A stretch of 64,000 nucleotides of DNA from Monosiga brevicollis MX1. Taxonomy: Eukaryota > Opisthokonta > Choanoflagellata > Craspedida > Salpingoecidae. Position 1 is the stretch's first letter. Each line of letters starts with the position of its first letter. The translations under genes were made by a program, and so were the position numbers. The stretch is from contig NW_001865073.1 in assembly GCF_000002865.3 (NCBI RefSeq), positions 314,361-378,360 on the forward strand, in the 5' to 3' direction. The notes under the pieces were generated by a model, which was given only the letters and a program-made list of their open reading frames with translations, had not been told where the DNA came from and searched no databases. Positions 1 through 64,000 of this stretch are shown piece after piece.

Positions 1-670
1 TGGGTTTTGCCGCAGCACTGTTTCCTCGCGCTGCTGGTTGCTGCTCATCTTTGTCGCTGATATTGCTCGCTGGCTCTTCTGCATCGTTATTTACAGCTGC
101 CGGTGACGAAGCGCCGATGCCGCGTTTATGCAGCTCGGTAAGCAGACCAGGAGAGAATGTGGCCTGGCCTCCAATTGGCTTTTTGGGACCAACAGGCTTG
201 GAAGGTGCCTGCAAGTTGATCGAACGACACATGGGTACACACGCAACGCAGTCAGGCAAGGCGACAGCAATCGCCTCATCGGCTGCTAACTGAAAAAACA
301 CGGCACTTCTGGCGACCTCCTGATACCATCAATCGAATGACAAACCCACCTCTACCGGTTCAGGCTCAGGCGAGGCTTCTTTAGGCTTTGTCGGGGGCTG
401 GTCGGCTGCCACGTCAAACCCAAATTCATCGTCATCTTCCTCATCGCCAAACAAAGAGGCTCCCTGTGTGCCCAATGTGCCGACAAAAACAAGACTGAGT
501 GAGCAAGTGCTCTTTTCATGCAATAAAAGTTGTTCTAAGTGAACAAAAGCGATAACAATAAAAGACGGTTAGCGTACTGCTTTGGGTTTGGGTTGGCTTG
601 CTTTCACCGGAGCGGGCACAAGAGGCTCATCCTCCTCCTCATCATCGAACAAGCTTCGACTGGGAGCTTT

Positions 671-710
<40 letters not shown>

Positions 711-3700
711 ACACAGCCAAAGCAGAAAAAGGCGGACGATAAGATCGGCAGATACGCCCTCGACTGCCACAAATATACCAGCAAGAGAGCCCAGGCAGCT
801 TACCAGGTGCCGTGGGTTTGTCCCCAAAAAGGTTGCCATCACTAGCCAGAAAGTCGTCGTCATCGTCGTCGTCATCATCGAAAAACAACCCTTTCTTCGG
901 TTTGCTAGCTCCTGCTGCTGCGCGCATGAGCCAACATAGTGAGGATGACAGGACAGAGCACGCAAACAGGCACATTATATCAACCCACCTGATTGGTGAG
1001 CAGCAGGCTGCGATACGGGGGCCACGACAGCCGGTGCACCGGTCGGTGCACCGAATAAGGCTCCCATATCCTCATCTTCGTCCTCATCCTCGTCGCCAAA
1101 CAAGCCACCCAGACCCCCTTTGCTGCTGCCGCTGGCTTTGGCGGGTGCTGCTTGAGGTGCCGCGGGAACAGGGGCGGAGGCGACGGCCGCTGCGATTGCG
1201 GGAGCCCCGACGGACGGCGTGCCAAATTCACCGTCGCTTTCCTCATCGCTGTCTTGAGCACGTCGGCGCGCTGCCGCTGCTGCAACTGCTGCTGCCAAAG
1301 GATTCACGGGGTTGGCAGGAGCAGGAGCTGTGACGGCAGTGCCGTCGTCATCACCAGCCACTTCCACGTATTCGCCTGCACCACCTGTTGAACTTGCTGG
1401 CGCAAAGGTGTCATCCTCCTCTTCCTCATCCTGCCACGGATATATTGCGTGAGCGCGTCAAGGTGTCATGGGCACCAGTTGGTGCAAAAGACAAGCGTGG
1501 CCTTTGCACATGCACCGACAGCACGGGCGGTCCTGCAGGCAATGCGGCAATGCAACGCACCGAATCATCAAAAAGGCCACGGGCCTTCTTGGGAGCTTCT
1601 GCAAAGGCGGGTACGGGAGCAGGAGTGTTCATCTCCTCCTCAAGCATACTCCCCGCAGCAGCTTGCTCCTCGGCGGTTTGGCCATGCATGCGAGCAGCAC
1701 CAGCCGGGACCTACAAGGCCGGGTTCAGTGGTTGATCAGTGCACAAATGGTCGAGGCTGCTATAATGCAGTGATGACATGTCATACCTTGGGCGCCTGAG
1801 GGGCAAACATGTCATCTTCGCTATCGTCGGCGCTATCAGGCACATCAAACATGTTGGGCATAGCCGCCGGAGGGGCTGGCGGGATGGCTGTTGCCTCGGG
1901 CTCCTCTTCGTCTGCAAGAGGGTCTGCACAGATTTGATGCAGCATAGCGTGGTTGAGGCGCCAGATTGAAGCACCACACAACAAACAGCGCGCGCCTCAC
2001 CTTCGAATCTGCCATCTGAGGTTGGACCATCCATCTCCAACTCGTCTTCGGAAGCAATGATACTGGCCCCGTCACCGTCCTCGTCAACCAAAAGCTCCTC
2101 CTCCTCAGCATGGTAATCCTTGAGACCCACTGTGGCATCCTCGATATAGGCCACCGTCCCAATGATGTAGGGCAAAAGGCGATGTGCGTATGCCGACTGT
2201 GACACCGACACAAGTCAAAATAAAAGCAACACCAAAGCAGCATGCCAGGAGGTGAGCAACATGAATCATCGGCTTTTGAAATGTCTTCGTAAACGAGGAA
2301 AACAGTGAACAGCCTGAAAATGAGCGCAAGCTCCAGGACGCAAAGACAGAAGAACGGAAACCAGCCGACCACGATCAACATCGCTCTTGATCTGGAGCAT
2401 GGAAAGAGTGATTCAATCAATGTGGAGGGTATACCTTGGGTTGATAGCGACGCTGTTGCGTGCGTGCGGGAGCTCCAACGTCTGACCCTGCATCCGAGTC
2501 TATATCCATTTCCATCGGTTGGTCCTCCACAATTTCATAATGATCCTCCAGCACTTTGAGGCCAAGCTGAAGGGAATCGGTAAACTTGCGCACGATCTCC
2601 TTGCGCTGCTCTTCCTTATCTTTAGCGCCTCCGCTGCCGTCTGTTTGTGGCGGTGCCTCGGCCGGTGTGGCCGTATCCACGTCATCCTCATAAACACGGC
2701 TTTCAATAAACTGTTTAACAGATGATAGGTTCGTGACGGAAAGATGGCGAGCAAATAAGCAATGCTGTGCATGGAGTGTTGTTCACATCTGGCCCGCATT
2801 CTTTAGGGTAGGAGGTACCCGCGATGCATCAAGCAGCAAGGCTGACCTGAGTGTTTGAAAGCATCATAAATCCGTTGATGACGTTTTCTGCTCGAACCTG
2901 GGTCATCTTGGTCTCTGTGACCAGGGAGTCGACAGCCTTCTCAAGCTCCGAGGTGCGTGATAGAAGATGTGACGAGAACTACGTATGCGACCCGAGGGAG
3001 TGATGGATGAGGGCTGTCGACCGGCCTGGCTTGATCGCTGCATCACGTATGCCATGTCAACTCGCAAGGCGGAGTGAACATATTTGGCAACACACCTGCT
3101 CCAGGTGATGACGGAGACCTTCATCAGCAGCCAGCGACCATTGCGTAGTTGACGCACGCAGCTCGGGAATGGACCAGGGGCGCTCCCATGCCTGGAGCAG
3201 GGATGGAAAAAGGTCACATTAGCATCCACGACCAAGTTTCGGACCACCCCTCAAGTTATCGGCTGCGTGCAATTGTGGTACAGGCGCATGCTGACCTTGT
3301 CTTCAGATGGGGCAGCAACGCCAGCTCCGACCGACACCTCCTGCGCAAGGAATGGCAGATAAATTGGTGTGAAATGCCGCGCGCCCAACGTGGTTGAGAA
3401 GACGTGTGGGCAGCATACCGTGACTGGGTTTTGGGAGACCATCGGCGTGGCGGGCTCTGCAGGCGTGTCTCCGATATTATTGCTCGCCGGCGGAGCTGGC
3501 GGTGGTGGTGCTGCAACATTGTATAATAAGACGAGTGAATCGTTCGATTGCGTACACGGCCAGCAAAAGACTTCGATCGTGCGCGATCATACACGCGCGG
3601 GCGCGCGGATACATACCTGAGGAAGCGGCAGCAGGTGGAGGGGGCGGTGGCGGTGGCGGGGCGCCGGCAGGGCCCGCTGGAGGTGGCGGCGGTGGGGGTG

Positions 3701-3837
3701 GGGGTGGAGGTCCACCACCTATTATGAATGAAAGCACACAATAACATGTCGATCATGGTCATTGAAGCAGTGAACAATTTTAATTTTCGGTCACGCATGG
3801 TGAGATCACAGGGGCACAAGGATAGAAACGCACCCAT
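1..3837 (-). CDS. WASHC2: WASH complex subunit 2 (FAM21-like), 3' end beyond window
   Basis: Subunit of the endosomal WASH complex; in animals the FAM21 tail binds retromer and capping protein through repeated acidic L-F motifs. Read on the minus strand, exons at 3191-3096 (AWERPWSIPEL, then WSLAADEGL), about 2955-2848 (GFMMLSNTQ), 2710-2435 (FIESRVYEDD, then LGLKVLEDHYE) and 2196-2001 (LPYIIG, then VGLKDY) follow the FAM21 head in order. Later exons (about 1925-1790, 1720-1570, 1442-1000, 935-800, 710-570, 470-340, 280-1) form a long acidic tail with several LF-type motifs such as GLFDDS, LFGDEDEDED and LFFDDDDDD. The 5' exons (3837-3834, 3718-3617, 3510-3419, 3340-3296) encode a proline-rich leader that I do not recall in animal FAM21. 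The start is uncertain: an ATG at 3837 is in phase with the next exon, but proline codons continue upstream to 3900 after a possible acceptor. The gene runs off the left edge. Confidence 0.9.
672..710 (-). repeat. CAG/CTG run coding poly-Ala at an exon edge of WASHC2
   Basis: Thirteen trinucleotide units. On the coding strand the run follows a pyrimidine-rich stretch ending TGTAG and is read GCA (Ala) within the exon, so every unit ends in a potential AG acceptor in the same phase. Confidence 0.85.
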
Positions 3838-4567
3838 TAGCGGTGGCGGTGGCGGCGGCGGCGGCGGCGGCGGAGCAGCCTATACACACGCGATCATCAC
3901 AGGCAAGCGTTGAGACTTGGGCCACCGTCGGAAGGCTCACAAGGCCATCCTGCTTCACCCGATCAAAGTCGACCCCAAAATCTCAATGCCCATACACATC
4001 AAGCTCCCACCCAGTGAACTACCCTGCCCGCTCTTCCGACACCCAGCTCCCTTGCCCGCAGCCCAGCCCTGCGCCGCGTAGCAAGCCCGACACCAGCACC
4101 AGCACCAGCACCAGCACCAGCACCAGCCATCACCGACCATCTTGATCAAGTCCACAAAAGGAGGAAAAAAACTGGCAGGTTACAACAGTAAAAAAGAACA
4201 CCAAAGTGGAACGACATGGCAAGCAACAGAGACAAAAAGCTGGAGGAGCTTTTGTTCTTTGGTTCTTTGTGAAAGTGTTGGATGGTCAGAATCGAATCGA
4301 CTTTTGACTAGATTTTTCTTTCCCCTTTGTTCATGGTTCAAGAGCAACCAAAAAAAACCCCCTCTCAAAGACCTCATCTTCGCGCGGCGTAGGTGACAAC
4401 AGACGAGATGGTTACAACATGGAAAGCATCCCAGAACAGTCGCGAGGAAAAAAACAAACAATGGCGCGTAAGGCACGCCCAAGGGAGAAGCACAAGATAG
4501 CACAACGCATGACAGCAGAAATCAGGGGTTGCCGGTCGGAATGGGATACAGCCTCGGTGCTGATTGA
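3838..4567. other. Intergenic region between WASHC2 and eIF3c
   Basis: No convincing exon. It contains a GGC/GGT run (3840-3878) that may be proline codons of a WASHC2 5' exon or its 5' UTR, a short ACCAGC hexamer tandem repeat at about 4090-4128, and A-rich tracts. It would hold the WASHC2 promoter and the 3' UTR of eIF3c. No TATA box or poly(A) signal stood out. Confidence 0.5.
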
Positions 4568-7500
4568 TTACTTGGCCCAGACGGACGTGCGTGGAGGAGC
4601 AGCCGCCTGCTGCGTGGAGGGAGCCAGGCTAGCCTGAGCCGTGGCCATGGTGTTCAAGCCACCCGTACCGTTACCAGTGGTCAGAGTGGTGGCACGCTCG
4701 CCGCGATCGTGCATCGGGCGCATGTACCGCCGCACACCACCAAAGCTGAAGAAGAAAACGCAAGCGAATCCCCACACGGGCACACAGAGCCGTGAGAAGT
4801 ACGGAAGAGGAGGTAAAAGAGAAAGAGAAACGGAAGAAGAAAAATAAAATAAAAATAAAAAAACAAAGGTCCTCAAACGCAACGCGCCAACGACCGAACG
4901 GGAAAGACTAACCGCTTGTAGCTGCGGGAGGTGTTGTTGTAGCGGTCCTTGTAACCACCTGTGCCCGAGCCGACATCTACGAGTCGCTCGTTGTTCTCGA
5001 CAAACTGGCCCACCTTCTCGGCAAAGGTCATGGCCAGGCGCTGCAGCTCGTTGGGCTCAGCCTTATGCATCACCACGGTGCCCTCGACCTCATCTATGCT
5101 GCCATGCAGCTCGTTGCTGTACACCATACGGCTCACAATGCCATGCACACGGCCTAAAACACAAAACAAAACAAAACAAAATTGTGATAAGCATGCGACA
5201 AGGAAGAACACACCAGGATGAACTGGAGGGCATGACGTACGGCTATCGAGTTCAAACTTCTTGGCCAGGAAAGCAAGCTGAAGAGAGTTGTAGTGACCAC
5301 TGGCATGGAACAGGTAGGAGCGCAGGCCCTCCTCGCAGATCTTCTGCTTCAGCATGGCGCACACCGCCTCACGATCGGTCATCAACTTCCAGGCCTTGAG
5401 GTTCAGGATGTGATCGCAGCACGTCTTCCAATCACCGTGCATGAGAGCAAGCGAAGCGGCCATGATGCGCTCACGCGTGTTCTCCGGAGGCGCAGTGAAC
5501 ATTTGACCGCAAAACTGATCCAACTGGCGGCGGTACTGACGAATGGGCATGCGCGTCCGCGAGGGATCGTGCATCTGCTGCGAGATGAAGGGGACCTCCA
5601 AAAGCATGGCGGTCGTGTAGAACACACTCTCAATCAAATCGTGATTGATATGCAAGTGGAAGGGCGTTTGTCGCGCCTTCTCAATCTTCTGGTCTTCCTG
5701 TGACTTGTCGTGATCCTTGCGGTACGACATGCCCTGAGCCAAAAGCTCGCGAACACGAGAGCTCCAAATGTCATGGAGGGCATGTTGGGCCTCCTGAATC
5801 TCGCCGCGACGGAAGGCGCACAGACCGAGCTGCACCATGGTGCGGTTGTACAGAATCTGGGTTAAAGGATCAGCGTGGTTGATGTTCTCCTGCAGATGGC
5901 CCATCAACATGAGGTCACGAGCACGCGACAAGCGGTCAAAGATGGCATTGTGGTAAATGTGGCAAAGCATGGCGCGCAGGCGCTTGCGATCGGCGTTTTG
6001 AAGTGAGTAGATGTAAGTGCAGAGACGATTCATGACACCAGTAATGTCCGACTCGACAGCGTCGTCCGTCACCCAGAGCGTTTCCACATCCGAGATTTCC
6101 GGTTCCACGGGCACGACATCCTCCTTCTCAGCCTCCGAGGGCAGCTGGCGGGTAGGCGAGCGGATCGTCGAGGGCACATGGGACGTTTTGAAATACACGT
6201 GCTCGATGCGCATGAGACGCGAACGAGAGAGATCGTCCTCCGTGTTCAGGCGCATGGCATACTGTTCGGCCAAAAGAATCAAGTTGTACAACACGGGCTC
6301 ATCGCGGAGGCGCACCACGTAATCAGGGGTGTAAGGGTCAATGTTACGCAGGCTCTTGGTAAACTCAGTGTCAAGGCGCTCAACGTAGTTAATGACATCG
6401 CCCTGAAGGAAGAACGGCGCTTGCTCAATCTCCTCGGCACGATCGGGCTGCATCTGGATCCGCAGATCATCGTGCTCGTGGAGCAGGCGGTAGACCTGCA
6501 TCACGTCGTCATAGCAGTTGGCCCAGTGGGCGGGCTTGAAGTAGCCGGCAATGGAAGTGGGCTCATCAAAATGCAGGGCAATAATCTGCAGCATCAGCTT
6601 GGCCTCAATACCAACACCCAGGTTGTTCTCGCGCGATGTGGCCAACAGTTTGCGCAAGAGACCGCGGAGATCAAAGTGGGAAGTGTTCTTGCGACCACGG
6701 GTTTGAAGAACCTCATCCATCTTCTCAAGCACAGCCTTGACAGTCACCTCATCACCACGCTTGAAGAGAACCGTCTCCTTCTTGGCACGAGTAGGCTGGA
6801 CCAGCTGAAAGCCATCGTCTTCGTCATCCTCGTCACCGGCACCCTGCACCGTCTTCTGCTTCTTCTCCGTATCACGCTCCTTGCGCTCACGCTTTTGAGG
6901 CTTGACCACGTTCGACTTGAGGAAATAGGCGGCCGTGTAACGGAAGCCGCCTTCGGCCTCATTATCCGAGTCCGAGTCTGACGACTCCTCAGAGCCATCG
7001 TTCCAAAAGTCAGAGTCCGAATCGTCGCCATCCTCGGTTGACTTTTTGGCCTTGGCCTTGGCCTTTGACTTGGCCTTGGGCGCCTCAACCTCGGCCTCGC
7101 TATCACTGGCATCAGAGTCAGCGGCACCGGTAGCCTCCTGATCCTCATCGGCTTCCTCTTCCTCCTCGAGAAGGCTGGGGTCCTCGCGGCACTCGGCAAT
7201 GGTATCCTCCAGTGGCACGTCCAAGAACTTGGTATCTTTGTTGAACTTGCGCAGCTTGGCCTGAGAGTTGGACCATGGATGAGGTGCCGAGGCGCAAACC
7301 CATCGGAATGCGGACGCTCCTGATCCAGAGCCCCTCTAAACATGGTCAAACATACCTTGACCTTGGAGAGAGAAGAAGCAGCCGTCTTGTTGAGCTTCTT
7401 GCGGTCGCCCCAGGCCGCATTAATGGCATCCTCAAGCTCAATAGCAACCTAAACGTGCAGCAAAAGAAACACAGAAACCCATCATGACACGATGAGATGT

Positions 7501-8305
7501 ATTGCAACGTTTGCAAAAGTTCAATGGGGCCTGCTGCTCAAAAGGTCATACCTTGAGATAGTAGCGAGGGGGCTTGTTCAGGTTGCGATTCTTCTCCAGC
7601 TGCTTGTTCAGGGAGGTATACAGATCTTCAACCTTGGCCCAATCCGACACGGTCACTTTGTTGGACATTTGCTGAGCCGTGGTGAGCATCTCCTCCTTGC
7701 TGCAAAGAGCGGTCATAAATCATGGCGAAAACAAGTCACAACATGAGACCGTGGTCAAAAATGTTCTGAGTTGTGCACAATTAAAAAATGCGTGAGGCAT
7801 TTGAAGGACGTACAACTTCTGTTCCTTGGAGCGCACCATACGCTTTTCCTCGTCTTCGTCATCATCACCGGCAAGGAAAGCATTGCGCCTAGCAAGGTGT
7901 AAAACGAGAACACGTGAGTTGTTGATCGGCAGCTAGACATCTGATGGGTGTTGAAAAAAAAAGATCGTAGCATTGCAAGACCCGCTGAATCAATCTCAAG
8001 CACACTGCGTGATACGATGACTAGAATTTGCCATCATGCCCAGGCTCCACACAACAACACGATGGCCAACCAACACAGCGGATGCCCGAACCTCCCCCAC
8101 ACCCCCTGTTTGAACAAACACTCGAAAGCTCGAAGGACCGCCATGGCTAATGCAGACACGGTCCACATATTTCGTTGGAAAAGACATTGTGGCTGGCATG
8201 ACAGGCAACGTACATCAGCTTTGTTTGGGGCTGTTGCTGAATCTCATCGTCTGACTCATCGCTGGACGACGACGAGTCGTCGTCTCCCCAGAAACGCGAC
8301 GACAT
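4568..8305 (-). CDS. EIF3C: Eukaryotic translation initiation factor 3 subunit c
   Basis: Core PCI-domain scaffold subunit of eIF3, which binds the 40S ribosome and recruits the initiation machinery in the cytoplasm. Seven exons (8305-8214, 7888-7814, 7699-7552, 7448-7356, 7260-5241, 5153-4913, 4745-4568) join in frame with GT-AG introns and give 948 residues, close to the animal protein. The N-terminus MSSRFWGDDDSSSSDES is acidic and serine-rich as usual. Family landmarks appear in order: NNLGVGIEAK, YMKP-equivalent YFKPAHWANC, LCHIYHNAIFDRL, ARDLMLMGHLQ, ILYNRTMVQLGLCAFR, PFHLHINHDLIE, GDWKTC and VVMHKAEP, VENNERLVD. The C-terminal third is the PCI module. The tail is GG/RR-rich and ends SVWAK. 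The start ATG at 8305 is the first in a good context and matches the family. Its 5' end faces the threonine aldolase gene across 648 bp. Confidence 0.97.
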
Positions 8306-8953
8306 GATGGCTCGGTCAACGCAAGGTCACAGTAATGCGCGATCCCAGCTCTTAATGCCTTGGCAGCCTGTGGCGAGCGCAAAGCAACGTAGTCCAGAGA
8401 CTGCACGGGTTGATCAGATCAAGCACCAAGACCTGTGAGCAAAGCCAAACAGTCGCAGAGAAACTTGCTCTCAGAGAGTCCATGCGCCATGACAGGACAC
8501 GGCACAACCAAGGAAGGAAACCAAACTCGAACCCACTATCAGAACCAGGTTCTTTCCAAGTACTCAATGCCCCGACTCAAGCAGGCAGAAAAGCAACCTC
8601 ACTCCCACTCTTCCCTATTCCACACAACAAACACTGCCTGTCTGCCGCTTCGACCACCAAAGTGATCCAGAGCAAGCACCACGAGCACACCGGGCTGCCC
8701 CGCGCCGCGTGTTCACGTTTCAAGACGAGCGACGAGACGCACTTACACGCTCACTGGTCAACTGCTTGAAGCTCAGCCTCGTGTTCTTGTTGAATCATTC
8801 AGAGCGGATTTTTCAGACTTGACTGATTCAGATTCTCAAGGGTGGTCGCTCCGCTCGATAATAATGTGAACGCGAAGGGAGTGAAGATATCTTTGTTTTT
8901 CTTATAATCTGACATTTTTGTCGTTGATCGGGTTTTTTTTTTTTCTCGCCATC
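8306..8953. other. Divergent intergenic region (eIF3c / threonine aldolase)
   Basis: It separates two divergently transcribed genes and must contain both promoters. No open frame fits a conserved protein. There is a T-run just before the aldolase ATG (8934-8944). I see no clear core promoter motif. Confidence 0.5.
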
Positions 8954-10446
8954 ATGCTGCGGTGTATTGGAAGCCAAACGATCATCGCGAGGGGGCTGGC
9001 GCTCAGCGGCGCACGTGTCCCCGGTGGTGTCCGCAGACGTCCAGTGCGACGTCGCTATCACCTGCTTAGCCCAACCACGGCCAATGCTGGCAGTGCTGAT
9101 AATTTGATTGATCTGCGCTCAGATACCGTCACGCGCCCTTGTAAGTTTATGCGGGTGCTCTTGTCACGGGAAGGCAACCCCGTGCTCGTCGTGAATCCTG
9201 CTTGACACTTGGGATCGTGAAGCTTCTCACGAAGACGTTATGACATCATGCGTTGTGGTGTGTGCCTTGCGTGCCTGGCCACAGCTCAAGCGATGCGTGA
9301 AGCAGTGCTCACTGCCGAGGTCGGAGACGACGTGTACGGTGAGGACCCGACCGTCACCGCGCTGGAGCGACGCGCCGCCCAATTGCTGGGCAAGGAGGCA
9401 GCGCTGTTCGTGCCCACCGGCTGCATGGGCAACAACATTGCCATTGCCACCCACTGCCAGCGTGGTGACGAGCTTATCTGTGGACGCAGCTCCCACATCT
9501 TCAACTACGAGGGTGGTGCTGCCAGCGTCCTCTTCGGGGTGAGCATGCATACCCTGGACAATCGTGCGGACGGATCCCTTGACCTGCAGCAGGCCGAGCG
9601 CTTTGCTGTGCGTCCGGACGATCAGCACTTCCCTCGTACAAGTCTCTTGTGTCTCGAGGACACCCACAACATGTGCGGTGGGCGCCGCCTCGCCGCGGAC
9701 TTCACCGCACAAGCCCGTGCCTTTTGTGATCGCCACGGCCTGCAAATGCACCTGGATGGTGCTCGCGTGTGTAACGCAGCCGTGGCCGCCGGCGTACCCC
9801 TCGACGAGTATGTGCGTGCCTACGACACGGTCAATGTGTGCCTGAGTAAGGCCTTGGGTGCCCCAGTGGGCTCGGTCCTGACAGGGCCGGCGGACTTTAT
9901 TCGCCGCGCCCGTCGCACCCGCAAGCTCCTAGGCGGAGGCATGCGCCAGGTCAGGTCAAAACATGCCGTGATAGATGTTGACAGATCCTTGAGTTCAAGG
10001 CCTCTTGACGAGAAAGCTGACTCGGGTTATTTTTGCTCGCCCTTGTTCTGGAGTGCCGGCCTGTCTCTCACGGCTTGTCCGGGCTAAATGTTTTGCCCAT
10101 GTTATCTCCGTGTCTTTGCCAACAGGCGGGCGTTATTGCATGCGCTGGCTTACTAGCGTTGGACAACATTGAGCGATTGGCGGTGGATCACGGTCATGCC
10201 CGAGCGTTTGCCGCAGCGTTGGCCAGCAATCCAAAGTTTGAAGTGCTGCCCGTGGATACGAACATTGTGATCTTTCGCCCTCGTGACACAGCTGGCCTGT
10301 CCGGCCCAGAAGTCATCTCGGCGTTTGGCAAGGCCAATATTCGCCTGATCCATGGCATTGACACCTTTCATGTTCGCGCTGTCTTTCATCTCGACATAAC
10401 CCCAGAAATGGTCGATCGCGCGTGTGACGTGGCGGCCACGCTATAA
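8954..10446 (+). CDS. Low-specificity L-threonine aldolase
   Basis: PLP-dependent enzyme that cleaves threonine or allo-threonine to glycine and acetaldehyde. Three exons (8954-9140, 9285-9949, 10126-10446) join in frame to 390 residues. The core follows the family: LIDLRSDTVTRP split by intron 1, then AMREAVLTAEVGDDVYGEDP, FVPTGCMGNNIAI, SSHIFNYEGG, LEDTHN, LHLDGAR-type MHLDGARVCNAA, and the PLP-lysine region CLSKALGAPVGS. The first 45 residues are basic and poor in acids (LRCIGSQTIIARG, RRRPVRRRYH), suggesting a mitochondrial presequence; this is an inference. An in-frame ATG at 8918 would only add a hydrophobic stretch from a T-run, so 8954 is preferred. Confidence 0.95.
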
Positions 10447-11543
10447 GAAACTAGACATCCTCAAAGCACCGAAATGCTTTTTTCACCCGTTCGTCCACAT
10501 TCACCGTGCCCGACACCAAGCCTGTCGCCATCATGGCGCGTGTCGCATGTGTGGCGTGCTGGTTAGCTGAAGAATCGCTCGTCAACCTGACTTTTGAATT
10601 TTGGCACTCTATCATTTTCGTATATTTTCGCACCTCTTTTCCCCTCAATTTCAATTCAAAACTTTTTTTTCACATCATCACAATAGTATTATAGCAGGCC
10701 TCTGGATGTATCACTCTCTGCGCCATCCCCTATTATTAGAAGAACGATGGGCGGTGAAACAATGGGTTAAAGCATCATCACACACAAACGTTAGTGGTTG
10801 ACGTTGACGCGGTGTCCATCCACCCCTTTCGGTAGCACTTGCTGGCTAGACTTTGCGTCTCTTCTCTGATTCTTGGTGCAAAAGACACTTGTTCTCTGAA
10901 TTTTGCTTATTTTTGCCTTGGTTGTGGGGCCACCACAGACACACATCTCTATAACCGTAGCGGTTTCGGTTCGCGTCTCTGGCTCGATCCGATTTGACTG
11001 ATCGACGCGTTGAATTTTCCCCTCGGACTTCCAGCTGCCGCTCAAGACTTTCTAAAGAGCTGCCGCTGCTCAAGGGGACAAAACGACCTGACCAGCTCGG
11101 GCTCGGGCCGCCCATCGCCGAATAACTTCCCTTCACCGTACGTGCATTCGTCTGCTAGGCAGGTGCTCAGAAAGTTACACTCAAAAGTGAGGGCCCACGA
11201 CCACGGCCTCCACATGTCGCTCAACCCTTGGCGTTGTCTCAACCCGGGCCCACAAACAGGAGCAAGGCCAAGGATTCGATTGCTTGAGCACACGTTTGAT
11301 TGGTGTCCCCTACACTATCCCAGCCGGTAAGGTGCTGCGTACAACACTCATGGCGTGCACAGGCTTTGACTTGTCATGATCCGGGCCTATAGCCTGCGAT
11401 TGAGCCGACCCGTCGAGCTCGTGTACCACTCGCCTCATGCCCCATTCTTGGCTCCCCTCTTGATACTCCTCCTGTGCATCCAAATTGCTGCAGCACCTAC
11501 GCGCGTGGCCGGTTCATGCCGTTCCACTCTGCACAGCACCATC
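10447..11543. other. Intergenic region upstream of the receptor phosphatase
   Basis: About 1.1 kb without a supported gene. A/T-rich stretch at 10580-10700. Open frames here are short and show no family motifs. An upstream in-frame ATG at 11376 exists, but the signal-peptide-like start at 11544 is better. Confidence 0.5.
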
Positions 11544-14500
11544 ATGCTTGCAATGCGGGCGCGAGTGTGCCGGCGAGCAGCGCTGGTTTTGCTCGTTTTT
11601 CTAGGGCTAGCTCAAACAGCAAGTAGGTTCTTTTTGCAAAACGTATCTGTCGGCCTCATTGGCATCCATGGGCTCACGCTTCCCTGCTCTGCGCCACACC
11701 ATCAATAATAGATGCTTGCACAGATGCCGCGACCGCCTGCCTGAACGGCGGCAGCTGTAGCAGCGACGTCTGTACATGCCCTGCCGGCTACAGCGGTGAT
11801 CGGTGCCAGACTCTCGATGACTGCTTTGCTGCTGAAGCCTACTGGTGGGCTAGAACCGGGGTGACTACCTCCGTTTGCGAGAATGGTGGCATCTGTGACT
11901 ATGAAACCGGCCAGTGTGATTGCCTTCTTTCCTATACAGGCACCATGTGTGAGGTTGCAGTAAGCCCGTGCGACAGGCTGGGGCAGCCCTGCCAAAATGG
12001 CGCCACTTGCAACGATCAGACTGACGGCTATAGCTGTTCTTGTGCCTTTGGTTATACGGGTGCCAACTGCACGGTGATCGTTGACCTTTGCGCCAGCAAT
12101 CCCTGTGTGAACGGCGGTACCTGCTCGCAGTCAGCCGCTGGTTCATACGAGTGCAGTTGTTCCACCGGTTGGACTGGTGACGACTGCGAGGAAGACATCG
12201 ATGAATGTGCCAGTGCACCGTGCAAGAATGGTGGCTCGTGCTCGCAGCCGGTCGTGGGCGCCTTTGCCTGTGCGTGTACCGCCGGCTACTCGGGCCCAAC
12301 CTGCGAATCAGGTAAGCTTTGTCGCTCCTTGACCCATCGGACCAGCTTTCAAGCCTTGCCGTACAACTAACCATATCTTTCTGCGAATGTGCCGTTAGAG
12401 TGCCCGGACAACTGCTATGAATGTACCTTGGACGACGTTTGCACATCCTGCAATGACTATTATTATCTATATGAGGGCACCTGCGTGGCAAGCTGCCCGG
12501 TTGGTATTCCTGATGCCTACGGCTCTCTTGGCTCGGCATCCGGCCGTGAGTGTGGGCGATGGGTGGGCACACCCAGCAAGGACTCGTACCTTTTTCACTC
12601 GACCGTCACCCCTAGCGAGGTGTGCACGGCGCTGGGCTTTGGCTACAACGACCAGTTGGTCGAGACAGCTCGTGTGACGGCCCGGCGCGATGTTTGCCGC
12701 ATCTGGTATCCCAACGGTGTCTTGGAAGACAAAGCTCCCACGACCTGCGATGACAACGAGCCATACATCCTTACCCAGGAGTGCCTGACGACTTGCAATG
12801 CAAACTGCGATGAGTGCGACACGTCACAGACCTGCCGTGTCTGTGCGTCAGGCTACGTCCTGTCGACAACTCAAGAATGCGTGCTACCGACAGAGTGTGG
12901 TTCTGGAACCTATGGGGACTTGGACGCGGGAGTCTGCACAGGTGCGTCCTTCTTCGTTCTCTCCACGACTGGCTTGTCATTCAGCTTGAAGCACTATGTC
13001 CTGCCATGCTTGCACCCGATCAACCCGACCCATGCATCTCGTGTCTCACACGTTGTTTGTCCCGACGATCCGCCCTGCAGCTTGCAGTTCCTGCTTGGAG
13101 GGGACTTTTGCCAGCACGCCATGTGCTGCCACAAGCGATGCCGTTTGCTCTGCATGGACTGCTTGCGCTGACGGGCAGCTGCAGGTCGTGGCGCCTACGG
13201 CCACCTCCGATCGCATTTGCCAAGATTGCGCTGCCTGCGCCAATAATCAATACATCGAGACGCCCTGCCACCTCGAGGACGGCGCCTTTGTCGATACGAC
13301 CTGTCGTGCGTGCACTGCCTGCGCGGCTGGCCAAAGCTACCAAGTGGCGCCGTGCACTGCCACTTCCAACCGACAATGTGAAACCTGCTCGCAATGCGAG
13401 GAGGGCTATTATCTAACACAGGCGTGTGCCTACGCGGATACCGTGTGCTCACCGGTGACACCATGCGCATCTGACCAATATATCATCGTTCCTGCCGGCG
13501 CCTTTCGAGATCAGATCTGCGCCGACGTGGCTGAGTGCAGTAGCTCCCAATACGAAATACAAGGTCCAACAGCCACGTCTAATCGTGTATGCTTTGATGT
13601 CACAAGCTGCTCAAGCGCCCAGTATGAGCAGGTTGCGCCCACACCGACTAGCGATCGGGTCTGCCGAACCTGCTTCAGCTGCCCCGCCGAACACTACGTC
13701 TTATCACCTTGCAACGCAACCCGCAATACTGTGTGCGCCGGGTGCAGCCTTTGCGCTGAAGATGAGTTTATTAGCACTGCATGTGCCACACACACGGATA
13801 CAGAGTGCAGCCTTTGCCAAACCTGCGAGCTTGGCCAAACATATGCCGCCACCCCATGTCGCGATGATGCCGATACAGAGTGCGTGGCCTGCCAAACGTG
13901 CACGCAAAGCCAGTTTCAAACTGCTTCCTGCACGCTTGAAGCTGACACGACCTGCGTGGACCTTACCCCATGCACTTCGTTGGAATTCGAGTCAGTACAA
14001 CCTACAGCCACCTCAGACCGCACCTGCACGCCGCTCGCCGTTTGCAATTGGGCGACGCAGTACGCGGCAGTGCTCCCGACTCCAACATCAGATCGTACTT
14101 GTGCCAATGCCACTCAATGTGCGGCTGATCAGTTTCAGACGGCCCCTTTGACTCGCACCAGTGATCGGAGCTGTCAGACCGTGCGTTCCTGCGCAGCCAC
14201 GGATTATCAGACGGCCCTTCCAACAGCCACAACAGATCGCCAGTGCACGCCGCTTACCACTTGCCAAAATAACGAGTACGCGCTTGTTGTTGCTACTGCC
14301 ACCACGGATCGCCAATGCACGCCGGCCACACAGTGTAGCAACACGCAGTATGCTGTTATCCCCTTGACGGCTACTGCCGACCGCCAATGCGCAGCCCTTA
14401 CTGAATGTCACCTCGACTTGGAGTACGAGTCAGCCGCCCCGACTGGCACGACAGATCGGGCTTGCGAGACATATGCGGCCTGCGGCTTTACTATTGCCTT

Positions 14501-17500
14501 CACATCACTTCTGGGCGAAGCCAACAAAATATTCCCAACGGTTCTGGAAACCAGCTCGCAGCTGCTCAACATGTCCGGGGACTGCGGTCGCACCTGCTGG
14601 AGCAGTGCGCAATGCGCTGGGTTTGTCCAATGGTCCAACGAAGAATGTGTCTTGCTTCAAGCGCTGGGCGACAGTCAGGGCATCCCTTTTTCAACCACGG
14701 CCACTGTTTCCTATGCCAAACAAGCACGGCAACAGTACGAAGCCTCAAGCAAGAGCAGCACTCAAAATCGCGTTTGTCTCGACGTTCGTGAGTGCACAGA
14801 TACGCAGTTTGTCACGGCACGCCCGACCACCACTACCGATCGAGTGTGCCAAAATCAAACCGTGTGCACGGCAGATCAATACCAAACGCGTCCACCCACT
14901 GTCACCTCTGACCGAGCCTGCACTGACCTCTCCACCTGTGTGGAGGGACAAGAGTGGGTCATTGTCCGCGCAACGGCTACAACTGACCGCCAATGCGGCG
15001 ACCTCACCGAGTGCGGTACCAATGAGTTTGCCAGCGTTTTGCCGACTCTAACCACGGACCGCGTGTGCAGTACCGTCTCCGTCTGCGATAACGAAACAGA
15101 GTTTGAACTTTACGCTCCGACAACCACCAGTGATCGTCAATGTCAAGTCATTCAATCCTGCACCAGTACCCAGTATACGACCGCTGAGCCCACGGTCACC
15201 AGCGATCGCGTCTGTCTTCCCCTCACACGTTGCAACAGTACCTCGGAATATCAATCGATGGCTCCGACACCCACGAGTGATCGAGCGTGCTCTGCCATTA
15301 CTGTTTGCACGGATAGTGAGTTTGCTGCGCAGCGGCCCACCGCCACGAGCAATCGCATCTGTACGGCTCTGACCGAGTGTGAAGCAGAAACTGAATACGA
15401 GCGTACCGGCCCCTCTGCCACGACAGACCGTGTGTGCCAAACATTGACGCAATGTGACCTGACGCGGCAGTACATTGATCGCGTCGCCACTTGGTCCAGT
15501 GACCGCGTCTGCGCCAACCTAACGACCTGCGCAGAGAATGAATATCAGAGCCTCGCCAAAACAGCAACCTCCGATCGCTCGTGCTCCGCTTGTTCGCAAT
15601 GCGCAACTGACGGCAGTGTTTATCAAGCGCAGGCATGCAGTGCCACTGCCGATGCAACATGCCTTGATTGCCCTTGTGAGCAGGGTGCACCCTGCACGCA
15701 AAGCGGAAATGGCTATCAGTGTGAGTGCCCGGCAGGTTACACGGGCGTAAACTGTGAGGTAGACATCAACGAGTGCGCGGATGTGCCTTGCTCCTTTGGT
15801 TCCACATGTGTCAACCTGGTGGCAAATTACTCTTGTGTCTGCTGGGCAGGATTGTCCGGGCCCGACTGCGAGATTATGGAGGATTGCAACGCATACCGCT
15901 ATGATATCTTCGTGTCTACGGGCTTGCGCATTGACCCGTGCATGAATGGCGGCTCCTGTCAACCTTCTGGATCTTGCTCGTGTGCCATGGGCTACACTGG
16001 CTCCGCATGTGAGATTGACATTGACGAGTGTGCAGATGAGCCCTGCTTGAATGGCGGACAGTGTGAAGACGGCATCGGCAGCTACTCGTGTACCTGCGCC
16101 GAGGGCTTTGAGGGAGACGACTGCGAAATTAATATCGACGACTGCGAGAATAACAACTGCGCCATGGGCAGCACCTGTGTGGACGGTATTAACAGCTACA
16201 CGTGCGCATGTGTGCCTGGCTACACCGGCATCTTCTGTGATGAGGATATTGATGAGTGCGAACCGGTCCCGTGTCACAATGGGGCCACCTGCACCGAGGG
16301 CATCAACACGTTCACATGCACCTGTGCCTCGGGTTTTGGTGGCTCGCTATGCGATGTGGTGTGCCCGACCGACTGCGGTGCATGTGACGCCAACGGAGTT
16401 TGCTCGTCTTGCGTCAACTCCAAATATCTACAGGAGGGCGGTTGCGTGGACCTTTGCACGGATGGTTCCATGGCTAACCCCTATGCTGCCGGCGTTTCGA
16501 CCTCGGGCCGCGTGTGCGGCTACTGGGAGGGCACACCAACGCGAAGTGGCTACTACTATCACAACACTTGGACGGCCGAGAACCTCTGCCAGGACATTGG
16601 CTTCATTGGCGCCGACACCACATTTGCGGTCCAAACCAGGCGTCGCGACGTTTGCCAAATCTGGTACCCCTATGGGTTGCGCGAACTTACCACGCCGCCC
16701 TGCAATGACAACGAACCGTACATCCTTCGCTTGCGGTGCCTGACCGCTTGTAATGACTCTGCTTGTGCCAGCTGCGAGCGGGATCAGACGTGTCTCGCCT
16801 GCCAAGCACCAACTGTCTTGATTGATGACGAATGCACAACTTATTCCTCGTGCACAAGCAACGGTGATTCTTACGTCGCAATCAATCCCATGGATGGCAC
16901 GACATCTTGCTTGACCTGCACTGATTGTTTGGAGTCTGAGTTTGAAACAGCTGCGTGCGATGTGACTAGCGACCGCTCGTGCAGTGCTATCCGCGCGCCG
17001 TGTGCAAACGATGAATACGAGTCGGCAGAGCCCACAGCAACAACAGACCGGGAATGCACACCATGCCCGACTTGCCCTGCTGGCACGTATCGAACTGCTT
17101 CATCCTGCGAATGTGCCACAATCACAGCGTGCTTGGCTAGCGAATTCGAAACAACTGCGCCGACTGCAACCTCCAATCGCGAGTGCGCGCCGCGTCAGGT
17201 CTGCGATGAAGATGGCGAGTATGAGTATGATGAGGGTACGGCGACCTCCGATCGCACTTGCTGCGCTCTGGGTTACGGTGGTTCCGCCTGTGATGAGCGA
17301 CTGGTCTGCCCATCAGATAACACTTGCGATTCATCCCGAGCGTTTTGTAACGCATCAACTCCCGACGACTACGCTTGCGTGTGTTACGCGGGCCTCACCG
17401 GCCCGAACTGTGCGATGGTGGAGAACTGCGCGGCTGCCATGTTCGACGCTTTCCAGCGGTCAGGCGCACGCATCAGTCCTTGTCAAAATGGTGGCACCTG

Positions 17501-20500
17501 TTTAACATCGAGTGGTCTTTGCCAGTGTACCGACTCGTACACAGGCTCGGCCTGTGAAACGCTGATCACGACCACGACCTCCACGACCACCACTACTTCC
17601 ACGACCACCACTACTTCCACGACCACCACTACTTCCACAACCTCCACCACTTCCACCACTTCCACCACTTCCACCACCTCCACTGTGCAAGCAAGGACGT
17701 CTACCGTGATGGAAACTACTTCTGCATCGCCTGCAACATCGTCTGGCACGAGTGTTCCGTTATCCACAACCTCAGAAACAACCATTTCCACGAGTGTGCC
17801 CGTGACATCTTCATCCTCGTCGGCTTCGACTACGAGCTTTGACACCACAACAAGTTTGCGCACAACTACTTTGACAGTTTCCTCAACCGCCACCTCCTCG
17901 ACAACTGCAGCTGGACGGACATCAACCACAGCCTCTATCGAAACGACGGCTGGCCCATCTTCATCCAGCACCTCTGCCGACACTGTTTCAACCTTGAGTA
18001 CTGTGCTCACGTCAACAATGCATGATGCCACAACCACATCCAATTCTTTCACAACTACCACTGCAGCAACAACGACGGCGGCGGCAACGACAACGGTCAT
18101 GATTTCCACCGCCACCACGTCCGCCACCACGTCCGCCACCACGTCCGCCACCACGTCCGCCACCATATCTACCACGGAGGAAGTTGATGCTCCTGCTGTT
18201 CCGGGGTATGCACTGCGTTACCATAGCTTGCCCATGGCGAGCGAACGGTTAATTTTCTCGACAGCCTTTGATGACGCAGCTCGCATTGAGTCGGTGCAAA
18301 ATGTTGAGCCAGTTTCATGCGGCGCTCTTTGCAGTGCAAATGCCGAGTGCCTGGGCTTTGTCGTCTGGACTGTCAGTTTTGATGCTGGTGATATCAACTG
18401 CGTGCTTTTGCGTTCTTTGGGAGACCCGGAGATCACAACGTTATTTTCATTGAGTTACGAGAGGCTGAACGAAACAACGCCGGGCTCAACGACAGCACAA
18501 TCGTCCTCAGTACCCGTGACGAGTTCAACTTTGGCCGTGAGCAGCACGTCCAGCACAGCTGCTGAGACTACTACCACCGATTCTGTGTCTAGCTCCCAAT
18601 CGGTGACAACCTCAACAGGCAGCTCCAGTCCTGTCACCTCGACCACGGCAGCCTCTACAAGTACTGTCTCTGCAAGTACCACCATGTTTGTCGCCACAAC
18701 AACTGATGCCGGAAACCTTAGTACCGGCACGTCTGACACAACCACAGAGGCCATCTCCTCAACATCTGGTTTCGCGACAAGCACTCTCAACTCGACTTCC
18801 ACGGCATCTGCACCCACGACTACAAACATGTCAACTTCGACCACTTCTACCACTTCTACATCAACCACTACCACTTCGACCACCACCACTACCACTTCAA
18901 CCACTTCTACCACCACTACCACTTCTACCACTTCTACCACTTCGACCACCTCTACCACCTCTACCACCTCTACCACCTCTACCACCTCTACCACGACTAC
19001 CACCTCTACCACGACTACCACCTCTACCACGACTACGACTACGACCACTACCACTACCACTACCACTACTACCGACATTCCTTTCTGGACTGCAGCACAA
19101 AATTTCTCTCAGACCTCTCCGTTTACCCACTATGTTGTGTGCACTGGTGCTACGCCGCAGGCTCTCGAGACTGAGCTATACGCATCTCTTTCTGTTCTTC
19201 TTGATACACCAGATGTAGAGGTCACATGCTTTAGCGAAGGGTCTCCGTGTCGAATCGCAATTAACACCTCAGAGGCGTGGCAAGTACTAGCTGATCAACT
19301 TCAAGATGGGGCAATGGTCACCCTCCCCAGCTCAACTTGTCTAGCCTCATCCTTGGTTCCTCATCTGGTTGATAGCAACGGCTGGGTAGCCCCGGTGACT
19401 GCTGCCACATCCAGTCGTGCTTGGTTGGAGCCAGAAACTTCTGCCCGGTTGGGCCGAGCTTCCCTGGCCAGCACTATCGAGGCCACGACTCTGGCTGGAG
19501 CACCAGTTGCCATCGAGGTTGTGGTGGGCGCGCAGGGTCTGGTCTACGAAACGTGGCCCTACTTTACTTTTGTGCTTCGCCCGCTCGACGCACTGCAGCG
19601 TACCACAATGTTGCCTGACATCGATTCCCTGAACGTGTCTATTCTGGGCGTTGATGCCACAGCGCTGACGGTGGCGTTCGAAACAAGCCCCACGGGCTTG
19701 GTTGTGGCTCGTGTCACTTTGAGCGCCGGTGCCTTTGGCGGAGACGAAGGCGTTGCATCGGTGACGTTGGACACTGAGGTTGGCCCAGTGGCTTGCGGTG
19801 AAGTGAGCTTGCGTGCCTTTGCGCCTGCACCGGTAGCTGACAAGATTACTGTTGTCCTCCCACAACATGGCATCGCACCTGGCGGTCAAGGAAGGGTACA
19901 GGTTTGGGTCAATACGACGGCCGAATTGCGCTCCTACTGGCTTGAATTTGTCAACAGCGCCTACATCACATTTACCGTTGTTGGCGGGTATGATGGTGAA
20001 TCTTGGTCAGTCCAATCACTGGACAAGTCGTCCGGCGTGAGTGTGACTGCAGTTGCCACTGCTCTTCGTGCCAATGTTCAATTGGAGCAATTGTTGGAAG
20101 TCACTTTTGAGGTGGCAGCCAACATTCCCTTGACTGTCCTCTCTCAGCCATTAGGTGTGATTGTTCGCGAAGCCTATGATGCCTCAGGGCCAATCTTTAC
20201 TGCTTCATCCGATGTTGTGTTTGAAGATCGCCTGGGCAGTAGCGCCGGTAGCACCGGCACGGTATATGTGCGCCATCCCACGCCGCAAGCTCTTTTTGTC
20301 GACACACCAGTGGCTGAAACCCTGCATCTTGGCGCCTTGACTGGCCGAAGCAGCGGTGTTGGTTCCACACGCATTGCCGTCACCGCGGCTATTGTGGATG
20401 ATGCCGGTGATATTTCCCTTGTGAATGGCACAGAAATCAGCTGCCTTGCTGCCAGTGCTTCTTTGAACAATGATTGCTACAACCTGATCGTTCCACCTTC

Positions 20501-23500
20501 TTTTACACGAGATAGTTTGTCGGTCACCTTCACCTATCAAGACGCCATTTCGACCATCGTTAGTTTTGCAATCGTCCAGCCCTCAAGCCTGATTTTGGCA
20601 CCAGCCAGCAAAGAAACGCACATGTTCCTAAACGCAGGCACATGCCAACCCACGTTTTTGCCGGTTTCCGTGAGCATCGTTGCCGCATTTTCAGCCCACG
20701 ATGGTACCGTTGAGATGGATCTCACCGACTTCTTGCAAGACCACCTGATGGTGTCGGGCCCAGCCACTGTGCTGAATGCGCAGGTTCTGCCCACATCGCG
20801 TGGTCAGGTGGGGGTGTCCGTGGCTGCTGGAGGCTTGCAGCATGATATCAACATCACGGCCCGGCGCTCAATTGACTCGCCGGTGGCTCTGCTGGCGCAG
20901 GTAACAACCGGCCTCTCGTTTACCCTCACAGAGAATAGTGTGCTGCCTGAAGCACGCATGACTCTTCGCGGAAGCATTACTGAAGCCGTGCAAGCTGGTC
21001 TGGTTGACCTGGCCGTCGTTACAGCCACCGGTCGTCTGGTCACTCTGACGGACTCTGACGCTCCTTGGGTTCAAACCCATCAGGGTGTCGGGTTTGGAGC
21101 TGTGGAGCTGAATAGCGACATGGACTCCCTCTCTTACGCCTGGCACCATCCTTGCTACGCCCCAGTGACAACCACGTTGCAACTCGTGAAACGGCTTCGT
21201 TCCGCTACGGCACTTTCTGCAACGTTAAGCAGTGACGTGCTGGTCGGACCAGCCTCTGCCCTGGTCCAACTCGGTTTTCCCACCGCCTCGCAATTAACGC
21301 TGACTGCAGCTTATGACGATGGTTCTGAAGCCAGCGTCGTGCCGGACAGCGTGTCCGTCGAAGCACTGAGTACTGGTGTGCAGGTTCAAGTGGTCAACGG
21401 CACCGTGACTCCCCTTGCTTCCTCCACCGCAGGCTACGCTCGGCTGACCATGGGCTATCAGGATGTAACGGCGGACATTTTTATCACTGTCGTGGATGCT
21501 GAGAACATCACTCTTGCTGTTGCTCCATACACCGGGGCAGATTCACTTCGGTATAGCACTATGGCTACGCTGTATCGCGTGCAAGGGAGTTCTCATATGA
21601 CCGAGGCCGTTTTGCAGGCACGCGTGACGTTGACCGACGGCGCCATGCACCCACTTGCGCTGAGTGTCGCAGACCTCGTGATCAACAACAATCTGGTCGC
21701 TGTTGATGCGGAGACAGCGCGTGTCACGGCCACAACCGTGGGTGTAGACGGCGCAACTACCATCAGCCTCCGCTGGCAGAGCCTGGTATCCAACGCCATT
21801 GAGTTGACCGCTTCATCTCAAGCGCTTGCCATCACAGCCATCATGGGGTTGACAGTCGATGGCACTGCTGCCTTGCGTGGTTTGCCCAATGAGGTGCAGC
21901 CGCTCGAACTTTCTCTGGAGCTTGGTAATGGGGTTCAGACCTGGGCACCAACGTACGTGAACGAGCTGCGCGAGATGGGACAATTGGCCAGTATCTTGCA
22001 GTTCAACTCGAGCGATGTCAACACCTTGAACGTCGATCCGGAAGGACGAGTTACCTTGCTAGCCAACAGTGCCGGCAGTGTGGACCTAACGGCCTGGGCG
22101 CCCTCTGGAGCTTCGCTGACCGCGAGTTTGCGCGTCAATCTAGATCCAGCCGACTTGGATGCTGACCTTGGAGCTATCACGGGGCTGGCGCTCGGCACTT
22201 TAAACGTCGGCCAAGAGATTGAGGTGCCCGTTCGCATTCACATGGGCGCGCGGGCATTGCGGGCGATGCAGATTGCCATTACCTATGATGCTACTGCACT
22301 GTCACCCGTGCGCGTTCTCAAGGGATCAAACTGGGCTACTGGCCAGATGCTGGCCAACTTGGATGGCTATGCAGGCCGTGTCGAGGTGGGTGGTACGTTG
22401 ACCACGACCGCGGGCGTCACGTTACCTGAGGTCGTTCGCGTGGTTTTTGAGGTTCTGGACACTGCGCCCGCCACGTCATACATTGGTGGTACCTTGATTC
22501 GTTTGTACGCTGGAGTCAATCTTGATGAGGTGGTCACAGATGCACCCATCATCGCTGGCCACCTTTTCTTCAATGTGGCCTCGGTCTCGCGCCGTGATAC
22601 TGTTGTAATGCCTGCACCCCAGCATGAATCCCAGTTTGCCAGCGGAGCTGAGCACCGCGCTCGACGGGCAGTAGTGTGTCCAACCGCAGTCCTGGGTGAC
22701 TATGATGGTGACTGTTCTGTTACCATCAAGGACGTGGCCACGGGGCTGCAAACGCTGCTTGCCAGTGATTCGTCCCGCATCGTGGTGACCAGCGCCACCA
22801 GCCACATGGATCTGGACCATGATGGCTATTTGACTGTGGCAGACGTGGATTATCTCTCCAAGGCCGTGTTTGGCTTTTTCCCTATTTGGAGCCAGCTCGC
22901 TGTACAAGGGCCGGACGCTGGTCGCTCCAATTGTACTCTGCAGCTCTCGGTGTACCTTAATGACCGCTCACAGGCGCCCATTACCTCCGATACCCGTGTG
23001 TGGTTTGATATGGAAAGCTCGGACTCTGACATGGCCACAGACTTGAGTGCCAGCCGTTTTGTACGGGGTGGGTCCACAATTTTGAGCAAGTCAGCGCCGT
23101 ATACGGGCCGCTTTGTGGAGGCAGAATCAACTGGCGACGGCTTCTATACCATCGAGTTGGAAAGCGCCCTTGAACCTGCTACCTTGTCCGTCTCGTTGGT
23201 GCTGGTGACCTTGCGCACGGACGGATCAACGTCGTCAGAGCGCGTCACGCCTCTGCAAGGCGGGGCCAAGTTTGCACCGTATACTTTTACATCCCGCATG
23301 CAAACAACGCTGCCACTCAATAGCGTAGTGGTGTCCAGCTCTGGATACAACCCGGCGACCCAAGCAAACATGCGACAGACCTCCCTGACCTGTGCGCCTG
23401 ATTATTGCGCCTTGGACCCGTGTCTCAGCGGCGGCTCATGTATTAAAGAGTTCTTTGACTACCGGTGTGTCTGTGCGCCAGGGTACCTTGGTGCCAACTG

Positions 23501-25651
23501 TGAAATAAATGCAGATGACTGTGGAGGGCACGACTGCCAGAACGGGGCGACATGCGTGGACGGGGTCGACGGCTACTACTGTGCATGTGCACCCGGCTTT
23601 GACGGAGAAACATGTGCGGAGAACATTGATGACTGTACCGAGTCTGCGTGCGCTCATGGTGGAACGTGCGTTGATGAGGTACACGGCTACTCCTGCGAGT
23701 GCCCCACCGGCTATCGTGGTGACTTTTGCCAGTGGGTGTCAGATCCTTGCGATGCCGATCCTTGCGGCGCAAACAAGCGGGAAATTGATGGATGCACGTC
23801 TACCGGCTTAGCATACACCTGCAACTGCCAGGATGGTTATTTTGGCGACAACTGCGAGTTTGGTGTTGATGCCTGCGCCACCGGCTACTGTCAGCATGGT
23901 GGACAGTGCCAAGGAGCACCGGAGGGCTTGGTGCCCATTTGCAATTGCACCGGAACTGGCTACACGGGTGATCAGTGTGAGGTTGAGTTGGACGAGTGCA
24001 TCACCACCCCTTGCCTGCATGGTGGTACTTGCTTGGACAAGGTCAATGGATTTGCTTGCACGTGCCCAACAACCTACTTTGGTGATTTGTGTGAAGTTGG
24101 TGAGTGTGGCGCTGTTCTCCATATTCCTACTGTCTCCGCCCAGGTTCTTACGCACGAGGTGCTTCTTCTCGCATTTACTCACTTTTGCGCTGTTTCATCT
24201 TTAGACTTTTTTGCGGAGTACCCGTGCCGTAATGGTGGTACTCCAAACCGCACGACTGCGCGATGCGAGTGCACAAGCGGCTTTGAGGGACGCTTTTGCG
24301 ATGTGGTTTCCGCGGGGAGCAACTCGTCAACAGGAGTGGTCGAAGGTTCGGCGGATTCGGGCGACGACAACAGCCAGGCCTACATTGGCGCATATGTGGG
24401 GGTGGCAGCCTTGATTGTTTTAGTGGCAATCGCGCTGCTGTTTGTGGCTCGTCGTCGCTATTCTGGCGGTGCCGGTATTTCCAACAACAAGTCGTCCTTC
24501 GATTGGGAGGGCATTGACGAGAGCGATGAACGACGCCCCAAGGGAGAAACGCTGCAACGTATTTCCTTAAACATGGAGCCGGAAATTATGGAAATGGCTG
24601 AGGTACCCAACCCTGAATATGCCAGTGCAAACGACCAAGTGGCTGTCCTTGAAGAGATGCTATCCCCCCAGCNNNNNNNNNNNNNNNNNNNNNNNNNNNN
24701 NNNNNNNNNNNNNNNNNNNNNNNNNNNNNNNNNNNNNNNNNNNNNNNNNNNNNNNNNNNNNNNNNNNNNNNNNNNNNNNNNNNNNNNNNNNNNNNNNNNN
24801 NNNNNNNNNNNCCCCCCCCCCCCCCCCCCCCCCCCCCCCTGCGTCAGGCGCTTTTTAGCTCATTTGTTTTGATTTCCCGCTTGACATTTACCTATGCGTG
24901 CTGCTGCCATATCTTTTGTGTAGATGATGATACGCTGGTCCACCTACAAGACGAACAGAACAGCTATATCAATGCCAATCATGTCACGTTTGCGGAGGAG
25001 GGCCGTACCCTCTGGTATATTGCAGCGCAGGGGCCCTTGCCCGGAACCGTTGGTGACTTTTGGCGCATGGTCTGGGAACAAGGCTCACAGATCGTGGTCA
25101 TGGTGACCGGAGAAGTTGAAGGAGGCAAGGTCAAGTGTGAGCGCTATTGGCCCACGGAGACGGGTGAATACGATGCCCTGGTTTTCGGAGACCTCAAGAT
25201 TAGTCTCGTCAAGAGCGTCAGCAGTGGCAACTACACCATTCGTGGTCTGCGCGTGCGCAACATGAGCGAAGACCTCATGCGCACTGTCTGGCATCTCCAG
25301 TACACGGCCTGGCCTGATCACTCTGTGCCGAAAACTCCATCATCATTGTTGGATTTTATTGATGAGATCCGTGAAATTCGTGTCCGTCTGATGGGAGTTG
25401 CAGTGAACAACCCACCATGGCCCACGGTGGTTCATTGCTCGGCCGGCGTGGGCCGCACCGGCGTGCTGATGCTGGTGGAGAGTGAGCTAATCCGCCTCGA
25501 GCAGGGTATGCGACCCAACCCGCGCCAAACCCTAGTGGAACTCCGCGAGCAGCGTGCTAAGGTGGTGCAGACGGAGGAGCAATACGAGTTCTGTCTTCGT
25601 ACTTTGCTTGAGGTGGCTCGCAAGCGCCAAACAGCGGAGACAGCTGCCTAA
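11544..25651 (+). CDS. Giant receptor-type tyrosine phosphatase with EGF, TNFR-like, mucin and cohesin/dockerin-like ectodomain
   Basis: Exons 11544-11622, 11712-12311, 12399-12941, 13081-24099 and 24205 onwards keep frame; an assembly gap removes the juxtamembrane-PTP junction and at least one intron. A signal peptide (LALVLLVFLGLAQTA-like, residues about 8-25) is followed by about five EGF domains, a Cys/Trp module (12510-12790), a long TNFR-like array (13081-15660), about six EGFs (15660-16360), a second Cys/Trp module (16440-16745), more TNFR-like repeats and EGF, two Thr/Ser mucin stretches (17560-18180, 18480-19075) around a PAN-like module, a beta-rich region with cohesin-like (22175-22530) and dockerin-like (22690-22890) parts, about eight EGFs (23395-24330), a membrane helix (24385-24450, then RRRY) and one PTP domain (24925-25640). 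The PTP has WPDHSVP, HCSAGVGRTG and QTEEQYEF, so it should be active. Total about 4,500 residues. Confidence 0.9.
12510..12790 (+). other. Cys/Trp module, copy 1, in receptor phosphatase
   Basis: Segment with GRECGRWVGTP, VTARRDVCRIWYPNG and CDDNEPYIL. A second copy lies at 16440-16745 (GRVCGYWEGTP, RRRDVCQIWYPYG, CNDNEPYIL). I do not recognise it as a named domain. Both copies precede a furin-like CxxC segment. Confidence 0.8.
13081..15660 (+). repeat. TNFR-like Cys-rich repeat array (protein-level)
   Basis: Several dozen units of about 20-25 residues of the pattern C-x(3-6)-[QE]-[YF]-x-x(4)-P-T-x-T-[ST]-[DN]-R-x-C, for example QYQTRPPTVTSDRAC. The pattern resembles TNFR/NGFR cysteine-rich and GCC2/GCC3 repeats. 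Further units occur at 16900-17270. Confidence 0.8.
16440..16745 (+). other. Cys/Trp module, copy 2, in receptor phosphatase
   Basis: Paralogue of the 12510-12790 module in the same protein, with matching cysteine spacing and the DNEPYIL signature, followed by a CxxC-rich stretch. Confidence 0.8.
17560..19075 (+). repeat. ACC/ACT/TCC low-complexity coding Thr/Ser mucin-like stalks
   Basis: Two Thr/Ser-rich blocks (17560-18180 and 18480-19075) with trinucleotide tracts such as ACCACT and TCTACC, separated by the PAN-like module at 18200-18470. They are likely O-glycosylated stalk segments of the receptor phosphatase. Confidence 0.85.
24100..24204 (+). other. In-frame 105-bp intron of the receptor phosphatase
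   Basis: GTGAGT donor after an EGF-coding GTT-G and a CATCTTTAG acceptor. The length is a multiple of three with no stop, so the frame reads through, but the encoded stretch is hydrophobic and breaks the EGF pattern, which supports splicing. Confidence 0.8.
24673..24839. other. Assembly gap (139 N) followed by a 28-base C run
   Basis: N's occupy 24673-24811. C's at 24812-24839 abut the gap and are probably where sequencing failed. The true gap length is unknown. The N-terminal part of the PTP domain (the KNRY region) should lie in or near the gap. Confidence 0.95.
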
Positions 25652-26508
25652 GACCCGTCTTGCAGTAGGCGCTCAACCCCTGCATGCTGCACGCTTAAGT
25701 TTTTTATCTGACCTTTGGTCACTCCTGAGCAGTGCCGTTGGGAGTCAAGTGGGATTTTGTCCACTCGTCTAGGCACGACTCTTCTCCCCTGCTCCTTCAA
25801 TATCATGGTACTCTCTCCCCGCCCACCCCTCACTCAACGTGTGCCCTTGAGGGGTTTTGTTAATTTGATTGCGTTGTTGTGTTTGCTTGAGAATGTCGCT
25901 GTGGATATAAAAGAGTGTGTGAGGGGTCCAAAAATTTGAACAAGGTAGCGGAGACTCGTCCGATCTCTGTTGGTTCAGGATTTGGTAGAGGTGTTCCAGT
26001 GCAACACCCAAGAAAAGAGTTAATACATGTCTTCACGGTTTAGCAACCGGGTCGCAAATTGATTTGGAACCATCTTCGGGTCGCTTGCGTGTAGAATGAA
26101 CTGCGCTTCTGCCGCTCCTTGCTCCATTCAGATGTTTGTTATTGTCATGTGACATTGTGCGTATTCAACCAGCAGCCCAAACCAAAGAAAGTGAAACTTC
26201 ACAGGCGAGCCTGGACCACCTCGACAGTGTTTGGCTGATATTCTGCACAATAGCAAAATCGTGAGCAATGCGCGGCCATTTGCATCATAACGCCGACAAA
26301 AAACACACCTGGTTCCAACCGCAGGAAGTGAGATCCGACGACCACATCCTCGTCACGGTTCCAGGTCAAAAATTGCAGAAGCTCTGGCAAGCTATGAACA
26401 CCGTAGGCTTGTGGGGCACTGGTCTCGGGCACGTCGGCGCCATTCAAGAAGCGGCCCTAAGAAAGTGGCGTGAGCTGTTTGTATTACTCGTTCGCTTGCC
26501 AACGAGTC
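25652..26508. other. Convergent intergenic region (PTP / opine dehydrogenase 3' ends)
   Basis: 3' ends of two convergent genes. No supported coding sequence. A TATAAAAG-like string at about 25907 sits in a place with no gene start and is probably chance. Confidence 0.5.
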
Positions 26509-28935
<2,427 letters not shown>

Positions 28936-29264
28936 CTCAATACGTGTGGTTGCTACTGCTGCTACTGCTGCCGGAGGACTGATGCCAAACCCACGCTCAT
29001 CAGAGGGCTCCACCGCCAATGCCAATGCTGCTGACCCCCCTCACACACTCCTCCTCGCTCGCTCGCACCCCTCGCACTGCAAAGTAGAAAGTGACCAAAA
29101 TGACCGAAATGTCTCTCTCTCTCTCTGAGTCTGTTAGTTTGTGTGTGTGGGTGTCTCTATCTCCCTCTCTCTCTCACACACTGTCTCTCTCTCACTGTCT
29201 CTCCCTCCCTCTCTCTCTCTCTCTCTCACTGTCTCTCACACTGTCTCTCACACACACACACACA

Positions 29265-29318
<54 letters not shown>

Positions 29319-29869
29319 TTCTCTCTCTCTCTCTCTCGCTTTCTCTCTCTCTCTCTCTCTCGCTTTTTCTCTCTCTCTCGAAGCAATTCTCTCTGTCTCT
29401 CTCTTGTCAGCAAAATTCTTTTGTCTTCTTTTGTCTTCTTCTACCTTTGTTTCTACTCGCTCGGTCTCTCTCATAGTCGGTCGCTCGGATTCGGCTGTCC
29501 GTATATGGAAAGCACATGGTCCGTGTGGTAGATGTGGTGGCGAAGAGACAAGTGCCGCACGTTTTGGATGTTCTGGGATGGAGGGGAGGAATGGCACGGG
29601 TGGGTTTTAAAACTCAAATGGGCATGTCGCTCAGGCGACAAATCAATCACTCGGTCCCGGTCGGTTATGCGCACCGATCATCTGTCAGGGAGGTCACGTC
29701 AACGGCACGGCCACACTCTTCAAGCTTGGGCCGTGGCACACGTGGCTGCTATCTGCATTGCCCAGAATGCAACTACTACTACTGTTATACAACATTGGGG
29801 TGGGCAAGGACAGGAACGGCGGGAGCTGGCAGAGCAGTGTCTTGCCTGCCTGCCCACTCACGGTTGCTG
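28936..29869. other. Intergenic region with simple repeats
   Basis: Between the opine dehydrogenase 5' end and the 3' end of the SLC46-like gene. Most of 29110-29400 is a TC microsatellite. No conserved coding sequence. Confidence 0.55.
29108..29402. repeat. (TC)n / (CT)n microsatellite with short (CA)n
   Basis: Nearly pure pyrimidine dinucleotide tract on the plus strand, interrupted by a CACACA block at about 29250-29268 and CGCTTT units. The Ser/Leu and Arg/Glu frames across it are artefacts. Confidence 0.95.
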
Positions 29870-30448
29870 CTATGCCTGCTCAATGAGAAGAGACGTCGAT
29901 GGATCTTCTTTCTCGAAGGAGTTGTAAAACAGAGCTCGCTTCTCACCCAAGTCTTGGTCCTCATTCTCATAGTCATCAGCACCACCGTTGATCAGGCCCG
30001 TGTGCTCCATCGGCCGGTCATACCGTGAGTCACGGCGCCGGTCGATATGATTTTTAACGCACATCATGACCAAAAGCCCAGAAAAGGATAGACCTAAGTG
30101 GCCAAATGTGACGAGTGAGTGCAATAGTAAGCATGCAGCCACGTCGCCGCGCGCAATTGAAGGAAGGCCAACATGAATGCTTGGAAGTAAATTGGCAGAA
30201 TAAGGAGAGGCCCGGCAAACATACAGGCGCTGACGGCCCAAAAGGCCTGTGGCCTCACATCCACCGTGGCTGGGTAGACTTGATTAAAAATAATGGGAGC
30301 TAATGTGTTGGATAATGCACAAGAGTTGAGCCGCAGCGCCACTTTTGTCAAAATGCTGACAGATTGTTGTGCAAACAAAGCACATGTGACGCACCCAAAA
30401 CGCCGCCCAAACTCTCAATAGAAGCCAGCGCGCTCATGGTAGCTCCCT

Positions 30449-30490
<42 letters not shown>

Positions 30491-32603
30491 GGAGAATCGT
30501 GAGTGTCGAGGTGCGGCACAGCTGTGGAAAGATGCGCATGGCAAGCGGAGGGTCATTGAGGGTCAAGGCCGCACCAGTTCCTCTTCTGGGACGCGCTTTG
30601 AGATGTAGGCCCGGACGACTGGCAATGGTAAGCCAGCGATGGGCCCAAGCGCTACACGCATGAGACCAAGGAGTTGATCGATAAGAGTGAGCTGAAACGA
30701 CGAGAGACGAGAGGGGGCAGGAATAGGCACAAGTGGCGTACCACACATGGCGTAAATGCCGCTTGGTGAGGCCAGCATGTAGTCGCCAAGGTACATCAAG
30801 ACAGCGCCGCAGAGCCCCAGCTGCAACCGGCCGGGATACCGCAGGTGAGGACTGAAACACAGGCCTACCATGGCGCGACGGGTCGGTGGTTTCTCAACAA
30901 TTACATACGCGAACTAGATGGAGCTCATTGAGATGCCTTTTGCGACTGGCAGCGATTCGCTCCAGCAGAGGTAGTACGATCAGCAGTGCGGCGCCTCGGC
31001 TCGCCGAGTCTGCCGCCAGATAAAAGTCAACCACGTCTGCCTGCCAATGAAAGGCTTGGCGCGCGTAAATGACCGTCACTGGAAAGAGGGTGGCACGACA
31101 CCTGAATGAGATCCCGGCCGACATGAAGTTCGCGCGCGCATGCAAACGTGCTGCATACCCGAAGCAAGGCCCAAGCGACCGATCAGCTGCACCACAAACA
31201 CGTATGAGACGGCAGCAACGTCTCTACCGTAATAGCGTGGGCAGAGTTCATGGGTAAGACGCTTGTGAGAAGGAGGCACAGGACGCGGCGGCATGGAGAA
31301 TGATCATTTCTGCTCAGAGTTGTTAATGGGTTAGATGTGCTGGATGACCAACCGGGCTTGCGTCAAGAGTTGACCCGAATGTATGATGGTGGCATCCATG
31401 ACGGAGACCTTGGGCTTTCGATACTCTGGGCGCAAGGATTCGGCCCGGAAAAGCGAAAGGATGGTGGCAATGCCGGTGAGGCAGACCTGTCGGGCGGGTC
31501 GACAGTGACAGCCGTGCAGCCACAAATTTTTAACTTGTGTGTTTGTCGAGACCAGACAATCTGGGGGTCCTCAGCGCGCGGGGCGGGGCGCAGGAGGCAA
31601 ATTTGCGTTGCGATACCGACCGTTGTCGCAAAAGTAACGGGAAAGCCAAAGTAGCGGGTGAGAGGACCGCCCACCAAGTAGCCCGTGACCAGGCTCATGT
31701 ACACGCAACCCTCCATGACGGCAATGCGCATGGTCCGACTTTCAAAGGTTGTGGCATCCACCAAGCTGCACGACGGGCAGGTTGCACAAAGGGCGCGAAT
31801 TAAGAGAGGGGGTTGGGAGGGTAGCGCGGCTTGTTTGGAAGAGAAAGGGCGGGCGTACATGGAAAAAAGGGCCATAAGCACGAGGGGTGCCGAGCCCGTG
31901 AGTCCAAAGACGACATTGCCAAAATAAAGAATTTTCCAGGACCAGCTGAAGCTGCTGACGAGGAGAAGGATGATGGCATAGACGACGCTTCCTGCCAAGC
32001 CCAAGACTAAACAGGGCTTTCGACCAATGGAATCGCTCCAGGCCCCAAGTGCCGTCGAGACCACAATGGCTGGCACGATCTGCCGCGGGAGCGCAGGTCA
32101 ATGAGGGAGCGGGGGCAAAAAAAAGGGCATGGCGGAGCGTGCCTGGCAGCGCAAGCAACTTGAACAGACCTGCACAACTTGAAGCAACAAGGTGGCCTGG
32201 CTTGTCTTGGCACTGATCTGTGAGAGCATATGCGTGTGCGGGTGTTTTGTATTGAGCAGGTTCACAAGCGGGCGGGCGGTTGGCTCGTCAGCGTACCTCG
32301 GCCGAATCGCAGGCCAAAGAGTTGGTGTCGATGCCTGGATATTCTTCTTCGCAAATCTATGTTCAACGCGAAGCAAGGGTCGCGGGGGCGGGGGCACGAG
32401 CCCAGGAGAATGAGACGGCACCGGATCATAACAGTGTTCAAGCTCAAGGCGGGGCGGGAAGAACCAGCAGGTGCCTTTACCTTGCTCTGCACCAGCTGAA
32501 CCGTCGTGGGCATGATGAGAACAAAAGAGGTCATGAAAAGGCAGCCAATCAGCTCGATCGGAACCCGCCGACCCAGCGCCGCCAGCGTCGCCAGCGCCTC
32601 CAT
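29870..32603 (-). CDS. SLC46/PCFT-like major facilitator transporter
   Basis: A 12-helix proton-coupled carrier type; animal SLC46 members carry folates or related compounds, but the substrate here is unknown. The start at 32603 gives MEALATLAALGRRVPIEL, then TM1 (CLFMTSFVLIMPTTVQL). Exons then join as QSK-ICEEEYPGIDT, ISAKTSQATLLLQVVQ, and IVPAIVVSTALGAWSDSIGR (the MFS loop 2-3 motif GxWSDxxGRKP). Next come RTMRIAVMEG with VGGPLTRYFGF, a helix ending LFRAESLRPEYRKPK, IYARQAFHWQ, LGLCGAVLMYLGDYM, PVVRAYISKRVPEEEL, ALASIESLGGVLG and PIIFNQVYPATV, matching the SLC46 order. The acidic cytosolic tail ends SLLIEQA. The last splice, around 30120-30080, could not be fixed. A TG tract sits directly before the acceptor at 30447. 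Confidence 0.85.
30450..30490. repeat. (CA/TG)n tract adjacent to a 3' splice site
   Basis: On the transcribed minus strand it reads (TG)n then TACAG, immediately before the exon starting GGAGCTACC at 30446 of the SLC46-like gene. Confidence 0.9.
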
Positions 32604-34047
32604 CACCCGCGGTCACGCGCCACAAGCAACACTGCGATCGAGGGCATCCAGAGAAAAAGGCGGCAAGCAATCCTCGCCACCTTCTCACTCTATCGTAATG
32701 TGCCTCCTCTGACCCCCTTCCCTAGAAACCCCTCCCCCAAATACCCACCCGCCCCATACACACGCCCTCACCCCGCCCGTCCGGCTGCCATTTGCCCTCG
32801 ACCCTCGCCCTCTTTCAAGTACATGAACAAGCTCTCGCACACACACAGAGAGACTGAGAGAGTGTGTGTATGAGAGAGGGAGAGACAGAGAGAAAGACAG
32901 AGAGAGACAGAGAGGAAGAGAAACAGAGAGAGAGTGAGAGAGAGGAAGAGAGAGGAAGAGACAGAGAAACACAGAGAGAGTGAGCAACAACAACACCAGT
33001 TGCGGCTGCTGCCATGTATAGAGAGATGGTGTTGGCATTGACTGAAACCATAGTGGTGATTTAAAGGTAAAACCAGAGAGAGAGAGGGGTCAAAGCGATG
33101 TGGGATGATTCTTTTGTTTTGGTTGACCACGATATGATGACATCAAGTAGACACACACGTCCACACCACCCTCCAACTTCTCTCCCTCTTCCTCTTCCAC
33201 TCTCACACTCCACAGGTGCGGACCTAAACAATGAGTTGTGGGTCAAGTAGGTAATGTCCCCTCTTGACACTGTGGAGGTGGAATCTGACCCCATCATGCA
33301 CAAGACGCGAGCAACACTCCACCACACTCGGATAACATTTGGTAATGGCCGCCTGCCATGGGAATCGGGGCATTCACAAAAAAGCATTGTTCATCACTAA
33401 AGTTGTCTTTAAAGGTCAATTTTCATGAGAGCACGGTACAAAAGCAGTCCGTCGTGTTTGGACTCGGCTTGCAACATCAACGGACGGAGCCCTTGGCTGT
33501 CTTTTGATGGTGTCCTGATTATGCCGTGTCTAGCTACCCCGCTGCCCATTGGCCTCGCTTTGCCTGGTCGCACACAAGCGCATGATAAGCTGGATCAATG
33601 GCTCAATGGCTCAATACCACATGCCCTGCCAGCAGCCGGGCCAACTCAAGCTGCCGGTTGTTAATCATTCGCGCCCACCATTCACCATCATGTACGTCGA
33701 CAGGCTTCTCCAGCTTGCCAATCTTCGTGCCAAACGCTTACCGTAAGCTTGACTTCAGGCTTCCGCAGATTAGCGTTCGCCTTCAGGCCTCATGTCAGTC
33801 GGCAGTTGCGCCCCCCAAACCTGTCCGCAGCTTGCTTGCCCTGTGTGCCCCAACAGGTTCCGCTTCAGTCCGAGCTGATCAAGCTTGCGTGCTCGTACCC
33901 TCATGACTCTCAGACGCTGCACGATTTTGAACCCTTCGCTTTCCACTGATATTCGAAGAAGAAAGAAGACGCCGCAGCGTGCATTTTCCCCTCGTGCGGT
34001 TTCTGCAGCACAAACCTGAAACGGCAGAGCCTCCAACTCCCGTCGAG
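32604..34047. other. Divergent intergenic region (SLC46-like / glycine-tail protein)
   Basis: About 1.4 kb with no convincing exon. A GA-rich tract lies at 32838-32982. Region 33140-33950 shows short frames only. It must contain two promoters. Confidence 0.5.
32838..32982. repeat. GA-rich simple repeat with (CACACA)
   Basis: Imperfect AGAGAG tract with GTGTGT and CACACA patches. The Ser/Leu frames on the other strand are artefacts. Confidence 0.9.
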
Positions 34048-35207
34048 ATGTCGGTTGAATACGCCATGATGGCCCCTCAGGAGGCCACTCGCCAGGACAA
34101 GCGCGTGAACTCGGCCCTCAACTTTACCCTTCTCATCGTTGCTCTCATCATCTCCGTCGTTGCCGTCAGCCTGGCCGGTGAGTCGAGGCGAGGCGTTTTG
34201 GAAAGCTGCGGCGCCGTCCATTGGACGTGAAAGCCTGTTTCTTTTTATTGCCCATACAACAAAGGCGGCAAGTGATGGCTCTGGCAACCTCCTGGCCGAT
34301 GAGCAACCGTACAAATGGCAATGGCTGCATCATGACCAACACACCACTCTGCCATGCTTGTCGAGCGTTGACTTGGGCTTGATCATGTGCCAGCCTTTTG
34401 TTCTCTTTTGCTACACCTTGGCTCGGGTCTGCCCATGTATATCGTTGAGCCTGCTTGTCTTTCGTGTTCAAGGCTTGTCCCCCTGCCCTGCTTCCCGCTT
34501 CTTCTCGATTTTATTTGTTGCTTGCCAAAATGCTGATAAAAGACCGCCGGTTTCTTTGACTATATGCCGCGCTTCCCGCTCGTGTGCTCACATTGGGATT
34601 GCCCCTGCCCCACCGCCGACCATGAAATCTGTCAACAGGTGTCGCTACGAGCGAGATCGAGAGCGCCAATGGCCGCATTGACACCCTGTTTCATCAAGCT
34701 GCCGTCGCCACCTCTTCCACCACCCGCACCGTTGGCATCAACTCGGTCATCACTGGCCACCCTGCCTGCGCTGATGATTTTGAAGCGTGCTTCAATCTGA
34801 TTGATGCCACCACCAAGTTCGTCACCAACAACCTCACCATGGACAACTTGACCGATCTTGCTACCCCAAAGGTCAAGACCGCTCTCCTTGACGCGGATGG
34901 CAACATTCTCGGCAAGTCTGAGGGTGCTGCCGACATTTCGCTGCCCGAGTCCACCGACGACTGCTTTCTCCTCCGTCACAGCATCTGCTACATGCACAAA
35001 GAGGGCAAGCTCGCCACCTTCACCGTCGTTGACTTTGTCAACGACAACAGCGTTCAGATGCGCCGCCGCAACTTTGCCTCTGGCTTCAAGCAGGGTGCCG
35101 AGACGGGCGCAGCAGGTGCCTCGTTTGGCGGTGAAGTTGGTGGGCCGGTTGGCGCTGCGATTGGTGGCGGCATTGGCTTTGCGGTTGGCTACTATGACGG
35201 CTATTAA
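34048..35207 (+). CDS. Small single-pass membrane protein with glycine-rich C-terminus
   Basis: Two exons (34048-34177 and 34639-35207) join in phase to 232 residues. A short basic N-terminus (QEATRQDKRVNSA) precedes one hydrophobic helix (ALNFTLLIVALIISVVAVSLA, residues about 23-43), giving a type II signal-anchor topology by the positive-inside rule. A 150-residue luminal or extracellular part follows with four cysteines (HPACADDFEACFNL, DDCFLLRHSICYM) that could pair. The last 35 residues alternate small residues (GAETGAAGASFGGEVGG, GAAIGGGIGFAVGYY), a glycine-zipper-like pattern able to insert in or associate with membranes. I do not recognise the family. The intron start (GTGAGT) and acceptor (CAACAG) are canonical. 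Confidence 0.75.
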
Positions 35208-35434
35208 GCTGCCAACCATCGCTTCATACTCGTAGACAACGTCTTTGGGTTGACATCCACGAAATTGACTACGAAATTGACAATTTGTAAACGTTGATCA
35301 AGCCAAAGGCGACGGGCTAGGGAATCCGCCTTCACCTCTCAACCCTGCATCAACCAAAAGCCTCTCGTGTGAATTCACATCCTGACTGTTAAAAAAAATG
35401 GATCCGTGTGGATGTAAGCTTCTGAATTTTGTTG

Positions 35435-38381
35435 TTAAGAAAGACCTGCTGACGTCGTCTTGACCGGGTCGGTACAGCTGCACGAGTGACTCTCGCGGTT
35501 GCAGCAAGGCCATGCACTGGCGTCACCGGTCGAGTAGTTCTGCCACCAACCACAGCCAACGTCATTCGCACACCCATGTCGCGGCTTGCACAAACCGGCT
35601 GCTTCACGTACCGTTTGCGAGCGCATCGTGCCTTTGACGCTATCCCAGTACCCATGCCTAGCCACACAGAGCAAACAAATGCCATGACGATTGTGCTAAA
35701 ACGCGCCATCAACCCGCCTTTTTCAGGCGTTGTCAAAGCAATTCCCTTGTGTTTGAGAGCGCTCAGCCGGCGTACCACAGTGACAGCACGTAATCCAGCT
35801 CGCTGCCCATGAGCGTTATGGGTCGGCTCTCCTGGGGATCTGTCGCCCACAACAAACAAGTGTCAGGCCCGGCACACAGGTCATGAGCAATCGGCCCTTA
35901 TAACACACCGTCCGTCACGTTGAAGATCAGGGGGGGGTCATGCGTCAACGCCCGCCCAGCAGTTCGGGGCTCTGGCGAGCCAATGCAAGGCTCCACGCCC
36001 CGTGTCTTGTAAAATAGCTTGTACTCGTTGAAGCGCATAGCCGCCATGTTGCCGTCCTCTGGAAAGAACAAAATCTGTCCAGTTGACCATCAGAATTCAA
36101 ATGCAAGCCAAAACCAAAACCAATCGCGTTGCTCCCGCCTGACCCTCGTTGTCACCACGCTTCTTTGCAAGCAAGTGCACAAACCCGTTCATCAAAGGGA
36201 GCTTGCCCGTCGAGCAGCAGTGTTGACAGGTCCACGCCATCGAACATGCGATCTAGCCCCACGCACCACCAAACCATACCTCATCTCCCGCAGCCCGAGT
36301 GGACACACTGGTGCGGGGCCATGCCTGGCCGACCGGCCCGTTTGCCATACCTTGAGGTAGCGAGATGTTAGCCAATGAGAGAATGGTAGGCACATAGTCC
36401 AGCGTGCTGGCCAATACCGATGTGTTGGTGCCACTGGCAATGACGCTTTTCCACACGGCTGCCCCTACCACACGGTGCCCGCCTAAAGAGCACAGGCACA
36501 TCAGAATCGCAAAGCCCCATGGTGTCCCTTCCAAGCATCGACAAATCCAAGCAGAAGATTTCATGAAACGAGTTTCACAACAAACCTTCCCAGGCCGTCG
36601 ACTTGAGCGTGGCACCACCTTGCCCGCCATTTGAAGCGCGCTGGAGAGCGGGAAACATCATTTTGCACACGCACAGCGGACCCCCAAAGCGTGTTTTAGC
36701 AACTAGTCAATAACCAAACATCTAACCACAGAGCCCTTGTATACAAAGCCCTTGACCCACCGTACCTGCCACTCGCCCGTGAACGGGCCCGGTGAGCCCA
36801 CAGCCTCGCACGCCACGGAGCCCAGGTTGGCGGGCCTATCAAGAGTACGTGGCAGCCACCCAAAGCAGGTTCAACATAACATGTTTCGCTTTTGAGGTGA
36901 AGCATGGGCCCGGAAAGCCGAGTTGCCCCCTCACCCATTGTCAGCGCTCAAGAGAATGAGTGTGTCCTCGAGCAAACCAGCCACATCCAGCGCCCGAACA
37001 ATGGCACCCACGCTGGCGTCAACCTCGGCCAACGTGTTGCCAAACACCTAAAGATAGGTGGGGCACTCGTCAGGCGCTTCCGTCATCCTGGACCACTCGT
37101 GATCAACCTGACATGACCCATGATCCTTGATCCATGTCAGGCACTGCATACCTGTGCCCGGCCCTCACGCGTGGAAGCGTTGGCAAACATGGGATCATAG
37201 GCAAGAGGCGTGTGCGTATGGGCATAGGCCACGTACAGGAAGAAGGGATCCGTTCCAAAGCCTTGAATTAGCTCTATAGCGCGCGCGGTATACTGGCCAT
37301 TGAGTGCCAGTGGATTGTACGGCTGCTGGACAATGGTCTCGTCACATGTCTTGTTTTGGGCAGCCTCACAGTCTGGGCCCTGGGTATCATAAAGAGGAAC
37401 AGCTGGACTGGTTGCTCTGGTCCCATCCACGGCCGAGCAGAGCGCCGGACACGCCGGCTGGGACTCATTTCGCAGCCAGGAGGGCTCGCAGCCTTGTGGT
37501 GTCGATTCAATGCATCCCATATCCCCGCTGTAGGGCAGTCCATAGAAAGTATTGAAGCCACGATAGGTTGGATGGTACCCTACAACGCGAACCAAGAGCA
37601 AACGCTTGAGTCCTGGGGTGCACACTTGAGCGCGCTCCCACCCTCTCGCTGTCTGTGAATATGGCCTCCACAGAAGCCAATGAAGCCAACGAACCTGGTT
37701 GCACGCCGAGATGCCACTTGCCAATCATGTGGGTGTCATATCCGGCCTCTTGAAGATAGTTGGCCAGTGTCTTCTCGCCCGTAGGCAAACCGTACAGGGA
37801 GGCGGGCTCGAAATTACCGTAGACACCCGTGCGCGCAGCCGTTCTGCGTCAGCAAGCCAGGGGATGAGCTGGTGTGATCCGAGTTGCGCATGTGGGTTGA
37901 TTTCACGAGTCAAGAGCTTGACAGGCAAAACAAGGCAATCGGGCCGACGGGGTGTGACCAACCGTCCTGTCAGCAGTCCGGCGCGGCTCGGCGTCTGCAA
38001 ACCCAGCCGGCGGGTGCTCGGTGAGATTGTGCACAGCAGGTGGCGCGAGAAGGTTTTCGAGCGCAGAGTTAACAAAAACATGGAACATGATTAGCGGCGA
38101 TGTGGCCGTACGCAAACAGAGGCTGCTGCATGGAAATCCGAAAAGGTGAGCCCCTGCTCGGCGAGCTTGTAAGGTGTTTCAGTAACGCTATTGTCGTTGA
38201 TGCCGGCATCACCCCAGCCGTTATCGTCCAGCAGAAAAATGACCACATTTGGCCGGCGGTGCTGATTGCCAGCAGCTTGATCCGTTTTCTCCCCGGCAAC
38301 CCTCACCACCATCAGCGCCGTCACCGCCGCTGCCAGGACGCTTTTCCAGCAGCAGCAGGACCACAAACGCATGTCAGCCAT
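35435..38381 (-). CDS. Arylsulfatase (formylglycine sulfatase family), secreted or lysosomal
   Basis: Hydrolyses sulfate esters. The start at 38381 gives a signal-anchor-like N-terminus (SVLAAAVTALMVVRVAG) and then PNVVIFLLDDNGWGD, the metal-binding sulfatase opening. The active-site signature C-T-P-S-R with AGLLTGR is split by an intron: the cysteine that becomes formylglycine is the last codon of exon 1 (38381-38112), and TPSRAGLLTGR starts exon 2 (37994-37963). Next come TGVYGNFEPASLYGLP with THMIGKWHLG (37843-37695), then GYHPTYRGFNTFYGLPYSGD through FFLYVAYAHTHTP, LILLSADNG, GPANLGS, LDYVPTILSLANI and RMFDGVDLSTLLLDG. This order fits arylsulfatase A-like enzymes. The end is less sure: a stop after ELDYVLSLWYAG near 35770 is possible, but a further exon with a Cys-rich tail (GYWDSVKG, GCANDVGCGWW, CCNRESHSCSC) ending at 35435 looks coding. 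Confidence 0.88.
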
Positions 38382-39054
<673 letters not shown>

Positions 39055-41012
39055 TTACTTGTTGCGCTTGGCGCCACGACCACCACGACCACGGCCGCGA
39101 CCACGGCCGCCACGGCCACCACGGCCACCACCACGGCGCGAGCGCATGGCTTGACGGTCCTCCTCCATCTTGACCCAGTACTCCTTCTCCTCTTGGTCCT
39201 TGAGCGCCTCGGCCTTGACGGGCTTGTCCTTGATGGTAGCGTTGCTCTCCGTAAGAGCCTGGACAGCGCTGCTAGCCTTGCCCTCCTCCTTGAAACGGAT
39301 GTGGGCAGTTGGCTCACCACGGGTGTAATCCACCCAAGCCACGTCGCCAAACTTCTCAAAGACGTCCTTGAGGTCCTCGCGGCTGCAGTCTTCATGCAGG
39401 TCCTCAAGTTTCACCACGGCATCCTTGGTCATGGTGGCCTCGACAGCCTCGTACTTGAGCTGCATCTTCTTCCTATGAGTACAGTAGCAATCAAAGGGAG
39501 AAAAAGGAGACAAGCCAAAGAGCGGGCACAAGGGCGGTGAACATAAACCCGCTGCAATACGAAAGCAAGAAGTCACACTCGCAGCGTCTTTCTGTGAGTG
39601 AATTGCCCCCCGCCATGACCAAGCGGCTACGCACTCGTCCTCCTTTTGCTTCTTGGCCATGCGCTTGTCACGACGCTCATCGCGCTTGCGCTCATGGTAG
39701 GCAGGCTTGGTCTCCACGAAGATCTTGTTGCCATCAAATTCACGAGGTTCAGCAACAATCTTCTCGGCTTGGTCGCGAGAGCTCAACTGAACAAACACCG
39801 AGCCCTTCAGCTCACGGCTGCCCAGCTTGCGGCGCAGCGAAACAGACTCGGCAAAGCAGCCCATGCTGGAGATCCAGGTCTGTGCAACAAAATAGGCGAG
39901 TGAGGCGACCAAATGGAAAGAGAGGTGGGTGGCGAGGACTGCAAGTCGACACCCACCTGCACATAGTCGATGGTGAGCTTCTCGACATCAAAGCCCTTGG
40001 CATAAATGGAACGCTCGTTCAGGTCCTTCTGATCCTCCAAGGGTTTGGTGGGCGCGCGGCGCAGAGCGGTGCCATCATCGCTGCACCGGGTATTCGGAGA
40101 TAGGTGGGCACACAGGCGCAAACCCAGGGGTGAATCAGCGATTTGTAGAGATCGTCGTGTGCTAAAGACAAAGGGCAAAAGATGGAGCAGACAGCGCACC
40201 TGACTTCGACGAGGGGGTCGTCGACCGTCTGCATAGCGGCAGCAATGACTTCGGGATCCTCCGACAGTTGCTTCAGGCTAAAATGATCGAAAAATCATGG
40301 AATATAAAAGTGAGGTGACGCCGATGTGGCCTCATTCCAAATTAGAAGGATGCACGCTGCATGCTGCAGGGTCAGAAGAACGTACCGGTTGAAGGTCAGC
40401 AGAACGGTCAAGGGAATCCAGCCCTCTTTGCTTTCCTTCAGCTTCTGCTGCATGAAGGAATCACGGGGCAGGTTGCGGTCCGAGAAGTAATACTAAAACA
40501 ATTTGTGCAAGTCCTTGAGTGAGGAAGAGCAACCCGAGGCCAAAGGCTGAATCGGTAGTCACCCCGGTCTCGAGTCGAGGAGCTCAGACTTGTTCCTGCC
40601 TCAAGCCTGAGGTGCAGGCGGGTGACAGACGACAGACGAACCTCAACTTGACGGATAATCTGCTTTTCGAGATCAGCCGGGACAGCAACATTGGAGCCAT
40701 CGGCGGTGGTCTGCAGAACAAGCGTGGCAACAATGTCAGCAGGCGAGGGTGAGAAGATTTCCTGGGAAGGAGAAAGAGGACCAAACACATGCCCAACGAC
40801 GGGCTGAGCTCAACGCAGCAATAACTCACCACCTTGACCTTCTTGGTTGCACTCTCGCCATTCTAGTAAGGAGACCGAGGCGAGGCGAAAAGCAGCAAAA
40901 GGTCAATGCGACACCATCATCCACCCAGGCCAAGTGTCCAAACTACCCGATCACAAGAAGAAGAAGAACGGGACGAGCGCCGGCCAGAGCCAAGAGCACC
41001 TACCGACGCCAT
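39055..41012 (-). CDS. SSB: La ribonucleoprotein (SSB autoantigen homologue)
   Basis: Binds UUU-OH 3' ends of Pol III transcripts in the nucleus and protects them. Eight exons (41012-41004, 40862-40830, 40761-40642, 40492-40386, 40277-40200, 40080-39957, 39879-39635, 39472-39055) join in frame to 377 residues. The La motif reads EKQIIRQVEYYFSDRNLPRD, FMQQKLKESKEGWIPL, LLTFNRLKQLS. RRM1 follows RRAPTKPL and runs RSIYAKGFDVEKLTIDYVQ to GSVFVQLSSRDQAEK. The C-terminal xRRM starts AVVKLEDLHEDCSREDLK and contains VAWVDYTRGEPTAHIRFKEE. The tail is RGG-rich (RGGGRGGRGGRGRGRGRGG) and ends KRNK, where many La proteins carry a short basic motif. Exon 1 encodes only MAS. Confidence 0.96.
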
Positions 41013-41652
41013 GCTGTCGGTTGAACCTGAAGCAAACACACACCACAACACAAAAGGGGCAAAAGTCAAGGTGAACGAACAACCAATTGCAATCCCACCG
41101 CCCCCACTCTCCCCTCATCCCAAACCCCGCCACTGGCCCGCACCCCACGGCCTCCCAGCCAGCCAAACGCAACCGCCCCAGTCCCAACAGTACCCCCCTT
41201 CCCTCCTTCACAGCGCGGGACCTGACCTCGGAAAGGAATGAAAAAAATAAACGAGAGAGAGACACAGAGAGAGCACGCGGCTGTGCAACGTGCCCCGGTC
41301 ACTCGAGGTAAGTGTACCCCAAAGCGATATAAACAACGATATTCTTACCCCATCCCTCTTAGTTTATGCAGCTAATTGATGAGAAGATGCAGATCTTGTT
41401 TCCAAAGGCCACAAGCCAGGAATGGACATGTGCGCGGTAACGCAGTGTGACACCACAGGTCATCGCTTTGCCTTCAAGAAAGGATGGTCAACAACTATGG
41501 TTCTCAACAGCTGTTGTTATCGGATTGTCTGACATGTGCTACCACATGTGAATTGGTCGCTGAAGCCGTTACCTCTTGTGATTTGCGCGGTAACCCCACA
41601 CCCGTGTGCCGTGCTCAAGCTTATTTTCCCTTGGCTTTTCCACACATACACA
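41013..41652. other. Divergent intergenic region (La / SR-like protein)
   Basis: Contains both promoters; C-rich at 41095-41215 and GA-rich at 41240-41280. No supported gene. Confidence 0.5.
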
Positions 41653-43260
41653 ATGGCGGCTGATGGTGTTCGGGTACGTGCGCGCTCGCTCGTTCGCGCG
41701 CTCGCTCTCGTTCTTGCTCTTGTGACGGCAGCGCTGGTGCTGGTGCTGGCGCTGGGCTCTGCGGTGCCTGTCGATGTGAGGGTGCCCTGCCTTCCTATTT
41801 TCCTCCCCTGGCCGTCTTGCTTCTTTTGGAGCATGCTAGCCATGGCATGTGTGTGTGTGTGTGTGTGTTAAGGCATGAAAGAGACGGGGCACCCTTGCCG
41901 CGATAGCCGTGCCATGGCCCAGTGTCGGCCGCTGGACTTGACTGGTGTTCTGGTCATGCACAAGGCGGGGGCGCTGATTCTGTTGCGGTCCAGAAGCTTC
42001 AGTGGCCATCTATGCTGCCGCCAACCTTGGAATTTTCATCGTCACATCCAGCTTTGAGCCAGAGTTGTATTTTCATCTCTTCTTCAACAACAGGACTGTT
42101 AGTGTTGTTCCCTCACCTCGACCTCTGGTCTTTACTTCCGTCACGGATCAATCGCGACAGGTCTTTGTGGGCAACCTGCCCGATGACATCGAGAAGATGG
42201 ACCTGGAGAATGAGTTCCGCCAGTTTGGACGGTATGCCGCTCTGTCTCTGGGCCAACTTGCCACGTGTACCCCTTCCTCTGCCAATGCCTGACTTTGCCT
42301 CTCGCGCACGGCTCGACAGCTTGCTCGATGTTTGGGTGGCTCGCAAGCCTCCGGGTTTTGCCTTTGGTATGTCTGCCCCTGGTTATCTCTCACGTTGGTT
42401 TTTTTTTGCACGCTGATCTCGCGCTATTTACCTTATTAACTGCAACAACTTGTACGCACCCGGCTCTCGCTTTGCCACTGACTGTATATATTTGGTATCA
42501 GTTAAATTTGAGGATCAGCGCGATGCCGAGGTATACGCACTGCCATCATGTCTACTCATGCGTTGCTCTTCTTGCCCCTCTGTTTTGTTTGTTTTTTTGT
42601 CCTTTCTCTTCTATTGTCATCGTTAATGATGTGTATCTCCCACCACGGCTGGTTCATCTCAACGCACACGCTGTTGCCCCCTAATAGGACGCGGTGCAAG
42701 GGCTGAATCGCCGAACAGCCTTTGGCCGTGAAATTAGGGTGGAGATCTCACATGGTGGTCGTGGCGGTCGCGGTGGTGGTATGTTTGCCGCAACTCTCTC
42801 TTCGATCTGATTTGCCTCTGCTCTCGCTCGCTTGATGCCCAAACGCGCACATTCAATTGTAATAGACCGTCGACCCCGCGGTGATTATGGCCGCCGCGAT
42901 GACTATGGTCGCCGTGATGATTATGGCCGCCGCGATGACTATGGCCGCCGTGATGACCATGGCCGCCGTGATGATTATGGCCGCCGTGATGACCATGGCC
43001 GCCGTGATGATTATAGCCGCCGTGATGACTATGGCCGACAGGATGATCGCCGTGACGCACCCGTGCGCCATGACGATGGCCGCGATGAGTTTGGCCGGGA
43101 TGTCCATGACCGCCGTGGTGGTGACGATCGCCGCGACGATGACCGCCGTGGTGGCGACGATCGCCGTGGTGGTGACGATCGCCGTGACGACGACCGCCGT
43201 GGTGGTGATGATCGCCGCGACGATGACCGCCGCGACGACGACGACCGCCGCCGTGATTAA
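41653..43260 (+). CDS. SR-protein-like RRM protein with Arg/Asp repeat tail
   Basis: Probable nuclear pre-mRNA splicing or mRNA-binding factor. Six exons (41653-41673, 42161-42231, 42320-42366, 42502-42530, 42688-42778, 42866-43260) join in phase to 217 residues. The single RRM has RNP2 VFVGNLP at residues 8-14, then DDIEKMDLENEFRQFGRLLD, RNP1 PPGFAFVKFED, DAEDAVQGLNRRTAFGREIR and VEISHG, as in SRSF3/SRSF7-type factors. A short RGGRGG linker leads to a tail of DYGRRD, DHGRRD, then DDRRGGD and DDRRDD repeats instead of Arg-Ser dipeptides. The tail is built from an 18-bp tandem repeat (GAYTATGGCCGCCGYGAT), so the repeat number probably varies. The short exons and the split RRM follow the dense intron style of the locus. 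Confidence 0.88.
42884..43255 (+). repeat. 18-bp and related coding tandem repeats (Arg/Asp)
   Basis: Units alternate GATGAYTATGGCCGCCGY and CGCCGTGGTGGTGACGAT, coding DYGRRD and RRGGDD. They also give long open frames on the other strand and frames (Ile/Val/Ala; His/Gly), which are shadows. Confidence 0.9.
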
Positions 43261-43852
43261 GGCGTTATCATTTGTTTGGTTCTTTTTTTTCCCCGCCACA
43301 ACTTGATCAATCCTTCATGGAACATTTCTCAGCCCAACATCTCAGCAACCGAGCAAAGCAAGCAATCAGGGCGAGCAAACCAGTCTTGATGTGCATGGAG
43401 GATGACGCATGCGCGTGCTTTCTTCCTTTCCGTGATGGCCGCCTTTGATTCACGAGATGCATAAGCTGCGCATCTCGGAAACATCTAACCCGAGGTTAGA
43501 GAGCGGTTTGAATTCGCTCAAGCAACCATGACGGCCTAAATGTGACGAAAGTGTCGTTCATTGAGTTTTACGTGGTCCACGACAATCCACTGACCCACTT
43601 CCAAGCGCTTTTGATGCTTCTCGCTTGCCCAAGCACACAAAGGGCATTTTGCCGACGCCTTCGCTCAAGGCGCCCGTGATGACATCAAACCAAACCAATC
43701 AGCTACTCATTTGTCAATTCATATCTCTATACAGACGCATATCATCAGGGTTTGCTATACTAGGGTTGTGCATGGGGCTTACACCACAACGCACCGACCA
43801 GCAAACTCGCTTCGCTGCTGGCATTTTTATGGCAGGGCTGCAAACAAAAGGG
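43261..43852. other. Convergent intergenic region
   Basis: 3' flanks of the SR-like gene and the EF-hand/zinc-ribbon gene. Nothing coding seen. Confidence 0.55.
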
Positions 43853-46800
43853 TCAACGAAACAAGCTCATGTCCAGTGGGTTGGTGCACACTGCATCGTG
43901 AATGTCCAAAAAGAGGGGAACATAAGCCTGCCAAAGCAAGCAGCGCATCGCGTAAGCACACGCATCCAGCACACATGTGATGACCACGACAATATTACTC
44001 TTCAGCTCCATTGTGCAAGAAATGCAAGGGCACCACGAGCAAGATTCACGTACTAGGTACTCCATAAAGGAGAGGTCGTCGAGGCCATCGTTCCCAAGCC
44101 GGGAAAAGATCTGCGTAGCCCCAATCAGACGGGTGAGTAGGAAAGAATATTTGTAGGCTTGGCCTTGTCTTCCCCTTCCCCCTGCCCATGCAAGAAATGA
44201 TTGTGTAGAACAAACCTCAGCCTGATGTGCATCGCTGACATTGCCGGCCTGAAGCTCGACTCTCAAGGACTCAAACGAGATGGAACCCTGATCGGAGAGC
44301 ACGAGCACATGATTGCCAATTATCAGTACAATGACAGTTAACTCATGCTCACTCTTGGGCTCACGGGTCACGGGCAGATAGGCATACCTCTTGTTTAATA
44401 TCGTTGACATAAAAGAGGTCACGAGCGGTTTGAAGTTTGGCTTCAAGCCCGTGAAAGTCCAAGCTGTTAATGTTGGCGCGCAGCTTGTGGTCCAGCTGAG
44501 TCACCTTTTCCGCCAGAGCAGCCACAACTGAAAAGAGGCGAAAATTTAGGGAGCTCTTGAGCTGCATGCCCGAAGAGTCGATGGCATCCTCATCAGTAAG
44601 CTCCAGTACCCGCACCACAAACTCCATCTCGCGCTGACTGATCGGGGCATCGCAGACCAAGCGCAGGGCATCACCAAGCTCCGACGCACTCAGACAGCCT
44701 GCACCACGCCGATCCGCTGCATTGAATATGCGCTTATAGCGGTGGGTCGTCTTCGTGTCCAACATGCTAAACTGCGATAGGTAGTCTGCCGTAGCAGCCA
44801 GCCCCGCCTGGTCCGCGTTACTCTTCGAGGGCGAGGGTGCCAGCTTGCTCTGACTGGCTGTTTTTTTCTTCCGTTGCTTCGTAAACCCTGCAGGGATGCG
44901 GCGCAGGGCTGCGAGCCGACTGTTTTCCACCCGTCTCGCGCCAGGCATAGGCTTTCGCTTTGCTTTGACGTCCTCAGCCGCCTCTTCAGGCTCCTCTGCC
45001 AATAAAGCTGCCCGTATTGAAGCCAGAGAATCAGACGGCGCTTCGACCTTTGATGTTGTTCCACCTCGAGTCTCAATCGTTTCCAGACCCTCGCCATTGT
45101 CAGACGCCTCAGACGAATCGTCTGCCTCGCTGCCCACCGGTAAAGGCGCAGTAACCACCTGCGGCGGCGTTGAGGGCAAAATTTCAGCGGAAGTGGTTAT
45201 GCTAGGTGGAGCCTGGGCCTTGCTCGAGTTGAATCTGGGACCAAACAACTTGGAGGTTTTGCCGCGACCTTTAGGGGGGCGCGGTGGTCGCGGGAGTCGG
45301 ACCACAGGGACCGGTGGCTCCTCGAGAGGCTGAGGTGTTGATGGCTTGGCTGATGGCAGCTCTGGCTCTGGCGCAGGTGTCTGGGAAGCGATCGGCTCGT
45401 CTATCTCTTTGACTCGGGGTGGCGGCGGAGGCATGGGAGCACGCTTGCGAGCCGGTTTTGCTTGCGCGGCTTCCACCTCTGCCTCTTCTGCCGTCATCTC
45501 TTCCTGTGGTGCTGCTGTTGGCTCTGGCACCGAAGGCTCATCAATCATTGGCGCACATTGAGGTGGGAGCTCGACTGATGGCTCAAGAGCACAATCGTTT
45601 GACGACGAAACCACGGCTGTCGGCTGCTTTGCAGAGCTGGGTGCAAGTATAGATTCTTCAACTGCCGCTGGCTGTGCGCCTGATTGATGATCAGGCTCAT
45701 CGGGCTTCGACTCAAGCTGAACATCGGGTTCAAGGTGGGGCTCGAGCTCAGGTTCGAGATTCGAAGTAGCTGCAAGCGGATGATTTTGCATATCTTGGTT
45801 GCCTGCCTCAGACACTGCTGGGGAGTCGGCACGTGATCGTTGAGTGTTTTTGGATGAGTCAACAACCGTGTCGTCTGGCTCATCCAAGGCTGGTTGAGTG
45901 GGGTCAGGCGTAGGCTCCTGGGAGTCAGTCGAAGGTATATCCACGGAATCAGGTATCACGTCCGTAAGTGTGTCCAGTGGCTGAGGTATGGCCGCCTCAA
46001 CAAAGGGCACATCCATTGAAACAGATGTAACGACACTTTGCACCGGGCTCAAAGTCGGGGGGGCGTCACTGCTAAGGCTGGCGTCAGATGCTTTGCGGGA
46101 TGCAGCTGCAGATACACGAGCAGAGACGGGCGGTGTGGGTTTGGGGTTTTTGCGGGCTGGCTTGGTAACTGGCGCCGTCGGCGTGGACACTTTAACAACT
46201 CGGTGACGCGAAGAGGCGGCCAGTTGGTCCCAGAAATCCCAGTGATTATCGGCGCCTATTATCGTGGAAAGGGGGGCAGACAGTGAGGCGATTGCAGGCT
46301 CAACATGCAGTCCTGTCAGCAAGTACCTACCAAACTTGCTTTCAAACTCATTGGCCCACTCGAACTGGCGTCGACGGCGCTCTTCATTGAGATTGAAATT
46401 GAGCGCACGTCCACATTCGATGCAGAGGCCGTCGCCGTTGGCAAAACCGATGAACACGTAACCCCCGCCAACCCGAACGGGAAAGCAGTGCTGGCATTGA
46501 TAACGGTTATCTGAGCGCTGTCGAGACAAATTTCGATCAACAAAAAAGTGAGGCAGCGAGAAAAAAAAATATGGTCCGGAGTATTCAAAAAAACTTTCAG
46601 GGCGTGCTTGCGTACCCGAGAGCTGTCGGCCACAACTAAAACATCGCGATCTCGTTGACCCCGAAGAAGGAGCACTCGCGCATTGATGGGCAAGCGGATG
46701 ATAAAGTTGATGAATTTCACATCCTCGGCATTCTTTGCAATCTCGTTTGGCAGTTTAGAAAGCAACTGCTCAGATAATGAAACAGGAACAAGATCGTGAT

Positions 46801-47879
46801 CAGCCTTCAAAATGGCGCAGAGGCCTAGCATGGAAATGCGCAGCGCTAGCATAGAGCCACGCCCGAATACACACACGCACCTCTTCGACATGGGCATCCG
46901 TCATCGACTCGGGAGGAGAAGCTTCCTCGGAAGTGACAGGCTGCGCCTCAAGTCCAAGCGGGGACTGGGTTGGCGAGCCTTCCACAAAAGGCGCAGCATT
47001 GCAGATGGCCGAACTATCAGCACGCTCGTTGAGAGTGGAGCCCAAGGGGGCACCAAGTGTCTCTGCCTGTCGAAATTTACGATCCAATGCTAAAAGAGCA
47101 TCAATATCTACGTTGGTATCTGCCGAGGCTTCGGTCAAAGCACGTGTGCGCGTACGGCGGGCACGCTGGACCAAAGAAATGACATAATTAATCAAAAAGA
47201 AGGGAAAAAAAAAAAAAAACAGACGAACAGAAAGCAAGAAAGAAAAAGTAGTGAGTGAGAAGAGAGGTCGTACAGGCCGCTGGTATCCGAGGAGGGGCTG
47301 AAAGGGGAACGAGAAACGCCGCCGGGTTCTATCAAGCATGGGCTTACGGGCAGCATGATGCGATCACCAGTAGTGCGTGGAGAAAACGCTGTTTGCTTGG
47401 AGCCAACCACGTTACGGAGACTACTGCTGCCTGAAGCGCTGGGGCTCGAACTGGCAATACCAACGGGTGTATCAATGGCTATACCAATGGCATCCTGGTC
47501 CAGGGCTGTAGTGGTGTGCTGGCCCGGGGCGGTGGTGGCGGTGGCAGCGGTGGCGGCGATGGCGACGGTGGCGACGGTGGCGACAGATGCTGTGTTGGCC
47601 GTAGCTAAAGGCCCTGACATGGTCTCGAGGGCTGTGCTGGCCATGGTGGGACGCCCATCCTCAGGCGGGCATTCTTTCAGAGATTGATCCTCTTGACCTT
47701 GTGGGCCCATGGCTATGGGTGGAACTGGAGCTATTCGCTGCAAGGTTGACAGCCAAGGCGATTGCATGTCAGAGGCGAATTTATTTTGCCTGACATTGTG
47801 TGCCTCGAAGCGAAGGCATGCTTTGCTATCCCGTGGTCGGCAGGGAGGTGTGGGCAAGCAAGCGGCTGTACCTTCGGAG
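43853..47879 (-). CDS. Unrecognised protein: zinc-ribbon-like motif, long disordered region, C-terminal EF-hand-like domain
   Basis: Exons supported by phase: one ending at 47354 (TTGDRIMLP), 47170-46881, 46804-46616 (INFIIRLPINARVLLLRG), 46517 to about 46331, 46260-44388, then short exons near 44291-44215 and 44129-44065, and 43946-43853. YQCQHC with CIECGRAL, 22 residues apart, could bind zinc. The large exon encodes about 450 residues rich in Pro, Glu, Ser and Ala, with proline-rich patches (RAPMPPPPPRVKE, VRLPRPPRPPKGRGK), likely disordered. The C-terminus is helical: YKRIFNAADRRGAGCLSASE is an EF-hand-like helix-loop with a poor calcium loop, followed by EFVVRVLEL, FRLFSVVAALAEKV, GSISFESLRVELQAGNV, LSFMEYL and YVPLFLDIHDAV. 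I recognise the pattern as conserved-looking but cannot name a family. The 5' end is unresolved. Confidence 0.6.
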
Positions 47880-48093
47880 TCAGTGGAGCAGGCTCACTTG
47901 AGTGACGAGGAAAGCTCGTGGCGGTGATCATGGCATCCACTGGCTCAAGCACAGGGTCACCGACCAACCTGAGTGATGATTAATAGATGTTTCATCGAAA
48001 TAAGGCAAGTTTCTTCGCGACAACTGACACGATCTGAATAGAAAAAAAAAGGCGGCCACCCGATCAGAAGCAAGCTTTGTACATACTGTGGGC

Positions 48094-49342
48094 TCAAGGC
48101 GAGAGCTTCGGTGCGGGCGCGTTTGCGTTGAAGGCCCAGCAATTGTAATTGTCGTCCTGTGGGTCGGTCTTGTCCTGACAAAAAAAAGGGGGGGGCGGGG
48201 GCAAGGTCAAGGTCAAGGGTGTACGACACACAACATGGGCAGCAGGGTTGCTAGCTACAGAATGTCGTGCATCATTCTCGAGATCGCGCCGCGTACTGGG
48301 GCTGGCGCCATGGTGTTGGTGAAAGAAGGAGGGCGTGAGGCGTTGTTGTTTAAAGCTAGAGGCGGCTTCGGCCGTGGCAGAGGCTGCTTTGATTAGTTGA
48401 CAAGGAAGACGAAAAATGGTGAGGTTGACCCATTGGCTTCTGAAGCGAGGGCTGCTTGAAACATGATGGCAGACCTGAGCTGGGGCGACTGGCCACTTTA
48501 ATGGGAGGGAAAAGGCTGCTTGATAACATGCCTTGACTCTAAGGCGATGGAAGCGTGAGGGATATGCCATAGCTCGCTCTGCCCGCCCTCGCGCGCGAAA
48601 ACAGGTAGCCATCCCAGGCTTGTCAGCCACGAGTGGGCTGGACGGCAAAGGTGGAGATGATGGGTACCTGGGATGCATCCTGCAGGGCGGTACGAGGACT
48701 AGAACGGCGCATGCGCACAGACTGACTGGCAGCCTGGGCGGCCCGTTGAACGGAGTTGACGTTGAGCAGGCCGCTGAGACGGCGGCGGCGGACGTGAGGG
48801 GGTGTATTCGGTCGCCCAGCCGTTGGGCGGGCACCACCGCTTTTGCCGTGGCTTTGAGGTACTGGGGCAGGTAAATTGGCCGGATTGGCAGGTTTTTTCC
48901 GCTCACGCAGACGGGAGCGCGGGGGAGTGGGCACCAACGGGTGAAGGGGCGAGTCGGAGTCGGTATCGAGCAGGGAGGTGACCACATCCGAGGGCTCGGG
49001 TGAGCTGGCGCCTGACGAGGGCTCTGGTGCAAACGCGGCTAGGTCGGCGGTCAAATCAAATGAGGAGTGTGAGGTGAAGAGGCGGGCCGGGGTCGGGAGG
49101 GTGGCCTCGTCGTCCGAGTCGGCGTTGGCATCAGCTGCATCAAAAAGCATGGCGGCAGCCCTGGCGTGCTGGGGCCTTGCCCGAGTGACCAGCGGGACAT
49201 CTGTCGGGTTCATGCCGGAAAGCCGCGACGCGACAACGACGTGGGCCTTTTCAGATGCTAAAGTCTCGCGGCTGCTACTGCAGCGATTCATGCGGAGCAT
49301 GCATGACCGGCGCGCCCGCGCGTGCTGGGCCCCTGGAAGCAA
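48094..49342 (-). CDS. Hypothetical coding region, possibly 5' exons of the preceding gene
   Basis: An open stretch from 49342 (or ATG 49291) to a CAG-GTACCC donor at 48668 encodes an acidic, Ser/Pro-rich disordered sequence (LFDAADANADSDDEATL, SLLDTDSDSPLHPLVP) and then a basic part (HVRRRRLSGLLNVNSVQ). Possible further exons near 48470-48380 and 48175-48095 are not fixed. Codon use and composition resemble the gene just downstream on the same strand, and no 3' end is evident, so the two may be one gene. Function unknown. Confidence 0.4.
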
Positions 49343-50943
49343 GCCCTCGAGAGTTGTTTATTTTTTCAATCTCTGGTGGAGCGGCTGCGTTAGAGGAGAA
49401 GAAGACGACGACCGGCGCACGGCGGCTATGGAGGCCGACGGCGAGGCAATGGTGGCGAAGACGCGTGCAACAAGTCCCCTAAAAAAACCCCCAGCTGGAC
49501 GGCAGCAAAGGCGGGGTCAGGCCAGAGCTAGGCAAGCCAGCCAGCGACACACAGGAAGCAAAGAAGCAGCTACAACAGCAGACCCAAGAGCGCCAACTCC
49601 ACAGCCAAAAACAGCCAACCAACCAGCCAGCCAGCCAGCAGGAAGAAGAAGAAGAAGAAGAAGGAAGGAAGGAGGGAAGGAGCAAGGGGGAAGAGGAGGG
49701 AGGGAGCAAGGAGGAGCTGACGTTCATAACGTACATCCGGATATTATGCACCGTGTTGTCAAGGAAGGGAAAAAGAAAGAGAGAGAGACTTACTCACTTC
49801 TCTCTCTGCGGTTTGTGGTAGTTGTGCTTTTCCCCTTTTGTGTCTTTCTTTGCTCTTTATTTTCTCTCTTTCTCAGACCAATTCATTTCTCTCTTTGCTC
49901 CTCTCTCTCTCTCTCTTAATCTCTCTCTCGCTCTCTTCATACACACTCTCTTTCTTAATCTCTCTTAATCTCTCTCTCTCTCAATCTCTCTCTCTCTCCC
50001 TCCATCTCCATCTCTATCTCTCTCTCTGACTCATCTTTGTAAAAAAGGACAAACACCAAAAGCTTAATATTATTAATCTTGATCTCGCTCGATCAACGGC
50101 AGCGCGGTCTGGGGTGATGACGGAACGGACTGGTGCCTGCAGCGTGGTCTTGGTCTTGGCCTTGGCGATGCTTTGGGCGTGGGTTGGGACTGGATGTTTC
50201 CAGACCAAAAGAGGCGGCTGCAAGTTGGGTGCTACCTGTTGGGTGTTTTTACATTTCGTGTGGGCGGTATGGCACATCAAGTGTAGAATGGATGGGTGGG
50301 TTACGGGTCCACACGGTTGCGTCTGTGGTCGTCAGATGACGCGTCGCACTGCCGTGCAGCAAACAGGCTGCCATATTGGTGCTTATGGCTGTGATGTAAA
50401 GTGATGGTCGGTTGGGTGGGATGACATCACTTGTTGTTGTGGTGATGAACACGTCAAAGTCTGCAGGCATGGAAGAATCTGATTTTTTTTTTGTTTTTCT
50501 GGTCCGTGTGAGTGTAAACTGCTTGCTCTCTGCGCCCCCCCCCCCCCGGACGGGCGTGCGTGAGCGCGCTTTGGGGCCCATGTTGAACGTGCCCTTGCCA
50601 AACAAAGAACATTCCCAAATCCCAAAAGGCAAGCTCACAGAACAGAAGGTAATGGGAGGCGACAAAAGCAGCCTCGACCGGCACTGAGGACGACATCAAC
50701 GAGAAACAAGATACAAGTCACGGAACACTTGAACAAGGGAACATGGCATGGCGCACGGAACACGCGTTGTCAACACGACGAAACACGGCGTGCAGGCTTG
50801 GTGGCTTCAAACGAGGCAGAGGGGAAGGGGGGGGGCGCGCGGCACATCAACATCATCGGCACATCAACGGCACATCAACGGCACATCCGTCATCGGCACA
50901 TCCGTCAACCGCACATCCGTCAACCGCACATCTATCAACGGCG
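49343..50943. other. Intergenic region with CT-rich repeats
   Basis: About 1.6 kb without a supported gene. It contains a GA/AAG-rich stretch (49640-49720), the CT tract and a short C-run at 50536-50548. Short frames on both strands show no family motif. Confidence 0.5.
49797..50034. repeat. CT-rich imperfect microsatellite
   Basis: TCTCTC tracts with TTAATC and TTTC interruptions on the plus strand. Confidence 0.9.
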
Positions 50944-51935
50944 TTACTTCTTGGCCTTTTTCATCATGAGGTTGGAGTAGTTGCTACCGGTGGCGCCTGC
51001 GGCCGAGCGCTGGGTGCGGCGTGCAGTGGGATTAACGCCGAGACCCTGGGCTTGGGTGTCGTCTTGGAAGATTTTGGTGAGATCGGTCACCACCTGCTCA
51101 ATCTGGTTGAGGCGGGAGAGGAGGATGCTCTCGTGATCGGCCGTCTTGGTGGCCTTGCAACACAGCTCCATCTTGACACGGATGCGGTTGACGGCGTTGG
51201 CGAGCGAGGGATTCGATGAGAGCTCAAAGTCCTTGTTCCCTTGTCCATCCACACCCAGATAGCCAGCGTCCATGCCATGGGCACCATACTCCTCCAGACC
51301 CCCGAGCTGCTTCTCCATGGACAGGTCATCAAACACCTACAAATATTCGTGGTGGTCACAAAGCGTGGTCGGTGAGCGACTGCGTGCTGGTTCAGACCCT
51401 TCAAACACGTTGCTAAGGGGCCCTTCTTCATGACCATAAGAAGAGCGCCACGCACCGATGCGTGTCCACCGTGACTGCCAGCGGCGGCTTCTGCACGCCC
51501 ACATAGCTTGGCATGCGTCAGGAGCTGGCGGACGGCACGAAAGCTGTGACCACAGTTGCGGCATTTGAACAAATCAGCCGTACGCTTCTTCAGCCCACGG
51601 CCGGTCGAGACGGCATCACAGGAGCGCTCGTGATAGAGGCGAACATTCTGGGCGACAATGATCATGCGGCATTTGCGGCAACAGATGGGCAAAAGAGCAT
51701 CGCGGCGCGTGTTGAGCTGGGCCAGCGTGTGATCCTCGAGATGTCTCTGATAGAGAGCGGGATCGTAAGAAATGTAGCTGCACACGGGACACATGTGGCG
51801 GATCAGCGTGCGGGCGGTGCGCCCAAGATGTTCCTTGGGGTTGAGGCCGTGTGCCACCTCAAGGTGCAGGGCCAGAGCAGCGGCGCTGTGGCATGTCTGC
51901 GTACAGCCCTCTACCACACACTTGCGCTTGACCAT
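50944..51935 (-). CDS. C2H2/C2HC zinc-finger protein with C-terminal helical region
   Basis: Two exons (51935-51456 and 51336-50944) join in frame to 290 residues. Four zinc-binding clusters follow each other: CVVEGCTQTCHSAAALALH (C2H2, residues 5-30), CPVCSYISYDPALYQRHLEDH (C2H2), CRKCRMIIVAQNVRLYHERSC (C2HC) and CRNCGHSFRAVRQLLTHAKLC (C2HC). The second half has no zinc motif: an acidic, Gly-rich stretch (KQLGGLEEYGAHGMDAG), a Leu/Ile-rich helix (ILLSRLNQIEQVVTDLTKIF) and a basic end (MMKKAKK) that may be a nuclear localisation signal. It is probably a nuclear DNA- or RNA-binding protein; the family is not recognised. Reading through the intron gives a longer but less likely frame to 51087. 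Confidence 0.78.
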
Positions 51936-52419
51936 CTTGCCTTATTTTTTGTCACACAACCTAGGAGACGCGGGCAACGTGACCATGAGTGGCTGGAGCC
52001 GGACAAGGAAGGCGCCATCCTTCAACAAGGAAGGAGAAGATCATGGACAGGTGAATGCCATGGACACCACCCAACACACGGGATACAACAAGAGGAAAAG
52101 GCGTTTGAAACCAGGCAGCATCGAGAAAGAGAGATCGAGAACGAGGGAAGGCGGGAGTCTCACTGCCGCCCGGGGCGTGGAGTCGAGGAAGCATAAAACC
52201 AGGCAAATGACAGCTTCCAAATGGCAGGTAGTTGGAGAAACAAAACCGGGGAGCAAGCACACGGCAACCGACGACGGCAGCGACAGCCGCAACGATGGCA
52301 ACGAATGCACACCATCAAGGATGGATCGAGCGCTCCAGGGACCGGCAACAGCGAGTGAGGCGACCGCCCCTCCCCTCCCCCTGTTACGTTCTTGTAACGG
52401 TTGCAACGGTCACACACAC

Positions 52420-52457
<38 letters not shown>

Positions 52458-53553
52458 GGCGAGGTCTCTCATACCTGAAGGGCAGGGCGGCGGGAGGTGC
52501 AAGGGGGGAAATGGCAGGCGGAATGCACGTAAACCATCTACGCTTGACGATGAACACTTGTGTGTGGCGCTTGGCCCTTGGTCGCCCTTGTGGCAGTGGT
52601 GTGTGTGTATGTGGCAGGTGTGGTGTTGGACCGCGTCACGTGTGGCAGGCTTGGGTTTGAGACCATGGATAGTGTGGTGCTTGTCACACTATAAGTATGA
52701 GTCTTCTCGTCCCCCGGAAGACTGGTGACTGTAATTTATCAAAGTGTGACCGTGGTCATGCTTTTCAATGTGCGGACAACCGGACCAATGACTTTTTTGC
52801 TGACATGCATGCACCCTCTTTCGCTTTTCCCCATCTCGCACCGTATCTCTGAAATCGCTTGTCATTCCCAGTTAAGACTTCTTCCATCTGTTCTCTGCCT
52901 CTGGCAAGGTTGGCGCAAGGATCCACAACCTCTGCCCCACTTTCAGAGCAGAAGCAAAGGTCAACACCAACAAGCAAGCCAAAAGAAAAAAATGGCGACT
53001 CGAGCTTCAAGCAGGTGAGCGGACATGACTCGCGCGCCACAATGGCACTGGCGAGCACATAACGATCCGACGGGGCACACACACACACACACATACACAC
53101 ACACATCGAGTTCAGAGCGTTGGCACGTCCGGTTTGTTTGGTCTCGAGCTGTGTGTGGGCAATTCACCCCATCATCGCTGCTTCGTGGTCTGCGTTCTTG
53201 GTTCCGCGGCTCGGCAGTCTTCCCCGATTGACCCTTGGGCCGTTCGCGCTCGCGGTACCGGTGCGCCTGTGCACGCGAGCACATCCGCCTCTTCCCCATC
53301 CTCGATCTCCCTCACCACACGATTAGGGTGGGTTTTGCCGCTGAAAGGCTCTTGGTGTGCCGACTGCTGGCTCGAATTCTCTTGATGTAAAGTCGGCTGG
53401 GTATCTTGGCTTCGGCACAGCTAACATTCGATTTTTAAATGACTGCCGCAGACGAGCTGAGAGTGGCCAAGGGCCTTTGGTATCCCACATGTGCTCCCGT
53501 TTCTACAACAGCGCACCGCTCAAACAGCAATAAGTGCCGATTCACCATAGAGC
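51936..53553. other. Divergent intergenic region (zinc finger / RasGEF fusion)
   Basis: Contains CA repeats at 52412-52455 and 53078-53106. An ATG at 52992 (MATRASSR, then GTGAGC) could begin a spliced short upstream frame, but no gene is supported. Confidence 0.5.
52412..52455. repeat. (CA)n microsatellite
   Basis: CACACA tract with one CGCA interruption. Confidence 0.95.
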
Positions 53554-56500
53554 ATGGAGGCTCAACTTCCGCTGCGCGGGCCACAATTGGCCGCCAATGC
53601 CAGCGATGACGATCCCCCAGCGCCCAACAGCCTAGAAAAGTTTGCTTCCTACGAGTATGAAGATCTCATGCAAGGCGCTCAGGAACTCATCAGCCTAGCA
53701 CGCGTCGTGGAGCAGCAGGTATGCGGCCCACCCACCGGCATGCGATGACTTGCGAGAGACACTGCTTGACCAAGCCCCCCGCCCGCCCGCCGAACTAGAA
53801 CCGCCTTGATGAAGCCGACGAGATCTACCAATCGGCGCTGGCCCGGTGCGTCCCTTACCTCTCCCAGCCTGGAAGCCTGGCTTCAGCGTCCCCGGTGCCT
53901 GGTGCCCGGTGTCCGTCCGTTTAGCCAGCCCAGCTCTGAGTACATGGGCAAACCGTTTCAAACCGACTCAATTTGAATCGACTTGCATGCTGGATGGTGT
54001 GCATGGGCTAGGCTTGACAACATCCTCCAAGACCCCGCATTGGCCAGCAACGACCAACACCGCGAAGCAGCTGAACAACTGGTCCGCCCTCCGCCCCACC
54101 CAAATTACTGCGCATCCGAGTCGTCTGCCCTTGTGTGCCTGCTCAGCCAGCCTGATGGAATTTCGTTCTGCCTATCTGACTAGCTGGAGCAAGTTTCGTC
54201 GTCCATTGCCGGCATCCGTGTCGATCTCTTTGAGCATCACCGCCAAGTGGCTGAGGAATTGGCCGCTCAAGGCGAGCACTTTGCCACGCTTGAGCAATAT
54301 GCCGCGGCCAAGGACTGCTTCATCGATTCATGTGATCTTTTTATGGAACTGGTGAGTCCCCACGGCCGCCATCTTTTCTTCGATTGAATACGACGCACAT
54401 CCGTGCATCGGCATCCACCCCCTTGGAAGACGCAGACGACACCCCTTCACTTCTCCCCAGAGCTGCTTGACGCCCCTTCCCTTACCTGTTCACTCATGCA
54501 TCAATTTTTTCCCATGAAATGACATGAACCCGGTGGGCAGGAAGCAGAGGCGATGGATCGGGAAGTGCGCACCACCATGAGCTTGCGCGTTATGGAACTC
54601 CTCAATCGCGCCGAGCAAATGACAGAAATGCTCATGGGTACCACTGGCAGCGTGGCTGACAACGCCTCTCTCAACGGGCCATTGCCATCCCATCGTGACT
54701 CAGGTGAAGGTAGCGAAATGCCTTTGCGGCGACGCTCCTCTAGCTGGCCCATCACGGTCGATAGCCCGCCCGTCACCATCAATGAAGAGGAGAGCGAACT
54801 TTCTGACATGGATTCTTTGGCCCGCCTGAGCACTGAGCCGCCCCACCCACCTGCCTTTCGTGGCCGGGCCGGCACCATTGCTGATCACATCAATCAAGCC
54901 CATGCCGAGTACGTTCATCAGCCAACGTTGCCTTGGCAGCTGTTTGTTGCTCGATATCAAATGGTGTTGTGGTCCATGGTGTTATCTGTTTTTGGCTTAG
55001 TACCCTCCGGGCCTTCGTTTCCTGGACTGACCTCTCGCTTTCGCTGTGCCCTGATCGCATCATAGTCGGCACAGCACCGTCGACAAGGACTCAAATCAGC
55101 AGAGCAGCTCGCGCTGCAGCAGCCGCGAATCTCGCTCGCTTGCTACCCAATCCCATGCCTCCAACACCAACACTCGCCAGCAGATTGCGGCCCTCATGAC
55201 CGAACAAGATGAAATGGCCCAACAAATGCTCAGTCAGATTTCCGGTGCGGCATTTGATTTTGCCACCAGCACCGACTTGCACATTGAAGACTCGGACCAT
55301 TTGGCATCCTCCAGCACGCCCGTCAAACGCTCCATCCTCGGTCTTGTGGGTTTCAGCCTCCAGAGCTTGGGTACCCATTGCCCCCTGCGTGCCTTGGTCA
55401 TCAACAGCTTTGAACTCCAGATCAACTCAGCCCTTGAGCAATCCCTTGGTGTTGGCCTCTCCCGTCTGCGCCAACTCACCGAACTTGATCTTAGTCACTC
55501 CGGCCTAAATGCTCGAGGCTGCGAGCTACTCTGCGACAGCATGGCCGCCAATCAAAGCCTGGTCACTCTGGTCCTGGACTTTAACACGGTCGGGGATATG
55601 GGGGTGAGCAGCATTTGCCGCAAACTTTTAAGCAAGTCAGAGAGCCTCCGCCTCCTCAGTCTCAAGTCTAATGGCATTGGACCTGAAGGGTCGGCCACCC
55701 TTCGTGAACAACTGGAAACTGGCACCAGTCTTTATCGCCTCGATATCCAGGGCAACCATATCGGATGCGAGGTGAGTCTTGACGTGCAGGCCCTTGGTAG
55801 CCACGTCGCAGCACGAGTGTGACCTACTGAACTAATCACATCCCGGGCTTGTGCTCACCTCCCACCCTGTCGCATGCCTCGCCTTCTCGCTTGAACAGGA
55901 GGTGGATCGGTACATCATTGGCGACAAAAGTCAGGTCACGCTGATCACGGACAAGCACGAGCCGCCTCGTGGCCGCGGTGCTCCTACATGTAAGGTGCCC
56001 CACGTCATGTGCCGACACGTTCAGCTCCTGGCGCTGGCCGCTTTCGGTGAGACGGACCGACGTGGCACCCGTCGCAAAAAACGTGTCGCTCGCAAGCGCA
56101 CCAGCGAGGATGACACCCTCCGCATGCAAACCGCCAATCAGCCGGCAGCAACCACTCCTGCCTCCGCCATGTCCGTCGCACTCAACGGTGTCACCCCGAA
56201 CACCCGTGGTGCACGATCAAGCGTCGACGGCAGCGTAGAACCAAGCAGCATACTGCCCAGCGTGACCACGGCGGAGCTGCAGGAAAACTATGCCGCTACC
56301 TTCAAAGAAGCTATTCGTGATGTTACGACCCCCAACATCTTGCTGATTGGCCAGCGCTTAGTTGGCAAACACAGCGTCATCAACGCCGCTTTTGGAGCCA
56401 ATTTGGAGCGTGAAGAATGCATCGACCCGGCACGCCCGGTTGAGTATCGAGACAACGGCGGTGCTTTCGCCATGTGGGACACCGTCTCTCTGGACCCGTC

Positions 56501-57388
56501 GGACGAGCTCGACGCCTCCCTGGGCATTGGACAGCTCATTGCCCAACAGTTCAAACTCGGTCATCTCCAAAAGCTGGTTCACGCCATTTGGTACGTCGTC
56601 AGCTCCCCGGTGTGGCAGGCTCTGGATGAAAATTATCTCAAGCAGTTTGCGCGACGCGCTGTTGAGGCCGGATGCCCCCTCTTTGTGATCATCAACAAGG
56701 CCGATACCATGACACCAAGTCAGCTCCAAACGCTGCGTGATAGTTGCGACCGAGCTCTCAAGTCGTCCCCGTGTTATCGTGGCACGTTTACATGCGTAGC
56801 GGATACGCGGCCGTTGGAACACCAGTTGACCATGCAACTACGCACAGCAGGCTGTCCAGACGCCGTATTCGATAGCAAGCTGCAGGTCAAGCTAGATGAT
56901 GAACTGGACGCTCGCCACTGCCTACCCGAGGTCCTCCAGATGTCCTGTGACCTTTTGAAACCGACCGTGGCTCACTGTCTGCGCCTGAGCCATTTGTCAA
57001 GCTTGCGACGGAAGGAACTGACAGCTGCAGATATCGTTCGCAATCAGCAGAGCAAGTTTGAACAGGGCGGTGCACATGCCCGGCTGAAAACGGTGCTGGG
57101 CGGCCGTGGGCGTCGTTGGGCCCACGTACAGCTGACCAAGATGTTGCGCCGCGTGGCTATTGTGTTTGATATTCTACCTTCCCATATCTCGGCTGGAGAT
57201 GAACCAGAGCTCGGCCGGGAATTTACCAAGCTTCTGGGGGACTCATATGTAGCCCTCACCGCCGCTTCAGGCCACGTATGTGCCATGCTCTTGCCCCTGT
57301 TGTTACTGTGCCGCTCTTTATTGGCCACGCAAAACCATCTCTGCTTGCGCTGGCTTTTTTTTTTTTTTTCTTTTTCTTTTTCTTTTCC

Positions 57389-57419
<31 letters not shown>

Positions 57420-59570
57420 TTCCTTTTTTTTTTCTTTTTCTTTTTCTTTTTCTGTTTTTTTCCCCCGTCTTCTTCCTTCTCTTTTAAAAGCTCACGCGCC
57501 TCTGCCCTCTCCTTGTGTTCCTTCCTCGGCGTCCGCATACAGCTGGACTTGCACTCCTTCACGACGCTCAGTGTTTTGTGGATTTTAAACGTCAAACAAT
57601 ATCGTGTGGATTGCATGGAGACGGCACTGCAGTCTGATTTTGCTGTGTCGGAGGTTGATCGCTCTTCGGCTTTTGCTGCCATTCTGCGCAAGTGCCGAGT
57701 GGGACGTGAAATAGTCATGCAGCTTTACGCTGTGGTGACAAAGCACATTGTACCCGAGACGAGCGAGTCAGAGAACTTGGGCCGTCGACCGGGATCCATC
57801 GTTATTCTGCGCATCATGGAGGAATGCAGTGGTCTGCTTTTTGGCAACGTGTCTGAAGGACAGCACAACGCGGCTGCTAAATTTGTCAAGCAACCCTCCA
57901 CCGATGATCACGCCCCCGTAGAGTACGTTGTGGAAATGCTCTGCCAGCCGCGAACCAGCACCGAGGTTTGGGACGGCTTCCTGGCCAGCTACCGCACCAC
58001 CTTCAAGATCGAGCCTGCAGATCTGCTGGCGACGTTTGAGCGACATTTTGCTGCACATGCATACAGCGAAAACGCAACATCGCGCACGACCTGCGAACGA
58101 GTGTGCGAGTTCGTTGCTTTCTGGCTGCAACACTACTTCCGCTTCGACTTTGTCACCCAAGAACTTGCGGCATCCAAAGACAGTGACTCGGCTGATTTTG
58201 TGCTTGAAGCTGCAGTGGATGATCTGTCCAGCGCCTTGCCCGACAACTGGCCATTTGGGAACGACATGCGGCCCAATCCGGCGCTGCGTCGTCTCCATGA
58301 ATTCGTGGGCTTGATCAAAGGCTCGCCGCACGCCGTCATGGCGCCGTCACTCGTGCGCACGGCCCGTCACTGCAGTGACAACCTCCTTGAGGCGGAGCAG
58401 AGTAGTCCTCTGGATCACGTTCAGCTTTCCAACTTGCGCCTGCAACCCATGCGCCAGTTTGATGCTCAACTTTTGGCTGCCCACTTGACATTTGTGAACT
58501 TCTCCCGCTTTGCGCAAATGTCTCTGCGGGACCTCTTTGCCAGTGCGAGCGTCGATCGAACCGCCTTTATCAAGCACGCCAATCAAATCACCTACTGGCT
58601 AGTTGATTGCATTGTCTCTTGCGATGATATCGAGACTCGGACTCGCATCTTGCTCAAGTGTATTGAGATGGCCGACTTTCTGCAAGGTCCAGTCTTGCGA
58701 GATTACCAAGGATTCATGGCTGTCATGACAGCGCTGCAACTATCCCATGTGGCTCGCCTCAAACACACCTGGGCGCGGGCGCGCAGCGTGCACCCTGTGT
58801 TGATTGATCGCTTTGAAGCCAAGCTCGCCCCTTTGGCTGAGCCCGGTAATGGCATGTACAACACGATCATGGATCGGGTGGTTGAGGATCCACGTGGACC
58901 TTGTGTGCCTTTTCTGGGAAGCTTTTTGACTGGCATCGAGCGCACGCGGACCACGGGCAACGCCAAAGCCACCGTTTCTAGCAAAGAGGCAGCTCACGTC
59001 CACTTTGAGACAACTGCCAAACTGGCAACCATGCTTGCCGTCATCCCCAAGTGCCAGGACGGCGACTACCCCTGGAGTGACCTTGGTCTGCTGCCCTCGT
59101 TGGACCAGTTGTTCCGGCACACCATGTGCACCATGTACGACTTTGAGACTCGCGCAACGCGCAATGCGCTCGAGGACCGCCTCAACGCCAAGTCATTGAC
59201 GATAGAGCCCCGCAACGGATCGCTGCCCTCAGTACCGCGTAGTCGGACCTCCACAGATGGCTCTAACCCATGCCGTGGCAGCGTGGACGCGGTTGGCTCG
59301 CCCGAGGTCATGTCTTCCGATGACGAAGAAGACATTGTGTCCCATCGCACTCGCCGATTCTCAGCCTTGCAGAATGCTCCAGAGAGCGCGCTCGCCATAG
59401 TGGTGGAGGAGGGTTCGTCACCGCCCAGAGCGCCCTCAATGCTCTCCGTAGAGGAGGTTCCGCCCAGCACCACAGTCATGCCTGCACGATCGCGCCGCAC
59501 AAGCGGGGAGCGTGGGATGATGCGCCAGCCAAACGGAAACGGGCATCGGCAATCCGTTCGTCGCCTTCTG

Positions 59571-59612
<42 letters not shown>

Positions 59613-59789
59613 CCCCCTGTTCCTCCCGTAAAAAGGACCTCAAGGGTCGCCTTCTCATGTTACAATTCGAGGCCTGTATATCATAGCAAACGCCTCGTGT
59701 CTATGTCGGTGGCATTTCGTGTAAAAAGGTCTTGTTTGCTTTTCTGTTCGAGTGTGCCGCACCTCGCTGTGCCAGTTGCCCCAGGTTGA
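53554..59789 (+). CDS. LRR - P-loop GTPase - RasGEF fusion protein
   Basis: Exons 53554-53718, 53799-53845, 54012-54081, 54184-54351, 54541-54908, 55066-55771, 55899-57275 and 57543-59789 join in phase to about 1,715 residues. The N-terminal 180 residues are helical (YEDLMQGAQELISLARVVEQ, HRQVAEELAAQGEHFATLEQ). After a Ser-rich linker come leucine-rich repeats (LRQLTELDLSHSGLNARGCE, LRLLSLKSNGIGPEGSATL; residues about 400-508). A GTPase-like domain follows: LLIGQRLVGKHSVINAAFG near residue 655, WDTVSLD, AIWYVVSSPVW and FVIINKAD near 770. Then RasGEF-N (EMLCQPRTSTEVWDGFLASY, about 1095-1140) and the CDC25 domain (AQLLAAHLTFVNFSRFAQMS, ANQITYWLVDCIV, DYQGFMAVMTALQLSHVARL, GPCVPFLGSFLTGI; about 1265-1430). 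It should activate a Ras-type GTPase at membranes. The C-terminal 150 residues are Ser/Arg-rich and disordered; the end near the TC repeat (59572) is uncertain. Confidence 0.9.
57276..57542 (+). other. In-frame intron with T-rich tracts in the RasGEF fusion gene
   Basis: GTATGT donor and GCATACAG acceptor; 267 bp, a multiple of three, without stops. The T-rich part (57352-57465) would code Phe/Ser runs, which argues for intron rather than exon. Confidence 0.8.
59572..59609. repeat. (TC)n tract near the end of the RasGEF fusion frame
   Basis: Pure TC run coding Leu-Ser repeats if translated. It may be a polypyrimidine tract of an unresolved last intron. Confidence 0.85.
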
Positions 59790-60140
59790 AAGACAAATTG
59801 ACTACCCGCAAAAGCGCCCCTACCACCCGATAGTAGGCATGGACTCGCATATCATCACTGTGTTCGTGCTTCATTTCACGCTTTTAAAGTGTGATGCTTG
59901 CGTCTCTTCTCTAGCTTCTTGAAAATTGCTGACAACGCATCCTCTCTGTCTGACATCTTGTTCCCCAGCTGTGTGGGGGCGCACTTTTCTCTGTCACCAC
60001 GTGTGTGTGTGTGTGACTGTAAACCTGCAGCGTTCAAGTTTTGTGCACAAGACGCGACCGAGCGCCGCCCTATCGTGAGCATTCAAACGGGAAGAGCGTC
60101 TGGATTTTGAGGTGGTGTGTTTGAAGCCTGAAGCATCAGA
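59790..60140. other. Intergenic region upstream of RRS1
   Basis: 350 bp containing the 3' flank of the RasGEF fusion and the RRS1 promoter; short (GT)n at 60001-60014. No gene seen. Confidence 0.55.
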
Positions 60141-62039
60141 ATGGAGGCCTTGGAGGCGGCGCGCGAAGCTGCCGCTGCAAAGGCCGCTCTCGTCAATATT
60201 GAACGCGTTGAGGTGCGACCACCCTGACACAGCGACTCAGCGGGGTGCATCGCAAGGTCGAGAGTGCCACATGCCGCCTTCTGACCCCCGAGTCTCTTCG
60301 CCCGTTTGCGCCTGGCGCGTAGGAATATGACATTGACGCTGGCAACATGGCGGGCACTGATGTCCGAGAGGTGCCCTTGGGCAAGCTCCTGTACGTTATC
60401 TTGCCATCCCAATCGTTTTCCAGACGCGCATTCCATCTTTTCTCATCGGCACATGCATCATCGTCTGCAGAGGCTCGTCACGTCGTGAGGCATTGACTAC
60501 TTACACACGAGACAACGTTCAACTGCTTCTCAACTCCATCATGCAGGTCAGCCAGGTGGCTCCGATTTTAGACCAATGGAGGAGTGTCGTTCCTTTCGGC
60601 TTGTTGTTTGCCTCACATTTGCGCGACCTCACAATTTCGCGTCCCACCCCGTACAGCTGCCGGTGGACAAGACAGAGGAAGGAGTGTTTGCCACCATGCC
60701 CCGCCCAGCCAGCCGCATCCCCCGCGAGAAACCAGTACGTTGCTTCCCTCATGTTGATCGAGTTCCAACGTCGTTTACATACCTTTCAATCTTGACAACG
60801 AGATGCATTTCAGCCTTGCTTTTTCTAACACCGACGCTTGCGCTCTCAATATGACAGATTCCTGAGGATCGCGCCCAAACTCGCTGGGAAAAGTTTGCCG
60901 AAATGAAGGGCATTCAAAAGTCAAAGCGTTCACGCATGGTCTACGATGAAGCAACTGGCGTGCGTTATTGGCATAAGCAGTGCAAATTCACAATTTTTCA
61001 TAGGATGTTCAAGCTATTATGCTTTTGTGCTTATTCATGCCGACTCCCGCCTTACATTATCGCAATTGTAGGAATATCGCCCTCGCTACGGTTACAAGCG
61101 CTCCAAGCAGGATGACTCTGCTTGGCCTTGGGTTGAGCTCAAAGATAATGAAGGTATATCATCTGTATTTCGCAAAGTGGCCCGTGCCTTCCAGGCTTGT
61201 GGGGCAAACTTGAAAATAATTCTTTGACTCATGCGCTCAAATATGTTCTTAGACCCTTACGTTGACAAATTCCAAGAGTTGTCTGATGCCAAAAAGAATC
61301 GCGTCTTGAAAAATGAGGGACAGCGCATCAAGAACATTGCTGCCGCACGATTGCAAGCATCCGGCCGTAAAGTGAACCCCGCAGCAATCAAGAAGGAGCT
61401 GAAAACTGCCATTCAAATCGGCCGCACCTCGACGGCGTCTGCCGGCGTTTTTGATACTGACCTCAAGGGCGAGGCCAAGCTGAAGCGCGCTGGCAAACGT
61501 GTGCAGGTTTGTCCCCTGCCTCTCTCAGCCTGATGCCAGCCCCCACTTCCCAGCTGCATGTTCGTCTGTCTCACCATGATGAATGTCACAGCGTGCGGCG
61601 GTTACGGGCCTCGAAAGCAAAGAAAAGCAAGCCGCTCTCAAGATGCTCGAGCGCATGTCAAAGAAATCGAGTGGCATCAGTACTGCGGTACGGCCCCTTG
61701 GTTTTTGGCTTTTGTCTTTGCTTTTTTGTTGCTGTTTTGCTTTTGTTTTTCTATCGGCCCCCCCCTTTTTTTTTTTTTTTTTTTTTCTCTTCCGACCGCG
61801 ACACCTCCAGACGCTAACCGATGCTTCATGTTGCATGTTGAGTAGAAAGGTACTAAGAATACTCAAACGAAGCAGACCGGCTCCAATAAGAAGAGAAAGT
61901 GTGTATTTGCATTCATTGCATGATCCCTTTTCGTCAATTTGAGGAGCGCACACCCTGCATTCCTTACCCTTGTTCTTGAAAATTGCTCAAACCTAGGCCT
62001 ATTAGCAAGGCGGGTAAGCAAGGCGGCAAGCGCAAGTAG
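60141..62039 (+). CDS. RRS1: Ribosome biogenesis regulatory protein RRS1
   Basis: Nucleolar factor that works in 5S RNP incorporation into pre-60S particles. Ten exons (60141-60212, 60323-60390, 60471-60546, 60657-60734, 60858-60959, 61072-61153, 61253-61506, 61592-61687, 61846-61898, 61997-62039) join in phase to 307 residues, near the family length. Family landmarks in order: EYDIDAGNMAGTD, LTTYTRDNVQLLLNSIMQLP, MPRPASRIPREKPIPEDR, TRWEKFAEMKGIQKSKRSRM, VYDEATGEYRPRYGYKRS, DDSAWPWVEL, DPYVDKF, AKKNRVLKNE, QIGRTSTASAGVFD. The C-terminus is lysine-rich (KKRKPISKAGKQGGKRK), typical of nucleolar targeting. Introns are 70-160 bp; the one at 61688-61845 holds a long T-run. Confidence 0.97.
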
Positions 62040-62438
62040 TCAAGCCAGTTGCCCTCTTTCATCGTTGCATTCATTGTGTGAGCCAGCGTCAAAATTGTAC
62101 AACATGTGACTGGCATTCGGCACCGTCAGGGCTGTTTCAGTGTCGTGGTGTCAGCCGGACATTATGTACCACTCCATAGTCGCAGAAAAAGCCTGCCGCT
62201 TCTGCGATAAATCATAAGACTGTCTGGTAGTCGTGGGAAAATAAGTTTTGGTAACCCTCTACCTACGACTATGGAGGCGGTTTGAAATTGCGGAAAAGCA
62301 CGTCGCATTTGAGGTAGCATCCCTCGTACATACATGATTTGCAGGACTACGACATCGGAGGACTCAAGTCCAAGAGCCATCAGGGGTTGATCAACGCTGC
62401 TCGTGGGTGAGCAGAGCTATACATCGCATTGACTCCAA
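62040..62438. other. Intergenic region downstream of RRS1
   Basis: No supported gene. It may contain degraded upstream sequence of the retroelement fragment that follows. Confidence 0.45.
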
Positions 62439-62840
62439 TTGAAAGCATTACGTATCAGATTGTGCCTCTGGTATAAGGGTAATGTCATTGACGTGACTGT
62501 GCGCACAGTTCAACCCCCGACCACCTCGCAAGCCTGCAGCAAGGTGGGCGCTGCCCTTCGCCGAGCCGAAAAGGAGAAGCGCGACTACTACACCGGTTTC
62601 AATCATGGAAAAACTCTGATCGTCCCTGCGGCGATGACGACAACCGGTGGGTTCGCCTCCTCCTTTGTAGATCTGCTTGGTCAGCTCGCCCGCTGCGCCG
62701 AGGCTCGTGGCGTGTACCAGCCGGGGCTGGATGAGGCGTTTGTTCCTCGGTGGAAGGGTCGCTTTGCGGCGCTGGTCCATCAGATGAACGCTGACAACAT
62801 CCAGCGCCACTTTGGCGGTGTCTACCTGCGCTCGTCGTAG
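62439..62840 (+). mobile_element. C-terminal fragment of a reverse-transcriptase-type retroelement ORF
   Basis: The 133-residue frame has the layout that follows the reverse transcriptase in many non-LTR-type ORFs: an IDVTV strand (VIDVTVRTVQPPT), a helical AALRRAEKEKRDYY segment, then LIVPAAMTTTGGFASSF and an amphipathic end with Leu/Arg/Ala (LGQLARCAEARG). The upstream RT part is not found in this window in the same frame, so this would be a truncated copy. The identification rests on pattern memory alone. Confidence 0.45.
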
Positions 62841-63100
62841 GTAGGCACTGTATCGGGGGTCTCTCTGTGGGGACTCCTGTGTGCACCCGTCAATCTAGGG
62901 GGTTCTCGTTGTGTCTTTTTTGATGGCTGGACTGGTATATTTCTTGTAATTTTGCTCGTATTTTGCCCTAATTTTTGCTGAATTTTTGTAAAGTCCTTCG
63001 TATGATTTCTATTTCTTCTGTGGTCGGTTGTTTTCTCAATCCGACGTTGTGTCTCGTTGGATGTGAGCGTGCCGTGGTGTTCTTTGTGTGATCGTGCTGT
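62841..63100. other. T-rich flank between the retroelement fragment and the LTR region
   Basis: No coding sequence; T-rich at 62905-63040. It could belong to the 3' part of either neighbouring element. Confidence 0.4.
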
Positions 63101-63605
63101 GATGGCTAGTACTTGTCATGTGTGACTGCCTATTTGTGTCTTGTGTTTAAAATGGCTGGATCTCTGGTTATACAGGGTCAGTTCGTATTAAAGGTGTATG
63201 TCCAGTACAGTGTAATGTGTGTGGACAAGGCGATTGTCACAGAGGTATCCAACCAATCGAAGTGCATACGAGAACATGGATTGAAGCAAGGCGAAGGAAC
63301 AAGACAGAACAAGACAGAAGGAGGGAAGTGGAACGACCGAGGTCAAGAAGGAAAATGGTACCGATCCAGGGAGATCGCTCCCATTTATAGCAGGTGGAAA
63401 CACACACACACACAGTGGAGACAGAGAATGGACTATCACACTGAAGACAGGTGGAAGCGATATCAGCAATCTGTTGGGACCAACAGATGCCACAACAAGA
63501 TGGTACAGCAAGTTGGTACAGCAAGATGTTACACAACAAGGTGGGACAACATCAAGTACCAGAGGACACACAACGTGGTAAAGTATACCGTCTCAGATTG
63601 TGCCT
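63101..63605 (-). repeat. Probable 3' LTR of the Ty1/copia element
   Basis: It lies directly after the copia stop codon. On the minus strand a purine tract (GAAGGGGAGTATTAGAGG, about 63608-63625 overlapping the pol end) resembles a polypurine tract before an LTR. A TATAAATG string at about 63384-63391 could be the LTR TATA box. The outer end and the TG...CA termini could not be fixed without a second copy. Confidence 0.5.
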
Positions 63606-64000
63606 CTAATACTCCCCTTCAAGCTGAGAACGGAAGAGCATGTCACACAAACGACGATGGCTCGGTCCATTGAGCAGCTTGGTGAGAAGGTCAGCAACCA
63701 TGTCCTTGGTCCCACAGAACTGGACATCGAGCTGGTTGCGTTCATACCTCTCTTGCACAAAGCGATACTTGACAGCAATGTGCTTGGAGCCCGGAGAGTT
63801 GGCTCCGTTTGTAATCATGTGGATCGCCGCCTGGTTGTCACTGAACAACACGGGCTTGAAGACGGCGTGTGAGAGTTCACGAACCAAATGATCAAAAAAC
63901 ATAGTCTCGCTGGCCGCAGAGTAAGCAGCCATAAACTCGGCTTCAGCAGTAGACGTGGCAGTGACCGTCTGCAGCTTGGAGCGCCACTGCACGGGTCCAA
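63606..64000 (-). mobile_element. Ty1/copia retrotransposon pol, RNase H end (partial at window edge)
   Basis: C-terminal 128 residues of a copia-type polyprotein; its RNase H degrades the RNA strand during reverse transcription. Landmarks: QWRSKLQ, ATSTAEAEFMAAYSAASE (the acidic catalytic STAEAEF segment), LFSDNQAAIHM, GSKHIAVKYRFVQE, VQFCGTKDMVADLLTKLL. The stop is at 63606-63608. The frame is intact to the right edge, so the copy may be recent. LTR elements of copia type are known from Monosiga brevicollis. Confidence 0.92.

Follow-up and report, generated by a model that had tools for sequence, protein, structure and literature searches.

A furin-type site between a cohesin and a dockerin-like domain in a candidate receptor phosphatase of Monosiga brevicollis

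Introduction

LAR-type protein tyrosine phosphatases (PTPs) are furin-cut, two-chain receptors, and eukaryotic dockerins have already been listed in earlier work. What would a cohesin and a dockerin do side by side in the ectodomain of a receptor phosphatase? The question is raised by a locus of the choanoflagellate M. brevicollis MX1, which lies in the stretch of 64,000 nucleotides analysed here (the window; contig NW_001865073.1, positions 314,361 to 378,360 of the forward strand) and is numbered from the first letter of that stretch. For TMEM132, lefftyrins, coherins and hedglings, one source describes a cohesin together with bacterial-type Ig domains, three in number, and reports dockerins as not detectable in vertebrates (PMC6030884); another states that LAR arose in choanoflagellates such as Monosiga (PMC7959691). 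A reading of the letters alone (the sequence-only reading) had proposed a cohesin-like region, followed by a dockerin-like double calcium loop, in a receptor tyrosine phosphatase. The locus was analysed by profile and sequence searches and compared with the rest of the genome (39.5 Mb, 57 contigs).

The receptor locus

In the window, 12990-24872 on the forward strand reads as one stop-free frame of 3960 residues, and the five peptides quoted in the sequence-only reading all fall in it, at 22206-22856. The order along the frame is TNFR-like and EGF repeats, a Ser/Thr-rich stretch, a beta/Ig-like region, the cohesin, the dockerin, EGF repeats, a transmembrane helix and a juxtamembrane segment. 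The features of the locus are as follows.

12990..24671, forward strand: receptor exon frame up to an assembly gap, stop-free (open-frame reading, Pfam)
19872..20138, forward strand: possible first, TMEM132-type cohesin, weak and a lead only (family cohesin profile, 6.8 bits, E 0.34)
21171..22139, forward strand: beta/Ig-like region 5' of the cohesin, common to paralogues (blastp against the C34 paralogue, 6.9e-38)
22140..22562, forward strand: cohesin domain (Pfam PF00963, leave-one-out profile; end set by the full family profile)
22656..22667, forward strand: proprotein-convertase-type site RARR followed by A, residues 3223-3226 (motif scan, alignment A1)
22677..22679, forward strand: Cys just past the cut site, expected to form a disulfide with the Cys of loop 1 at 22713-22715 (module counts)
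22695..22889, forward strand: dockerin-like domain (PF00404 below cut-off, leave-one-out profile, loop reading)
22698-22733, forward strand: calcium loop 1, DYDGDCSVTIKD (sequence reading)
22809-22844, forward strand: calcium loop 2, DLDHDGYLTVAD (sequence reading)
22890..23375, end approximate, forward strand: post-dockerin region, alignable across modules and ending near GYNP
24384..24446, forward strand: transmembrane helix, IGAYVGVAALIVLVAIALLFV, the sole hydropathy candidate in the 3960-residue frame
24673..24811, forward strand: assembly gap of 139 N, then a poly-C run (within 24673-24850; sequence reading)
24924..25651, forward strand: PTP exon after an acceptor-like tttgtgtag (PF00102, sequence reading)

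Pfam matches the N-terminal part (12990-19073) to TNFR_c6 (1.6e-23) and EGF (1.9e-25), and finds EGF again beyond the module, at 23364-24671 (6.1e-32); EGF-like frames visible by eye 5' of 12990 represent further upstream exons. A blastp alignment to the C34 paralogue starts at about residue 2728 and runs through the dockerin part, and TMEM132 Ig matches in the paralogues suggest that the region at 21171-22139 is of Ig nature. The post-dockerin region (22890-23375) is without a Pfam match, and an NCBIfam scan returned no useful family. Within the Ser/Thr-rich region, a Cys-containing stretch at 18180-18430 looks PAN/apple-like and resembles residues 500-590 of the same frame, both by eye.

The PTP exon matches PF00102 over profile positions 14-234 of 234 (E 1.1e-68) and carries the WPD motif and HCSAGVGRTG (25433-25462); the first 13 profile positions presumably lie in the gap or in an unseen exon. 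For the receptor phosphatase proposed earlier, the PTP exon lies on the same strand behind an acceptor-like site; the 139-N gap and an apparent intron separate the transmembrane exon from it. A dockerin and a PTP do share one frame in at least two other loci, C4 and C10, where the two matches agree in contig, strand and frame length. That the window gene encodes a receptor-type tyrosine phosphatase, joined across the gap and the apparent intron, is supported but not proven.

The cohesin and the dockerin-like domain

The proposed cohesin-like region is borne out. PF00963 matches about 22203-22487 (profile 11-112 of 139, E 9.1e-9) with 36.1 bits, above the curated cut-off of 24.1 bits, and a profile of 10 paralogues with the window left out scores the domain at 76.1 bits (E 1.4e-22), against 4.7 bits for the best reversed sequence. 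A single-sequence AlphaFold model of 22140-22889 was unusable (mean pLDDT 30.7).

For the second domain, PF00404 is matched along nearly its whole length (positions 1-55 of 57) at 14.5 bits on the window and 17.6 bits in the genome-wide search, both below its cut-off of 22.9, and EF-hand models reach similar E-values. Pfam alone therefore cannot establish a dockerin here, and the missed cut-off is the reason for the name dockerin-like. The double loop itself was read correctly: both calcium loops are complete and of the D-x-[DN]-x-[DN] type, and the profile of 10 paralogues, again with the window left out, gives 31.6 bits (E 1.4e-8), against 6.4 bits for the best reversed sequence. Throughout alignment A1 (11 rows), each loop has Asp at positions 1 and 12.

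An 11-sequence profile that includes the window was compared with solved structures, and among the best 60 of 218 matches the top was a cellulosomal dockerin (4fl4_A, E 1.7e-7), with the first calmodulin four orders weaker (0.0075), cohesins at 0.001-0.021 and two chains named serine protease in the top ten (3e-5). With the single window pair as query, phmmer returned only chance chains and calcineurin B (E 0.84). The sequence-only reading had named a generic EF-hand with no cohesin as one of two refutations; the profile searches returned a cohesin. At the level of sequence, the receptor frame carries a cohesin and dockerin-like pair.

A recurring module

Beyond what the sequence-only reading had seen, the cohesin-dockerin pair is a recurring module of the M. 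brevicollis genome. PF00963 has six genomic matches, all above cut-off, and a dockerin-like pair lies within 250 residues after each of the six (two are copies in one frame). PF00404 has 13 matches at E up to 1, six of them above cut-off, two of these again copies in one frame; on reading, 9 of the 13 lie in module frames. Of the four dropped as module dockerins, L015 and L016 read as calmodulin-like, L013 as a short EF hand, and in L018 no second loop was seen.

At E up to 1, Pfam recognises a dockerin in 10 and a cohesin in 7 of the 11 aligned members; two modules used as tblastn queries brought in six more. Apart from that of the window, sixteen non-duplicate modules score at least 19.7 bits against the family dockerin profile, into which 10 of the 16 were themselves built. 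The 19 modules counted below include two weak dockerins, the first of C11 (11.7 bits over profile positions 4-25) and C11 repeat 2 (13.3 bits), and exclude near-identical copies (C40b, the second C38 copy L008 and the third C11 repeat); the survey leaves out C55:931685 and the surroundings of the TMEM132 matches L027 and L030.

The cytoplasmic ends that go with the module differ from gene to gene. C4 (L041, L042, L009) has a dockerin, FN3 repeats, a transmembrane segment and two PTP domains, with dockerin and PTPs in a 4334-residue frame on one strand; C10 combines TMEM132 Ig, dockerin, cadherins and a PTP in a frame of 5934 residues; C54 has a transmembrane segment and a PDZ domain, and C31 a transmembrane segment and, by eye, a tyrosine-rich tail.

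C38, C40 and C11 (L007/L008, L037/L038, L046/L047) are giant frames with in-frame tandem module copies about 4.7-5.4 kb apart. The tandem copies have identical cohesin or dockerin scores, and the post-dockerin regions of C40 have diverged; either recent duplication with homogenisation or an assembly effect would account for the copies. Residues 1917-1961 of the C40 stretch give a weak Cadherin_pro match (E 0.026).

A furin-type site between the domains

Alignment of the modules revealed a basic cluster between cohesin and dockerin, a feature that the sequence-only reading had overlooked. In the window it is RARR; no other R-X-[KR]-R occurs among the 3960 residues of the frame, and calcium loop 1 follows ten residues later. 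The motif occupies the same columns in 10 of the 11 rows of alignment A1; the remaining row, C10, reads DQGR followed by P there, its only RRRR lying 50 residues away, upstream.

Of the first 12 non-duplicate modules, 11 carry the motif within the 100-residue stretch that leads up to loop 1; these 1200 residues hold 18 motifs, and the 19,182 residues elsewhere hold one. The modules fetched after the rule had been formed follow it in five cases out of six, and the C11 repeat also carries the motif. Overall, 17 of 19 non-duplicate modules, which, as paralogues of common descent, are not independent events, have R-X-[KR]-R at most 100 residues ahead of loop 1; the total is 27 motifs in 1900 residues and one in the 21,043 elsewhere (with about 405 residues of C11 entering twice). 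The two exceptions are the first dockerin of C11, which is weak and has no cohesin match in the 600 residues read, and C55, where no cohesin was seen in the 195 residues read.

Position and composition were controlled separately. In 20,000 trials with random 100-residue windows on 18 sequences (C55, too short, was excluded), at most 10 of the 18 had a motif, against 17 of 18 observed. Shuffling the linkers of 11 modules with Arg content kept gave a mean of 1.0 and a maximum of 5 motifs, against 18 observed. Seven other large-frame stretches of the genome contain none (five stretches), one (L052) or 11 motifs (L049, in a Lys/Arg repeat).

The distance of the site from loop 1 varies from 6 to 77 residues. 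The linker holds two separate R-X-[KR]-R in eight of the 19 modules; in four more, the window among them, one is accompanied by another RR or RRR, so that the linker may be excised. In C11 repeat 2 (loop 1) and L062 (loop 2) the motif is kept and one calcium loop is degenerate, so that cleavage would not always accompany a full two-calcium dockerin.

A loop-1 Cys (in L062 it lies one residue further on) and a second Cys within the 30 residues before the loop occur together in 16 of 19 modules, and neither occurs in the other three (Fisher p 0.001, uncorrected for relatedness). In the window both Cys lie wholly on the membrane side of the cut, and the predicted disulfide would therefore pin the new N-terminus of the dockerin and not tie the two chains.

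The genome contains a furin/kexin-like fragment with GTSAAAP and a P-domain above cut-off; the Asp and His motifs of a convertase were not found in the fragment stretch examined. Cleavage of the linker by a convertase is strongly suggested by the motif and its placement.

A predicted two-chain receptor

A site of this type between the two domains points to proteolytic maturation and to a clasp in cis. The preferred reading, to which we give an even chance, is a receptor PTP whose ectodomain would be cut between cohesin and dockerin, with the chains held by a calcium-dependent clasp within the molecule. The module would run from the Ig-like region through cohesin, basic linker and dockerin to a beta region, followed by EGF repeats, the transmembrane helix and the PTP. 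During secretion, a furin/kexin-like convertase would very probably cut after RARR, yielding two subunits: a large N-terminal one that spans the repeats up to the cohesin, and one anchored in the membrane that runs from the dockerin to the PTP. The dockerin, pinned by its Cys pair and loaded with two calcium ions, would bind the cohesin of the same molecule and keep the chains together. Loss of the N-terminal subunit through force, low calcium or ligand might, speculatively, expose the stump and alter PTP activity or clustering.

We infer pairing in cis because the adjacent pair recurs: together with the cut site and the mostly intact calcium ligands, it is most simply explained by a non-covalent joint formed before cutting. 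Several observations count against the preferred reading, namely the variable motif position and two modules that retain the site with one degenerate loop, and also the sub-cut-off dockerin of the window, the fragmentary convertase candidate and a PTP that lies across a gap and an apparent intron. The degenerate loops speak for an account in which the linker is cut and the pair is not the holder: the cut-off N-terminal chain would be lost from the cell, or would be retained by the Ig-like or post-dockerin region, the dockerin being a relic fold. With Asp at positions 1 and 12 of both loops in 11 aligned modules, and all six Pfam cohesins paired with a dockerin-like region, this account is unlikely.

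Binding could also be in trans, as homophilic adhesion between the dockerin of one receptor and the cohesin of a second receptor carried by that cell or its neighbour. Many paralogues could mix in this way, and cellulosomal cohesins bind dockerins on other proteins (PMC6030884); yet cohesin and dockerin adjoin in most modules, with the cut site between them, and none of the six Pfam cohesins is without a neighbouring dockerin-like region, which makes action in trans improbable. For the bacterial recognition suggested in the sequence-only reading, the analysis turned up evidence in neither direction. A further alternative, an ordinary beta domain next to a generic EF-hand pair with an uncut basic cluster, draws on the near-equal scores of EF-hand and dockerin models on the window alone. 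It is very improbable in view of the leave-one-out scores (76.1 and 31.6 bits), the dockerins ranking above calmodulins among the best 60 of 218 structure matches, and the motif position and shuffle controls.

A wider reading, possible and somewhat short of even, is that before animals a bacterial-type cohesin:dockerin pair became a receptor part of general use. It would be a clasp cut in advance and locked by calcium, made as proinsulin is, which joins the chain that binds ligand to the chain that signals in phosphatase, PDZ-linked and cadherin receptors and can let them go under force or calcium loss. Such a clasp would do the job of other cleaved receptor domains in animals. The preferred reading, if right, gives the pair a receptor role outside cellulosomes and explains why both domains stand in one polypeptide. 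It would also supply a design for a two-chain receptor that can be tested directly, a LAR-like tandem PTP among the cases, in an organism that is probably a near single-celled relative of animals, and make cohesin function in TMEM132-type proteins easier to test.

Relation to known systems and possible sources

A cohesin with bacterial-type Ig in a holozoan transmembrane adhesion protein is what the module shares with TMEM132 proteins and with lefftyrin, coherin and hedgling among the cadherins (PMC6030884), and several M. brevicollis paralogues have a Pfam TMEM132 Ig in the dockerin frame. What sets it apart from the TMEM132/lefftyrin type is a further cohesin with a cut site and a dockerin behind it, an arrangement not described in the sections of PMC6030884 consulted. 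The TMEM132 Ig model (PF16070) has 14 matches in the genome, none at the window locus, and a TMEM132 profile from 12 paralogue stretches found none in the 12990-24872 frame; a TMEM132 core in the window gene was dropped, as neither Pfam nor the paralogue profile found a fourth TMEM132 domain in 12990-24671. Pfam scans of 12990-24671 found no cadherin repeats, and none of the 150 scored among 288 genomic cadherin candidates lies at the window locus.

Like LAR-type and other furin-cut receptor PTPs, the window gene would encode a receptor-type PTP whose ectodomain carries a convertase-type site, and the likeness extends in the C4 paralogue to FN3 repeats, a transmembrane segment and tandem PTPs. 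In the window gene, by contrast, the cut would fall between cohesin and dockerin, one PTP domain was read, and EGF repeats stand in place of FN3. C4 itself is a LAR-like receptor bearing the cohesin-cut site-dockerin module, and both its PTPs carry HCSAGVGRTG. Cellulosomal pairs (PF00963, PF00404) share the two domains, the duplicated calcium loop and the match to solved dockerins, whereas here a single polypeptide of a transmembrane receptor holds both domains, along with a Cys pair and an intervening protease-type site. In the open-licence literature, which leaves most subscription papers outside, we found no description of a cut cohesin-dockerin receptor or such a phosphatase, nor of a cut site conserved between a cohesin and a dockerin.

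For prokaryotic relatives alignment A2 served as the query, A1 being too divergent. A2 found no confirmed viral relative, and tblastn of phages with the window pair found none. Against a bacterial and archaeal collection A2 returned one locus (L054), from an FCB-group bacterium rich in dockerins; its frame of 1469 residues has the loop-1 Cys as well but lacks any R-X-[KR]-R. These searches thus found no complete prokaryotic source of the module. The FCB-group dockerins of L054 share the Cys at calcium loop position 6 (GDANGDC, GDVNNDC).
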